DNA from: Serratia symbiotica
GTDB taxonomy: Bacteria; Pseudomonadota; Gammaproteobacteria; Enterobacterales; Enterobacteriaceae
DNA length: 64,000 nucleotides
Direction: 5' to 3'
Assembly (NCBI GenBank): GCA_900016775.1
Contig: LN890288.1
Coordinates: 310,001 to 374,000 of the forward strand
In this document: one piece after another, positions 1 to 64,000 of the stretch
Layout: every line of letters begins with the position of its first letter
How positions within the stretch are numbered: the first letter of the stretch is position 1
Made by a program: the position numbers and the translations under genes
Notes under the pieces: generated by a model
What the model was told of the DNA's origin: nothing
What the model saw: the letters and a program-made list of their open reading frames with translations, nothing else
The model's database searches: none

Positions 1-305
1 ATTATATTTATATTATAAAATATTTTATTTTTTAAATATTATTAAAAAAATAATTTAATATGATAATTTAAATATTTAATTTATTTTATTATATTAATTT
101 ATTAAAATTGTTTTTATAAATTAATATTTTATTAAATAAAATATTAATATTTTTTTTTAAAATTTAAAATTATTTGATAATATAATAACATACTATAATT
201 TATATTTTAATAATTATAATTTAAATAATTTTTTATATATATTAAACATTTATAAAAAAAATAATAAAATTTATTTTTTATATATAAATTAAATTTTAAA
301 TTAAT
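1..305. other. AT-only spacer downstream of pnp
   Basis: This stretch is almost pure A and T and has no open frame with recognisable protein character on either strand. In E. coli the lipoprotein gene nlpI follows pnp on the same strand. No start of an NlpI-like protein is visible here, but only about 300 bases are in view, so nlpI could lie farther out or be lost. Confidence 0.6.
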
Positions 306-2387
306 TTATATTGTTTCTTTAATGCTTAAACGTATTCGTCCTTGACGATCAATTTCAAGTACTTTTACTGGTATTTCTTGACCGATTTTTAAATAATCAG
401 TAATTTTTTCAATACGTTTATTTGAAATTTGAGATATATGTACTAAACCTTCTTTACCTCCTAAAATACTAACAAATGCACCAAAATCTACAATACGAGT
501 AATTTTACCTTGATAAATATTACCAATTTTAATCTCTGCTGTAATTTCTGAAATTCTATGAATAGCAAATTTAGCTTTTTTATTATTTGTTGCAGCAATT
601 TTAATTGTACCATTATCATTAATTTCAATAATAGTATCAGTTTCTTCTGTTAATGCTCGAATTACAGAACCACCTTTACCAATTATATCTTTAATTTTAT
701 CCGGATTAATATTAATAGTATAAATACGTGGTGCAAATTGAGATATATCAGAACGAGGAATATTAATTACTTGTTTCATAATTTTAAGAATATGTAATCT
801 TGCTTGTTTAGCTTGATTTAATGCAACTTTCATAATTTCTCGAGTAATTCCTTCAATTTTGATATCCATTTGTAATGCAGTGATACCTAATTTAGTACCA
901 GCTACTTTAAAATCCATATCTCCTAAATGATCTTCATCACCTAAAATATCTGATAATACTACAAAATTATTATCTTCTTTTATTAAACCCATAGCAATAC
1001 CTGCTACAGCTGATTTTATTGGTACACCTGCATCCATTAATGCAAGAGAAGCACCACAAACTGACGCCATAGAAGAAGATCCATTAGATTCAGTAATTTC
1101 AGAAACTATACGTATAGTATATGGAAAATTTTCTTTTTGAGGCATAACAGCTAAAATACTACGTTTTGCTAAACGTCCATGACCAATTTCACGACGTTTA
1201 GGTGAACTCATCATTCCAGTTTCTCCAACTGAGAATGGAGGAAAATTATAATGAAATAAAAAATTATCAGTTTTTTCTCCAATTAATTCATCTAAATTTT
1301 GAGCATCACGTGAAGTACCTAATGTTACAGTAACTAATGCTTGAGTTTCTCCACGAGTAAACAATGCTGATCCATGCGTTCGAGGAAGTATACTAGTACG
1401 TACATCTAAATTACGAATCATATCTTTTTCACGTCCATCAATACGTCGTTTATGATAAAGAATATAATTACGTACTACATTTTTTTCAATAATTTTAAGA
1501 ATATCATAAATTTCTGAAATACATAACGTTTCATCTTGTGCTAATAATATTTCAATTACACTATCTTTTATTGTATCTATTTTTGCATAACGTTCTTGTT
1601 TTTCTGTAATTTTATAAGCTATTTCTAATTGAGTTTTGGCTAATTTAGTAACTTTTAAATTTAATTCTGTATTTATTAAAGGTGATTGCCAATTCCATTT
1701 AGGTTTACCTATTTCAGAAACTAAAGAATTAATATTTTTAATTACTATTTGTTGTTGTTGATGACCAAAAAGTATTGCATCAAGAATTTGATTTTCATTT
1801 AATATATCTGCTTCAGATTCCACCATTAATACAGCATTCTGTGTACCAGAAACTATTAAATCTAAACTACTTTTTTTCATTTCTTCAGTTGTAGGATTTA
1901 ATATATATTTATTATTAATATAACCTACACGTGCTGCACCAATTGGACCTTTAAATGGAATACCAGAAATACTAAGTACAGTAGAAGCCCCAATCATAGC
2001 AACAATATCTGGATTAATTTCTGGATTGATAGAAACTACAGTAGCTATTATTTGTACTTCATGTAAAAATTTATCTGGAAAAAGAGGTCTAATTGGACGA
2101 TCAATTAAACGAGATATTAATATTTCATTTTCACTTGGTCTACCTTCACGACGAAAAAAACTTCCTGGTATACGCCCAGCTGCATAAGCACGTTCTTGAT
2201 AATTAACAGTTAATGGAAAGAAAATTTGACCAGGTTTACTTTTGATTTGACCTACAACTGTAGTAAATACAACTGTATCATCCATATTTACCATAACAGC
2301 AGCACTAGCTTGACGTGCCATAATACCAGTTTCAATAGTAACGATGTGTTGGCCATACTGAAATTTTTGAATGATCGGTGTCAACAA
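306..2387 (-). CDS. pnp: Polyribonucleotide nucleotidyltransferase (PNPase)
   Basis: A phosphorolytic 3'-5' exoribonuclease that degrades mRNA in the cytoplasm, normally as a trimer and often with RNase E in the degradosome. The 693-residue product is slightly shorter than the 711 of E. coli. Two RNase PH-like domains (about residues 5-145 and 310-540) flank an all-helical linker. They are followed by a KH domain with the loop IIGKGGSVI near residue 560 and a C-terminal S1 domain (about 620-690, GLVHISQIS). It lies downstream of rpsO, as in enterics, with about 244 bases between them that include a hairpin. In E. coli PNPase autoregulates through an RNase III-cleaved leader; that cannot be judged here. 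The shortening is mainly at the extreme C-terminus. Confidence 0.97.
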
Positions 2388-2591
2388 AATTATATCCTTA
2401 ATTAATAACGTATTATTATATTAACTTTAATACGTATATGATTTAAATAATTTTTTATTTATATTTTTATAATTTATAATTATTTTTATTTATTATAAAA
2501 ATAAAATTATTATTAATAGAAAATATATAATAAAAAAATTTATTTGTAATATTTAATAATATATTAATTTAATTATTTTATTTTTTTAAGT

Positions 2592-2613
2592 AAGGAGCTA
2601 TAATTAGCTCCTT
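2592..2613 (-). terminator. Hairpin between rpsO and pnp
   Basis: A perfect 9-bp stem (AAGGAGCTA paired with TAGCTCCTT) with a 4-base loop lies 18 bases past the rpsO stop and upstream of pnp. In this almost G/C-free background a G/C-bearing stem stands out. The position matches the rpsO terminator/processing hairpin of E. coli. The U-tract after it is poor, so partial read-through into pnp or a 3'-end stabiliser is as likely as full termination. Confidence 0.6.
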
Positions 2614-2631
2614 TTAATTAAATTAATTTAA

Positions 2632-2901
2632 TTAACGACGTAAACTTAAACGTTTAATTAAATTCATATAACGTATTATATTTTTACGTTTTAAATAATC
2701 TAAAAGTTTACGACGTTGACAAACTTTATGTAATAAACCACGACGACTATGATGATCTTTTTTATGTATAGAAAAATGATTTTGTAAATGATTAATTCGT
2801 TTAGTTAATAAAGCAACTTGAACTTCAATTGAACCACTATCATTAATATTATGACCAAAATCAACTATAATTTGATTTGTAGATATAAAATTTAGAGACA
2901 T
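2632..2901 (-). CDS. rpsO: 30S ribosomal protein S15
   Basis: A primary-binding protein of the small subunit platform. The product from this start is 89 residues, the same as E. coli, and shares the family core [17 protein letters not shown] and [12 protein letters not shown] chose the ATG at 2899-2901 (MSLNFIST) over an in-frame ATG seven codons upstream because it matches the conserved N-terminus MSL and has GGAA about 10 bases before it. It sits between truB and pnp in the conserved nusA-to-pnp cluster. Confidence 0.97.
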
Positions 2902-3033
2902 TATAATATTCCAAATTATCAATAATAACTAAAAGTATCATTTCTAATTTAGAAATTTAATATAAATAATATATTATTTAATTTTAACATTGATTAAATT
3001 ATATATATATATATTTTACTTTTAGTTTATACA

Positions 3034-3963
3034 CTAAACTAACAATCTAGTTGGAATTAATTTACCATTTTTCATAATAGTACCTATACCAATAAATTTA
3101 TGATTTTTACCTTCTGTAATACGTACTATACTAGAATTAAATGAATTCATAATCCATACTGATTGTCCTTGTTTAATACAATTTGCTTCAATAGGTAAAA
3201 TATTTACTTCTGGATAATGATAAACTAAACTATCTATTGGTAATAATAAAGAATGAAGTATTTTATTTAATGTAATTATTTCATTATTTTTTATTAATAG
3301 ATTTAAATATTCAAATGTAATCATGTTATGCACTGAATAATTTGCTACTTCTAAACGACGTAAATAAATTACATGTGCACCACAACCTAATATTTCACCA
3401 ATATCCTCAATAAGAGTACGAATATAAGTACCTTTTGAACAATATATTTCTAATTCTAATTTATTTTTATTCCAATGAATAACTTTTAATTGATATATAG
3501 TAATAGTACGTACTTTACGGGGTATTTCAATACCTTTTCTCGCATATTCATAAAGTTTTTTACCTTTATATTTTAATGCTGAATACATTGATGGAATTTG
3601 TTGAATATCACCACGAAAATTATTTAATACTGAAAGAAGTTTTGTTAAAGTTATACATACTGGTCTATTTTGTAAAATTTTACCATATGAATCTGAAGTA
3701 TCAGTTCGATTACCTAAATTTGCAATAACTCGATAACGTTTATTAGAATTTAATAAAAATTTAGCAAATTTTGTTGCTTCTCCAAAACAAATCGGAAGCA
3801 TACCAGTAGCTAATGGATCTAATGTTCCAGTATGTCCTGCATGATTAGCATTATATAAACGTTTTATTTTTTGTAAAGCATCGTTAGATGATAATCCTTT
3901 TGGTTTATCTAATAATAATATACCATTAACATTATATCTTTTTTTTTGATGACTAAAACTCAT
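3034..3963 (-). CDS. truB: tRNA pseudouridine-55 synthase TruB
   Basis: Makes pseudouridine 55 in the T-loop of elongator tRNAs. The product is 309 residues (E. coli 314). The catalytic motif [12 protein letters not shown] is intact, with the nucleophilic Asp at about residue 49. The RNA-binding stretch with [16 protein letters not shown] is present and a C-terminal PUA-like domain is retained. It is 8 bases downstream of rbfA and reads toward rpsO, the enteric order. An 8-bp stem (3022-3029 with 3035-3042) covers the stop codon but has no U-tract. Confidence 0.96.
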
Positions 3964-3971
3964 GAAATTCT

Positions 3972-4373
3972 TTATTTACCATTAAATATATTATAATGTT
4001 TAAAATCATTATTTATTACTTTATTAACTAAATTAGATATATATATACCATTTAAAAGTGTATTATCATAAAAAAAAGTTAATTTAGGTAATAAACGAAA
4101 ATACATCATTTTACCTAGTTGTCCTTGAATATAACCAGAAATATTTTGTAATATTTTAATTTTATTTTGAATTAAATCAATATTATTGTTTTTTACAAAT
4201 AAATTTAAAAAAGTAACATAAACCTTAGCATAAGTTAAATCATGAGAAATTTTTACATCTGATATAGTAATCATTCCAAGATTTAAATCTTTTAATTTAT
4301 ATTGTAAAATAATCGAAATTCCTTTTTTTATTTCTTTTGATATACGTTGAGTACGATATTTTTTTTTTTTCAT
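3972..4373 (-). CDS. rbfA: Ribosome-binding factor A
   Basis: A small KH-fold protein that binds the 30S subunit and helps mature the 5' end of 16S rRNA. The product is 133 residues, the same as E. coli. The N-terminus ([18 protein letters not shown]) and the [18 protein letters not shown] strand carry the family pattern. The usual acidic C-terminal tail is reduced and lysine/asparagine-rich, as expected from AT drift. It lies between infB and truB. Confidence 0.93.
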
Positions 4374-4506
4374 TTTAAAATCCGTAATAAAATTAAAAAA
4401 TAAAATTTTTATATATAAGAAATGTATTAATTACTTAATTTTGTTTTTTTTTATTTATTAAAATAATTTAAATTATATTTAAGTTGATATATTAAATATA
4501 TTTTTA

Positions 4507-7146
4507 TTAAGTAATAATACGTTTAACTTCAATAGTTTCAAAAACTTCAATTATATCATTAATATGTATATCATTGTAATTTTTAATACCAATTCCACAT
4601 TCTATACCATTACGAATTTCATTAATGTCTTCTTTAAAACGACGTAAAGATTCTAATTTACCTTCATAAATAACTATATGATTACGTAATATACGAATTG
4701 GATTATGACGTTTTATTATTCCTTCAATAACCATACAACCAGCAATAGCACCTAATTTTGGTGATTTAAAAATATTACGTACTTCAGCTAAACCAATAAT
4801 TTGTTGTTTATATTCAGGTGATAACATACCACTCATAGCTTGTTTTATTTCATTTAATAAAGTATAAATTACAGAATAGTAACGCAAATCTAAATTTTCT
4901 GTATCAATTATACGACGAGCAGAAGTATCTACACGAACATTAAAACCTATAATAATTGCATTAGAAGCCGCTGCTAATGTCGCATCAGTTTCAGTAATAC
5001 CACCTACACCAGAACCAATAATATTTATTTTTACTTCATTAGTAGAAAGTTTTAATAATGAATCTATAATTGCTTCACAAGAACCTTGTACATCAGATTT
5101 TAATACAATATTTAATTCAGAATTTTCTTTATTATTTATATTAGAAAAAATATTTTCTAAATTATTTTTTTTCTGAAGAGTTAATTTAATTTCACGAGAT
5201 TTATTTTTACGATATAATGCAACTTCACGTGCTTTTTTTTCATCACGAACTACAGTTACTTTATCACCTACTATCGGTATATTAGATAATCCTAAAATTT
5301 CTACTGGAATTGATGGACCGGCTAAATTTATTTCATTTAACATTTCATCACGAAGTGCTCGTATACGTCCATATTCAAAACCACATAAAACAATATCACC
5401 TTTATGTAAAATACCTTCTTGAATTAAAATAGTTGCTACTGGTCCACGACCTTTATCTAAAGAAGATTCAATTACTATACCACTTGCCATTCCACTATGT
5501 ATTGCTTTTAATTCTAACATTTCAGCTTGTAACAAAATTGCATTAAGTAATTTATTAATACCAGTACCATTTTTTGCAGAAACATAAACAAATTGTATTT
5601 CACCACCCCAATCTTCTGAAATTATATGATATTTAGATAATTCTTGTTTAATATGATCTATATTTGATTCTGGTTTATCAATTTTATTTATTGCAACTAT
5701 TAAAGGTACTTTTGCTGCTTTAGCATGTTGAATAGCTTCTATAGTTTGTGGCATTACACCATCATCTGCTGCAACTACTAAAACAACAATATCAGTTACT
5801 TGAGCACCACGAGCTCTCATAGAAGTAAAAGCTGCATGACCTGGAGTATCTAAAAAAGTAATAATACCGTTATTAGTTTTTACTCTATAAGCACCAATAT
5901 GTTGAGTAATACCTCCAGCTTCATTTTTTGCTATTTTAGTAGAACGAATATAATCTAATAAAGAAGTTTTACCGTGATCGACATGACCCATAATAGTTAC
6001 TACTGGTGCTCGTAATTTAATTACAGCTCCAGTATCACGATCATTCATTAAAGATTCTTCTAATTCATTTTCTCTACGTAAAATAACTTTATGACCCATT
6101 TCTTTAGCTATTAATTCTGCAGTTTCTTGATTTATAATTTGATTTATAGTAACCATTTCTCCTAATTTCATCATTAGTTTAATAACTTGAGAGCTTTTTA
6201 CTGCCATTTTATTAGCTAATTCAGAAACAGTAATAGTTTCATTAATTACTACATCACGATTAATTGTTTTGGCTGGTTTATTAAAACTTTGTTGTAAACT
6301 ACTAAATCTTTTTTTTCCTTTATTATTTTTAAATATAGTACGAATTTCTTCATGATTTATTTTAGAATCAAAAAATTTATTATTTTTTTTATGTTTATTA
6401 ATTTTATGATTACGAATACGATGATGTCGTTCACTTTCAACTTTAGCATCATTTTCATCTTCAGCATCACGAGCATATTTAGAAGTAGTTATATGATAAT
6501 CAGAATTTTCTACTTCAGCATTTTTTATTTCATCTTTAGCCCATTTTTCTTTATTTTCTTCTGCCATTTTACGTACTTTTTTTGCTAAACGCTTAACTTC
6601 TTTTTCAACTTTTTTACGTATTTCTTCTTCTGTTTTATATTTTAATGTAGTAGTTTTAATTTCACGACGTTCTTTTTTAATTTGAGATAATTTAGTTATT
6701 TTTTTATAATCTTGATGAGTATTGTTTTCTTTTTTCATTACGTTATTTTTAATTAATTCTGTAGTATCATTTTTAATTTTTATTTTCGGTAGTTTTTTTA
6801 TTTCAATATTATGATAAGATTGTTCCTTTTTATTTTTTTGTTGAATTTCTTGTGTATTATGGTTAATATAAGTATGTTTTTTTCGAATTTCAATTTGTAC
6901 TGATTTACTTTTACCTCCTATACTAGAAATATTTAAAGTACTACGTGTTTTACGTTGTAAAGTAAATTTACTTGATGAATTACCATGTTCATGATTTAAA
7001 TATGCTAATAAAATTTCTTTTTCTTTCTGAGTTACAGTATCTGATTCAAATTTATTAATTCCCGCATCAGCAAATTGTTTTAATAGACGATTGACTGATG
7101 TTTGAATCTCAGCTGCTAACAATTTTACAGTTACATCTATTGTCAT
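4507..7146 (-). CDS. infB: Translation initiation factor IF-2
   Basis: The GTPase that recruits fMet-tRNA to the 30S subunit and promotes subunit joining. It is 879 residues (E. coli 890). An IF2N module at the N-terminus is followed by a long, charged, low-complexity K/E/N-rich linker (about residues 90-300) and a second IF2N module. The G domain carries [17 protein letters not shown] and NKID, and domains II to IV follow. All GTP-binding motifs are intact. The gene starts 24 bases after nusA, so the two are surely co-transcribed. The linker is the part that has drifted most in base composition. Confidence 0.97.
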
Positions 7147-7170
7147 ACTGTTCCTTCCTGCTAAAGTTTA

Positions 7171-8679
7171 TTATGTATGTTTACTAAACCAACAAATATT
7201 ACGTGCAGCCATTATTAATTTAGCAGCATATTGGTCAGTAAGTCCTTCAATATGAGATAAATCACTAACTCCTTGTTCAGCAAGATTTTCTAAAGTACCA
7301 ATTCCATTTGCAGCTAATTTAAATGCTATATCACGTTTAAGACCATGAAGATTAAGTAAATCTTCAGATGGTTTTTTTGTACTTAAACTCTCTTCTTGAG
7401 CTAAAGCTAAAGTAGTTGATACAGATCTAGCTTGTTTACGTAAAGTTTTAATTATATTTTCATTTAATCCATTGATATCTAAAAGTTCTTTAATTGGTAC
7501 ATAAGCTAATTCTTCTAAAGTAGAAAAACCTGCTTCTACCAAAAGAGTAGCAATATTTTCTTTTATATTAAGATGTTGCATAAAACCATTAATGGCAGTA
7601 CGTGATTCAAGTTGACGTTTAGCTTGTAAATCATCTGTAGTCATTACATTAAGTTCCCATTTATCATTTTCACGATGTTGTTTTAATAACTGAGAAGCTA
7701 AACGTACGTTTTGACCATTTCGACCAATTGCTTGTGCTAAATTATTAGTTTCAACAGCAATATCCATTGTATAATTATCTTCATCAACTACAATTAAAGC
7801 AACATCTGCTGGAGCCATAGCATTAATAACAAATTGAGCAGGATTATCATCCCATAAAACAATATCAATACGTTCACCACCTAATTCACTAGAAACAGCT
7901 TGAACACGTGCACCACGCATACCAACACAAGCACCTACTGGATCTATACGTTTATCATTGGTTTTTACTGTAATTTTTGCTCTAGAACCAGGATCACGTG
8001 CTGCTGCTTTTATCTCAATAATTTCCTCACCAATTTCTGGAACTTCAATTCGAAATAATTCTTTTAGCATTTCAGGACTTGAACGACTAACAAACAGTTG
8101 TGCTCCACGTGATTCTGGACGTATTAAATATAATACACCACGAATACGATCACCAGGACGAAAATTTTCTCGAGGTAACATATCTTCGCGTCCAATAATT
8201 GCTTCAGAATTACTTCCTAAATCTAATATTATACTATCACGATTTACTTTTTTTACCACACCAGTAACAATTTCACCTTTATGTTTGCGAAAAGCATTTA
8301 CTATCATTGCACGTTCAGCTTCACGAACTTTTTGTACAATAACTTGTTTAGCTGTTTGAGTAGTAATTCGATCAAAAATAACTGATTTAATTTGATCTTC
8401 AATATAATTACCTAATTTAGTTTTAGGATCTTCATATTGAGCTGCTTCTAAAGTAATTTCACGTGTTGGTTGTGTTACTTCATGTACAATAATCCATCTA
8501 CGAAAAGTATCAAAATCTCCAGTTTTTCTATTAATAGTTACACGAACTTCAATATCTTGTATATATTTTTTTTTTGTAGCAGTAGCTAAAGCAGTTTCTA
8601 ACGCTTCAAAAATTTTTTCACGTGGAAGTGATTTTTCATTAGAAACTGCTTCAACAACAGCTAGAATTTCTTTATTCAT
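7171..8679 (-). CDS. nusA: Transcription termination/antitermination protein NusA
   Basis: Binds RNA polymerase and modulates pausing, termination and antitermination. The product is 502 residues (E. coli 495). The N-terminal polymerase-binding domain (to about 130) is followed by an S1 domain, two KH domains ([14 protein letters not shown] and [15 protein letters not shown]) and two C-terminal acidic repeats. I chose the ATG at 8677-8679 ([12 protein letters not shown]). It matches the family start and has GAGG eight bases upstream; an in-frame ATG six codons earlier lacks both. Upstream lies a decayed rimP, the normal partner in this operon. Confidence 0.96.
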
Positions 8680-8700
8680 TCTAGTTGCCTCATACAAATT

Positions 8701-9148
8701 TTAAAAATGGGGTATGAAATTTTCTTTTTGAATATTTTTTAATAAAAATATTTTATTTTTATTATTAATCATAACTATGATTATATCTCTTTTAATAAAT
8801 TTAATAATATTATTTTATTTATATTTATTTTATTTTATATATAAAATAAAATTTATTTATTTATTAATAAAATATAAGCAATATTCTAAAATAAATATTT
8901 AATACTTAAAATTAAAATTAAAAATTTTTAAATTATAATTATTTATAATTATTTTTTTAAATTTAATGTAATATTAATTTTAAATTAACATAAATGAAAT
9001 TATTAACATTAATTTTATTTTGATTAAAAATATAAATAAATTAATAATAAAAAAAAATTAATACTTATAAATTTAAAATTAAAAATATTTATTTAAAAAT
9101 TATATTAGTTATTTTTATTTAAATTTATAAAACTTACTTCATAGACAT
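8701..9148 (-). pseudogene. rimP: Decayed rimP (ribosome maturation factor) remnant
   Basis: RimP helps mature the 30S subunit and in enterics sits just upstream of nusA, as here. No open frame remains, but the minus strand still aligns with E. coli RimP codon by codon. The last codons read NIQKENFIPHF-stop (E. coli NIQKANLVPHF). Farther in come NIIKFIKRDIIIVMINN, FINK-stop-INF for FVGEEVTL, and YNLKI for YNLEV. INVNNFIYVN (for INVDDCADVS) lies at about 8985-9013 in another frame. Changes are mostly G-to-A and C-to-T, with several in-frame stops and at least one frameshift. The projected start is near 9148. This is a pseudogene, not a short gene. Confidence 0.88.
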
Positions 9149-9169
9149 AAAAAAAGGGCTAAATGGCCC
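9149..9169 (-). terminator. Rho-independent terminator
   Basis: On the minus strand a GGGC/GCCC stem, with one extra wobble pair and a short loop, is followed by seven U residues (A run at 9149-9155). It is one of the few G/C-paired stems in the window. It would end transcripts from the mutY-yggX-mltC unit about 230 bases past the mltC stop. It could also be the relic terminator of metY, which precedes rimP in E. coli; no tRNA is left between 9170 and 9401, which is otherwise plain AT sequence. Confidence 0.65.
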
Positions 9170-9401
9170 ATTACATATTATATTTTTTAAATATAAAATT
9201 TTAATGTTACATATTATATATCATTTAATAAATTATAATTTTTATTAAGAAAAAATATAATTATTAAAAAATAGTTCTATATATAAAATTTAATTTTTAA
9301 TTATTTTAATTTTCTAAAAATAATAAATTAAAAATATAATTTATTTGAAATATAATAAAAAAATATTATATTATATTTTAATATATTTATTAATATTAAA
9401 A

Positions 9402-10481
9402 TTAAGTTATTTGATGATAACTTTTTTGTATTTGATTTACTTTTACTAAATAACGACGAGATTCAGTTATAGGATGTTTTGTAATAAGTATTTTATATAC
9501 TTCTTCTGGTTGTAAACTATTAATTACACGTACTGCATGATTTCTTTTATGAGAAAAAACTCGTAATACACTTCCCGCACCACTATTATATGCAGTAATT
9601 ACTGCATAACTATGTGAAATTGGATTTTGAATACCACGTAAATAATTATTTTGTAATAATGCTAAATAAGCAGTTCCAATATCAATATTATTATTAGGAT
9701 TAAATAAATAACTACGACTAGGTTTTCCCCATTTTCCTTGTGTATGGAATACATCTTTACCTGCAGTATGTTGCATTACTTGCATTAAACCTAATGCATC
9801 AGAACTGCTTACAGCATATGGATTAAAACTGGATTCAATTTGCATGATTGCTAAAATTAAAGATGATTTTACACCATATTTTTTTGATGCTTGATGTACT
9901 ATAGGTAAATATTTATGTGCTCGTTTATCTAAATGATTTTTTAAAAGTTGTATATTTAATGTATAAATTACATTTAATCCAGATATACGTTTTTTTATTT
10001 TGTTTTGAAGTAATTCATCAGCATAACGTGCTGCTTGCCATTCCCAACGAATAGGAAATCCTTTATGATCTAATAATTGTCCATAAAGAAAAGGTTCTTG
10101 ATTAATTGAAATATTATTAATATCAGAATATAAATCAAGAATATCAAAATTATCTCCCATTAATAATGTATTAATTATAGTTTTTCGTAAATATTTAATT
10201 GGATTTACATGCATAATAGTTTCAATTGTAATAAGACCAAAATCAAAATTAATATGACTACGAGTTTTATATTGATCAGTATATTTTACATAATCTCTAG
10301 GTCCGGCAATTAAAATTTCATTTATACCCCAAATATTTTCAATATTATAAGCAAATTGATTCATTAAAATATTAAAACCATTAGTATCTTTAATATAAGA
10401 TAAATTATTAGTATTATTATTTTTATTTGAACAAGTACTTAAAAATAATATCATTATAAATAAAAATAATATTTTCCTCAT
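9402..10481 (-). CDS. mltC: Membrane-bound lytic murein transglycosylase C
   Basis: An outer-membrane lipoprotein that cleaves peptidoglycan glycan strands with formation of 1,6-anhydro-muramic acid. The length of 359 residues equals that of E. coli. The N-terminus is a lipoprotein signal with lipobox LSTC (Cys about residue 17). The C-terminal lysozyme-like domain has the catalytic Glu in [13 protein letters not shown] followed by GLMQVM and the AYNSG motif. Order mutY-yggX-mltC is as in enterics. Retention fits a cell that still makes and remodels a wall. Confidence 0.95.
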
Positions 10482-10529
10482 TTATATTAACACCATATAT
10501 ATAAAATATTAAAATAAAATATAATGATA

Positions 10530-10802
10530 TTATTTAAACAAAGTAATATATTTTTTAATATCTACAATATTTTTTTTAAAAAGAAATTTTATCATTTCTT
10601 GTTCTAATAATTTATAATCATTAAATTTTAACATATTTAATTTTTTTTCATTAATTAATATAGTTTGTTTTTCTATCCATTTTGTCCATGCTTTTTTAGA
10701 TATTGTATTAAAAATATATTTTCCAATATCACCTGGATAAATTTGAAAATCTTGTGCTTCAGAATTACATTTTAAAAAATTACAAAAAATAATTTTTTTC
10801 AT
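10530..10802 (-). CDS. yggX: Probable Fe(2+)-trafficking protein YggX
   Basis: A small cytoplasmic protein linked in enterics to iron handling and protection of Fe-S clusters from oxidation. The product is 90 residues (E. coli 91). The signature IFCNFLKC near the start, the [14 protein letters not shown] segment and [11 protein letters not shown] are all present. The conserved Cys near residue 7 is kept. It sits between mutY and mltC, 35 bases after mutY, so it is in the operon of the Fe-S enzyme MutY. Confidence 0.94.
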
Positions 10803-10837
10803 ATTGATTCCTTAAAAAATATAATATTTTTATAATT

Positions 10838-11890
10838 TTAAAATTGTTTTTTTAAAAATTGTAAAAAATAATTAACTGGAGTAGGAATTCCAAGTAAAGA
10901 TGGTTTTATTAAATTATACCATAAACCTTTTTGACTCTCATTAATATTATTAATTTTGATATTTATTTTTAATTGAATTGGTATTATATTAAGATAAAAA
11001 TGACTAAATTTATGATGAAAAATATTTAATTTTTTAAATAAATTATATTTTATGTTATATTTTTTTATCCAAAATTCTAAATCAGATTGAGTATTAAATT
11101 TTGGAAAACAAAATAAACCACCCCATATTCCAGTTTTTGATTGTTGTTCTAACCATATATATTGATTATATTGTAATAATAAAAAATAAATTGTTTTTTT
11201 AAGTATTTTTTTTTTAATATTTTTTTTAGGATATCTTTCCCATGTTTTATTAATATAAGCAATACAAAAAATATTAATTGGACACATTTCACATTTTGGT
11301 TTAATACGAGTACATACTATAGATCCTAAATCCATCATTGCTTGATTAAATTTACCACTATTATAAATAGGAGTTAAATTTTTACTAATTTCCCAAAGTT
11401 TATTTTCAGTTTTTGTTGTATTTATAAAATCTTCAATTGCATAACATCTAGTTAATATTCGTTTAACATTACCATCAAGAATTGGATAATATTGATTATC
11501 TGATAAAGATAATATAGCACCAGCTGTAGAACGTCCAATCCCCGGTAAATTAATAACTTCTTCAAAAATTGTAGGAAATTTTCCTTTATATTTAAGAGTA
11601 ATAATTTTTGCTGTTTTATGTAAATTTCTAGCTCGTGCATAATAACCTAAACCAGTCCATAAATATAATACTTCATTTAAAGAAGCATTAGCTAATGTAG
11701 TTATGTTAGGAAAATATAAAATAAATTTTTTAAAATAAGGAATAACAGTAATAACTTTAGTTTGTTGTAACATTATTTCAGATAACCATACTGTATAAAT
11801 ATTTTTATTAATTTGCCATGGTAAGTTTTTTCGTCCATAATATTTATACCATTTATTTATTAAAAATGAAAATTGATTTATTTTAATCAT
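10838..11890 (-). CDS. mutY: Adenine DNA glycosylase MutY
   Basis: Removes adenine mispaired with 8-oxoguanine. The product is 350 residues, as in E. coli. The catalytic Glu lies in WLSEIMLQQTKV, the helix-hairpin-helix is LPGIGRSTAGAIL and the catalytic Asp is in ILDGNVKR. The 4Fe-4S ligands form a C-x6-C-x2-C-x5-C cluster near residue 200. A C-terminal NUDIX-like 8-oxoG recognition domain follows (WGGLFCFPKF). It is transcribed divergently from trmB with about 185 bases between them, and heads the mutY-yggX-mltC unit. Confidence 0.96.
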   Translation of the reverse strand: MIKINQFSFLINKWYKYYGRKNLPWQINKNIYTVWLSEIMLQQTKVITVIPYFKKFILYFPNITTLANASLNEVLYLWTGLGYYARARNLHKTAKIITLKYKGKFPTIFEEVINLPGIGRSTAGAILSLSDNQYYPILDGNVKRILTRCYAIEDFINTTKTENKLWEISKNLTPIYNSGKFNQAMMDLGSIVCTRIKPKCEMCPINIFCIAYINKTWERYPKKNIKKKILKKTIYFLLLQYNQYIWLEQQSKTGIWGGLFCFPKFNTQSDLEFWIKKYNIKYNLFKKLNIFHHKFSHFYLNIIPIQLKINIKINNINESQKGLWYNLIKPSLLGIPTPVNYFLQFLKKQF

Positions 11891-12074
11891 AAAAAATTAA
11901 ATACCTATAACATAAGAAATGATATTTTATAATAAAAATTATAAATTTATTTTTTTTTTAAAATATTTAATATATTTATGTTTATATTATATTACAAAAT
12001 ATTTTTTAATAAAAAATAATATTACTAATTATCATTTTAATATTAAAATTATTTAATAATTAAATATAAATATT

Positions 12075-12791
12075 ATGATACATAATTTTCTTTCTTCAAA
12101 AATTAATTTTAACAATTATTCTAAAAAATATATTCGTAGTTTTGTACTGAGACATAGAAAATTAAATAATAAACAAAATGAAATATTAAATAAATATTGG
12201 ATAATAATGGGTTTAGAATATCAAGTTAATCCTATTGATATATTTACATTATTTCATAGAAACACAATAACTATATTAGAAATTGGTTTTGGTATTGGTA
12301 GTTCTTTAATAGAAATGGCAAAAAAAAATCCACAAAAAAATTTTTTAGGAATAGAAGTGTATTTACCTGGAATAATTTCTTGTTTGAAAAATGCTAATAT
12401 AGCTAAATTAAAAAATTTACGTTTAATATATTATGATGCAATTGAAGTATTACAAAATATGATTTTAGATAATTCTTTAGATACGATTCAAATTTTTTTT
12501 CCTGATCCATGGCCTAAATTACGTCATAATAAACGTCGTATTATTCAATATTCTTTTCTTAAATTAATTATACAAAAGTTAAAAATTAATGGAATTTTTC
12601 ATATGGCTACTGATTGTGAATCTTATGCAAAACATACATTAAAAATTATTAATAAAATTCCAAATTTTTATAATATGTCTAATCAAAACAATTATATTTT
12701 AAATATAAATATACGTCCTACAACAAAATTTGAATTACGTGGAAAAAATATTGGAAATAATATTTTCGATTTAATGTTTAAAAAAATATAA
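12075..12791 (+). CDS. trmB: tRNA (guanine-N7-)-methyltransferase TrmB
   Basis: Methylates G46 in the variable loop of tRNA using S-adenosylmethionine. The product is 238 residues (E. coli 239). The SAM-binding motif LEIGFGIGSSLIEMA is intact, and so is the catalytic/tRNA segment FFPDPWPKLRHNKRR. The divergent pairing with mutY is conserved with enterics. In E. coli yggL follows immediately; here only a possible remnant does. Confidence 0.95.
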   Translation: MIHNFLSSKINFNNYSKKYIRSFVLRHRKLNNKQNEILNKYWIIMGLEYQVNPIDIFTLFHRNTITILEIGFGIGSSLIEMAKKNPQKNFLGIEVYLPGIISCLKNANIAKLKNLRLIYYDAIEVLQNMILDNSLDTIQIFFPDPWPKLRHNKRRIIQYSFLKLIIQKLKINGIFHMATDCESYAKHTLKIINKIPNFYNMSNQNNYILNINIRPTTKFELRGKNIGNNIFDLMFKKI

Positions 12792-13110
12792 TTAAATAAT
12801 TTTATTTTTAATTATTTTTTTAAAAAATAAGATTTTAATATATTTAAATTAAATAAATTATTATTTTTATAATGATAAATATAATAAAATATATATTTAT
12901 GTTGATATAATTAAAATGAAATATTATTTATATTGTAAAAAATTTAAAATAATTTAATAAAAAAGTATTTTAAAATATATTAAGAAATAATTAATAAATA
13001 TGAATTATTTTATTAAAATTATAATTTTATTAAACAAAATTTTTCATATAATAAATTAAATATTTTAATTAAATATTTTTTATAAAATATAATTATTATA
13101 AAATATTTAA
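12792..13110 (+). pseudogene. yggL: Possible yggL remnant in trmB-rnr spacer
   Basis: The 419-base spacer between trmB and rnr has no open gene. Directly after the trmB stop, where yggL lies in E. coli, bases 12822-12855 read KK-stop-DFNIFK-LN against RKKMHIDEFQELG of YggL. They begin at almost exactly the expected distance from the trmB end. The matched stretch is short and low in complexity, so this is a tentative call resting mostly on position. Nothing else is seen up to 13190. Confidence 0.33.
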
Positions 13111-13210
13111 AATAATTAAAAATTATTATTATCAAATATATCATTCATTAAATAAAATATATATAAATTTAATTTAAAAATATTTTTATAAGAATAATGG
13201 AGATTACATA

Positions 13211-15454
13211 ATGTCACAAGATTTATTTATAGAAAGAGAAATAAAAAAATATAAATCTCCAATTCCTAGTAGAGAATATATAATATCTTATTTAGAAAAA
13301 CAAAAAAAACCAATAAGTTTTAAAATACTTACTATAGATTTAAAATTAACTAAAAAAGAACAAATAAAAGCATTAAAATATCGATTATGTGCTATGGAAC
13401 GTGATAATCAAATAATATTTATTCATCATAAATATTATATATTATCAACAGATATAAATTTATTACGTGGGACTGTTATTAGTCATCGAAATGGTTATGG
13501 ATTTTTACGTACTGAAGATAATCAAGGTGATTTATATCTTTCTAATGAACAAATGAAAGTAGTTATTCTTGGTGATATAGTATTAGCGCAAGAATTAAAT
13601 TTTAATCAAAAAAAACGTCGAGAAGCACGTATTATACGTATTTTAATACCAAAAAATACTCATATTATTGGTCGATTTTTTATAAATTCTAATCAAGGAT
13701 TTGTAGTTCCAAATGATAATCGTTTAAATTTTAATATTTTAATTCCCCCTACTGATTTTAATGGTGCTAAAATAGGATATATAGTAGTAGTTAAATTAAT
13801 TAAACGACCAAGTTTTTATAAAAAAGCAATTGGTAAAATTATTGAAATTATTGGTAATAAAATTAATATTAATATTATAACTAATATTGCATTACGTACT
13901 TATGAAATTCCTCATCATTGGCCCCCTCAAGTAGAAGAACAAATAAATAATTTAAAAAAAAATATTCCAGAAATAAATAAAAAAGGTCGAGTAGATTTAC
14001 GTAAATTACCATTAGTTACAATTGATAATGAAGATACATATGATTTTGATGATGCAGTTTATGGTGAAAAAAAATATGGGGGTGGTTGGAAATTATGGGT
14101 AGCTATTGCTGATGTTAGTTATTATGTACGTATACATACTGCATTAGATAATGAAGCACGTAATCGTGCTACATCAGTATATTTTCCATCACAAGTAATT
14201 CCAATGTTACCAGAATTATTATCTCATGAACTTTGTTCACTTAATCCTAAAGTAGATCGTTTTTGTATGGTTTGTGAAATGACTTTATCTTCACAAGGAA
14301 AGTTATTAAAAGCTAAATTTTATGAAGCAATTATGACTTCTCATGCACGTTTAACTTATAATAAAGTCTGGCGTATTTTACAAGGAGATAAATCATTACG
14401 AAAATATTATTATCCACTTGTTAATCATTTAGAAGAATTATATACTATGTATAAAGTATTAGATCATGAACGTACTAAACGTGGTGGTATTATATTTGAT
14501 ACTCATGAAACTAAATTTATTTTTGATTCTAAACATCATATTAAACGTATTGAACCAGTAATACGTAATGATGCTCATAAATTAATTGAAGAATGTATGA
14601 TTATGGCTAATATTTCTGCAGCAAAGTTTGTTGAAAAAAATAATGAACCAGCATTATTTCGTGTACATGATAGACCAAATGATAATAATATATTAACATT
14701 ACGAAATGTATTACATGAATTAGGATTAGTTTTAGGAGGTGGGAATAAACCACAACCAAAAGATTTTTCTATTATAATAGATAAAATATCTAAACGTCCT
14801 GATTGTGAAATGTTAAAAAATATGTTATTGCGATCAATGAAGCAAGCAATTTATGATCCAGAAAATCGAGGACATTTTGGTTTAGCATTATCTTCTTATA
14901 GTCATTTTACTTCTCCAATTCGTCGTTATTCAGATTTAGTTTTACATCGTGCTATTAAATATCAATTATTTAAAAAACAAATAAAATTTAAAGGATGTTT
15001 TTTACCAACTGGTGGTTATCATAGTAAATATGAAGAAATGTTAAAATTAGGTGTATATTGTTCAATAGCTGAACGTCGTGCAGATAAAGCTACACGTAAT
15101 GTTTCAGATTGGTTAAAATGTGATTTTATGAAAAATCATATTGGGTCAGTATTTAGTGGAATTATTGCAAATGTAACTAATTTTGGATTTTTTGTAAGAT
15201 TAAAAGATTTATTTATTGATGGATTAGTGCATATATCTTCACTAGATAATGATCATTATTATTATAATAATATTAATCAATGTTTAATTGGAAAATATTC
15301 TGGTATAATTCATCGTATAGGTGATATAGTAAAAATTCGTGTAGAAGCAGTACATATAAATCAACGTAAAATAAATTTATTACTTATTTCTAATAATAAA
15401 ATAAAATATAATATACAAAAAAATAAAAAGAATTATACTAAAAAATATAATTAA
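13211..15454 (+). CDS. rnr: Ribonuclease R
   Basis: A processive 3'-5' hydrolytic exoribonuclease that can digest structured RNA, acting in rRNA quality control and mRNA decay. It is 747 residues (E. coli 813). An N-terminal helix-turn-helix and cold-shock domains precede the RNB catalytic domain, whose acidic motif is DNEDTYDFDDAV near residue 270. A C-terminal S1 domain follows (GFFVRLKDLFIDGLVHISSL). The long lysine-rich tail of the E. coli enzyme is missing, which accounts for the length difference. The start has GGAG 9 bases upstream. rlmB follows as in enterics, but the usual upstream genes purA and nsrR are not here. Confidence 0.96.
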   Translation: MSQDLFIEREIKKYKSPIPSREYIISYLEKQKKPISFKILTIDLKLTKKEQIKALKYRLCAMERDNQIIFIHHKYYILSTDINLLRGTVISHRNGYGFLRTEDNQGDLYLSNEQMKVVILGDIVLAQELNFNQKKRREARIIRILIPKNTHIIGRFFINSNQGFVVPNDNRLNFNILIPPTDFNGAKIGYIVVVKLIKRPSFYKKAIGKIIEIIGNKININIITNIALRTYEIPHHWPPQVEEQINNLKKNIPEINKKGRVDLRKLPLVTIDNEDTYDFDDAVYGEKKYGGGWKLWVAIADVSYYVRIHTALDNEARNRATSVYFPSQVIPMLPELLSHELCSLNPKVDRFCMVCEMTLSSQGKLLKAKFYEAIMTSHARLTYNKVWRILQGDKSLRKYYYPLVNHLEELYTMYKVLDHERTKRGGIIFDTHETKFIFDSKHHIKRIEPVIRNDAHKLIEECMIMANISAAKFVEKNNEPALFRVHDRPNDNNILTLRNVLHELGLVLGGGNKPQPKDFSIIIDKISKRPDCEMLKNMLLRSMKQAIYDPENRGHFGLALSSYSHFTSPIRRYSDLVLHRAIKYQLFKKQIKFKGCFLPTGGYHSKYEEMLKLGVYCSIAERRADKATRNVSDWLKCDFMKNHIGSVFSGIIANVTNFGFFVRLKDLFIDGLVHISSLDNDHYYYNNINQCLIGKYSGIIHRIGDIVKIRVEAVHINQRKINLLLISNNKIKYNIQKNKKNYTKKYN

Positions 15455-15590
15455 TATATTCAAAGTAATATAAAATTATTTCATATAGAGATAATATATA
15501 ATTTAAAAATTGTTAAAATATTAATAAAATTTTAATTTATTTTATTTTTAAATAATAAATTATTTTTTATTATTAAATTAAAAAAATATT

Positions 15591-16334
15591 ATGAATGAAA
15601 TTATTTATGGTATACATACTATTTTAAATGCATTTAAAAAAAATCCTAAATCTTTTTTAAAAGTATTTGTTCTTGAAAAACGGAATAATATTCATATACA
15701 AAAATTACTTTTTGAATTAAAATTTATGAATATTTCTATTCAAATAAAAAATCGTTTTTGGTTAGATAAAATAGCAAAAGGTGCAGTTCATCAAGGAATT
15801 ATTGCTATAATTAAAAAAAGTCAAAAAATTACAGAAAATAATTTATTAATTTTATTAAAAAATATTAAAATGCCGTTTTTTTTAATTTTAGATCGTATTA
15901 CTGATCCACATAATCTTGGCGCATGTTTACGAAGTGCTAATGCTGCTGGTGTTCATGCAGTAATAATTCCAAATAATAATTCTGCTAAAATGAATTCTAC
16001 TGTAAAAAAAGTAGCATGTGGTGCAGCAGAAAATATACCTTTAATTTATGTTACTAATTTAGTTAGAACTATACGTTTTTTAAAAGAAAACAATATTTGG
16101 ATTATAGGTAGTGTTATTAACAATAAAAATATAATTTATAAAAGTAAACTAAATATTCCATTAGCTTTAGTTATGGGTTCAGAAAATAAAGGTATACGTT
16201 ATTTAACATTAAAAAATTGTGATGAATTAATTAGTATTCCAATAAATAAAGATATTTCTTCTTTAAATGTTTCAGTAGCTACTGGTATTTGTCTTTTTGA
16301 AATAATTCGTCAGCGTTATTATAAAAATAATTAA
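15591..16334 (+). CDS. rlmB: 23S rRNA (guanosine-2'-O-)-methyltransferase RlmB
   Basis: A SPOUT-family enzyme that methylates the ribose of G2251 in 23S rRNA. The product is 247 residues (E. coli 243). An N-terminal substrate-binding domain is followed by the knotted domain with LDRITDPHNLGACLRSANA, MGSENKGIR and SLNVSVATGICLFE. It lies 136 bases after rnr, the conserved pair. Confidence 0.95.
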   Translation: MNEIIYGIHTILNAFKKNPKSFLKVFVLEKRNNIHIQKLLFELKFMNISIQIKNRFWLDKIAKGAVHQGIIAIIKKSQKITENNLLILLKNIKMPFFLILDRITDPHNLGACLRSANAAGVHAVIIPNNNSAKMNSTVKKVACGAAENIPLIYVTNLVRTIRFLKENNIWIIGSVINNKNIIYKSKLNIPLALVMGSENKGIRYLTLKNCDELISIPINKDISSLNVSVATGICLFEIIRQRYYKNN

Positions 16335-16615
16335 TATATTAAAAATATTAAAAATTAATTTTTTTTAAAAAAAATTATACAATTATTAAATTTTTATTAA
16401 TATATAAATATTATAAAAATATTTTTATATAAAAATATTAATTATTTTTTATATTTTATATTTGATATATAAATAAAATTATGTAATATTATATAAAATT
16501 TATTATAAATATTATTTTATACAAATAAATTTATTAAATTTATATTATTTTAAATATTAAATATTATATAAATATATTTTAAATTTTTTATTTATTATAA
16601 TTTAATTAATTTTAT

Positions 16616-16689
16616 CGGCGAGTAGCGCAGCTTGGTAGCGCAACTGGTTTGGGACCAGTGGGTCGGAGGTTCAAATCCTCTCTCGCCGA
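16616..16689 (+). tRNA. proM: tRNA-Pro (anticodon UGG)
   Basis: A full cloverleaf is readable: acceptor CGGCGAG/CTCGCCG, D-arm GCGC/GCGC, anticodon arm ACTGG/CCAGT with TGG at the centre of its 7-base loop, and T-arm GGAGG/CCTCT, with discriminator A at 16689. The sequence is nearly identical to E. coli proM. The three bases after the discriminator are TCA, not CCA, so the 3' CCA must be added by the tRNA nucleotidyltransferase. In E. coli this gene is last in argX-hisR-leuT-proM; the upstream tRNAs are not seen in 16335-16615. UGG can read all four Pro codons. Confidence 0.97.
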
Positions 16690-16876
16690 TCAATTATAAT
16701 ACAAAATGTATTATTTTAATAATTAAATATTATTTTTATTAGTTTTTAATTAAATATTAATATTATATATTTTAATATTTAAAATTTTATAAAAATAATT
16801 TATTTATTATTATTTACAATAATTATTATATATCAAAAATTAAATAATATCATTTTATATAGATAGGAGAAATAAT

Positions 16877-17332
16877 ATGTTAGAAGGAAAAAATCGTAAA
16901 ATATCTTCTTTAAATATTCTTTCTATTGCTGGTGTAGAACCATATCAAGAAACATTAGATGAAAAATATATGAGTAATACTCAATTACCACATTTTAAAC
17001 GTATTCTTATAGCATGGCGTAATCAAATTAAAAAAAAAATAAAATATACTACATTATATATGCAAAACGGAACTTCTAATTTTCCTGATCCTATAGATCG
17101 AGCAGCTCAAGAAGAAGAATTTAGTTTTGAATTACGTAATCGTGATCGTAATCGGAAATTAATTAAAAAAATAGAAAATACATTAAAAAAAATAGAAAAT
17201 AAAAATTTTGGTTATTGTGAATTTTGCGGTACAGAAATTGGAATTCGTCGTCTTGAAGCGCAACCAACAGCTAATTTATGTATTGATTGTAAAATTTTAT
17301 CAGAAATACGTAAAAAACAAATTATTAGTTAA
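16877..17332 (+). CDS. dksA: RNA polymerase-binding transcription factor DksA
   Basis: Binds the secondary channel of RNA polymerase and, with ppGpp, adjusts rRNA and amino acid promoters. The product is 151 residues, as in E. coli. The coiled-coil tip [12 protein letters not shown] with its acidic residues is intact. A four-Cys zinc finger follows (CEFC, then CIDC 17 residues later). TAGGAGA precedes the ATG. It lies downstream of tRNA-Pro and convergent with rnb. Confidence 0.96.
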
Positions 17333-17383
17333 AAAATTATTTATTAAAATTTTAATAAAATTATAATAAATATTTATATAATT

Positions 17384-19324
17384 TTATGGTAAAAATGATG
17401 GACATACAATAATACGATGACTGTTCATGTGTATTTTTATAATATTTACTTGTATATTATCACTTTGACGGTAAATTATTGTGTTATTAATTTTTACAGT
17501 TCCAGTTTTTTGATTACAAAATATTTCTTTTCGTACTGAATGAATAAATTTTATTGGAATAAAAGCTATTGCACCATTTTCTATAAGACGAACACGAATA
17601 CCATTATGTATTATATCAATAATTTCTGCAGAAAAATTTTTATTAGTATTAACTTGATTATATAAATAACGAGCATATAACCAATTAATTATATGACGTT
17701 CTGTTATACGATTTAAACGACGACGTTCTATTATTTTTAATAGAATTTTTTCTTTTGGTTTTTCTATAGATTGTTTAGTAATAATAGCTTTTAATAAACG
17801 ATGATTAATCATATCACTATATTTACGAATAGGTGAAGTCCAAGTAGCATATTCTTTTAATCCTAAACCAAAATGTGGACCTAAAGTAGTACTAATTTCA
17901 GAAAAAGTCTGAAAACGATGAATACGACTATTAAGAAATTTAATAGGATATAAATCTAGTTCACGTCTTAATTTACAATAACTTTTTAAATTTAATAATT
18001 GTTCAGAAGTTACTGAAAACCCATTACTATTTAACATAGTTACTGCTTGATTAATTAAATGAGGATCAAAACCAGTATGTACATTATATATTCCAAAACC
18101 TAAATGTTTATGTAATATTTTTGCAGAACAAATATTAGCAGTAATCATACATTCTTCTATAATATAATGAGCAATACGACGTTTTTCTTTAACAATTTTT
18201 AAGACATCACCATGTTCATTTAATATAAATTTATAATCTGGACGATTCTGTAAAACTAATGCATATTTATGACGCCAATTATTACGTATATCATATACAC
18301 GTTTTAATAAATTAATTTGATTAAAAATTGCTTTATTAGGTGGTGTCCAACCCTTAATTCCTTCTAAAAAATCAGAAACTTCATCATAAATTAATTTTGC
18401 TTTTGATTTAATATTTGCACTAAAAAAATTAATATTATTAATAGTACCATTAATATCTATGTTAACACGACATGCTAATACTTGACGATATTCATTTGGA
18501 CGTAATGAACATAAATTATCAGATAAAATACGTGGTAACATTGGAATATTAAAACCAGGTAGATAATTTGTAAAAGCACGTGTCATAGCAACTTTATCTA
18601 AAGTACTATCTTTAGGTATATAAGCAGTAGGATCTGCAATAGCTATAGTTAATTGTATTGAACCATCATGAGATTCCATTACAAATAATGCATCATCCAT
18701 ATCTTCAGTATTAGCACTATCTATAGTAATAAAATCTAACATTGTTAAATCTTGACAAGGAAATAAAATAGTTTTTTTTATATTAATATTAATCATTTCT
18801 GGTGCTTTTTTTTCATAATTGTATTTTGCTAAAGTAACTAACCAAGGTGCAAAACGATCTTCATTATGAGTAATAAAATGAATTAAATTAGCTCTAAAAC
18901 CACATTTATTTTTTAATGGATGAGAACACATTTTAGCGATAACCCAATCTCCTGATTTAAATTTATGTACTAAAGTATGTTTTGAGCAACATCTAATTGA
19001 ATATTTTAATAATGGATGATCAGGTAAAACTGAATAATATTGATTATGTTTTTGTATACGTCCAATAAAACGTGATAAAAATGGTTTTATTAAAATTTCT
19101 GGCTCAGCAATTTTACATTTTTTTTTAATATGTAACATAGCAATAATACGATCACCATGCATTACCTTTTTCATATCTGATGGTAAAATAAAATAACTTT
19201 TTTTACCATTAATTTCAAGAAATCCAAAATCTTTTTGAGTACTTTTTACTATACCTTCAACACGTGTAATTTTAGAATGAAAATATTTTTTAAATTTAGT
19301 TAAAATTAAATTATTTTGAAACAT
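17384..19324 (-). CDS. rnb: Exoribonuclease II
   Basis: A hydrolytic 3'-5' exoribonuclease for single-stranded mRNA. It is 646 residues from the chosen start (E. coli 644). Two cold-shock-like domains precede the RNB domain with DSANTEDMDDALF, and a C-terminal S1-like domain ends the protein. I chose the ATG at 19322-19324 (MFQNNLIL), which matches the family N-terminus; a TTG three codons upstream is also in frame. It is convergent with dksA, with a 10-bp palindrome near 17340-17359 in the short gap. With rnr and pnp, all three main processive exonucleases are kept. Confidence 0.95.
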   Translation of the reverse strand: MFQNNLILTKFKKYFHSKITRVEGIVKSTQKDFGFLEINGKKSYFILPSDMKKVMHGDRIIAMLHIKKKCKIAEPEILIKPFLSRFIGRIQKHNQYYSVLPDHPLLKYSIRCCSKHTLVHKFKSGDWVIAKMCSHPLKNKCGFRANLIHFITHNEDRFAPWLVTLAKYNYEKKAPEMININIKKTILFPCQDLTMLDFITIDSANTEDMDDALFVMESHDGSIQLTIAIADPTAYIPKDSTLDKVAMTRAFTNYLPGFNIPMLPRILSDNLCSLRPNEYRQVLACRVNIDINGTINNINFFSANIKSKAKLIYDEVSDFLEGIKGWTPPNKAIFNQINLLKRVYDIRNNWRHKYALVLQNRPDYKFILNEHGDVLKIVKEKRRIAHYIIEECMITANICSAKILHKHLGFGIYNVHTGFDPHLINQAVTMLNSNGFSVTSEQLLNLKSYCKLRRELDLYPIKFLNSRIHRFQTFSEISTTLGPHFGLGLKEYATWTSPIRKYSDMINHRLLKAIITKQSIEKPKEKILLKIIERRRLNRITERHIINWLYARYLYNQVNTNKNFSAEIIDIIHNGIRVRLIENGAIAFIPIKFIHSVRKEIFCNQKTGTVKINNTIIYRQSDNIQVNIIKIHMNSHRIIVCPSFLP

Positions 19325-19456
19325 ATTATCCAATAAATAAATTGTTAATAATAATATTTATTAAAATTATTTTTATAAAATAATAAAAATTATATACAAA
19401 AATTTAAAATTTTTAAAAATATAAATTTAATAAAAAATAATTGATATTATGTATTA

Positions 19457-20095
19457 TTAAATAATTAAACATTTTTTTTTAAATTCACATAAATCTTTAA
19501 TTATACAAATATTACATTTTATTTTTTTTGCTGTACAAATATAACGTCCCAATAAAACAAACCAATTATGAAAATTATATTTAAATTTAATAGGAACTAC
19601 TTTAAATAATTTTTGTTCTATACATTTTACATTTTTACCTGTTACAAAACGTGTACGATTACATACTCGATAAACATGAGTATCTACTGCAATAGTGGGC
19701 CATTTAAAACCAGTATTTAAAATAACATTAGCAGTTTTACTTCCTACACCTGAAAGTTTTGTTAATGCTATATAATTTTCAGGAACTTCTCCATTATATA
19801 ATTTTAAAAGTGTATGACAAGTTTTTATAATATTATTAGCTTTATTATTAAACAAACCAAGAGTTTTAATATATTTTTTAAGATTATCAATACCAAGTTC
19901 TAAAAAACTTGTAGGAGTATTAGCAACTAAATACAATTTTTTTGTAATATTATTAACAGAAATATCACTAGATTTTGCAGAAAGTATTACTGAAATTAAT
20001 AATTCAAAAATTGTTTTATATACTAATTCATTATGTGGATTAGGATTAATAGAATGTAATCTATTAAGAATTTTTAAACGTTTATATTGATTCAT
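19457..20095 (-). CDS. nth: Endonuclease III (DNA glycosylase/AP lyase)
   Basis: Removes oxidised pyrimidines and nicks abasic sites. The product is 212 residues (E. coli 211). The helix-hairpin-helix [13 protein letters not shown] with the catalytic Lys, the catalytic Asp in AVDTHVYRV and the C-x6-C-x2-C-x5-C 4Fe-4S loop are intact. One oddity is that the near-invariant LSAQ(A/T)TD reads LSAKSSD, replacing the Gln that inserts into the DNA helix. It overlaps rnfE by 4 bases at the end of the rnf operon, as in enterics. Confidence 0.95.
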
Positions 20096-20724
20096 TTTTT
20101 TTTATCAATTAAATCTTTTAAAGAAATTAATAAACCTAGAGTAATAAAAGCACCTGGAGGTAATATAGCTAATAAAAATGGATTATTAAAATGTATTAAA
20201 TGAATACATAATAATTTAGCCCAATTACCTAATAAAATATCTGCATTATTTAATATTGTACCAGTACTTAATAATTCACGTATTATACCTAATAATACCA
20301 TTATTATGGTAGCACCAAAACCAATAGCAATACCATCTAATATTGCTAATGTAATAGAATTTTTAGAAGCTACAGCTTCAGCACGACCTACTACAATGCA
20401 ATTAGTAACAATCAATGGAATAAAAATTCCTAAAGATTTATAAAGATTGAAAGTATAAGCATGAATTAGCATTTGAACAATACTAACTATAGCTGCAATA
20501 ATCATAACATAAATTGGAATGCGAATTTCATGTATAATCCATTTTCGTATAATAGAAATAAAAGTATTCGTTAATATTAATACTAAAGTAGTAGCTAAAC
20601 CTAATCCAATAGCATTAATTACAGTAGAGGTTACTGCTAATAATGGACACATTCCTAATATTTGATTTAATGCTGAATTATTTTTCCAAATTCCTTGAAT
20701 TAATATATTTTTTATTTTATTCAT
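20092..20724 (-). CDS. rnfE: Rnf/Rsx electron transport complex subunit E
   Basis: An integral membrane subunit of the Rnf ion-motive ferredoxin/NAD oxidoreductase, which in E. coli (as Rsx) reduces SoxR. The product is 210 residues against 231; the basic cytoplasmic tail is shortened. About six membrane helices are visible. The conserved segments [11 protein letters not shown] (here [11 protein letters not shown]) and [16 protein letters not shown] with the membrane cluster Cys are intact. It overlaps both rnfG and nth by 4 bases. Confidence 0.95.
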
Positions 20725-21347
20725 TGAATTACTCTACATACAGATAAATTTTCTAATTTTGAAGAAATTGTTTTTATATATAATGCTGTATATTTTATAG
20801 AATTAATTACAGCACGGGGAGTGATTGTTGCACCAGTAAATTGATCAAAAATACCTCCATCTTTTTTAACTGCCCATTGTTTATCTTCTAAATTATTAAC
20901 TTTCTTACCATTAAATAATGTAATCCAATTTGATATACGTAATTCAATTTTGTCTCCTAAACCTGGTGTTTCATGATGTTCAATAACTCTACTTCCAAGT
21001 ATTATACCATTCAAATCAGCACCTACTAATAATTTAATTGTACCAGAATAACCATCAGGTGCAGTTGTTTCTAGTATTACAGCACTTAATTTACCTTTTT
21101 TTCGTGCTAAATATAAATGATGAATATTATTATCTAATTTTGAATCATTTAATAAAAAACATTCATTTTGTATATTATTATCATAATTATCAGGTGATAT
21201 AATTTGATTCAATAATTCTTTTTGTTCTTGTTCTAATTGATTTTTAATAGTTTTTTGTGTTATGTTATTTACTAAAGTGGTTAAACCTGTAGTAATTGCA
21301 GCAAAAATTGCTAATGTAGTACTATGTTTTTTCATTAATTCTAACAT
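20721..21347 (-). CDS. rnfG: Rnf/Rsx complex subunit G (covalent FMN)
   Basis: A membrane-anchored periplasmic subunit carrying covalently bound FMN. The product is 208 residues (E. coli 206). One N-terminal membrane helix is followed by the FMN-binding domain, with [15 protein letters not shown] and the flavin-attachment motif [11 protein letters not shown], where the second Thr of the motif is the site. It lies between rnfD and rnfE, 14 bases after rnfD. Confidence 0.95.
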
Positions 21348-21361
21348 TTTATAATCTCTTA

Positions 21362-22444
21362 TTAATAACCATATACATTGGGTTGTGTATAATGATCTAT
21401 TAATGGTACTGCAATATTAGCTAATAGTACCGCAAAAGCTACACCATCTGAATAACCACCATAAACACGAATTAACCAAATTAACATACCAATTAATATA
21501 CCATAAATTATACGTCCATATGGTGTAGTTGCAGCACTAATTGGGTCAGTAGCAATAAAAAATGCTCCAAGCATAGTAGCACCAGAAAAAAGATGAATTA
21601 AAGGTGATGCCTGATGATTTGGATCTAAACCCCAAGCTATACTACTACAAAAAATAATTGTTATTAAAATACTAACTGGAATTTGCCAATAAATTAAACG
21701 ATATATAATCATCAGAAAACCTCCAATCAAAAAACTAACATTTATCCATTCCCACCCAACTCCTGCTAATGTACCAGTTAATATTGGTTCTTTTAAAATT
21801 TTATGAATATTATAACCACTATGTAAATCAGTTTTAAATGTATCAAGTGGTGTAGCTTGTGTAATAATATCAGATATTGAATTTATAATATCAGTTCCAA
21901 TATTTTTATTAAAATTTTCAATAAAAATACTTAATAAAGTATCTTGAAATGAAAATTTTATAGAAGATAATTCATTTGGTAATGACCAATGAGTCATTTG
22001 TACTGGAAAAGAAATTAATAATACTACATAACCTACCATTGCTGGATTAAATAAATTTTGTCCTAATCCTCCATATATTTGTTTAGCAATAATAATAGAA
22101 AAAATAGTCCCAATAATAATTACCCACCAAGGAGCTAGTGGTGGTATACTAATAGCTAATAAAATAGCAGTGAGTATTGCTGAATTATCTGACAAATGAA
22201 AAATTATAGGTAATTTACGTAATTTTAAAATAATAGATTCTGATAATACAGCGGATATTATTGCTAATATAATTTGAATAAGTGTACCATAACCAAAATA
22301 TTTTATTTGTACCATAATTCCAGGAATACAAAAAAAAATAACCAATAACATAATACGACTAGTATTTTTTGAAGCATTACTAAAAGGTAAACTAGCAATA
22401 TATAAATCTTTATCTACTATAGATAGTGTTGATTGATCATTCAT
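21362..22444 (-). CDS. rnfD: Rnf/Rsx complex subunit D
   Basis: A polytopic membrane subunit with a covalently bound FMN. The product is 360 residues (E. coli 352) with about nine to ten membrane helices. The flavin-attachment region ATPLDTFK is present near residue 200. The conserved segments GGLGQNLFNPAMVGYV and GATMLGAFFIATDP are also present. It is separated from rnfC by 245 bases of AT sequence, the only large gap inside this operon. Confidence 0.95.
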   Translation of the reverse strand: MNDQSTLSIVDKDLYIASLPFSNASKNTSRIMLLVIFFCIPGIMVQIKYFGYGTLIQIILAIISAVLSESIILKLRKLPIIFHLSDNSAILTAILLAISIPPLAPWWVIIIGTIFSIIIAKQIYGGLGQNLFNPAMVGYVVLLISFPVQMTHWSLPNELSSIKFSFQDTLLSIFIENFNKNIGTDIINSISDIITQATPLDTFKTDLHSGYNIHKILKEPILTGTLAGVGWEWINVSFLIGGFLMIIYRLIYWQIPVSILITIIFCSSIAWGLDPNHQASPLIHLFSGATMLGAFFIATDPISAATTPYGRIIYGILIGMLIWLIRVYGGYSDGVAFAVLLANIAVPLIDHYTQPNVYGY

Positions 22445-22689
22445 AAAATAAAAACCTTTTATTAAAAATTAAAAGTATAATTTTTTTAAAAAAATAATAA
22501 AATTATAAATATTAAAACATTATTATATAATAAAATTATAATTTATTAATTTAATTTAAAAATATTTAAAGTGTTTTATTTTATAATTAATAATAGTATT
22601 ATATTTTAATATATTTTATATTTATTTTTTATAAATTTATAATAAATATAATTTATATAATATTTTATTATAATAAAATATCTTAATAA

Positions 22690-24153
22690 TTAATTTTCAT
22701 AATGATTTTTACGTTTTTTTTTATTATGTTCTAAACGTAATAATTTAAATTTATAACGTTCTTTAGATTCTAAAGTACGTTTTTTATTTTGATCTATGAT
22801 TTTAATTTCAATTTTTTCTTGACGATAATATTGTACTAATGGTATATTGCTAGGACATACAAAAGAACAAGCACCACATTCAATACAATCAAAAAGATGA
22901 TATTTACGTAATTTTTCATGATTTTTTGAACGACTATACCAATAAAGTTGATGTGGTAAAAGTCTTATAGGACAAACTTTAGTACATAATCCACAACGAA
23001 TGCAAGCACGTTCAGAAATTAATGGGGTAAGTTTTTGAAATGATGGAATTAATTCTTGTAGTAATGGAGCTATAATACAATTATTAATTTTAATTATTGG
23101 TACATTAAGATTAGAAATAGTATATCCCATTAATGAACCACCTATAATAATCATAGGTTTTTTTTGTGGTTTAAAACCAACAAAATTTAATAAATATTTT
23201 ATTGATGTACCAATACGAACCCATAAATTACCAGGTTTACTCAAGGCTTTTCCTGCAAAAGTAATTACACGTTCAATTAATGGTTCACCATTAATTACTG
23301 CACGTTTAATAGCGAAAATAGTAGCAATATTCTGCATTAAAATTCCAATTATAGAAGAATGTTTTCCATGTGGTACTTCTTTTCCAGTCAATATTTTTAT
23401 TAATTGTTTAGAACTACCAGATGGATATTTTGTTGGAATAATTCTAAGAAAAATATTTTTTTTTCCATATAATGATTTTTTAAGTGCTAAAATAGCTTGA
23501 GATTTATTATCTTCAATACCAATCAAAGTAATTTTTGGTTTTAATAAGTATTGTAAAATTTGTATACCTATAATGATTTCATCAGAATGTTCTTGAATTA
23601 AACGATCTGAAGAAGTAAGATAAGGTTCACACTCAGCTGCATTAATAATAAGAGTATTTACAATATTTAAACCATTTTTTATTTTTTTAGCAGTAGGAAA
23701 TCCAGCACCACCAAGACCAACAATTCCAGATTGTTGGATATAATTTAATAATTTAATTTCTGATAATTTATAATAATCTAATATAGGATGAAGATTACAC
23801 CAATTATCTTTTCCATCAGATTTAATAATTATACATAATTCTTTTGTTTTAGAAGAGCTAGCAATTAAATGCGGTTGAATAGAATGAATAATACCAGAAG
23901 TAGGTGAATGTATAGGAACTATAAATTTTTTTCCTAAAGATAAAGCTTGACCTTTTAATACTTTATCACCTACAGATATACAAGGATCTCCTTTTAATCC
24001 TAAATGTTGTTGTAATGGAACAATAAAAATTTTTGGAAGTGGTATTCTTCGTAAAGGTATATTATAAGATTGAATTTTCATTTCTGGTGGATGAATTCCA
24101 CCTTTAAAATTCCAAATTTTATTTTTTGTAAAAGTATTAAAAAAATTAAACAT
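22690..24153 (-). CDS. rnfC: Rnf/Rsx complex subunit C (Fe-S, NADH/FMN)
   Basis: A peripheral cytoplasmic subunit with an NADH/FMN fold and two 4Fe-4S clusters. It is 487 residues, far shorter than the 740 of E. coli. The flavin/NADH region (GLGGAGFPTAKK) and both clusters (CIRCGLCTKVCP and CIECGACSFVCP) are complete. What is missing is the long alanine-rich repeat tail found in enteric RnfC, which also varies in length in related bacteria. The 245-base gap before rnfD probably marks where the tail was. It overlaps rnfB by 8 bases. Confidence 0.95.
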   Translation of the reverse strand: MFNFFNTFTKNKIWNFKGGIHPPEMKIQSYNIPLRRIPLPKIFIVPLQQHLGLKGDPCISVGDKVLKGQALSLGKKFIVPIHSPTSGIIHSIQPHLIASSSKTKELCIIIKSDGKDNWCNLHPILDYYKLSEIKLLNYIQQSGIVGLGGAGFPTAKKIKNGLNIVNTLIINAAECEPYLTSSDRLIQEHSDEIIIGIQILQYLLKPKITLIGIEDNKSQAILALKKSLYGKKNIFLRIIPTKYPSGSSKQLIKILTGKEVPHGKHSSIIGILMQNIATIFAIKRAVINGEPLIERVITFAGKALSKPGNLWVRIGTSIKYLLNFVGFKPQKKPMIIIGGSLMGYTISNLNVPIIKINNCIIAPLLQELIPSFQKLTPLISERACIRCGLCTKVCPIRLLPHQLYWYSRSKNHEKLRKYHLFDCIECGACSFVCPSNIPLVQYYRQEKIEIKIIDQNKKRTLESKERYKFKLLRLEHNKKKRKNHYEN

Positions 24154-24718
24154 ATTTTTCCGTATTAATAAATTCTACTGGAATAATATTTTTATCTAAA
24201 TTCCAATTAGTATGAATATTTTTCATTTGTTTAATTTTAATACAATTAGTAGGGCATATTTTAATACATAAATCACAACCAGTACAAAGATCAGAAATAA
24301 CTGTGTGCATTTTTTTAGGAGCACCTACAATTGCATCTACTGGACAAATATGAATACATTTTGTACAACCAATACAATTTATTTCATTAATGTAAGCAAT
24401 ATGAGATTCCATATTAGAAGATATTTTATTATTTAACGGTTGTGGTGTTATATTAAGTAATGTAGCTAATTTTAACATTACTTGTGTACTACCAGGAATA
24501 CATTTATTAATTGCTTCTCCTTTGCTTATTGCATTTGCATAAGGACGACAACCTAAATAACCACATTGACCACATTGACTTTGTGGTAAAATATCATCAA
24601 TTTTTTCAGATATTGGATCTTCTATTACCTTAAATTTCCATGCAGCATATCCTAATATTAAACCAAACAAAAAACCAAAAATACTTAAAATTAAAATTGC
24701 AATTAATAATGTATTCAT
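24146..24718 (-). CDS. rnfB: Rnf/Rsx complex subunit B (ferredoxin-like)
   Basis: The electron-entry subunit of the complex. The product is 190 residues (E. coli 192). One N-terminal membrane helix is followed by a 4Fe-4S motif (CGQCGYLGC) and two bacterial ferredoxin clusters (CIGCTKCIHICP and CTGCDLCIKICP). All cysteine ligands are intact. It overlaps rnfA by 1 base and rnfC by 8. Confidence 0.96.
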   Translation of the reverse strand: MNTLLIAILILSIFGFLFGLILGYAAWKFKVIEDPISEKIDDILPQSQCGQCGYLGCRPYANAISKGEAINKCIPGSTQVMLKLATLLNITPQPLNNKISSNMESHIAYINEINCIGCTKCIHICPVDAIVGAPKKMHTVISDLCTGCDLCIKICPTNCIKIKQMKNIHTNWNLDKNIIPVEFINTEKYV

Positions 24719-25299
24719 TAAACTTTTACCAATCCATTAAATCCCATAAAAGATAATGACATTAATCCAGCAGTAATTAATATAATTGAAGAACCACGAA
24801 ACGGTTTTGGTATATCAGCAGAAATAAGACGTTCACGAATACCAGAAAATAACACTATAACTAAAGAAAATCCTAAAGCTGAACTAAATCCATATATTAT
24901 AGAATATAAAAAATTATAATTTAATTGAATATTTAATAATACTACACCTAGTACTGCACAATTTGTAGTAATTAATGGTAAAAAAATTCCAAGAATACGA
25001 TATAATATTGGACTGATTTTATGTACTACCATTTCAGTAAATTGTACTACTACTGAAATTATTAAAATAAATGATAATATTTGTAAATATGTTAATTCTA
25101 ATGGGATAAGTATATAAGTATTTATTATCCAAGAAATAACAGATGATATAGTCATAACAAAAGTAGTAGCTATTCCCATACCAACAGCATTTTCTATTTT
25201 ATTCGAAACTCCAATAAATGGACATAAACCAAGAAATTTTACTAAAACAAAATTATTAACAAATATTGCATTAAATAATACAAATAAATATTCATTCAT
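24718..25299 (-). CDS. rnfA: Rnf/Rsx complex subunit A
   Basis: An integral membrane subunit related to RnfE, with six predicted helices. Together with RnfE it holds a membrane Fe-S centre. The product is 193 residues, identical in length to E. coli. [14 protein letters not shown] and [15 protein letters not shown] carry the conserved cysteines. It is first in rnfABCDGE-nth. Confidence 0.96.
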
Positions 25300-25866
25300 T
25301 ATAATACCTAAAATAAAATTTACTTATTATTATAAATATATAATATAATAATTATTAAATATTATTTTATTAAAATTTATTAAAATTTTAATATTAAATT
25401 ATAATAAATATTAATAATTATTTTATTTATTGATTTTAATTTATTTATTTATATAAAATTATTATTTTAAAAATTATTAATATAATAATATATTATTATT
25501 TATATAATATAAATTATTATATTAATTTTTATATTATATCATAAATATAATAAATAAAATATTTATTTAATATAAATTAATATTTTATACTGTTAAAGTT
25601 ATTTATATATTTAATGTTAATTTTTAATATAATATTATATTATTGATGATGATATTTAATAATAAATAATATAATAATAAACCATATAATAATTAATTAT
25701 ATATGGTTTATTATTATATTTATTGTATATTACTAAAATAATATAATAAAATATTTTATTATATTATTAATATTAAATTAAAATAATTTATTTTTACATA
25801 AATAATATATTTTAAAATTTTATTAAATAAATTAAGTAATTTAATAAATAAAATATTATAATAAAT
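25300..25866. other. Spacer between htpX and rnfA
   Basis: There are 567 bases with no open gene, nearly all A and T. The only structure seen is the long hairpin at 25668-25720. The part next to rnfA should hold the promoter of the rnf operon, but no box can be picked out in this composition. No remnant of a recognisable gene was found. Confidence 0.6.
25668..25720 (-). terminator. Long hairpin downstream of htpX
   Basis: Bases 25668-25688 pair perfectly with 25700-25720 (21 bp, three of them G-C, ACC with GGT) around an 11-base loop. It lies about 150 bases past the htpX stop on the minus strand, and the sequence beyond is U-rich. It is most simply a terminator for htpX; the symmetric stem would work in either direction. 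Confidence 0.55.
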
Positions 25867-26748
25867 TTAATTTAAATATTGACCAGTTCGTAATGCTTCA
25901 ATACGTTTATCTAATGGGGGATGTGACATAAGTAATTCCATAAAGAATTTAGATTTACCATTAATACATAATGCCATTAAACTACCAGTTTCTTGTGGTT
26001 CATAACTAGTTTTTAATCGTTGTAATGCAGCAATCATTTTATCACGACCTACTAATTTTGTAGATCCTGCATCAGCATAAAATTCACGATGACGTGAAAA
26101 CCACATAGTAATTATACTAGCTAATATACCAAAAATTAATTCTAATACCATTGATAATATAAAATAAATCATAGAATTACCATGATTTTCTTCTTCATCA
26201 TCATCACGATGACCTAAAAACCCAGCACCTATTTGCGCTATTAAACGTGATAAAAAAATTACAAAAGTATTCACGATACCTTGAATTAATGTCATAGTTA
26301 CCATATCACCATTAGCAATATGACTAATTTCATGTGCAATTACTGCTTCTGCTTCATCACGACTCATATCTTGTAATAATCCAGTACTAACAGCAATTAA
26401 TGAAGAATTTCGACGAGCTCCTGTAGCAAAAGCATTAATATCAAGAGCGTGATATATAGCTACTTCAGGTGTTTTAATACCAACTTGTTTTGATTGACGT
26501 TGTACTGTTTCTAATAACCATGTATTAGTTTCATTACATGGGTGTTTAATTATTTCTCCTCCTACAGAACGTAAAGCCATCCATTTTGATATTAATAAAG
26601 AAATAAAAGAACCACCAAATCCAAACAAACCAGCCATAATCATTAAACCTAGAATACTACTTGAACGAATACCAGTTAAACTAAGAACTAATCCAAAAAC
26701 TAACATTACTGCTAGATTTGTAAGTAAAAAAAGAACTATACGTATCAT
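25867..26748 (-). CDS. htpX: Membrane zinc protease HtpX
   Basis: An inner-membrane M48-family protease that cleaves misfolded membrane proteins and overlaps in role with FtsH. The product is 293 residues, as in E. coli. Two N-terminal membrane helices are followed by the zinc site [11 protein letters not shown] (HEXXH, about residue 140), two further helices and [12 protein letters not shown] with the third ligand Glu. In enterics the order is proQ-prc-htpX; here prc is a pseudogene upstream. Confidence 0.96.
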
Positions 26749-26912
26749 AAAATAAATTTTTCCTCATGAATTTTTATATATATTATATTAATTATTTTAT
26801 AAAATATAAATATTTATTATATTTTAAATGATATTTATTAAAAATATATTAAAAATATAAAATATAATATAAAATATATTATAAATTTTAAAAAATATAC
26901 ATTATAATATAC

Positions 26913-28990
26913 AAAAATGTTTTTTTAATAAAATAATTTATAATTAATTTATTAAATAATTATTATTAATTTATTATTTTTTTTAAATATATAAAATATA
27001 ATACAATATTAATAATTTTATCTAAATAAAAATTAAATATTTTAAAGAAATAAAAAATTATTGAATAATTTTACTGATTTTTTTTAAGAATACAATAAAT
27101 GATCATTGAAATGCAGTAAATTAATTTATTAAAATATTTTTATTTTTTAATATATTTTATATTAACTAATATATAATTATATTTTTATTATATTATTAAT
27201 AATAAATATTTTTATAAAATATTTAAATTTAGAACTTTTAGAGATTAATTTTTGATATTTTTTAAATAAAATAAATATATTTTTATATTGTTTGTTTTTA
27301 TAATTATTTTTTAATATTATCTTAGGATATAGAATTATTTTTAAGAATTTCAATAATTTTTATTAAATTTATTATTTGAATATAAAAATATTTAAAATAA
27401 TTTCTTTATATTAAATATTATTATTTTCAATGTAATATTTTTTTTATGAAATATTATATATATCTTAAAAATAACTATTAAAGTAAAAATGTTTTATTAT
27501 AAATATAGTTAAATAAATGATATAATCATATTATATATTTATTTAATTTTTTTCCAATAATTAATTTACATTCGTAATTTTATATTACTAAAAATAAAAT
27601 ATTTATAACAAAAGTACTAAAATTATTTATTAATAAAACTAATAATTTTTTATAACACATAATATCATCAGTATTAAAATCTTTATATATTTTTATTTTA
27701 AAAATATATTAATATTATTTACATTATTAAAAATAATAAATACTATAATAATAGTGTTATTATTAAAAAAATTAAAACTATTAAAAGTAAATTACTAATA
27801 ATATTTTTAATATTTTTTATTATTTTTAAATTTAATTTTTATATCATTAATTAATTTTATATTAAAACTTAAAATTCTAATAATTTCTATTTTTTTATTT
27901 TATTATTAGTAATTATTTTAATTATGTAATATTTTAAACTAATATATTTAATAAATTATTTTATTTTTTTATTTTTATATAAAATAATATATAAATATAC
28001 TTTATTTTTTATATAAATATACTTTATTTTTTATTACATTTTATAAAATAAATAATTTTATCTAAAAATTATCTCTTATATTTATAATATTTTTATTTTT
28101 TTAAATAACATTTATAATATAATTATCTATATTAAATATAGGTATTATTTATTACTAATTCACCTAATCTAATATTATGTAATGAATTATAACATAATTA
28201 TCTTCTATTTTTAATATTATATCTTCATTATTTATTGATAAATTAATTTTTTATTAAATTTTTAAATATTATATAAAAAATAAATAGTATATAGATTAAT
28301 TTGAAATAACATAACATTTATAATTAATTGAAAAAAAAATTATAATTATTTATTTTTATTAAATAATTTAAAATTAAATTTATTATAAATAATTTTTAGT
28401 TTCTATAAATAATGTAAATTATGATAATTTTAAAATTATATTTTTTATTATCAAAACAATTAATTATATTAATTTTATTAAAAATAATTTAAATTTAAAT
28501 AAATTATTAATAATAAAATTTAACAAAAAATAAAATTATATATTTAATAATTATAATATAATGAAATATTTTAACTAATTTAAAAAGAAATATATTAATT
28601 ATATCTTTTCTATAATTTTTTTATTTTATAAAGAATATATTATTATTAGGTTAAAAGATTATTTTATTTTTTAATGAATTTTATATTTATTTATTAATTT
28701 ATTTTTATTTAATAAATATATATGATTAATTAATTTAATATTCTAATATATTTTATAAATTAAATATAATATAAAATTACATTTTTATATTTATTTTAAA
28801 ATTTAAATAATTTTATTTTTTTATTTAAATACATATTTAAAATATTATAATTTATATCTTAAATAATAATATATTTTTTTATAAAAATATTAATATATTA
28901 TTATTAATTCAATCAATTACTATATTTAATATTAATATAAATAAATTTAATATAAAACATTTAAATATTTTTAATATTAAATAAATTTAT
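26913..28990 (-). pseudogene. prc: Decayed prc (tail-specific protease) pseudogene
   Basis: This 2.3-kb 'empty' region upstream of htpX is where prc lies in enterics, and its length fits the 682-codon gene. Minus-strand segments align with E. coli Prc. At 27654-27553, YKKLLVLLINNFS continues to YECKLIIG without a gap (E. coli YKGPLVVLVDRFS to YGRALVVG), with the Gln before DYG turned into a stop. Near 28160-28210, ILKIEDNYVII matches VLQMDDDYTVI. At about 28286-28350, NNYNFFF and INLYTIY match NSEDVFS and IDPHTNY. Near 28000, KNKVYLYI matches GSKVRLEI. The active-site region is destroyed. Ends are projected from the alignment. Confidence 0.88.
27989..28032. repeat. 22-bp perfect tandem duplication
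   Basis: Two identical 22-base units lie head to tail at 27989-28010 and 28011-28032. They fall in the prc remnant, where they duplicate the codons for KVYLY. Because 22 is not a multiple of three the duplication shifts the frame. It is probably a slippage product in relaxed sequence and not a functional repeat. Confidence 0.9.
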
Positions 28991-29033
28991 TAAAATATTA
29001 ATTAAATACTAAAAATTTTATTTTTATATAAAT

Positions 29034-29975
29034 ATGTTAAAAAAATATCCACACAATACTGTATTACTACATGAAGCGGTAAATGCTCTTAATATTAAGA
29101 GTGATGGTATATATATTGATAGTACTTTTGGACATGGTGGTCATTCTCGTTTAATTTTATCTAAATTAGGAAAAAAAGGACGTTTATTAATAATTGATCG
29201 TGATCCTCAAGCAATTAAAATAGCAGAATCTATTAATGATACTCGTATTATTATTATACATAGTCCATTTTCATTATTATCAGATTATGTATCTAAATAT
29301 AATTTAACAGGAAAAATTAATGGAATTTTATTCGATTTAGGTATGTCATCTTTACAATTAGATAACTCAGAACGTGGTTTTTCTTTTATGAGAGATGGAC
29401 CATTAGATATGCGTATGGATTACACTACTGGAATTTCTGCTAACAAATGGTTAATGAAAGCAAAAATTAATGATATAATTATGGTATTAAAAAATTTTGG
29501 TGAAGAAAAATATGCAAAACGTATTGCACATTGTATAGTAAAACAAAATCGTATAAAACCAATCACACGTACAAAACAATTAGTTGATATAATTAAAAAT
29601 ATTAATTTAATATCTAAAAAAAATAAACATCCAGCAACACGAAGTTTTCAAGCAATTCGTATTTATATAAATAATGAATTAGAAGAAATTAAAAAAGCAT
29701 TAAATTCTACTATAAATATATTAGCTCCAAATGGTCGTTTATCAATTATTAGTTTTCATTCTTTAGAAGATCGTATTATAAAACACTTTATTCATAATAA
29801 TAGTTATGGAATACAAATTCCACCAAATTTGCCTTTAACAGAAAAACAAATATATCATTTAAATAAATGTACATTAAAAAAAATACAAAAAATAAGACCT
29901 TCAAAAAATGAAATAGTACAAAATCCGCGTTCACGTAGTTCAATTCTTCGTATTGCACAGAGAATATTAATGTGA
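29034..29975 (+). CDS. rsmH: 16S rRNA (cytosine-N4-)-methyltransferase RsmH
   Basis: Methylates C1402 in the 16S decoding centre. The product is 313 residues, as in E. coli. The SAM site [14 protein letters not shown] and the motifs [11 protein letters not shown] and [14 protein letters not shown] are intact. It heads the division/cell wall cluster; mraZ, which precedes it in E. coli, is absent, and decayed prc sequence runs up close to it. It overlaps ftsL by 4 bases. Confidence 0.96.
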
Positions 29976-30292
29976 TCAATAAACAACGTTATAATTTAGT
30001 AAAATTAATTTATCATGATTTATTACAAAATTATAAAATTCCAATAATTTTATTAATATTTTTATTATTTTCTGGAATACTAGTAGTAACTATTGTACAT
30101 AATACTCGTTTACTCACTATGAAACGTGAACAATTAATGTTAGAACGAGAAATATTAGATATTGAATGGCGTAATTTAACTTTAGAAGAAAATGCTCTAG
30201 GAGATCATAGTCGAATTGAACGCATTGCTATTAAAAAATTACATATGCAACATATTGATCCACAAAAGGAAAATATTATTTTAATACCATAA
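29972..30292 (+). CDS. ftsL: Cell division protein FtsL
   Basis: A small bitopic divisome protein that forms a complex with FtsQ and FtsB and activates FtsWI. The product is 106 residues (E. coli 121). The cytoplasmic part is short. One membrane helix (about residues 20-40) is followed by a periplasmic coiled coil ending near a conserved HIDP-like segment. The start is GTG, overlapping the rsmH stop by 4 bases, which supports translational coupling. Confidence 0.92.
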
Positions 30293-30328
30293 AATTTAAA
30301 TTTAGATATTAAGAATATAAGGATATAT

Positions 30329-32050
30329 ATGAAAAATGAACATATTAATTATTTAAAATATCCTAAAAATAAGGTTAACTTTATTAGTTGGCGTTTTTCA
30401 TTTTTATATATTGGTATTTTATTAACATTTATGGGATTAATATTACGTATAGCTTATTTACAAATTATTAATTCAGATTTATTAGTAAAAGAAGGTAATT
30501 TACGTTCAATGAGAATACAATCTATACCTACTACACGTGGTATAGTTAGTGATCGATTTGGTCATCCATTAGCAGTAAGTGTTCCAGTTAATGCTATTTG
30601 GATAAATCCAAAAGAGTTAAATATAAAAAATAATATTACTTTAGATGTTCGATGGAAAGCATTATCAGATACATTAAATATTTCATTTGATAAATTATTA
30701 AATCGTATTAATACAAAAATTAGAGGAAATTTTATTTATTTAGCACGCCAAGTTAATCCAGAAATTAGTAATTATATTAATAAATTAAATTTACCAGGAA
30801 TTTATCTTAGTAAAGAATCACGACGATACTATCCATCAGGACAAGTAACTGCACATCTTATTGGTATAACTAACATTGATGGTAAGGGTATTGAAGGTAT
30901 TGAAAAAAGTTTTGATTCTTGGTTAACAGGACAACCTGGAAAAAGAATTGTACGTAAAGACCGTTATGGAAGAATAATTGAAGATATTTCTTCTGTAGAT
31001 AGTCAAATAGCACATAATTTAATTTTAAGTATTGATGACCGTTTACAAGCATTAGTATATCGTGAATTACATAATGCAGTAATTTATAATAAAGCAGAAT
31101 CAGGAACTGCTATATTAATTGATGTTCATACAGGTGAAATATTAGCTATGGCTAATAGTCCATCTTATAATCCAAATAATAAAAATCATATACAAAAAAG
31201 TAGTATGCGTAATCGTGCAATTACAGATATTTTTGAACCAGGTTCTACTGTAAAACCTATGGTTATTATGTCGGCTTTAAAATATGGAATAATAAAAGAA
31301 AATACTCTAATAAATACTCTTCCATATTATATTCAAGGTCATAATATCAAAGATGTAACACGTTATTCAGAATTATCTATAACTGGAATATTACAAAAAT
31401 CAAGTAATGTTGGTGTCTCTAAACTAGCATTAGCCATGCCATCTTCAATATTAATAGATACTTATTCATGTTTTGGATTAGGAAAAGCAACTAATTTAGG
31501 ATTAATTGGAGAAAGTAATGGTATTTTTCCTAAAAAACAAAAATTGTCTGATATAGAGAAAGCTACTTTTTCTTTTGGTTATGGATTAATGGTAACACCA
31601 TTACAATTAGCACGAGTTTATGCAACAATAGGAAGTTTAGGTATATATCGTCCTTTATCTATTATTAAAGTTAATTCTCCAATTTCTGGGAAACGTATTT
31701 TTCCTGAATCCTTAGTACGTACTGTAATACATATGATGGAAAGTGTAGCTTTACCCGGTGGTAGTGGTGTAAAAGCTGCTATAAAAGGATATCGTATTGC
31801 TATTAAAACTGGTACAGCTAAAAAAGTTGGAATTAATGGTAAATATATTAGTCATTATATTGCTTATACTGCGGGAGTTGCACCAGCAAGTCAACCACGA
31901 TTTGCTTTAGTAATAGTTATTAATGATCCGCGAGGTAAAAAGTATTACGGAGGAGTAATTTCTGCACCAGTTTTTAGTGTTATAATGAGTAATGTATTGC
32001 GTATAATGAATATTAAACCAGATGCATTATCTATAAATACTTTAAATTAA
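30329..32050 (+). CDS. ftsI: Peptidoglycan D,D-transpeptidase FtsI (PBP3)
   Basis: Cross-links septal peptidoglycan. The product is 573 residues (E. coli 588). One N-terminal membrane anchor is followed by the pedestal domain and the transpeptidase domain with STVK (FEPGSTVKPM), SSN (KSSNVGVS) and KTGT (IKTGTAKK). The protein ends KPDALSINTLN, so it lacks the 11-residue tail that Prc removes from E. coli PBP3 after Val577. AAGGA lies before the ATG. Confidence 0.97.
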   Translation: MKNEHINYLKYPKNKVNFISWRFSFLYIGILLTFMGLILRIAYLQIINSDLLVKEGNLRSMRIQSIPTTRGIVSDRFGHPLAVSVPVNAIWINPKELNIKNNITLDVRWKALSDTLNISFDKLLNRINTKIRGNFIYLARQVNPEISNYINKLNLPGIYLSKESRRYYPSGQVTAHLIGITNIDGKGIEGIEKSFDSWLTGQPGKRIVRKDRYGRIIEDISSVDSQIAHNLILSIDDRLQALVYRELHNAVIYNKAESGTAILIDVHTGEILAMANSPSYNPNNKNHIQKSSMRNRAITDIFEPGSTVKPMVIMSALKYGIIKENTLINTLPYYIQGHNIKDVTRYSELSITGILQKSSNVGVSKLALAMPSSILIDTYSCFGLGKATNLGLIGESNGIFPKKQKLSDIEKATFSFGYGLMVTPLQLARVYATIGSLGIYRPLSIIKVNSPISGKRIFPESLVRTVIHMMESVALPGGSGVKAAIKGYRIAIKTGTAKKVGINGKYISHYIAYTAGVAPASQPRFALVIVINDPRGKKYYGGVISAPVFSVIMSNVLRIMNIKPDALSINTLN

Positions 32051-32074
32051 TAAATTATAAAGGTACCTACTAAA

Positions 32075-33550
32075 GTGAAAAATCGTAATTTACGTGATTT
32101 ACTTTCTCCTTGGGTTCCATCCGCACCAAATTTTATTTTAAATGAAATGATATCAGACAGTCGTATTGCTTCTATTGGAGATATTTTCATTGCAGTGAAA
32201 GGTCACCATACAGATGGACGTTTTTATATTTCAGAGGCTATTAATAAAGGTGTTTCTGCAATCATTTCAGAAACTAGTAATAATACCAAACATGGTACTA
32301 TTTCTATGGTACATAGTATACCAATTATTTATTTAAGTAACTTAAAAAAAAATCTTTCTAAATTAGCTGGACGTTTTTATTTTCAATCACATAAATATCC
32401 ACGTCTTATTAGTGTAACTGGAACTAATGGAAAAACTACTATCACACAGTTATTAGCACAGTGGAGTCAATTATTAGGTGAAAAAAGTGCTGTGATGGGT
32501 ACTATGGGTAATGGTTTATTAAATTGTTATTATCCTAATAAAAATACTACTGAATCAGCAGTAGATCTTCAATATCAATTGCATAATTTAAATAAAAAAG
32601 GTGCAACTTTTATAGCTATAGAAGTTTCATCACATGGATTAATACAATATAGAGTAGCGGGATTACCATTTTCTGCGGCTATTTTTACTAATTTAAGTCA
32701 TGATCATCTTGATTATCATGGTAACATGAATAATTATGAAGCTGCTAAATGGAAATTATTTAATGAATATCATATAAAAAAAATAATTATTAATGCTGAC
32801 GATCCAATAGGTCAAAAATGGTTAAATAAATTAACTAATTCTGTAGCAGTTACTACAAAAAATAATTCTTTAGTAAATTATAATGATCGTTATCTAAAAA
32901 GTACTAAAATTAATTTTTATAAAAATTATACTACTTTAAATTTTACTTCCAATTGGGGTGATGGAAAAATTATTAGTCCATTAATAGGGGATTTTAATGT
33001 TAATAATTTATTATTAGCATTAGCAACATTATTAACATTAGGTTATCCATTAGATCAATTAATAAAAACTTCTCATCTTTTAAAACCAATATGTGGTCGA
33101 ATGGAGATTTTTAAAAAAATAAAAAAACCAACAATAATTGTAGATTACGCTCATACACCAGATGCATTAAAAAATGTTCTTAAAACAATAAGAATATATT
33201 GTAAAGGACGATTATGGTGCATATTTGGTTGTGGTGGAGATCGTGACAAATATAAAAGACCATTAATGGGTTCTATTGCTGAAAAATATTCTGATTTAAT
33301 AATTATTACTGATGATAATCCTCGTACTGAAAAATCAAAAAATATTATTAATGATATTCTGTCAGGATTACATATTTCTAAATATGTATTTATTATACCT
33401 AATAGAATAAAAGCAATAAATTATGCAATTACTAAAGCACAAGAAAAAGATTTTATTCTTATAGCAGGAAAAGGTCATGAATCTTATCAGTTAATAGGTA
33501 ATTGTTATTTTAAATATTCAGATCGTACTACAGTTTCTAAATTATTATAA
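32075..33550 (+). CDS. murE: UDP-MurNAc-tripeptide ligase MurE (meso-DAP adding)
   Basis: Adds meso-diaminopimelate to UDP-MurNAc-L-Ala-D-Glu in the cytoplasm. The product is 491 residues (E. coli 495). The ATP loop is GTNGKTT, and the DDNPRTE motif is the one that selects meso-DAP over lysine. The start is GTG, with AAAGG about ten bases upstream, and aligns with the E. coli start. It is 24 bases after ftsI. Confidence 0.97.
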
Positions 33551-33558
33551 AGGTTAAC

Positions 33559-34914
33559 ATGATACCAGTTTCTCTTGAAAAACTTAAAAAAATATTAAAC
33601 GCTAAATTAGTTGGTGCTAACAATCAAATTATTAATATTACAACAGATACTCGTAATATAGTAGAAAATTGCTTATTTATAGCATTAAAAGGTAAAAATT
33701 TTGACGCACATGATTTTATAAAAGAAGCTAAAACAGCTAGTGCATATCTAGTAAATAGAAAATTAACATTAAATGTACCACAATTAATAGTACAAAATAC
33801 TACTTTAGCATTAGAAACACTTGCTGCTTGGGTTCGTCAACAAGTAAAAACTCGTGTTGTAGCAATAACAGGTTCTTCAGGAAAAACATCAGTAAAAGAA
33901 ATGACTGCTGCTATTCTTAAACAATGTGGAACAGTTCTGTATACTCATGGTAATTATAATAATAATATTGGTGTATCATTAACACTTTTACAATTACAAA
34001 TGAAACATGATTTTGCTGTAATTGAATTAGGTGGTAATCATATTGGTGAAATTGCTTATACTAGTAAATTAACACGTCCTGTTTCTGCTTTAATAAATAA
34101 TTTATCAGCTTCTCATATAGAAGGTTTTGGTTCTATATTACATATAGCTCAAGCGAAATCTGAAATTTTTACTGGTTTGTTAAATAATGGAATAGCAATT
34201 ATTAATTATGACAATAATAATTGGAATCAATGGAAAGATATATTAAATAATAAAATTATATGGCGTTTTTCATTAAAATCTGTAAAAAAAGTAGAGTTTT
34301 TTGCTAAAAATATAAAAATTAATAATAATGGAACACAATTTAAATTATATAGTCCATTTGGTTTTATAAATATTAAATTACCATTATTAGGTTATCATAA
34401 TATAGAAAATGCTTTAGCAGCAACAGCTTTAGCTGTATCAGTAGGTGCTTCTCTTGAAGCAGTTAAAAAAGGTTTAAAAAATATTCGTGCATTATCTGGT
34501 AGAATATTTCCAATTATTTTAGCAACAAATAAATTATTATTAGATGATACTTATAATGCTAATATTGGGTCAATGATTGCTGCTATTAAAGTTCTATCTG
34601 ATATGCCTGGATATAAAATCATGGTAGTCGGTGATATGATGGAATTAGGAGAATATACCGAAATATATCATCGTCAAATAGGTAAAATTATTAGTTCATC
34701 AAATATTGAAAAAATAATTAGTGTTGGTAATTTCAGCAGTATATTAAGTACAGAATGTATTCATGGGGAACATTATAAAAATAAAAAAACTGCAATTATA
34801 CGTATAAAAGAATTACTAATAAAACATAATATAATTACTATATTAATAAAAGGTTCACGTCTATCTAAGATGGAACAAATAGTTTCTGCATTACAGGAGC
34901 AAGTATTATGTTAA
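33559..34914 (+). CDS. murF: UDP-MurNAc-pentapeptide ligase MurF
   Basis: Adds D-Ala-D-Ala to the UDP-MurNAc-tripeptide. The product is 451 residues (E. coli 452). The ATP loop is [21 protein letters not shown] and DDTYNAN in the central and C-terminal domains are also present. It is 8 bases after murE, with AAAGG before the ATG, and overlaps mraY by 7. Confidence 0.96.
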
Positions 34915-35987
34915 TTTGGTTAGCAGAATATTTAATTAAATATTCTGCAAATTTTTATATTTTTTTTAATTTGATTTTTCGATCAATTAATAGTTTATTT
35001 ACTGCATTATTCATTTCGTTATGGATAGGACCAGGAATAATAAAATATTTACAAAAAATATCTTTTAGTCAAGTTATACGAATTAATGGTCCAAAATCAC
35101 ATTTAAAAAAAAATGGAACACCAACTATGGGAGGTATTATAATTTTAATTTCTATAACTATTTCAATACTTATATGGACTTATTTATCTAATCCATATAT
35201 TTGGTGTATATTATTAGTATTAATAAGTTATGGAATGATAGGATTTATTGATGATTATCGTAAAATAATAAAAAAAAATTCGAAAGGTATTTCAGTATTT
35301 TGGAAATATTTTTGGCAATCAACAATAGCATTAATTACTTCTATTATTATGTATATAATAGGAAAAGAAACAGAAGCTACTAAATTAGTAATACCATTTT
35401 TTAAAGATATTATGCCTTCATTAGGTATTTTTTATATATTATTAACATATTTAGTAATTGTTAGTACTAGTAATGCAGTAAATATTACTGATGGATTAGA
35501 TGGTTTAGTTATTATGCCTATTGTATTTATATCAGCTGGATTTTCATTAATAGCTTGGGAAGTAAGTAATATAGATTTTTCTAATTATTTACATGTTCCT
35601 TACTTTTATTATGCTAGTGAATTAGTTATTGTGTGTACTTCTATTATTGGAGCTGGTCTAGGTTTTTTATGGTTTAATACTTATCCAGCACAAATATTTA
35701 TGGGAGATGTTGGTTCACTTTCATTAGGTGGGATATTAGGAACTATTGCTGTATTATTACGACAAGAATTATTATTAATAATAATGGGTGGTATTTTTGT
35801 ACTTGAAGCGTTATCAGTTATTTTTCAAGTAAGTTTTTTTAAATTACGTGGTCAACGTATTTTTCGTATGGCACCGATTCATCATCATTATGAATTGAAA
35901 AATTGGCCAGAACCACGTATAGTAGTACGTTTTTGGATTATTTCATTAATATTTGTATTAATTGGTTTAATTATATTTAAGGCATGA
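34908..35987 (+). CDS. mraY: Phospho-MurNAc-pentapeptide transferase MraY
   Basis: An inner-membrane enzyme that makes lipid I from UDP-MurNAc-pentapeptide and undecaprenyl phosphate. The product is 359 residues (E. coli 360) with ten predicted membrane helices. The acidic motifs FIDDYRK and NITDGLDGL, the segment FMGDVGSL and the His cluster APIHHHYE are intact. It overlaps murF by 7 bases. Confidence 0.97.
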
Positions 35988-35992
35988 TAATT

Positions 35993-37309
35993 ATGGAAAA
36001 TTATCAAGATAAAAATATTGTTATTATTGGATTAGGACTTACTGGAATGGCTTGTATTGATTTTTTTATAACACGAGGTATAATGCCACGTGTTATGGAT
36101 ACTCGAATTTCACCAAAAATAATAAATATATTACCAAAAAATTTAGAATATCATTTAGGTAGTTTAAATGAAGAATGGATACTTAAAGCAAATTTAATTA
36201 TTGTTAGTCCAAGTATTACACTAACTATACCAATATTACAAAAAGCAATAAAAAATGGTATAGAAATTATTAGTGAGATTGAATTATTTTGTAGAGAAGC
36301 GAAATCTCCTATTATAGCTATTACAGGAACTAATGGTAAAAGTACTGTAACTACATTAGTAGGAGAAATGGCAAAAGCTGCTAAATTATCAGTAGGTATT
36401 GGTGGAAATATTGGTTTACCTGCATTAAAATTATTAAATAAAAAATATCAACTTTATGTTATTGAATTATCAAGTTTTCAACTTGAAACTACTTATAGTT
36501 TAAAAGCTATAGCTACAATATTAAATATTACTGAAGATCATACAGATCGTTATCCTCTAGGTTTAAAACAATATCGTAATGCTAAATTGCGAATTTATAA
36601 AAATGCAAATATATGTGTAATTAATGCTAATGATAAATTAACTTTTCCTATTTTTAATAAAAAAATACATTGTGTTAGTTTTGGTATTAATACAAGTGAT
36701 TATAATTTAAGTTGTAAAAAAAATAATATTTGGTTAAAAATATATAATAAAAAAATATTAAATACTAATAAATTAAAATTATTTGGTTATCATAATTATA
36801 TTAATGCTTTAGCAGCATTAGCATTAGCTGATGCAGCTAAAATTCCTCGTATATTTAGTCTAAAAGCACTTAGTAAGTTTACTGGTTTACCACATCGTTT
36901 TCAACAAGTATGGGAACATAATAATATACGTTGGATTAATGATTCTAAATCTACTAATATTAGTAGTACTAAAGCAGCACTAAATAATTTAAAAATAAAA
37001 GGTATAATACATCTTTTATTAGGAGGTGATAGAAAATCTGCAGATTTTTCTTCATTGATACCATATTTAACAAAAAATAATATACGTATATATTGCTTTG
37101 GTTTTGATGGTCCATATTTATCAAAATTAGTTCCAAAAACAACTATTTTAACAGAAACTTTAGAACAATCAATACATATTATTATTTCTCGAGTTAAACC
37201 TGGAGATATAGTATTATTATCACCAGCTTGTGCTAGTTTTGATCAATTTAAAAATTTTGAAATGCGTGGTGATAGTTTTACTTATATGGCTAAGGAATTT
37301 AGTAAATGA
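35993..37309 (+). CDS. murD: UDP-MurNAc-L-alanine:D-glutamate ligase MurD
   Basis: Adds D-glutamate to UDP-MurNAc-L-Ala. I prefer the ATG at 35993 (MENYQDKN). It gives 438 residues, exactly the E. coli length, aligns with its N-terminus and has AAGG 10 bases upstream. An in-frame ATG at 35984 overlaps the mraY stop but sits only one base from that AAGG. The ATP loop is [11 protein letters not shown], and the C-terminal [16 protein letters not shown] is intact. It overlaps ftsW by 4 bases. Confidence 0.95.
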
Positions 37310-38511
37310 AACTAAAATTTTTTAGTTTTAAATTTAAAATATGGATAAAAAATTATATAATAAACTTACATGAAAATTCTATATATTCAATATATGATAA
37401 TACATTATTATGGTTAACAATTGGATTAATAATTATTGGTTTGATAATGATAACATCAGCTTCAATGCCGATTAGTGAACATTTAACAGGTGATCCTTTT
37501 TTATTTACTAAACGTAATATATTATATCTTATTTTAGCTTTTTTTTTATCTATAATAACATTACAAATTCCAATGATAATATGGCAAAATTATAGTAATA
37601 TAATGATTTTTATATCAATAATTATGCTAATATTTGTATTAATAATTAGTAATTATACAAATGGAGCGTCACGTTGGATTATATTAGGCTCATTACATAT
37701 TCAACCAAGTGAGTTATCTAAACTTTCTTTATTTTGTTATTTATCAAATTATTTAGCACGTAAAATTAAAGAAATACGTCATAATTTTTGGGATTTTTTA
37801 AAACCTATTGGAGTAATGTTAATTTTATCAATTTTATTATTAATACAACCTGATCTTGGAACTGTAATAGTATTATTTATTACTACATTAGCTATTTTGT
37901 TTTTAGCAGGAGTAAAAATATGGCAATTTTTATCAATTATTAGTTTAGGTTTATTTAGTGTAATATTATTAATTATAAAAGAACCTTATCGTATTCAACG
38001 AGTAATTTCTTTTTGGAATCCTTGGATAAATAAATTTGGTAGTGGATATCAATTAACTCAATCATTAATGGCATTTGGTCGTGGTAAATTATTAGGAGAA
38101 GGATTAGGTAATTCAATACAAAAATTAGAATATTTACCAGAAGCACATACTGATTTTATTTTTTCAATTATAGGTGAAGAATTAGGTTATATTGGTGTAT
38201 TTTTTATATTATGGATGATATTTTTTATTGCTTTTCGTGCAATGTCTATTGGTTATTACGCTTTATTAATTAATCAAAAATTTTCTGGTTTTTTAGCTTG
38301 TTCTATTGGTATATGGTTTAGTTTACAAACACTTATTAATGTAGGTGCTGTAGGTGGTTTATTACCTACTAAAGGGTTAACATTACCATTAATTAGTTAT
38401 GGTGGTTCAAGTTTTGTTGTTATGTTAACAGCTATTGTATTATTATTACGTATTGATTATGAGACTCGTATTACAAAAGTACAAGCATTTATAAAGAAAA
38501 AAAATGAATAA
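37306..38511 (+). CDS. ftsW: Septal peptidoglycan glycosyltransferase FtsW
   Basis: A SEDS-family polymerase that works with FtsI at the septum. The product is 401 residues (E. coli 414) with ten predicted membrane helices. [25 protein letters not shown] (here [18 protein letters not shown]), the catalytic-loop region [11 protein letters not shown] and [13 protein letters not shown] are conserved. The cytoplasmic N-terminus is shortened. It overlaps murD by 4 and murG by 8 bases. Confidence 0.96.
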
Positions 38512-39571
38512 AAAATCTACAAAACGTTTAATGATAATGGCTGGAGGAACTGGTGGACATATTTTTCCAGGAATAGTAATAGCACATTATTTAATAAAAA
38601 AAAATTGGAACATACGATGGATTGGTACTATAGATAGAATAGAAGCGGATTTAGTACCAAAAAATGGTATTAAAATTAGTTTTATTAATATTTCTAGTTT
38701 ACGTGGAAAAAAAATAAAACATAAATTATATACATTATTTAATATTTATAAAGCTATTAAACAAGCTAAATTAATTATAAATCAATTTCAACCAAATGTA
38801 GTACTTTGTATGGGAGGATATGTTTCTGGTCCTAGTGGATTAGCAGCATGGCTTTGTGGAATTCCAATTGTATTACATGAACAAAATAGTGTTGCTGGTT
38901 TTACAAACAAATGTCTATCTTATTTTGCTAAAACAATATTACAAGCTTTTCCTGGTGCTTTTTCAAATGCGAAAGTAGTAGGAAATCCATTACGTGATGA
39001 TATTTTATCTCTTAAAACACCTAATGAACGTTTTTCAGGACGAACTGGACCAATTCGTATTCTTGTAATGGGTGGTAGTCAAGGAGCTCAAATATTAAAT
39101 CAAGAAGTTGTTAAAATTGCAAAATATTTAGGTAATACTATTACACTTTGGCATCAAGTAGGTCAAGGTTCGTTGACAAAAATATTATTTGAATATAAAA
39201 AAATAGGACAAAAACAACATAAAGTCACTGAATTTATTGATGATATAGCTTCTGCTTATACTTGGGCAGATATAGTAATTTGTAGATCTGGTGCACTTAC
39301 TGTTAGTGAAATTACTGCAGTAGGTTTACCAGCAATTTTTGTACCATTTCAACATAAAGATCGTCAACAATATTGGAATGCTTTACCATTAGAAAAAGCT
39401 GGTGTAGCTAAAATTATAGAACAATCAAAATTTAAAGCTAATATAGTATGTAAATTATTAAAAAATTGGAAACGTCCAATTTTATTAGATATGGCTAAAA
39501 AATCATATTTAATAACTAAATCAAATTCTACATTACATATTATAAAAGAATTAATACAAGCTGCAAAATAA
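38504..39571 (+). CDS. murG: UDP-GlcNAc:lipid I GlcNAc transferase MurG
   Basis: Makes lipid II at the cytoplasmic face of the membrane. The product is 355 residues, as in E. coli. The G-loops [10 protein letters not shown] and GGSQGAQ, the donor-site segment [10 protein letters not shown] and [13 protein letters not shown] are all intact. It overlaps ftsW by 8 bases. An 80-base gap with a GAGG site separates it from murC. Confidence 0.96.
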
Positions 39572-39651
39572 AATATTAAAATATTAATATATTTAATTAA
39601 TATTTAATATATAAATAAAGCTCTAAAACCATATATGGATTAGAGGAAATA

Positions 39652-42033
39652 ATGAATATAAAACCATTAAAAAAAATACATATTTTAATACCTAAAATGC
39701 GAAATATTAAACATATACATTTTATTGGTATTGGAGGTGTTGGAATGGGTGGTATAGCTGAAATATTAGTTAATGAAGGTTATAAAATTAGTGGATCTGA
39801 TTTATCATCTAATTTCATAATTAAAAAATTAAGTAAAATTGGAGTAATAATTTATTTAAATCATTGTTCAGAAAATATTTTAAATGCAAACGTAATAGTA
39901 ATATCTAGTGCTATTCCTAATAATAATCCAGAAATTATTGCTGCTCGTAAAGCATGTATTCCTATCATTCATCGAGCTGAAATGTTAGCAGAATTAATGC
40001 GTTTTCGTTATGGTATTGCAATTTCTGGTACACATGGTAAAACTACTACAACAGCAATTATATCAAGTATTTATACTGAAGCTGGTTTAAATCCAACATT
40101 TATTAACGGTGGATTAATAAAATCAATTAAAACTAATGCTAAATTAGGATCCAGTAATTATTTAATTGTAGAAGCTGATGAAAGTGATGCATCTTTTTTA
40201 CATTTAAAACCAATAGTAAGTATTGTTACCAATATTGAAGCTGATCATATGGATACTTATAAAAAAAATTTTGAAAATCTTAAAAAAACTTTTATAAATT
40301 TTTTACATAATCTTCCATTTTATGGTTATGCTATCATATGTATTGATGATCCTGTCTTAAAAGAATTATTACCATATATTAATCGTCATATAATTACTTA
40401 TGGTTTTAATTCTAATTCTGATGTATATATTACAAATTATTATCAATTAGGATATCAAGGATATTTTACTTTACATAGAAAAAATAAACCACAAATTATG
40501 GTAACTATTAATATACCAGGAAAACATAATGCATTAAATGCAGCAGCAGCAATAATATTAGCAACTGAAGAAGGTATTCATGATAAATATATTTTACATG
40601 CATTAAAAAATTTTCAAGGTATAACAAGACGTTTTGATTATCTTGGTAAATTTTCAATTTCTTCAATAAATAATAATATAAAAAATGTAATATTAATAGA
40701 TGATTATGGACATCATCCTACTGAAATTAATGTAACGTTAAAAACAGTTAGACATTGTTGGCCTAACAAACGTTTAGTTATGATTTTTCAACCTCATCGT
40801 TATACACGTACTCGTGATTTATATTATCAATTTATTGATACTTTATCAAAAGTAGATGTATTGTTAATGCTAGAGATATATGATGCAGGTGAAATACCTA
40901 TCTCTGGAATAAATAGTTATGAACTATGTAAAAATATTCGTAAACATAGTAAATTAAATCCAATTTTAATTTCTGATATTAATAATACACAAGAAATATT
41001 AATGAAATTATTAAAAACAAATGATTTATTATTAATTCAAGGTGCTGGTAATATAAGTAAAATAGCTCAAAAGTTAGCGAAATTAATACCACAAAAAAAA
41101 AATAAAAATATTATAAATGATAAAGTTGCCGTATTATTAGGTGGTACATCTTCTGAACGTGAAATTTCATTAAAATCTGGTACTGCTATATTAACTGGAT
41201 TACAAGAAATTGGTATAAATGCTTATGGCATTGATCCATATAATTTTCCAATAACTCAATTAAAAACTCAAGGATTTACTAAAGTTTTTATTGCATTACA
41301 TGGAAAAGGTGGTGAAGATGGTACTATACAAGGTATGTTAGAATTTCTTAATATACCTTACACTGGTAGTGGTGTTATGGCATCGGCATTAAGTATGGAT
41401 AAATGGCGAAGTAAGATATTATGGAAATTTATGGGTTTACCAGTAGCACCTTATATAAGTTTAAATAAAAAACAAATTATAAACAAAGAAAATGTAATAT
41501 TGTTGAACAATATTAAAAAAATTGGTTTACCATTAATTGTTAAACCTAATCAATCAGGTTCTAGTATTGGTATAACAAAAGTTTTTAAAAATGAGATACT
41601 TGAAAAAGCTATAATAAAAGCTTTTTCTTATGATAATAGAATTATTATAGAAAAATGTTTAAGTGGTCCAGAATATACTGTATCAATATTAGGTAAACAA
41701 GTACTACCATCTATTCGCATTCAACCATCTGGTGTATTATATGATTATAATGCAAAATATATATCAAATGATACTAAATATTTTTGTCCAAGTGGTCTTA
41801 ATAAAATACAAGAAAAAGAAATAAAAAAATTAGCATTATGCGCTTATAATGCATTAGATTGTCGTGGATTTGGACGTGTAGATATTATGAAAGATAATGA
41901 TGATAAATTTTATTTACTTGAAATAAATACTTCTCCAGGTATGACTAGTAGTAGTCTTATGCCTATGGCAGCACGTCAATTTGGAATAAATTTTAAAGAA
42001 CTTATATTAAAAATTTTTTTATTAATTAAATAA
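39652..42033 (+). CDS. murC-ddl: Fused MurC ligase and D-Ala-D-Ala ligase (MurC-Ddl)
   Basis: One 793-codon frame covers two enzymes that are separate in enterics. Residues 1 to about 483 are UDP-MurNAc:L-alanine ligase ([15 protein letters not shown] loop [19 protein letters not shown]). Residues from about 488 are D-Ala-D-Ala ligase ([42 protein letters not shown]). Combined length equals MurC (491) plus DdlB (306) of E. coli less a few. At the joint an A10 run spans 41093-41102, and the codon where DdlB would start is ATA (41113-41115), not ATG. An 11-A or 9-A transcript would stop a few codons later and give MurC alone. Ddl therefore seems to be made only as a fusion. Chlamydiae carry a comparable fusion. 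Confidence 0.93.
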
Positions 42034-42034
42034 T

Positions 42035-42850
42035 ATGAATCAAGCTGTTTTTAATATACATAATAATAAAATTAATAAAAAAATATATTATAATATTAAA
42101 CTACAAATAATAGGAATTTTATTATTTTTAATAATATTAGGAATAATGATATGGTACGGATTAGTAATATTTAACTGGATGAAAAATGATAATCATCAAC
42201 CATTTTTACAATTAATCATAACAGGAGAGCGTTATTATACTACTAATGATGACATTCGTGACTTAATTTTAAAACTAAATAAACCATTAACATTTATGAA
42301 ACAAGATATTTATGCTATACAAAAACAAATTCAAAAATTACCATGGATTAAACATATTAGTATACGTAAAAAATGGCCAAATGAATTAAAAATTCATTTA
42401 GTAGAATATACACCTGTTGTGTATTGGAATGATATTTATAAAATAGATATTAATGGGATTTCTTTTAAAGAACCAAAAGCATGGGTGAATAAAAAAACAC
42501 TACCTTTTCTTTATGGTCCTAAAGGTAGTGAAAAAGAAGTATTAGAAGGTTATCGTATTATGAATAATATGTTACATTCTAAAAACTATATATTAAAAAC
42601 AGTACTAATGAGGACACGTCATTCTTGGCAATTAACTTTAGATAATAATGCTAAATTAGAATTAGGACGTAATAATTATATAAATCGTTTACAACGATTT
42701 ATTGATCTCTATCCTATATTACAACAAAAAGAAAAAATAGAAAAAAAACGCATTAGTTATATAGATTTACGTTATGAATCAGGCGCCTCAGTAATTTGGG
42801 TTCCAGTACTTATTCATTCATTCATACCTGATACTCAACAAAAAAAATAA
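42035..42850 (+). CDS. ftsQ: Cell division protein FtsQ
   Basis: A bitopic divisome protein that binds FtsB and FtsL. The product is 271 residues (E. coli 276). A short cytoplasmic N-terminus and one membrane helix (about 25-48) are followed by a POTRA domain (ITGERYYTTNDDI, LPWIKHISIRKKWPNELKIHLVE) and the beta domain. It starts one base after the murC-ddl stop. Confidence 0.95.
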   Translation: MNQAVFNIHNNKINKKIYYNIKLQIIGILLFLIILGIMIWYGLVIFNWMKNDNHQPFLQLIITGERYYTTNDDIRDLILKLNKPLTFMKQDIYAIQKQIQKLPWIKHISIRKKWPNELKIHLVEYTPVVYWNDIYKIDINGISFKEPKAWVNKKTLPFLYGPKGSEKEVLEGYRIMNNMLHSKNYILKTVLMRTRHSWQLTLDNNAKLELGRNNYINRLQRFIDLYPILQQKEKIEKKRISYIDLRYESGASVIWVPVLIHSFIPDTQQKK

Positions 42851-42880
42851 TCAATAATAGAATCAGGCACAAGTAAAATA

Positions 42881-44137
42881 ATGATTAAATCAACAGATAA
42901 AAAACTTATAGTTGGATTAGAAATTGGAACTACAAAAGTTTCTTTAATAATAGGAGAAATTTTACTTGATGGTATAATTAATATTATTGGAGTAGGTAAA
43001 TGTCAATCACGTGGTATGAATAAAGGTGATATTAATGATTTAGAATCAATAATAAAATGTGTTCAATCTTCGATTGAGCAAGCTGAAATAATGGCAGATT
43101 GTCAAATATCTTCAGTATATCTTTCATTATCAGGAAAACATATTCATTGTCAAAATGAAATAGGAATAGCTCCTATTTCAGAAGAAACAGTTACTAAAGA
43201 AGATGTAGAAAACGTAGTACATACTGCGAAATCAGTACGTATTCATGATGAACATCGTATTTTACATGTTATACCTCAAGAATATACAATTGATTATCAA
43301 AATGGTATAAAAAATCCTATAGGGTTATCTGGTATGCGTATGCAAGCCAAAGTTCATCTTATTACTTGCCATAATGATATGGCAAAAAATATTATTAAAT
43401 CAGTAGAACGTTGTGGTATAAAAGTAGATCAACTTATTTTTTCTGGTTTAGCAAGTAGTTATGCAATATTGACTGATGATGAACGTGAATTAGGTGTTTG
43501 TGTAGTAGATATAGGTGGTGGTACTATGGATATGGTGGTATATACTAATAATGCATTACGTTATACTAAAGTATTCCCTTATGCTGGAAATATTGTAACT
43601 AATGATATTTCTTATGCTTTTGGAATATCACCATCTGATTCAGAAATAATTAAAGTACAACACGGTTGTGCACTATGTTCAATTATTAGTAAAGATGAAA
43701 ATGTAGAAGTACCTAGTATTAGAGGACGTCCTGCATCTAGTTTACAAAGACAAATATTAGCTGAAGTTATTGAACCACGATATAAAGAATTATTTCATCT
43801 TATTAATAATGAAATATTAAAATTACAAGAGAAATTACAACAACAAGGATTAAAACATCAATTATCAGCAGGTATTGTTTTAACTGGTGGCGCTACTAAA
43901 ATTGATGGTTTAATATCTTGTGCGCAACAAGTATTTCATATTCCAGTACGTATTGGAAAACCTATTAATATAACTAGTGTAATTGATTATATACAAGAAC
44001 CTTATTATTCTACAGTAATAGGTCTTTTACATTATGGAAAAGAATATTATTTAAATAATGACATATCAATAAAACAATATACTTCAGTAGGTAATTGGTT
44101 TAAACGTATTAATAATTGGTTTAAAAAAGAATTTTAA
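42881..44137 (+). CDS. ftsA: Cell division protein FtsA
   Basis: An actin-like ATPase that tethers FtsZ to the membrane. The product is 418 residues (E. coli 420). The phosphate loops GLEIGTTKV and VVDIGGGTMDM and the adenosine motif LTGGATKIDGL are intact. The C-terminal amphipathic helix (NWFKRINNWFKKEF) that binds the membrane is retained. It lies between ftsQ and ftsZ. Confidence 0.97.
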   Translation: MIKSTDKKLIVGLEIGTTKVSLIIGEILLDGIINIIGVGKCQSRGMNKGDINDLESIIKCVQSSIEQAEIMADCQISSVYLSLSGKHIHCQNEIGIAPISEETVTKEDVENVVHTAKSVRIHDEHRILHVIPQEYTIDYQNGIKNPIGLSGMRMQAKVHLITCHNDMAKNIIKSVERCGIKVDQLIFSGLASSYAILTDDERELGVCVVDIGGGTMDMVVYTNNALRYTKVFPYAGNIVTNDISYAFGISPSDSEIIKVQHGCALCSIISKDENVEVPSIRGRPASSLQRQILAEVIEPRYKELFHLINNEILKLQEKLQQQGLKHQLSAGIVLTGGATKIDGLISCAQQVFHIPVRIGKPINITSVIDYIQEPYYSTVIGLLHYGKEYYLNNDISIKQYTSVGNWFKRINNWFKKEF

Positions 44138-44162
44138 TATTTAATTAAAATAAGGAAAAATT

Positions 44163-45305
44163 ATGTCAGAATCCATAGAATTAACTAATGATGCAATAAT
44201 TAAAGTTATTGGTGTTGGTGGAGGCGGGGGTAATGCAGTTGAGTATATGGTACGAGAACGTATTGAAGGTGTTGAATTTTTTGCTATTAATACAGATGCA
44301 CAAGCACTTCGTAAAACAGAAGTGAATCAAACTATTCAGATTGGTAATACTATTACGAAAGGTTTAGGAGCAGGTGCTAATCCAGAAGTAGGTCGTAATT
44401 CAGCAGAAGAAGATCGTGAGGCTTTACATAAAGCATTAAATGGTGCAGATATGGTATTTATTGCAGCTGGAATGGGAGGTGGTACGGGTACAGGTGCAGC
44501 ACCAGTAGTAGCTTCAGTAGCTAAAGATTTAGGTATTCTTACTGTAGCTGTAGTAACTAAACCATTTAGTTTTGAAGGAAAAAAACGTATGGTTTTTGCT
44601 GAACAAGGAATTGCTGAATTATCAAAATATGTAGATTCTTTAATTACTATACCTAATGATAAATTATTAAAAGTATTAGGTCGAGGTATCTCGCTTTTAG
44701 ATGCATTTAGTGCAGCAAATAATGTATTAAGAGGTGCAGTACAAGGAATTGCTGAATTAATTACTAGACCAGGTTTAATGAATGTAGATTTTGCTGATGT
44801 ACGTACTGTAATGTCTGAAATGGGTTATGCTATGATGGGTTCTGGCATTTCTTGCGGTGAAGATCGTGCTGAAGAATCAGCTAAGATAGCTATTTCTAGT
44901 CCATTATTAGAAGATATTGATTTATCCGGTGCTCGCGGTGTATTAGTAAATATTACTGCTGGTTTTGATTTAAGATTAGATGAATTTGAAACTGTTGGTA
45001 ATACTATTCGCGCTTTTGCTTCAGATAATGCTACTGTAGTAATTGGTACTTCATTAGATCCAGAAATGAAAGATGAATTACGTGTTACAGTAGTAGCAAC
45101 TGGTATAGGTATGGATAAACGACCTACAATAACTTTAGTTACTAATAAACAAACTAATCAAAATATCATAAATAATCATTATCAACAACATAAAATGTCA
45201 TCATTACAACAAGCAATAAAAACAAATACAACAATGAATGATCAAAATATGCAACAAAATAAAGAACAGGATTATCTTGATATTCCTGCTTTTTTACGTA
45301 AGTAA
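44163..45305 (+). CDS. ftsZ: Cell division protein FtsZ
   Basis: A tubulin-like GTPase forming the cytokinetic ring. The product is 380 residues (E. coli 383). The tubulin signature [10 protein letters not shown] and the N-terminal [10 protein letters not shown] are intact. The variable linker is N/Q-rich. The C-terminal binding peptide [11 protein letters not shown] for FtsA and ZipA is present, only the final three residues of the E. coli protein being absent. Base composition is visibly less AT-drifted than in its neighbours. TAAGGA precedes the ATG. Confidence 0.97.
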
Positions 45306-45323
45306 AATATTAAAAAAAATAAA

Positions 45324-46241
45324 ATGATAATTAAACAAAGAACATTAAAACGTATCATTAAAACAACAGGTATTGGTTTACATACAGGGAAAAAGGTTAC
45401 ATTAACAATGTTTCCTGCAAAATCTGATACTGGGATTATTTATCGTCGAATTGATCTCAATCCACCTGTTAATTTTGTAATTAACACACAATTAATACCT
45501 AATACTGTTTTATGTACTTGTTTAATAAATGCACATAATGTACGTATTTCTACTATAGAACATTTAAATGCTGCATTAGCTGGATTGGGTATAGATAATA
45601 TTATTATTAATGTTGATTCTGAAGAAATTCCTATTATGGATGGTAGTGCAAGTCCATTTGTATTTCTATTGCTGGATGCTGGTATAAAAGAATTAAAATC
45701 TGCAAAAAAATTTTTACGTATTAAAGATTATGTAAGAGTGGAAGATGGAGATAAATGGGCAACATTATCCCCATATAAAGGATTTTTTTTAGATTTTACT
45801 ATTGATTTTAATCATCCAGCTATAGATATAAATACTCAACGATATTTTTTTAATTTTTCTATAAATTCATTTATTACAAAAATTAGTAGAGCACGTACTT
45901 TTGGTTTTTTACGTGATATTAAACAATTACGATCTCGTGGTTTAGCTTTAGGTGGTAATTTTAATTGCTCTATTATAATAAATGATTATCAAGTTTTAAA
46001 CAAAAATGGTTTACGTTTTAAAGATGAATTTGTACGTCATAAATTATTAGATGCTATTGGTGATTTATTTATGTGTGGACATAATATTATTGGTGCATTT
46101 ACTGCTTATAAATCAGGACATTCATTAAATAATAAATTATTACAAACTGTTTTAGCTAATAAAAAATCATGGGAATATATTACAAGTTATAATGATATAG
46201 AAATATCATCAATTTTTACAATACCTGATATTGTAATATAA
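45324..46241 (+). CDS. lpxC: UDP-3-O-acyl-GlcNAc deacetylase LpxC
   Basis: A zinc deacetylase that commits to lipid A synthesis. The product is 305 residues, as in E. coli. The zinc and catalytic residues lie in [16 protein letters not shown] and [14 protein letters not shown], and the PIMDGSA motif is present. It closes the cluster 19 bases after ftsZ and is convergent with the broken dciA. Its presence suggests an outer membrane with some form of lipid A, but the later lpx genes are not in view. Confidence 0.97.
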
Positions 46242-46270
46242 AAAATATTTTTATAAATTCATCATAAAAA

Positions 46271-46771
46271 TTATAAAGGTAAAATTTCTTCTTCACTTAA
46301 TTTAGCTAATCGTTTTAACGTTTGACTTAGTTTTTTGGGACTATTTTTTGCTAATTTTTGTAATATTAAAGCACTTTTTTTACTTAATTTATATTTTTTT
46401 TTTTTGATGTATATTTTTTATAAAATTATTTTTTTGTAATATTAAATTTGGATTAATTTTAATTTTTATTGATAATAATGATGGTAAAATTTTTTTTTTA
46501 ATTTTAAAAATAATATAGGTTTTTCATAATATAATCGCATCATCCAACTAGCATTCACTGTTTCTAATATTAAAATATTTTGTCTAAAATTCATAACACG
46601 ATACCAAGGATGTAATTTAATAGGTAATATTTTTTTTATTTCTTGATTTAATTTAATTAATATTAAAGCATGTTTTTGAATATTATATAATATTGTTTCT
46701 TTTTTTATAGAATTATGATTAATTAAAATATTTAATAATTTTAAATTATTATCCACTATAGCTCCAGACAT
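46271..46771 (-). pseudogene. dciA: Frameshifted dciA (DUF721 helicase-loading protein)
   Basis: The intact 5' part (46771 to about 46500) reads LHPWYRVMNFRQNILILE and NASWMMRLYYEKP, the core of the DUF721/DciA family, which loads or activates the replicative helicase in bacteria lacking dnaC. After an A10 tract (plus-strand T run 46490-46499) the frame ends at YYQ-stop. Adding one A opens ILPSLLSIKIKINPNL, a typical family continuation, and removing one A from an A12 tract (46394-46405) restores the 3' part to LAKLSEEEILPL-stop at 46271. Both breaks lie in homopolymers, so slippage rescue is conceivable. The coding flanks are otherwise well kept, suggesting a recent or partly functional break. 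It is convergent with lpxC and divergent from secA. Confidence 0.82.
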
Positions 46772-47231
46772 TATATTTTATATTATTAATATTGATTATA
46801 TAAGTCATATTTAAATATATTAATTTTTAAAAATTTTATCTAAATTTTTTTATAAAACAAATAATATTTTTATTATTTTTTATAAAAATAATAAAAATTT
46901 ATTATTAACATCTATTTTATTTTTATCTTATTATATAATATCAACATATTTTAATAAACTATAATTTATAATAATTTATAATATTTTATATTTATATTAT
47001 AAATAATGTATAACTAAAAAAATAAATAAAAATTTTATTTTATAAAAAATATAAATTAATATTTATTAATATATTAAAATAAATATTAATAAGATATATA
47101 TTTTTTTAAAATAATTTCTGTATATTTCAAATAATAAATTTTTATTTAAAATTTACTTTTATTTATAAAATAAAAAATATAAAAAAATTAATAATTCTTT
47201 TGAAATGATTGTAATAGAGATATTAAATATT
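46772..47231. other. dciA-secA divergent spacer; no secM seen
   Basis: There are 460 bases of near-pure AT sequence. In E. coli secM lies before secA and its stalled translation regulates secA. No plus-strand frame here carries a SecM-like arrest segment (FxxxxWIxxxxGIRAGP). The spacer should hold both divergent promoters. GAGA lies about 11 bases before the secA ATG. Confidence 0.55.
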
Positions 47232-49907
47232 ATGTTATTAAAATTATTAACTAAAATTTTTGGTAGTCGTAATGATCGTATATTACGTAATATATGGAAA
47301 ATTATTTATAAAATTAATCAAATAGAATCACATATAAAAATATTATCTGATAATGAACTTAAAACTAAAACTCATGAATTTCGATTAAGATTAAAAAAAG
47401 GTGAAATATTAGAAAATTTAATTCCAGAAGCATTTGCTACAGTACGTGAAGCTAGTAAACGTGTATCTGGAATGCGTCATTTTGATGTACAATTATTAGG
47501 TGGTATTGTACTAAATAATCGTTGTGTTGCTGAAATGCGCACTGGTGAAGGTAAAACTTTAACTGCTACCTTACCTGCTTATTTAAATGCATTAAGTGGT
47601 CGTGGTGTACATGTAGTTACAGTTAATGATTATCTTGCAAAACGTGATGCTGAAAATAATAGAAAATTATTTGAATTTTTAGGTTTAAGTATTGGAATAA
47701 ATTTACCTGGTATGTCAGCATCAGATAAACGTAAAGCTTATTTTGCAGATATTACTTATGGAACTAATAATGAATATGGTTTTGATTATTTACGTGATAA
47801 TATGGCTTTTAGTCCCGAAGAACGAGTTCAACGCGGATTACATTATGCTTTAGTAGATGAAGTAGATTCTATATTAATTGATGAAGCACGTACTCCTTTA
47901 ATTATTTCTGGACCATCAGAAGATAATTCTGAAATGTATATTAAAATAAATAAATTAATTCCTCAATTAATTCAACAAGAAAAAGAAGATTCTGATTCAT
48001 TTAAAGGAAAAGGTCATTTTTCAGTAGATGAAAAAGTACGACAAGTATATTTAACTGAACGAGGTTTAATTTTAATTGAAGAAATGTTAGTAAAAAATAA
48101 TATTATGAAAATAGGAGAATCTTTATATTCTCAAAATAATATTATATTAATGCATCACATTACTTCCGCATTACGTGCTCATATGTTATTTAATCGTAAC
48201 ATTGATTATATTGTAAAAAATGGAGAAATATTTATTGTTGATGAACATACTGGTCGAATTATGAAAGGACGGCGTTGGTCAGATGGATTGCATCAAGCAA
48301 TTGAAGCTAAAGAAAATGTAAAAATTCAAAGTGAAAATCAAACATTAGCTGCTATTACATTTCAAAATTATTTCCGTCTTTATGAAAAATTAGCAGGTAT
48401 GACTGGAACGGCAAATACTGAAGCTTTTGAATTTAATTCTATTTATAATTTAGATACAATAGTAATTCCTACTAATCGTTTAATGATTCGTAAAGATATG
48501 CCTGATCTTGTGTATTTAACTGAAATTGAAAAAATTAATGCTATTATTAATGATATTCGAAAACGAACTTCTAATGGAGAACCAGTCTTAGTTGGAACAA
48601 TTTCAATTGAAAAATCAGAAGTTATTTCTCGTGCATTACATAAAGCAGGTATTAATCATAAAGTACTGAATGCTAAATTTCATGCTATGGAAGCAGAAAT
48701 TATAGCACAAGCTGGTCAAAGTGGTGCAGTAACTATTGCTACAAATATGGCAGGTCGTGGTACTGATATTGTATTAGGAGGAAATTGGCAGTCTGAAGTT
48801 GCTAAATTAAAAGAACCAACTAAAGAAAAAATTAATGAAATTAAAAATGCATGGAAAATACGTCATAATGCTGTATTAACATCAGGTGGTTTACATATTA
48901 TCGGAACTGAACGACATGAATCAAGACGAATTGATAATCAATTACGTGGTCGATCTGGTAGACAAGGTGATGCCGGTTCATCTCGTTTTTATTTATCAAT
49001 GGAAGATACTTTAATGCGCATTTTTACATCAGATCGTATATCTAATATTATGAAAAAATTAGGTATGAGAAATGGTGAAGTAATTGAACATCCTTGGGTA
49101 ACAAAAGCTATAGCTAATGCTCAACGTAAAGTAGAAAGTAGAAATTTTGATATTAGAAAACAATTATTAGAATATGATGACGTAGCTAATGATCAACGTC
49201 GTGCTATTTATACAGAACGTAATGAATTACTTAATGTATCAGATATTAGTGATACTATAAATAATATTCGTATAGATGTTTTTAAAAAAATTTTTAATCA
49301 TTATATTACACCTCAATCTTTACAAGAAGATTGGGATATAAAAGGATTAGAAAAACATTTTAAAAAAGATTTTAATTTAGAAATACCTATTAGTAAATGG
49401 ATTACTCAAGAACCAGAATTAGATAAAGAAAAACTACAAGAATATATTTTAAAAAATGTTAAGAAAAAATATTTATATAAAGAAAATATAATTACTGATA
49501 AAATAATGCGTTCTTTTGAAAAAGGTATTATGCTACAAACTTTAGATTCTCTTTGGAAAGAACATTTAACAGCAATGGATTATTTACGACAAGGTATTCA
49601 TCTTCGTGGTTATGCACAAAAAGATCCTAAACAAGAATATAAAAGAGAATCCTTTAATATGTTTATATCTATGTTAGAATCTTTAAAATATGAAGTAATT
49701 AAAACATTAAGTAAAATACAAGTAGAAACACCAGAAGAAATTAAAGTTTTTAAAAAACCATTTAATTCCTATAATAATAATAATGTATTCTTTACTACTT
49801 TTTCTAAAAAATTAATTATGAAAGAACATAAAATGAATAAAAATAATCTTTGTCATTGTAGATCTGGAAAAAAATTTAAACAATGTTGTGGTAAGTCTTA
49901 TAAATAA
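47232..49907 (+). CDS. secA: Preprotein translocase ATPase SecA
   Basis: The motor that drives unfolded preproteins through SecYEG. It is 891 residues from this start (E. coli 901). The Walker A GEGKT ([11 protein letters not shown]), [26 protein letters not shown] and the helical scaffold [24 protein letters not shown] are intact. The C-terminal zinc-binding tail (CHC, then CC eight residues later) is kept after a shortened linker. I chose the ATG at 47232 ([14 protein letters not shown]) over an in-frame ATG nine codons upstream because it matches the family start. Confidence 0.97.
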
Positions 49908-50083
49908 TTTTTAAAATTTTATTTTTTTTATATTTTAATAATATTTTATTATAATTTTATTTTTAAAATATATTAATATATATTAATTAACTTTATAAAA
50001 TTAATTAAATAAATTAATATATGTCATATCATTAATATTAAATAATATATATATTATTTAATATTTTTAATAAAGGTAATATA

Positions 50084-51814
50084 TTGAATATTAAAATTCT
50101 AATTTCAAATCAAATAAAAAAAGCATTAATTACAATAGGTTTATCTACTAATTGTATAGTACGAGTATGTCATTCTAAAAGAAAAGAATTTGGTCATTAT
50201 CAAGTTGATAGTATCATATCAAATGCTAAAATACTTAAAATATCACCATATCAATTAGCTAATAAAATTTTACCATTGCTTTCATTTGGTAAAATTGTAA
50301 AAAAAATAGAAATTTGTGGACCTGGTTTTATTAATATTTTTTTAAATGAAAAATGGTTAGGTTCTCAAATTGATAAAATATTTTCTTCTTATAAATTAGG
50401 TATTAAAAAAATTAAACCAGAAATCATTGTTATTGATTATTCAGGACCAAATGTTGCAAAAGAAATGCATGTAGGTCATTTAAGATCAACAATTATTGGT
50501 GATGTTACTGTTCGTGTTTTAGAGTTTTTAGGTCATCATGTTATTCGTGCTAATCATATAGGTGATTGGGGTACACAATTTGGTATGTTAATAGCCTATT
50601 TAAAATATATAAACAATGAATATGCTAATAATTTACATTTATCTGATTTAGAAAAAATTTATCATCAATCTAAAAAATGCTTTGATAAAAATAATACCTT
50701 TGCTAATCATGCACGAAAATATGTAGTAAAATTACAAAATGGAGATCCTTATTGTAAGAAAATATGGAAGAAACTTGTAAATATTACTATGATACAAAAT
50801 CAATTAATTTATAATCGTTTAAATGTAAGTTTAACTAAAAATGATATTATGGGAGAAAGTTTATATAATTCAATGCTATCACATATCGTTTCCGATTTAA
50901 AAAATAAAAAATTAGCAGTAACAAGTAATGGTGCTACTGTAGTATTTTTAAATGAATATAAAAATAAATATGGAAAAGTAATGGGAGTAATTATTCAAAA
51001 AAAAGATGGAGGTTATTTATATACTACTACTGATCTTGCATGTATAAAATATCGTTATGAAGTATTAGGTGCTAATCGTATTATATATTATACTGATTCA
51101 CGTCAATATCAACATTTACTTCAAACTTGGAGTATAGCTCGTAAAGCAAATTATATACCAAAATCTGTTGTTTTAGAACATCATTCACTTGGAATGATGT
51201 TAAATAAAAATGGTAAACCATTTAAAACTCGTATAGGTAATACTATAAAATTATCTGATTTATTAGATGAAGCAGTTGAACGTGCTTATCAATTAATTAG
51301 TAATAAAAATCCACATATGTCAGAGAAAAAAATAAAAAAAATAGCAAATATAATTGGAATTGGTGCAATAAAATATTCTGATTTGTCAAAAAATCGTACT
51401 ACTAATTATATTTTTGATTGGGATAATATATTAACTTTTGAAGGAAATACAGCACTATATATACAATATGCATATACACGAATTTTATCTATATTAAATC
51501 GTGGTAAAGTAAATAAAAATAATCTTACTATTCCTACAATAATAAATCAAGAATATGAAATATCTTTAGCAATATGTTTACTACAATTTGAAGAAGCACT
51601 TATAACTGCAGGAACAAAAGGAACACCGCATATTATATGTAGTTATTTATATAATTTAACTGGATTATTTTCTATATTTTATGAAAATTGTCAAATTTTA
51701 AATATAAAAGATGAAATTATACGTCAAAGTAGACTAAAATTAGTATTATTAACTGCTAAAACATTAAAAATTGGTTTAAAGATATTAGGCATAAAAACCA
51801 CTAAATATATGTAA
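50084..51814 (+). CDS. argS: Arginyl-tRNA synthetase
   Basis: Charges tRNA-Arg. The product is 576 residues (E. coli 577). The start codon is TTG, with AAAGG 8 bases upstream, and the first residues (MNIK) match E. coli MNIQ. The class I HIGH signature is HVGHL ([12 protein letters not shown]). The KMSKS equivalent is degenerate ([13 protein letters not shown]), as in the family. The C-terminal anticodon-binding domain is intact. mutT, next to secA in E. coli, is not seen in the 176-base spacer before it. Confidence 0.96.
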
Positions 51815-51880
51815 AATACATTAATAAAATAAAAATATATTTTTCATATATTTTTATTTAAACATTATAAATAATATATA

Positions 51881-51900
51881 TAATATAATATAATATAATA
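51881..51900. repeat. Short TAATA microsatellite
   Basis: Four perfect copies of the 5-base unit TAATA run through the argS-def spacer, continuing imperfectly on both sides. It is a probable slippage product of AT-only sequence with no sign of function. Confidence 0.8.
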
Positions 51901-51957
51901 TATATTTAAAATAATTATGAAATTTAATTTATAATTTGGATATAAATTTAGATCTAT

Positions 51958-52467
51958 ATGTCAATATTAAAAATATTACATTTTCCTGATAATCGATTAC
52001 GAAAAATTGCAAAACCAGTAAAAAAAATTAATAAAAATATTCAAAATATTATACAAGATATGTTTGATACTATGTATTCAAAAGAAGGTATTGGTTTAGC
52101 TGCAACTCAAGTAAATATTCATCAATGTATTATAGTAATTGATATTTCTGAAAATCATCAAAATAATTTAGTATTAATTAATCCCAAAATATTAAAAAGT
52201 AGCGGTCAAATAAGTATAGAAGAAGGTTGTCTTTCTATACCTCAAGAACGTATTATAGTACCTCGTGCCGCTAATATACAAATTCAAACATTTGATATAA
52301 ATGGAAAATGTTTTCAATTAGAAGCAAAAAATTTATTATCAATTTGTATTCAACATGAAATGGATCATTTAATAGGAAAATTATTTATAGATTATTTATC
52401 ACCACTTAAACGAAATCGTATTCATAAAAAATTTAAAAAAATAATCAAATTTAATAAAAAAAATTAA
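51958..52467 (+). CDS. def: Peptide deformylase
   Basis: Removes the formyl group from nascent proteins. The product is 169 residues, as in E. coli. All three metal-site motifs are intact: [17 protein letters not shown] and QHEMDH. It forms the conserved def-fmt pair, 18 bases before fmt. smf/dprA, upstream of def in E. coli, is absent. Confidence 0.97.
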
Positions 52468-52485
52468 TAAAATAAAAAAACAAAT

Positions 52486-53430
52486 ATGTCTAATTTTTTA
52501 CGTATTATTTTTGCTGGAACACCAGATTTTGCAAAAAAACATTTAAATACATTATTATTATCTAAACATAAAATTGTTGGAGTATTTACTCAGCCAGATC
52601 GTCCATCTGGACGTGGAAAGAAAATAAAATCAAGTCCAGTAAAAATTTTAGCACAAAAATATCATTTACCTATTTTTCAACCTAAATCATTGAAATCTAA
52701 AAATTGTGAACAATTATATAAAAATTTACAGGCTGATATAATAATAGTAGTAGCTTATGGTTTAATTTTACCAAAAAAAATATTAAATATACCTCATTTT
52801 GGTTGTATTAATGTACATGGTTCTTTATTACCACGTTGGAGAGGTGCTGCACCTATTCAACATTCTTTATTATCTGGAGATGATAAAACAGGTATTACAA
52901 TTATTCAAATGAATGAAAAATTAGATGCTGGTGATATTTTATATCAAATTGTTTATCCTATAAAAATTACAGATACTAGTAAAATTTTATATGATAAACT
53001 TTCAAAATTAGGTTCAAAAGCATTATTAATAACATTGCAAAAATTAATAAATGGTACAATTACACGAGAAGTACAAAATGTAGAAAAAATTACTTATGCA
53101 AAAAAAATTACTAAAAAAGAAGCACAATTAAATTGGAATTTATCTGCTATACAATTAGAACGTTGTATTCGTGCTTTTAATCCATGGCCTGTTAGTTATT
53201 TTACTATAAATAAAACATTAATAAAAATTTGGAAAGCTAATGTATTAAATAACATTACAAATAAAGAACCAGGTACTATTATTAACAGTAATAAATATGG
53301 TATTCAGATAGCAACTATTAATGGTATTCTTAATTTACTTCAATTACAACCAGAAGGAAAAAAACCAATGTCAGTACAAGAATTTTTAAATTCACGTAAA
53401 TCATGGTTTATTCCTGGAAATAAGATATAA
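52486..53430 (+). CDS. fmt: Methionyl-tRNA formyltransferase
   Basis: Formylates initiator Met-tRNA. The product is 314 residues (E. coli 315). The folate-binding and catalytic region [17 protein letters not shown], with catalytic Asn and His, and the loop [10 protein letters not shown] are intact. In E. coli rsmB follows and then trkA; here the space to trkA is only 145 bases, so rsmB has been removed almost completely. Confidence 0.96.
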
Positions 53431-53575
53431 TTTTATAATCTAAATATTAATTATTAATTGATTTAAATATATATTTTATATGTAAATTTTATTAAAATTT
53501 ATTTTATAATTAACATAATTAATATATTATATTTTAATATATAATCATGATTATAATATTATAATTTAAATAAAA

Positions 53576-54955
53576 ATGAAAATTATTATTCTTGGTGCAG
53601 GTCAAGTTGGTGGTACTTTAGCAGAAAATCTTATAAATGAAAATAATGATATAACTATTATTGATAATAATTTTCATAATTTGAAAAAATTACAAGATAA
53701 ATTTGATTTACGAGTTATATTAGGACATTGTTCTTATCCACATATATTATATGAAGCTGGGGCTGAAGATGCAGATATGTTAATTGCTGTTACAAATTCT
53801 GACGAAGTAAATATGATTTCCTGTCAAATAGCTTATTCATTATTTGATACTCCTAATCGTATTGCACGTATTCGTTCACAAAATTATATTCGTGAATCAA
53901 AAAAAATATTTCAAACAGAAGTAATACCAATTAATTATTTAATTTCACCAGAACAATTAGTAATTGATTACATCTATAAATTAATAGAATTTCCTGGTTC
54001 ATTACAAATAATCAATTTTTTTAAAGAAAAAATTAATATTTTAGCAGTAAGAGCTTATATTAATTGGTATTTTATAGGAAAAAAATTATCTTCAATACAT
54101 AAATATATCCAAAATATTGATACTCGTATTATTTCTATTTTTAGAAATAATCATTCAATTAAAATAAAAGGTTCTACTATTATTGAAATAGGAGATGAAA
54201 TTTTTTTTATTTGTGATTCAAAATATACTCGAACTTTAATGGATTCTTTACAACAATTAGAAAAATCTTATAAAAAAATTATGATTGTTGGTGGTGGTAA
54301 TATTGGGTCTGGTTTAGCTCGAAAATTAGAAAAATTATATAATATTAAGTTAATTGAACTTAATAAAAAACGTGCAATTGAATTATCTAAACAATTGCAT
54401 AATACTATTGTTTTTTGTGGTAATGCATCTGATCAAGAATTATTAATAGAAGAACATATTAATAAAATAGATGTATTTATTTCTACAACTAATAATGATG
54501 AAGTAAATATTATGTCTGCTATGTTAGCAAAACGAATGGGTGCTAAAAAAGTAATAGTATTAATTCAACGACATACTTATATTAATTTAATACAAAATAA
54601 TATTATTGATATTACCATTTCACCTCAACAAATAACTATTTCAGCATTATTAAATCATATTCGTAATAAAAATATTATAAATGTTTCATTATTACATTGT
54701 GGTAAAATTGAAATAATTGAAGCTATTGTTTATAATTATAAAAATACATCAAAAATAATTAATCATACTATAAAACAAGTAAACTTACCACCAGGAACAA
54801 CAATTGGCGCTATTGCACGCGATAATAATATTATTATTTCTGATAGAAATTATAAAATTCAACAAGGAGATCATGTAATAATGTCTATTTCTGATAGAAA
54901 AAATATTCATGATATAGAAAAATTATTTCAACCAAATTTATATTTTGATAAATAA
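53576..54955 (+). CDS. trkA: Trk potassium uptake regulatory subunit TrkA
   Basis: A peripheral NAD-binding regulator of the TrkH/TrkG potassium channels. The product is 459 residues (E. coli 458). There are two RCK/Rossmann halves, each with a glycine-rich start (ILGAGQVGGTLAENL near residue 4 and IVGGGNIGSGLARKL near 235), and each is followed by a TrkA-C domain. The channel subunit is not in view. Confidence 0.95.
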   Translation: MKIIILGAGQVGGTLAENLINENNDITIIDNNFHNLKKLQDKFDLRVILGHCSYPHILYEAGAEDADMLIAVTNSDEVNMISCQIAYSLFDTPNRIARIRSQNYIRESKKIFQTEVIPINYLISPEQLVIDYIYKLIEFPGSLQIINFFKEKINILAVRAYINWYFIGKKLSSIHKYIQNIDTRIISIFRNNHSIKIKGSTIIEIGDEIFFICDSKYTRTLMDSLQQLEKSYKKIMIVGGGNIGSGLARKLEKLYNIKLIELNKKRAIELSKQLHNTIVFCGNASDQELLIEEHINKIDVFISTTNNDEVNIMSAMLAKRMGAKKVIVLIQRHTYINLIQNNIIDITISPQQITISALLNHIRNKNIINVSLLHCGKIEIIEAIVYNYKNTSKIINHTIKQVNLPPGTTIGAIARDNNIIISDRNYKIQQGDHVIMSISDRKNIHDIEKLFQPNLYFDK

Positions 54956-56631
<1,676 letters not shown>

Positions 56632-57022
56632 TTAAATTATAATTTAATTACATTAAAAATAAATACTAAATAATTATATATTTTTAAAAAAATTATTCTA
56701 AATATAAATTGATTAATATATATAATAATATTAAATTATATATTAAACTTTATTTTTTATATTTATAAAATTAATTAAATAAAATTTATTAATTTATTTT
56801 AATAAAAATATGTTGAATTTATTTTTATAAAAAATGTTTTTAATATATAACAATTTAAAATATTTATTTTGATTTATATAAATAAACTTTACTTAATTAT
56901 TGAATTTTAAAATTTAAAATAGTAAAATTATATAATTTATTTAAATATATATTATATTATCATATATTTGAAATTAAAATTAACTATAAATAAATTATAT
57001 AATTTATAAGGAAATAAAATTA
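56632..57022. other. purA-rpsF spacer
   Basis: There are 391 bases of AT sequence with no recognisable gene or remnant. The ribosomal protein operon promoter and leader should lie here. No G/C-bearing leader hairpin of the S6:S18-binding type can be made out. AAGGA lies 11 bases before rpsF. Confidence 0.5.
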
Positions 57023-57439
57023 ATGCGTTATTATGAAATTATTTTTATGGTTCATCCTGATCAAAGTGAACAAGTTCCAAATATGATTAAACGTTATAGT
57101 TCTATTATTACTAAAGCAAAAGGTAAAATTCATCGTTTAGAGGATTGGGGTCGTCGTCAATTATCTTATCCAATTAAAAAATTACATAAAGCTCATTATG
57201 CATTATTAAATGTAGAAACTTCACAAAAAATTATTCATGAAATAGAAATTAATTTTCGTTTTAATGATGCTATTATTCGTAGTATGATTATTTGTATTAA
57301 GCAAATAATCAATGAACCTTCTGTAATAATGAAATTGAAAGATGAACGTCGTAATGATCGTCGTGAAAATTTAATTAATGAAAATACAGATAATTTAAAT
57401 TCTGGAAATATTATAAACCATAATTCTCGTCACAATTAA
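57023..57439 (+). CDS. rpsF: 30S ribosomal protein S6
   Basis: A platform protein that binds S18. The product is 138 residues (E. coli 131-135 depending on glutamylation). The N-terminal [18 protein letters not shown] and [20 protein letters not shown] carry the family pattern. The C-terminal tail is N/R-rich where E. coli has an acidic tail ending in glutamates, so RimK-type glutamylation is unlikely. Confidence 0.96.
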
Positions 57440-57683
57440 TAATTTAATTTTAATTATTTATAATACTTAATTTAAAAATAAATTTATATAAATATATATT
57501 TTTTAAGATAATATTATACATATTAATTAATATTTAAATTAAATAAAATAATTTAAATATTATATTTTTATAATAATTAATAATGATGATTATTACAATA
57601 ATTAATTATTATTAATAAATAAGATATAAAGTAAATAAATTTTAAATATTAAATATATTAAATTCATACGTTATGGAGATTAA
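57440..57683 (+). pseudogene. priB: priB remnant between rpsF and rpsR
   Basis: PriB is the single-strand-binding primosome protein for replication restart, encoded between rpsF and rpsR in enterics. The spacer is 248 bases against about 315 for the gene. The last codons (57627-57683) align without gaps to the end of E. coli PriB: stop-SK-stop-ILNIKYIKFIRYGD-stop against LSKMVLHAEQIELIDSGD-stop, with typical E-to-K and S-to-Y decay. The retained GGAGATTAA at the old stop is now the rpsR ribosome-binding site, which may be why this end survives. An 11-bp stem (57571-57581 with 57601-57611) lies within. Confidence 0.72.
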
Positions 57684-57687
57684 TTAA

Positions 57688-57915
57688 ATGACACGTTATT
57701 TTAGACGTCGTAAATTTTGTCGTTTTACAGTAGAAGGAATTAAAGAAATTGATTATAAAGATATAATTATGTTAAAAAATTATATCACTGAAAGTAGTAA
57801 AATTGTACCTAGTCGTATTACTGGTACTTGTTCAAAATATCAACGTCAATTAGCACGTGCAATAAAACGTGCACGTTATTTATCTTTATTACCTTATACT
57901 GATCATCATCAGTAA
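57688..57915 (+). CDS. rpsR: 30S ribosomal protein S18
   Basis: Partner of S6 on the small subunit. The product is 75 residues, as in E. coli. It is nearly identical to it ([42 protein letters not shown]). The ribosome-binding site GGAG lies in the old priB stop region 10 bases upstream. Confidence 0.98.
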
Positions 57916-57957
57916 TAAATATTATTTAATTAAAAATTTTTAAAGGAAATTATAACA

Positions 57958-58413
57958 ATGGAAATTATTTTGTTAGATAAAGTAAAAAAATTAGGTAATT
58001 TAGGTGATAAAGTTACTGTTAAATCGGGTTATGCTCGTAATTTTTTATTACCTAAAGGTAAAGGTGTATCTGCTACTAAAAAAAATATCGAATTTTTTAA
58101 AATACGTCGTGATAAATTAGCCGAAAAATTATCTAAAAAAATAAATCTTGCTATTTCTATTTCGAAAAAAATTAATAAATTAAAAACAATTACTATTATA
58201 TCTAAAGCAGGTGAAGAAGGTAAATTATTTGGTTCTATAGGAAAACGTGATATTGCTACTGCATTAATTTCATCAGGAATTGAAATACAAAAAAATAATA
58301 TTCATCTTCCAAAAGGAAATCTACGTTTCATTGGTGAATATAAAATAAATATTCAATTACATCATGATATATGTGCTAAAATAAATATATCAATAATTGC
58401 AAAAAATAATTAA
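57958..58413 (+). CDS. rplI: 50S ribosomal protein L9
   Basis: A two-domain protein of the large subunit that reaches across adjacent ribosomes. The product is 151 residues (E. coli 149). The N-terminal domain MEIILLDKVKKLGNLGD and GYARNFLLPKGKG is joined by a long helix to the C-terminal rRNA-binding domain (GKLFGSIGKRDIA). AAGGA precedes the ATG, 42 bases after rpsR. Confidence 0.96.
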   Translation: MEIILLDKVKKLGNLGDKVTVKSGYARNFLLPKGKGVSATKKNIEFFKIRRDKLAEKLSKKINLAISISKKINKLKTITIISKAGEEGKLFGSIGKRDIATALISSGIEIQKNNIHLPKGNLRFIGEYKINIQLHHDICAKINISIIAKNN

Positions 58414-58475
58414 ATTATTAAAACATATATTTTTTAATAAAATAAAATATTTTATATATAAATACTATTTATTAA

Positions 58476-58544
58476 TTAAAATATTTCATTATTAATAATA
58501 TTAAAATAATTTATTTTAATATTATTAATAATGAAATATTTTAA
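58476..58544. repeat. Perfect 34-bp inverted repeat after rplI
   Basis: Bases 58476-58509 are the exact reverse complement of 58511-58544, with a single base (58510) at the centre. Each arm holds one G-C pair only. It starts 62 bases past the rplI stop. In RNA it would fold as a very long hairpin of about 32 bp and could end or protect the rpsF-rpsR-rplI transcript. In DNA it could extrude as a cruciform. The surrounding spacer (58414-58749) is otherwise plain AT sequence. Confidence 0.9.
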
Positions 58545-58715
58545 ATTATATAAAATTTATAAAAAAATAAAATTTAAATATTATATATAATATTTAATAA
58601 AAAATTTTAATATAAAAATATTAAATGTTAAATATATCTATTATTTATAATAATTATTATAAATAAATTACAATTCAATATTATATTAAAATTTATTAAT
58701 TAATATCTATATAAC

Positions 58716-58741
58716 AGCGAGCTGATATCATATAGCTCGCT
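58716..58741 (-). terminator. Hairpin terminator of the trp operon
   Basis: An 8-bp G/C-rich stem (AGCGAGCT with AGCTCGCT) around a 10-base loop lies 8 bases beyond the trpA stop. This is the position of the trp terminator in enterics. The following U-tract is weak. It may serve the converging rplI transcript too, since the stem is symmetric. Confidence 0.65.
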
Positions 58742-58749
58742 ATATAAAT

Positions 58750-59556
58750 TTATAATTTAGTAGAATTTTTCATATTTCGAATAAAAATAGAAATTTTATT
58801 TAACATTTTTGTTGGAGTAGAAAAATTTTTTTCAATAATGTTAATTATTGCTGAACCAGAAATTACACCAGATACACCAGATTTTAATATATTTTTTATT
58901 TGAGAAGATTTAGAGATACCAAATCCTTGAATTAAAGGAAATGAATTATATTTTTTAAATTTTTTAATAATATTTTCTAATGGAAATTTTATAAAATTTT
59001 CTATACCAGTCACACCAGCACGTGAAAGTAAATAAACATAACTATGACTATAAATAGAAATATTTTTTATTAAATTTTCATCAGCATTTGGTGGACAAAT
59101 AAAAATAGGAGAAATATTATAATTATTTGCTGAAAAACGAAATGGTTTAGATTCTTCAAATGGTATATCAGCAATAAGAACTGAATCTATTCCTATATTA
59201 TAACAAGTTTTATAAAATTCATGAATACCATAATTAAATACTAAATTAGCATATATTAATAATCCAATTGGAATAGTTGGATATTTTTTTCGAATTATTT
59301 GTAATAATTGAAAACACTTTATTGGTGTAATACCAATTTTTAATGCACGATATGATGAATTTTGAATGATTAAACCATCAGCTAATGGATCAGAAAAAGG
59401 AAATCCTAATTCTAATGCATCTGAACCTGATTCAATTAATACATCTATTAATTCTAATGATACTGTTATATTAGGATCTCCTAACATAACAAATGGAATA
59501 AAAGCACCTTCTTTTTTGTTTTTTAAATTTTCAAATAATTTTTTATAACGATCCAT
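58750..59556 (-). CDS. trpA: Tryptophan synthase alpha chain
   Basis: Cleaves indole-3-glycerol phosphate to indole and glyceraldehyde-3-phosphate. The product is 268 residues, as in E. coli. The catalytic Glu is in LELGFPFSDP and the Asp in LIADIPFEES; the phosphate site GFGISKSSQ is present. It overlaps trpB by 1 base (stop/start TAATG), so translation is coupled, which matches the alpha2-beta2 complex. Confidence 0.97.
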   Translation of the reverse strand: MDRYKKLFENLKNKKEGAFIPFVMLGDPNITVSLELIDVLIESGSDALELGFPFSDPLADGLIIQNSSYRALKIGITPIKCFQLLQIIRKKYPTIPIGLLIYANLVFNYGIHEFYKTCYNIGIDSVLIADIPFEESKPFRFSANNYNISPIFICPPNADENLIKNISIYSHSYVYLLSRAGVTGIENFIKFPLENIIKKFKKYNSFPLIQGFGISKSSQIKNILKSGVSGVISGSAIINIIEKNFSTPTKMLNKISIFIRNMKNSTKL

Positions 59557-60746
59557 TAAATTTCTCTCCGTGATTTTAAAATATTATAAACAGTAAATAT
59601 ATCTTTATCTCCACGGCCAGATAAATTAACAATTAAAATTTGTTCTTTTTTAGGATTATTATAAATCATTTTTAATGCATAAGCTAATGCATGAGAAGAT
59701 TCTAATGCTGGAATAATACCTTCATTACATGATAACATTTTAAAAGCATTTAATGCTTCATTATCAGTAATTGAAACATATTTTGCACGACCAATATCAT
59801 TTAAATAAGCATGTTGCGGTCCAACAGAAGGAAAATCTAATCCAGCTGAAATAGAGTAAGATTCTTTAATTTGACCTTCTGCAGTTTGCATTATAGGTGC
59901 TTTCATACCAAAATATATACCAAGACGACCGTGTTTAAGTGATGCACCATGTTTACCAGTAGTAATTCCAAGTCCAGCTGCTTCTACACCAATTAATTTA
60001 ACATTAACATCATCAATAAAATCTGAAAATATACCAATAGCATTAGAACCACCTCCAACACATGCTAAGATTGCATCCGGTAAACATCCTTCTTTTTTAA
60101 GTATTTGATCTTTAGTTTCTTTACCAATAATACGCTGAAATTCACGTACTATAGTTGGAAAAGGATGCGGACCTGCAGCAGTTCCAAGCATATAATGAGC
60201 TGTATGATAATTACTAGACCAATCACGTAATGCTTCATTACACGCATCTTTTAAAGTAGCAGAACCACTATGTACTGGAAGAACTTTAGCTCCCATTAAA
60301 CGCATACGAAATACATTTGGTGATTGACGTTCAATATCTTTTGATCCCATATATATACGACATTTTAAATTCAGTAACGCACAAACTAAAGCTGAAGCTA
60401 CACCATGTTGACCTGCACCAGTTTCTGCAATAATTTCAGTTTTACCCATTTTTATAGCTAATAAAGCTTGACCTAATACTTGATTAGTTTTATGCGCACC
60501 TCCATGTAATAAATCTTCACGTTTTAAATATAATCTAGTATTACTTCCAATAGTAAGATTTTTACATAATGTTAATGCTGTTGGACGACCCGCATAATTC
60601 TTTAATAAATTATTAAGTTGTTCTTGAAATTTAGAATCAATTTTAGAAGCTATAAAAGCCTCTTCTAATTGTTTTAATGCAGGCATTAAAATTTGAGGTA
60701 CATATTGACCACCAAATTCTCCAAAATATGAATTTAAAAACGTCAT
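59556..60746 (-). CDS. trpB: Tryptophan synthase beta chain
   Basis: A PLP enzyme that condenses indole with serine to tryptophan. The product is 396 residues (E. coli 397). The PLP lysine is in [12 protein letters not shown] and the phosphate loop is [18 protein letters not shown] and SGRGDKD are intact. It is among the least diverged proteins of the window. It lies 38 bases after trpCF. Confidence 0.97.
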
Positions 60747-60784
60747 GGTAATTCCTAATAATATTTATGATTAATTGATAGTAT

Positions 60785-62146
60785 TTAGTAAATACGTAAA
60801 ATATTAAAAATAGACGTTAAACGAACTATATCTTTAATTCCCGGATGACTTTCAACTCCAGAATTAAAATCTAAACCAATACTATTAAATTTTAAAGCTT
60901 CAATACAATTATTTTGGTTTAAACCTCCACTTAACATAGTATTACTAAGATCTTCATCTTTTAATATAGTCCAATCAAAACTTTTTCCAGTACCTCCACT
61001 TCCATTATCTAATAAAAATCGATCAACTTTTTTAAAATTTCTAGAAGGCAATTTATATGTAACACTTAGTACTTTCCAAATTTGACAATAAGTAGGTAAA
61101 ATAGAACGTAAAATATTAATATAATTTTGATTTTCTTCACCATGTAATTGTACAGCTTGTAAACCAAAACGTTCAACATTCTTGACTATAAATAATATTT
61201 TTTCATTACAAAATACACCAACATATTTTAATGGTATACCAGAAATAATTTTATCAATATGATTAACATTAATATAACGACATGAATGAGGAATAAAAAT
61301 TAATCCACCATAAATAGCACCTACTTTATAAGTAGATATGACATCTTCTTGTCGTGTTAAACCACATATTTTATTATCACCAAAAATTATTCTACAAACA
61401 GCAGTGCGTAAATCAGTTTCCTTCATTAATGCACTACCAATTAAAAAACCATTTACATAATGATTTAATTTACGAATTTGAGAATGTTTATCAATACCGG
61501 ATTCACTAATAATAGTTATTTCAGATGGAATATAAGGTGCTAATTGTATTGTTCGATTTAAATCAACACTTAAATCTTGTAGGTTACGATTATTTATACC
61601 AATTACTTTAGCTTTAAGAAAAATTGCTCTTTTTAATTCTTCTTCATTTATTATTTCAGTTAATACCCCCATATTGAGACTATGAGCTATTGATACAAAT
61701 TGATTATATTTTTCATTAGTTAATATTGACAACATTAATAATATAGCATCTGCTTTATAAATACGTGCTAAATAAATTTGATATGAATCAATGATAAAAT
61801 CTTTACATAATATTGGTTGTGTTACTGTTTTACTTATTAATGGAATAAAATCTATATTACCTTGAAAATATTTTTCTTCAGTTACAACTGAAATAATTGT
61901 AGCAAAATCTTTATAAATTAAAGAAATTTTTATAGGATCAAAATTTTTACAAATTAATCCTTTTGAAGGTGATGATTTTTTACATTCTAAAATAAATACA
62001 GGTTTAATACCTTTTAATGCTTGATAGAAATTACGTTCACTTTTTACAATATTACTTTTAAAACTAATTAATGATTGTTTTTTTTTTCTATTTATAATCC
62101 AATTTATTTTATCATTAATAATATTTGTAAGAATAGTTTTCTGCAT
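60785..62146 (-). CDS. trpCF: Bifunctional indole-3-glycerol-P synthase / PRA isomerase
   Basis: Carries out the two steps from phosphoribosylanthranilate to indole-3-glycerol phosphate. The product is 453 residues, the E. coli length. The N-terminal synthase barrel (ILECKKSSPSKG, CKDFIIDSYQIYLAR, ISESGI) is followed by the isomerase barrel (CGLTRQEDV, VQLHGEE, LDFNSGVE). I chose the ATG at 62144-62146 (MQKTILTNI), which matches the family start and lies 4 bases after the trpD stop; an in-frame ATG 17 codons earlier would run into trpD. The C-F fusion is typical of Enterobacterales. Confidence 0.96.
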   Translation of the reverse strand: MQKTILTNIINDKINWIINRKKKQSLISFKSNIVKSERNFYQALKGIKPVFILECKKSSPSKGLICKNFDPIKISLIYKDFATIISVVTEEKYFQGNIDFIPLISKTVTQPILCKDFIIDSYQIYLARIYKADAILLMLSILTNEKYNQFVSIAHSLNMGVLTEIINEEELKRAIFLKAKVIGINNRNLQDLSVDLNRTIQLAPYIPSEITIISESGIDKHSQIRKLNHYVNGFLIGSALMKETDLRTAVCRIIFGDNKICGLTRQEDVISTYKVGAIYGGLIFIPHSCRYINVNHIDKIISGIPLKYVGVFCNEKILFIVKNVERFGLQAVQLHGEENQNYINILRSILPTYCQIWKVLSVTYKLPSRNFKKVDRFLLDNGSGGTGKSFDWTILKDEDLSNTMLSGGLNQNNCIEALKFNSIGLDFNSGVESHPGIKDIVRLTSIFNILRIY

Positions 62147-62150
62147 AATT

Positions 62151-63149
62151 TTATTTTCTTTTTGAAAGTTTAGTAATATACATATAAGCTTTTCCACTAT
62201 AAATAATATCTAAGGCTTTTTGCGTATTTTCAATTAAATCTTCATTTCCAAATAATTTTAATAATAATGCTACATTAGCAGCTATTGCTGAAATATGTGC
62301 TATATTACCTTTACCTTTTAATAACTGAATAATAATATTACAATTTTCTTTAGGTGTACCACCTTTTAAAGATTTTAATGGATAACTTTTTAATCCAAAA
62401 GATTGTGGTGTTAATGAATAACGTATAATAATATTATCTTTAATTTCAGCTACTTGAGTAGTAGAATGAATAGATACTTCATCCATTCCTCCTCCATGTA
62501 CAATTGCTGCACGTTGATATCCTAATACACGAACAGCTTCAGCAATTGGTAATATTAACTTTGAGCTATAAACACCAATTAATGCTAATGGAGGGCGTGC
62601 TGGGTTAATTAATGGTCCTAATATATTAAATAATGTACGAGTTTTTAATTGTTGACGTACAATCATTACATGACGAAAACCACTATAATAGTGTGGTGCA
62701 AAAAGAAAACAAATACCAATATGATCTAATATTTTACGTGCTTCTTGTGAAGAAAGATTTAAAGGAATACCTAATTCTGTTAATAAATCACTAGAACCAG
62801 AACGACTAGAAATACCTTGATTTCCATGTTTTACAATTTTTACACCACATGCAGCCGCAACAAAAGCACTAGCAGTAGAAATATTAATACTATTTGTACC
62901 GTCAGAACCAGTTCCTACAATATCAGCAAATAAATAATCTGGACGTGGAAAAGGTTTTGCTTGAGCTAATAATGCTTTAACAGCACCAAGAATTTCATCT
63001 AATTTTTCTCCTCGAATTTTCATACTAATTAATACTGCAGCAAGTTGACTGTCTTTTAATTTTCCATGAACTATAGCAGTAAATAATTGTTGGCTTTCTT
63101 TTTGGTTTATCGACTTAGCACAATATAATTTTTCTAAAATAACTTGCAT
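62151..63149 (-). CDS. trpD: Anthranilate phosphoribosyltransferase (free-standing)
   Basis: Transfers phosphoribosyl from PRPP to anthranilate. The product is 332 residues from the ATG at 63147-63149 (MQVILEKLY), which has AAGGA 9 bases upstream. A TTG nine codons earlier is a weaker choice. The PRPP/anthranilate motifs [29 protein letters not shown] and [14 protein letters not shown] are intact. E. coli has TrpG fused in front; here TrpD stands alone, as in Serratia and Yersinia. Upstream lies only a probable trpG stub and then purB, so trpE and trpG are not next to it. Confidence 0.96.
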
Positions 63150-63215
63150 CGTCGTTTTCCTTAATAATTTTACCAAAACTTAAAATGTACTTACTAAAGT
63201 ATATTTTAATTTCAT

Positions 63216-63278
63216 TAAAATTTTTTCTAAATAAATTAAAAATTTTATATTTAATATTAATAACATTATTTTAATATT
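63216..63278 (-). pseudogene. trpG: Probable trpG C-terminal remnant
   Basis: The 341-base space between trpD and purB has no open gene. On the minus strand, 67 bases before trpD, the codons at 63260-63216 read LILNIKFLIYLEKIL. They align without gaps to SILTTQGARLLEQTL, the end of enteric TrpG (HPES motif region). Changes fit C-to-T and G-to-A decay (T to I, Q to K, S to L). NIK at 63278-63270 fits GFQ just upstream if one codon is missing. Only about a quarter of the gene could remain. Position and match support it, but the stretch is short. Confidence 0.5.
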
Positions 63279-63490
63279 AATTAATATTACTAAAAAATAT
63301 AAAAGTATAGTAATAAATTATTATTAATTTTTTATTAAAAAATATTAATTAATATTAGAAAAATATTTTATAAAATTATATTTTATATATAATATATATT
63401 AATTTAATATAAATTAATAAAATATATCTTTATAAAAAATATATTTTAAAAATATATTATAAATTTTAAAAATTAAATTAATAATTTATA

Positions 63491-64000
63491 TTAAAATTTA
63501 AAATTTAATTTATTAACCATAGTAATAGCATACCCTATATATTTATCTGGTGTAATTTTTTTAAGTCGTTTTTTTTCTTTTTCTGGTAATTTTAATGTAT
63601 CTATAAATAATTGTATTTCAGTAGAATTTATATTCTTATTTCTAGTTAATTCTTTTAATTTTTCATATGGTTTCTTTATTCCATAACGACGCATAACTGT
63701 TTGTATAGGTTCAGCTAATATTGCCCAATTATTATTTAATTCATCTAAAATATGCATTTTATTAATTTTTAATTTACTAATACCTAATATACTCGCTTGA
63801 TAAGCAATTAACATATAACTAAAACCTACACCAATATTACGTAATACAGTAGAATCACTCATATCTCGTTGCCATCGAGAAATAGGTAATTTATTAGATA
63901 AATGATTTAAAATAGCATTAGAAAGACCAAGATTTCCTTCTGAATTTTCAAAATCTATTGGATTAATTTTATGCGGCATAGTAGAAGAGCCAATTTCATA
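63491..64000 (-). CDS. purB: Adenylosuccinate lyase, C-terminal part (cut by window end)
   Basis: Acts twice in purine synthesis, splitting fumarate from SAICAR and from adenylosuccinate. The visible 169 codons are the C-terminal third or more of the enzyme. The signature loop with its catalytic serines, EIGSSTMPHKINPIDFEN, sits at the window edge and the frame is open to base 64000. LPISRWQRDMSDSTVLRN and the C-terminal helical region are intact. The gene continues beyond the window. It reads toward trpD but 341 bases away, so the neighbourhood arose by deletion. Confidence 0.97.
   Translation of the reverse strand, partial: YEIGSSTMPHKINPIDFENSEGNLGLSNAILNHLSNKLPISRWQRDMSDSTVLRNIGVGFSYMLIAYQASILGISKLKINKMHILDELNNNWAILAEPIQTVMRRYGIKKPYEKLKELTRNKNINSTEIQLFIDTLKLPEKEKKRLKKITPDKYIGYAITMVNKLNFKF

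Follow-up and report, generated by a model that had tools for sequence, protein, structure and literature searches.

A lineage-specific MurC-Ddl fusion, very probably genuine, in an AT-rich Enterobacterales genome of reduced size

The bifunctional MurC-Ddl protein of chlamydiae (NF011171 / PRK14573) combines the same two enzymes, in the same order and within one protein, as the gene analysed here. Such a fusion is reported to occur "in many Chlamydiae" (PMC5814848), and the Ddl activity of the chlamydial protein is described as dependent on the fused form (McCoy and Maurelli 2005, cited in PMC4803751). Neighbouring genes of the dcw cluster may also be joined in frame with other partners, e.g. 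MurB/C of Verrucomicrobium (PMC4803751). A second group of related systems comprises genes that contain long A runs. Precedents for slippage have been described in Buchnera and Blochmannia (PMC5009743, PMC3017870, PMC6260861), and for Blochmannia vafer 153 coding poly-A tracts of at least 9 residues are given (PMC3017870). In the poly(A) rescue reported for these AT-rich insect symbionts, slippage on a long A run in a cell-wall or other gene alters the product (Tamas 2008 and Wernegreen 2010, cited in PMC3017870 and PMC5009743). In dnaX, which encodes tau and gamma, one gene with an A run and an early stop after the shift gives rise to two protein lengths. This gene is mentioned in PMC3017870 and PMC5009743.

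In this study we analysed a 64,000-nucleotide stretch of DNA (the window) that carries murC and ddl in a single frame. It is very probable that the fusion is real, specific to its lineage and set in an AT-rich genome of reduced size. It was probably made by an indel and then locked by the loss of the ddl start, and slippage would give a by-product.

Organization of the fused gene

The window originates from genome G000, a single contig of 650,317 bp, which we assign to the Enterobacterales on the basis of the nearest proteins among the matches listed. Its G+C content is 22.7%, while that of the 344 kb examined (the window and 14 further stretches) is 20.9%. An earlier note on this DNA had claimed that one continuous frame joins a complete MurC and a complete Ddl, and this was borne out: the frame comprises 793 codons, and the profiles of both enzymes are matched nearly end to end (Table 1). 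The match to the NCBIfam murC model TIGR01082 covers residues 21-475 (profile positions 1-448 of 449; 559.5 bits, cut-off 335.1), whereas Ddl is recognized by NF002378 (residues 489-788; 395.9 bits, cut-off 243) and TIGR01205 (336.8 bits, cut-off 245.65). The closest solved structures are MurC 4hv4 (aligned residues 1-484) and DdlB chains.

Table 1. Positions, within the window, of the fused gene, its parts and its neighbours.
Feature	Position	Strand	Description and basis
MurC-Ddl fusion ORF, 793 aa	39652..42033	+	ATG start, TAA stop; ORF list, family and Pfam domain matches
MurC part, residues 1-478	39652..41085	+	TIGR01082 match; full length compared with solved MurC structures
Linker, residues 479-488	41086..41115	+	from MurC tail and ddl start region; model pLDDT <50
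A10 run	41093..41102	+	fusion frame kept at A7, A10 and A13 only (lengths 6-14)
TAA read in A11 form	41103..41105	+	product end MurC...QKKK
TAA read in A9 form	41114..41116	+	product end MurC...QKKIKIL
ATA at ancestral ddl start codon	41113..41115	+	alignment to DdlB start
Out-of-frame TGA, 5 bases behind old ddl start	41118..41120	+	probable relic murC stop
Ddl (DdlB type) part, residues 489-793	41116..42030	+	NF002378 match
Upstream ORF, putative murG	38504..39571	+	ORF list, name by eye
Downstream ORF, putative ftsQ	42035..42850	+	ORF list, name by eye

The protein contains MurC motifs, including DDYGHHPTE, which we take to be characteristic of this enzyme. Within the Ddl part, 16 of 16 catalytic positions (K215 and Y216 among them) are identical to those of the DdlB half of protein P0003, which served as a stand-in for E. 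coli DdlB; the positions were selected using what we assume to be the E. coli DdlB numbering. The neighbours of the fusion ORF in the dcw cluster are open frames, presumably murG (upstream) and ftsQ (downstream), and by eye the cluster appears to follow the usual dcw order.

A public protein, P0001 (793 aa), is listed as 100% identical to the product of the window, yet one residue is different, the I at position 616 being replaced by T in P0001; the linker is identical. It is encoded on a contig of 650,445 bp, compared with 650,317 bp for G000; because of the different residue and the different contig, P0001 was taken, at the protein level, for a second assembly or strain. An AlphaFold2 model of P0001 (one residue off the window; 25 sequences) has a mean pLDDT of 78.9 and consists of two folded parts, with pLDDT below 50 at linker residues 479-488 and in seven other short segments. 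Since the pTM is just 0.45, the relative arrangement of the MurC and Ddl parts is not given by the model, in which the two probably sit on a loose tether.

No second Ddl was detected in the 650,317-bp genome by a protein search combined with the TIGR01205 profile. Two places were matched by the fusion protein, namely itself and a second Mur-ligase ORF (judged by eye to be murD), and one by the profile, which found a match in 14 of 14 control genomes. Searches of this kind detected the separate DdlA-type ligases of many relatives at ~33-42% identity, so an extra one in G000 would probably have been seen. Moreover, no in-frame ATG, GTG or TTG is located between residue 451 (inside MurC) and residue 562, which is 74 residues into Ddl and, as we assume, beyond its first catalytic residue. 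The suggestion of the earlier note that Ddl is obtainable only as part of the fusion gains support from these sequences: a separate ddl elsewhere in the genome was looked for and not found, and no ordinary start lies between the nearest two, at residues 451 and 562.

The murC-ddl junction in related genomes

The junction was inspected in 70 sequences (six shorter or duplicate copies having been dropped first), of which 65 have a Ddl match and 5 do not. The 64 comparators among these 65 are top matches and hand-picked small genomes rather than a random sample. The ancestral ddl codon is ATG or GTG in 54 of the 64, and an ATG is placed 3-24 bases upstream, in frame, in 10. The window contains no ddl start (ATG/GTG) at the ancestral site or within 90 bases, compared with 64 of 64 comparators that have one. 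Two reduced genomes, G145 (L151) and G068 (L173), carry ATA at the old ddl start together with an in-frame ATG 6 or 9 bases upstream.

In the sister genome G001, murC and ddl are separate, and both AAGGA and ATG are kept. As G001 is unfused, the origin of the fusion looks separate from that of the chlamydial one. The relation between the two frames was determined for 47 comparator junctions (two duplicates and the window being left out). Relative to murC, ddl is in the +1 frame in 27 of them (including G001) and in the +2 frame in 4, while in 16 both genes use one frame and are separated by a stop. The 16 include G142, the closest genome over both domains, whose genes have this same-frame layout with an intervening stop. 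In 20 of the 27 +1-frame comparators murC ends 5 bases past the ancestral ddl start, and the TGA of the window occupies this same position, although Asp-Lys codons favour the triplet. At the place of the window's A run, several relatives have an A/G-rich ribosome-binding stretch (e.g. AAAAAAGAGGAGGAG in L006).

It is probable that a net -1 indel in this A/G-rich stretch, the former ribosome-binding site of ddl, put murC and ddl in one frame. The ddl start (ATG to ATA) and the binding site are gone, and we infer that they decayed after the fusion. Their loss locks the fusion in, since ddl would have no ordinary start if a separate murC were restored. A lost stop codon, instead of an indel, is a possible origin as well, because G142 has the same-frame layout. 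The main product would be one protein of 793 residues with both active sites and a flexible linker, predicted from its families to make UDP-MurNAc-L-Ala and D-Ala-D-Ala for one pathway. If RNA polymerase or the ribosome slips on A10, a certain amount of free, complete MurC would be formed in addition, as a by-product that is not regulated.

The chlamydial bifunctional MurC/Ddl model NF011171 (809 positions) was matched in two stretches (the best 17-514) and missed its cut-off, with 475.3 bits against 1015. In contrast to the chlamydial fusion, the named relatives of the MurC part among the matches listed are mostly enterobacterial (~60-68% identical). Since the score is below the cut-off, the fusion is probably convergent with that of chlamydiae. 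The chlamydial comparison drawn in the earlier note thus holds as an analogy and fails as family membership.

We also searched for further fusions. At the family level, 340 of 392 genomes were matched at 1e-100; among the matches listed, which reach ~1e-206 so that weaker fusions could be hidden, 19 span both domains as a single match, 18 of these contain a stop and the window's is the only stop-free one. Sixty-nine small genomes (0.2-1.8 Mb, chosen from those matching) yielded, in a complete listing, 9 single matches spanning both domains, all 9 with stops. At the order level (148 genomes, partly the same as the others), 22 genomes were matched at 1e-190 and 4 single matches span both domains, the window's alone being stop-free among those listed. 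Genomes G043 and G416, for which open frames of more than 800 aa were listed, were rejected as further fusions, as both have a stop between murC and ddl. G217, which we take to be Buchnera-like, was rejected too: its murC has a stop ahead of the greater part of ddl, and ddl itself is interrupted. This locus (L137, G217:C1:231000-234000, genome of ~0.6 Mb) has a frameshift at an A10 run inside ddl and is thus a classic case of a broken gene, here in the same gene as the one fused in the window. Two scans of genome contigs, from which records of the window itself or very close to it may be missing, revealed no relatives of the fusion and no close relative of the sister's MurC, 57% identity being the best of the 80 loci kept, which did not enter the other comparisons. 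No report of a murC and ddlB fusion in a symbiont was encountered in the open-licence papers searched.

A protein search with the Ddl half, under length limits that leave out free Ddl, gave 1191 matches, the best 120 of which were examined. Among the matches listed there are the MurC-Ddl proteins P0002, P0003, P0004, P0059, P0152 and P0178, together with P0161, which is partial; P0045 is a further partial MurC-Ddl protein. Many MurB-Ddl, some Ddl-FtsQ and one MurG-Ddl protein were also listed, the partner names being our assignments from Pfam content; these join adjacent cell-wall or division genes in frame, as in the window, with other partners. Some of the listed MurC-Ddl proteins may be sequencing errors. 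By eye, (i) P0152 and P0178 have an apparent frameshift inside MurC, (ii) P0003 and P0004 keep Met at the Ddl start, (iii) P0059 keeps Met upstream of the Ddl start, and (iv) P0002, filed under Drosophila immigrans and probably a bacterial contamination of an insect assembly, is the product of a deletion that brought MurC and Ddl together, with a shared KIA motif as the joint.

The A10 tract at the joint

The codons of the joint are CCA CAA AAA AAA AAT AAA AAT ATT ATA AAT GAT AAA GTT. The tract consists of exactly ten A residues, and ATA occupies the place of the DdlB start, both as the earlier note had stated. The consequences of other tract lengths were computed for 6-14 residues: A8, A11 and A14 lead to a stop right after the lysines, and A6, A9 and A12 to four more residues (IKIL) followed by a stop. 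The immediate stop with 11 A (Q-K-K-K) and the stop within a few codons with 9 A, predicted previously, were both reproduced, and each leaves a full-length MurC.

The 241 ORFs of the 344 kb contain 24 A runs of at least 10 residues, compared with a mean of 27.2 (sd 2.5) obtained by synonymous shuffling; runs of at least 8 are in slight excess (287 compared with 265.2, sd 6.1). A10 is present in 32 of 1187 overlapping 12-codon windows that, like the joint, have six Lys/Asn. Of 108 tracts of A9 or longer, 99 could be scored, and 27 of the 99 meet a stop within 8 codons after both a +1 and a -1 shift. The A10 tract and the quick stops after a shift are ordinary for this genome, and the unusual feature of the tract is its position at the boundary of two complete enzymes. 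The longest run in the A10 listing (26 A) is located at G000:C1:620184-620209, and an A12 in coding sense lies right behind the start codon of a minus-strand ORF of the window (run at 4359-4370, ORF at 3972-4373).

No stimulatory RNA structure was found behind the A run (z = 0.43; an equal or better fold was obtained with 125 of 200 shuffled sequences), and a structured frameshift signal at this place was rejected. An Rfam search gave one match, far below the gathering score and on the opposite strand. The frameshift of dnaX is programmed and conserved. As in that gene, the run is long enough to slip and a shift leads to an early stop, in the window in both shifted frames; on the other hand, no stimulatory structure and no sign of conservation were found in the window, and A runs of at least 10 are not enriched. 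In the Buchnera and Blochmannia cases a broken genomic frame is mended by slippage (cited in PMC3017870 and PMC5009743), whereas here the genomic frame is intact with ten A, and a slip would cut the product back to MurC.

Complete MurC would be obtained from transcripts with 9 or 11 A, or if the ribosome slipped by -1. Slippage on A10 that gives free MurC is plausible, from the sequence, as a by-product. It is unsupported as a selected switch, because the tract is expected from composition and no stimulatory structure is present; for the same reasons, the idea that the tract regulates the ratio of the two products found no support. Only tentatively, and as a rather unlikely case, would we propose that the A run that made the fusion also un-fuses part of the output, giving MurC-Ddl and MurC, and hence an excess of MurC over Ddl that needs no regulator. 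As part of this tentative reading, the joining of frames at homopolymers with subsequent start-codon decay could be a general route to fused enzymes in AT-rich symbionts.

D-alanine supply, alternative readings and significance

No alanine racemase was found in G000 with TIGR00492 (which matched 9 of 14 control genomes) or PF01168 (11 of 14), so that the supply of the Ddl substrate is itself uncertain. PF01168 likewise gave no match in the sister genome G001, in G142 or in G029, and was found in G071 and G160 (2 of 6 genomes searched). As G001 and G142 are unfused, the fusion and the absence of the racemase are not tied here. GlyA and MurI are present in G000, and the MetC-type family gave a sub-threshold match only. 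The absence of alanine racemase is common to G000 and the Chlamydiaceae, which are reported to be without Alr and to have kept GlyA (PMC3935232). Host-supplied D-Ala would be an alternative source, by analogy with Buchnera, into whose walls a D-alanine probe fed to the host is reported to be built (PMC9116674). At 58750-63176 (minus strand) the window also has near full-length matches to trpD, trpCF, trpB and trpA, which suggests a role in tryptophan supply to the host.

Homopolymers are a common error type on some platforms, and two assemblies could share a systematic homopolymer error, in which case the DNA would have 9 or 11 A and separate murC and ddl genes. We regard this as extremely unlikely: P0001 has an identical linker, and with 8, 9, 11 or 12 A ddl would still have no ATG, GTG or TTG, its frame being open for just 24-54 bases upstream, unlike in the 64 comparators. 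In addition, a coding-frame scan (uncalibrated on known frameshifts) of the 344 kb, whose ORFs hold the 24 runs of A10 or longer, recorded 58 direct frame changes, 4 of them without a nearby start, and revealed no clear homopolymer frameshift artefacts: in 3 of these 4 one segment runs antisense to an ORF of the list, and the fourth is a possible candidate. A tract-length error that hides a normal gene pair, the case against the fusion that the earlier note had raised itself, is thus unlikely. The trpD/trpC pair (62151-63176 and 60785-62197) was considered as an assembly frameshift and rejected, as these are two distinct genes, both of which match a family of their own almost end to end. The chance is equally slight that the sequence is correct and free Ddl is made from an ATA (41113) or ATT (41110) start, with MurC supplied by the fusion or the A11 form. 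Both codons are listed as rare bacterial starts (translation table 11), and the ATA is exactly at the ancestral start; on the other hand, both other loci with ATA at this site (L151 and L173) have their ATG 6 or 9 bases upstream, and an SD-like word is absent from the 17 bases examined upstream. The latter is weak evidence, as such words precede just 69 of 205 first-ATG ORFs in G000 (compared with 105 of 1418 internal ATGs).

A gene with two needed products, in which slippage on A10 gives both the fusion and free MurC and selection keeps the tract as in dnaX, appears distinctly improbable. It would fit the stops that A9 and A11 each place just behind a complete MurC, and the inclusion of Buchnera mur genes (A10) among the slippage cases of one report (PMC6260861). 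In Buchnera transcripts, insertions and deletions are given as 1.3e-5 and 1.75e-5 per transcribed base with an exponential rise with run length, which is stated for single-base insertions in homopolymers (PMC5574713). Yet that transcriptome report describes no transcription error restoring a frame (PMC5574713), and for E. coli RNA polymerase deletions are reported to have been absent from the poly(A) tracts assayed (PMC6260861). The lack of excess of long A runs and of a stable RNA structure behind this one also speak against selection for two products, and no other fused relative was found in which conservation of the tract could be checked. It is very unlikely, finally, that the locus is being lost, with a Ddl that has become superfluous without alanine racemase and a fusion that is a decaying remnant. 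Although neither profile detected Alr/DadX and no MetC-type match exceeded the cut-off, the Ddl part is complete with all 16 catalytic positions, there is one amino-acid difference from P0001, and the dcw neighbours (named by eye) are open frames. MurI and GlyA are present as well, and the GlyA of Chlamydia pneumoniae is reported to racemise alanine (PMC3935232).

The genuine MurC-Ddl fusion, which we prefer to these alternatives, would mean that an enzyme fusion known best from Chlamydiae apparently arose independently in another reduced and probably host-dependent genome, likewise one in which no alanine racemase was detected. It points to a cheap route to gene fusion in shrinking genomes, i.e. 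a one-base shift in an A run followed by the decay of a start codon that has become dispensable. The locus would also allow the importance of transcript slippage to be assessed cleanly, as a slip here would yield a complete enzyme and not scrap.
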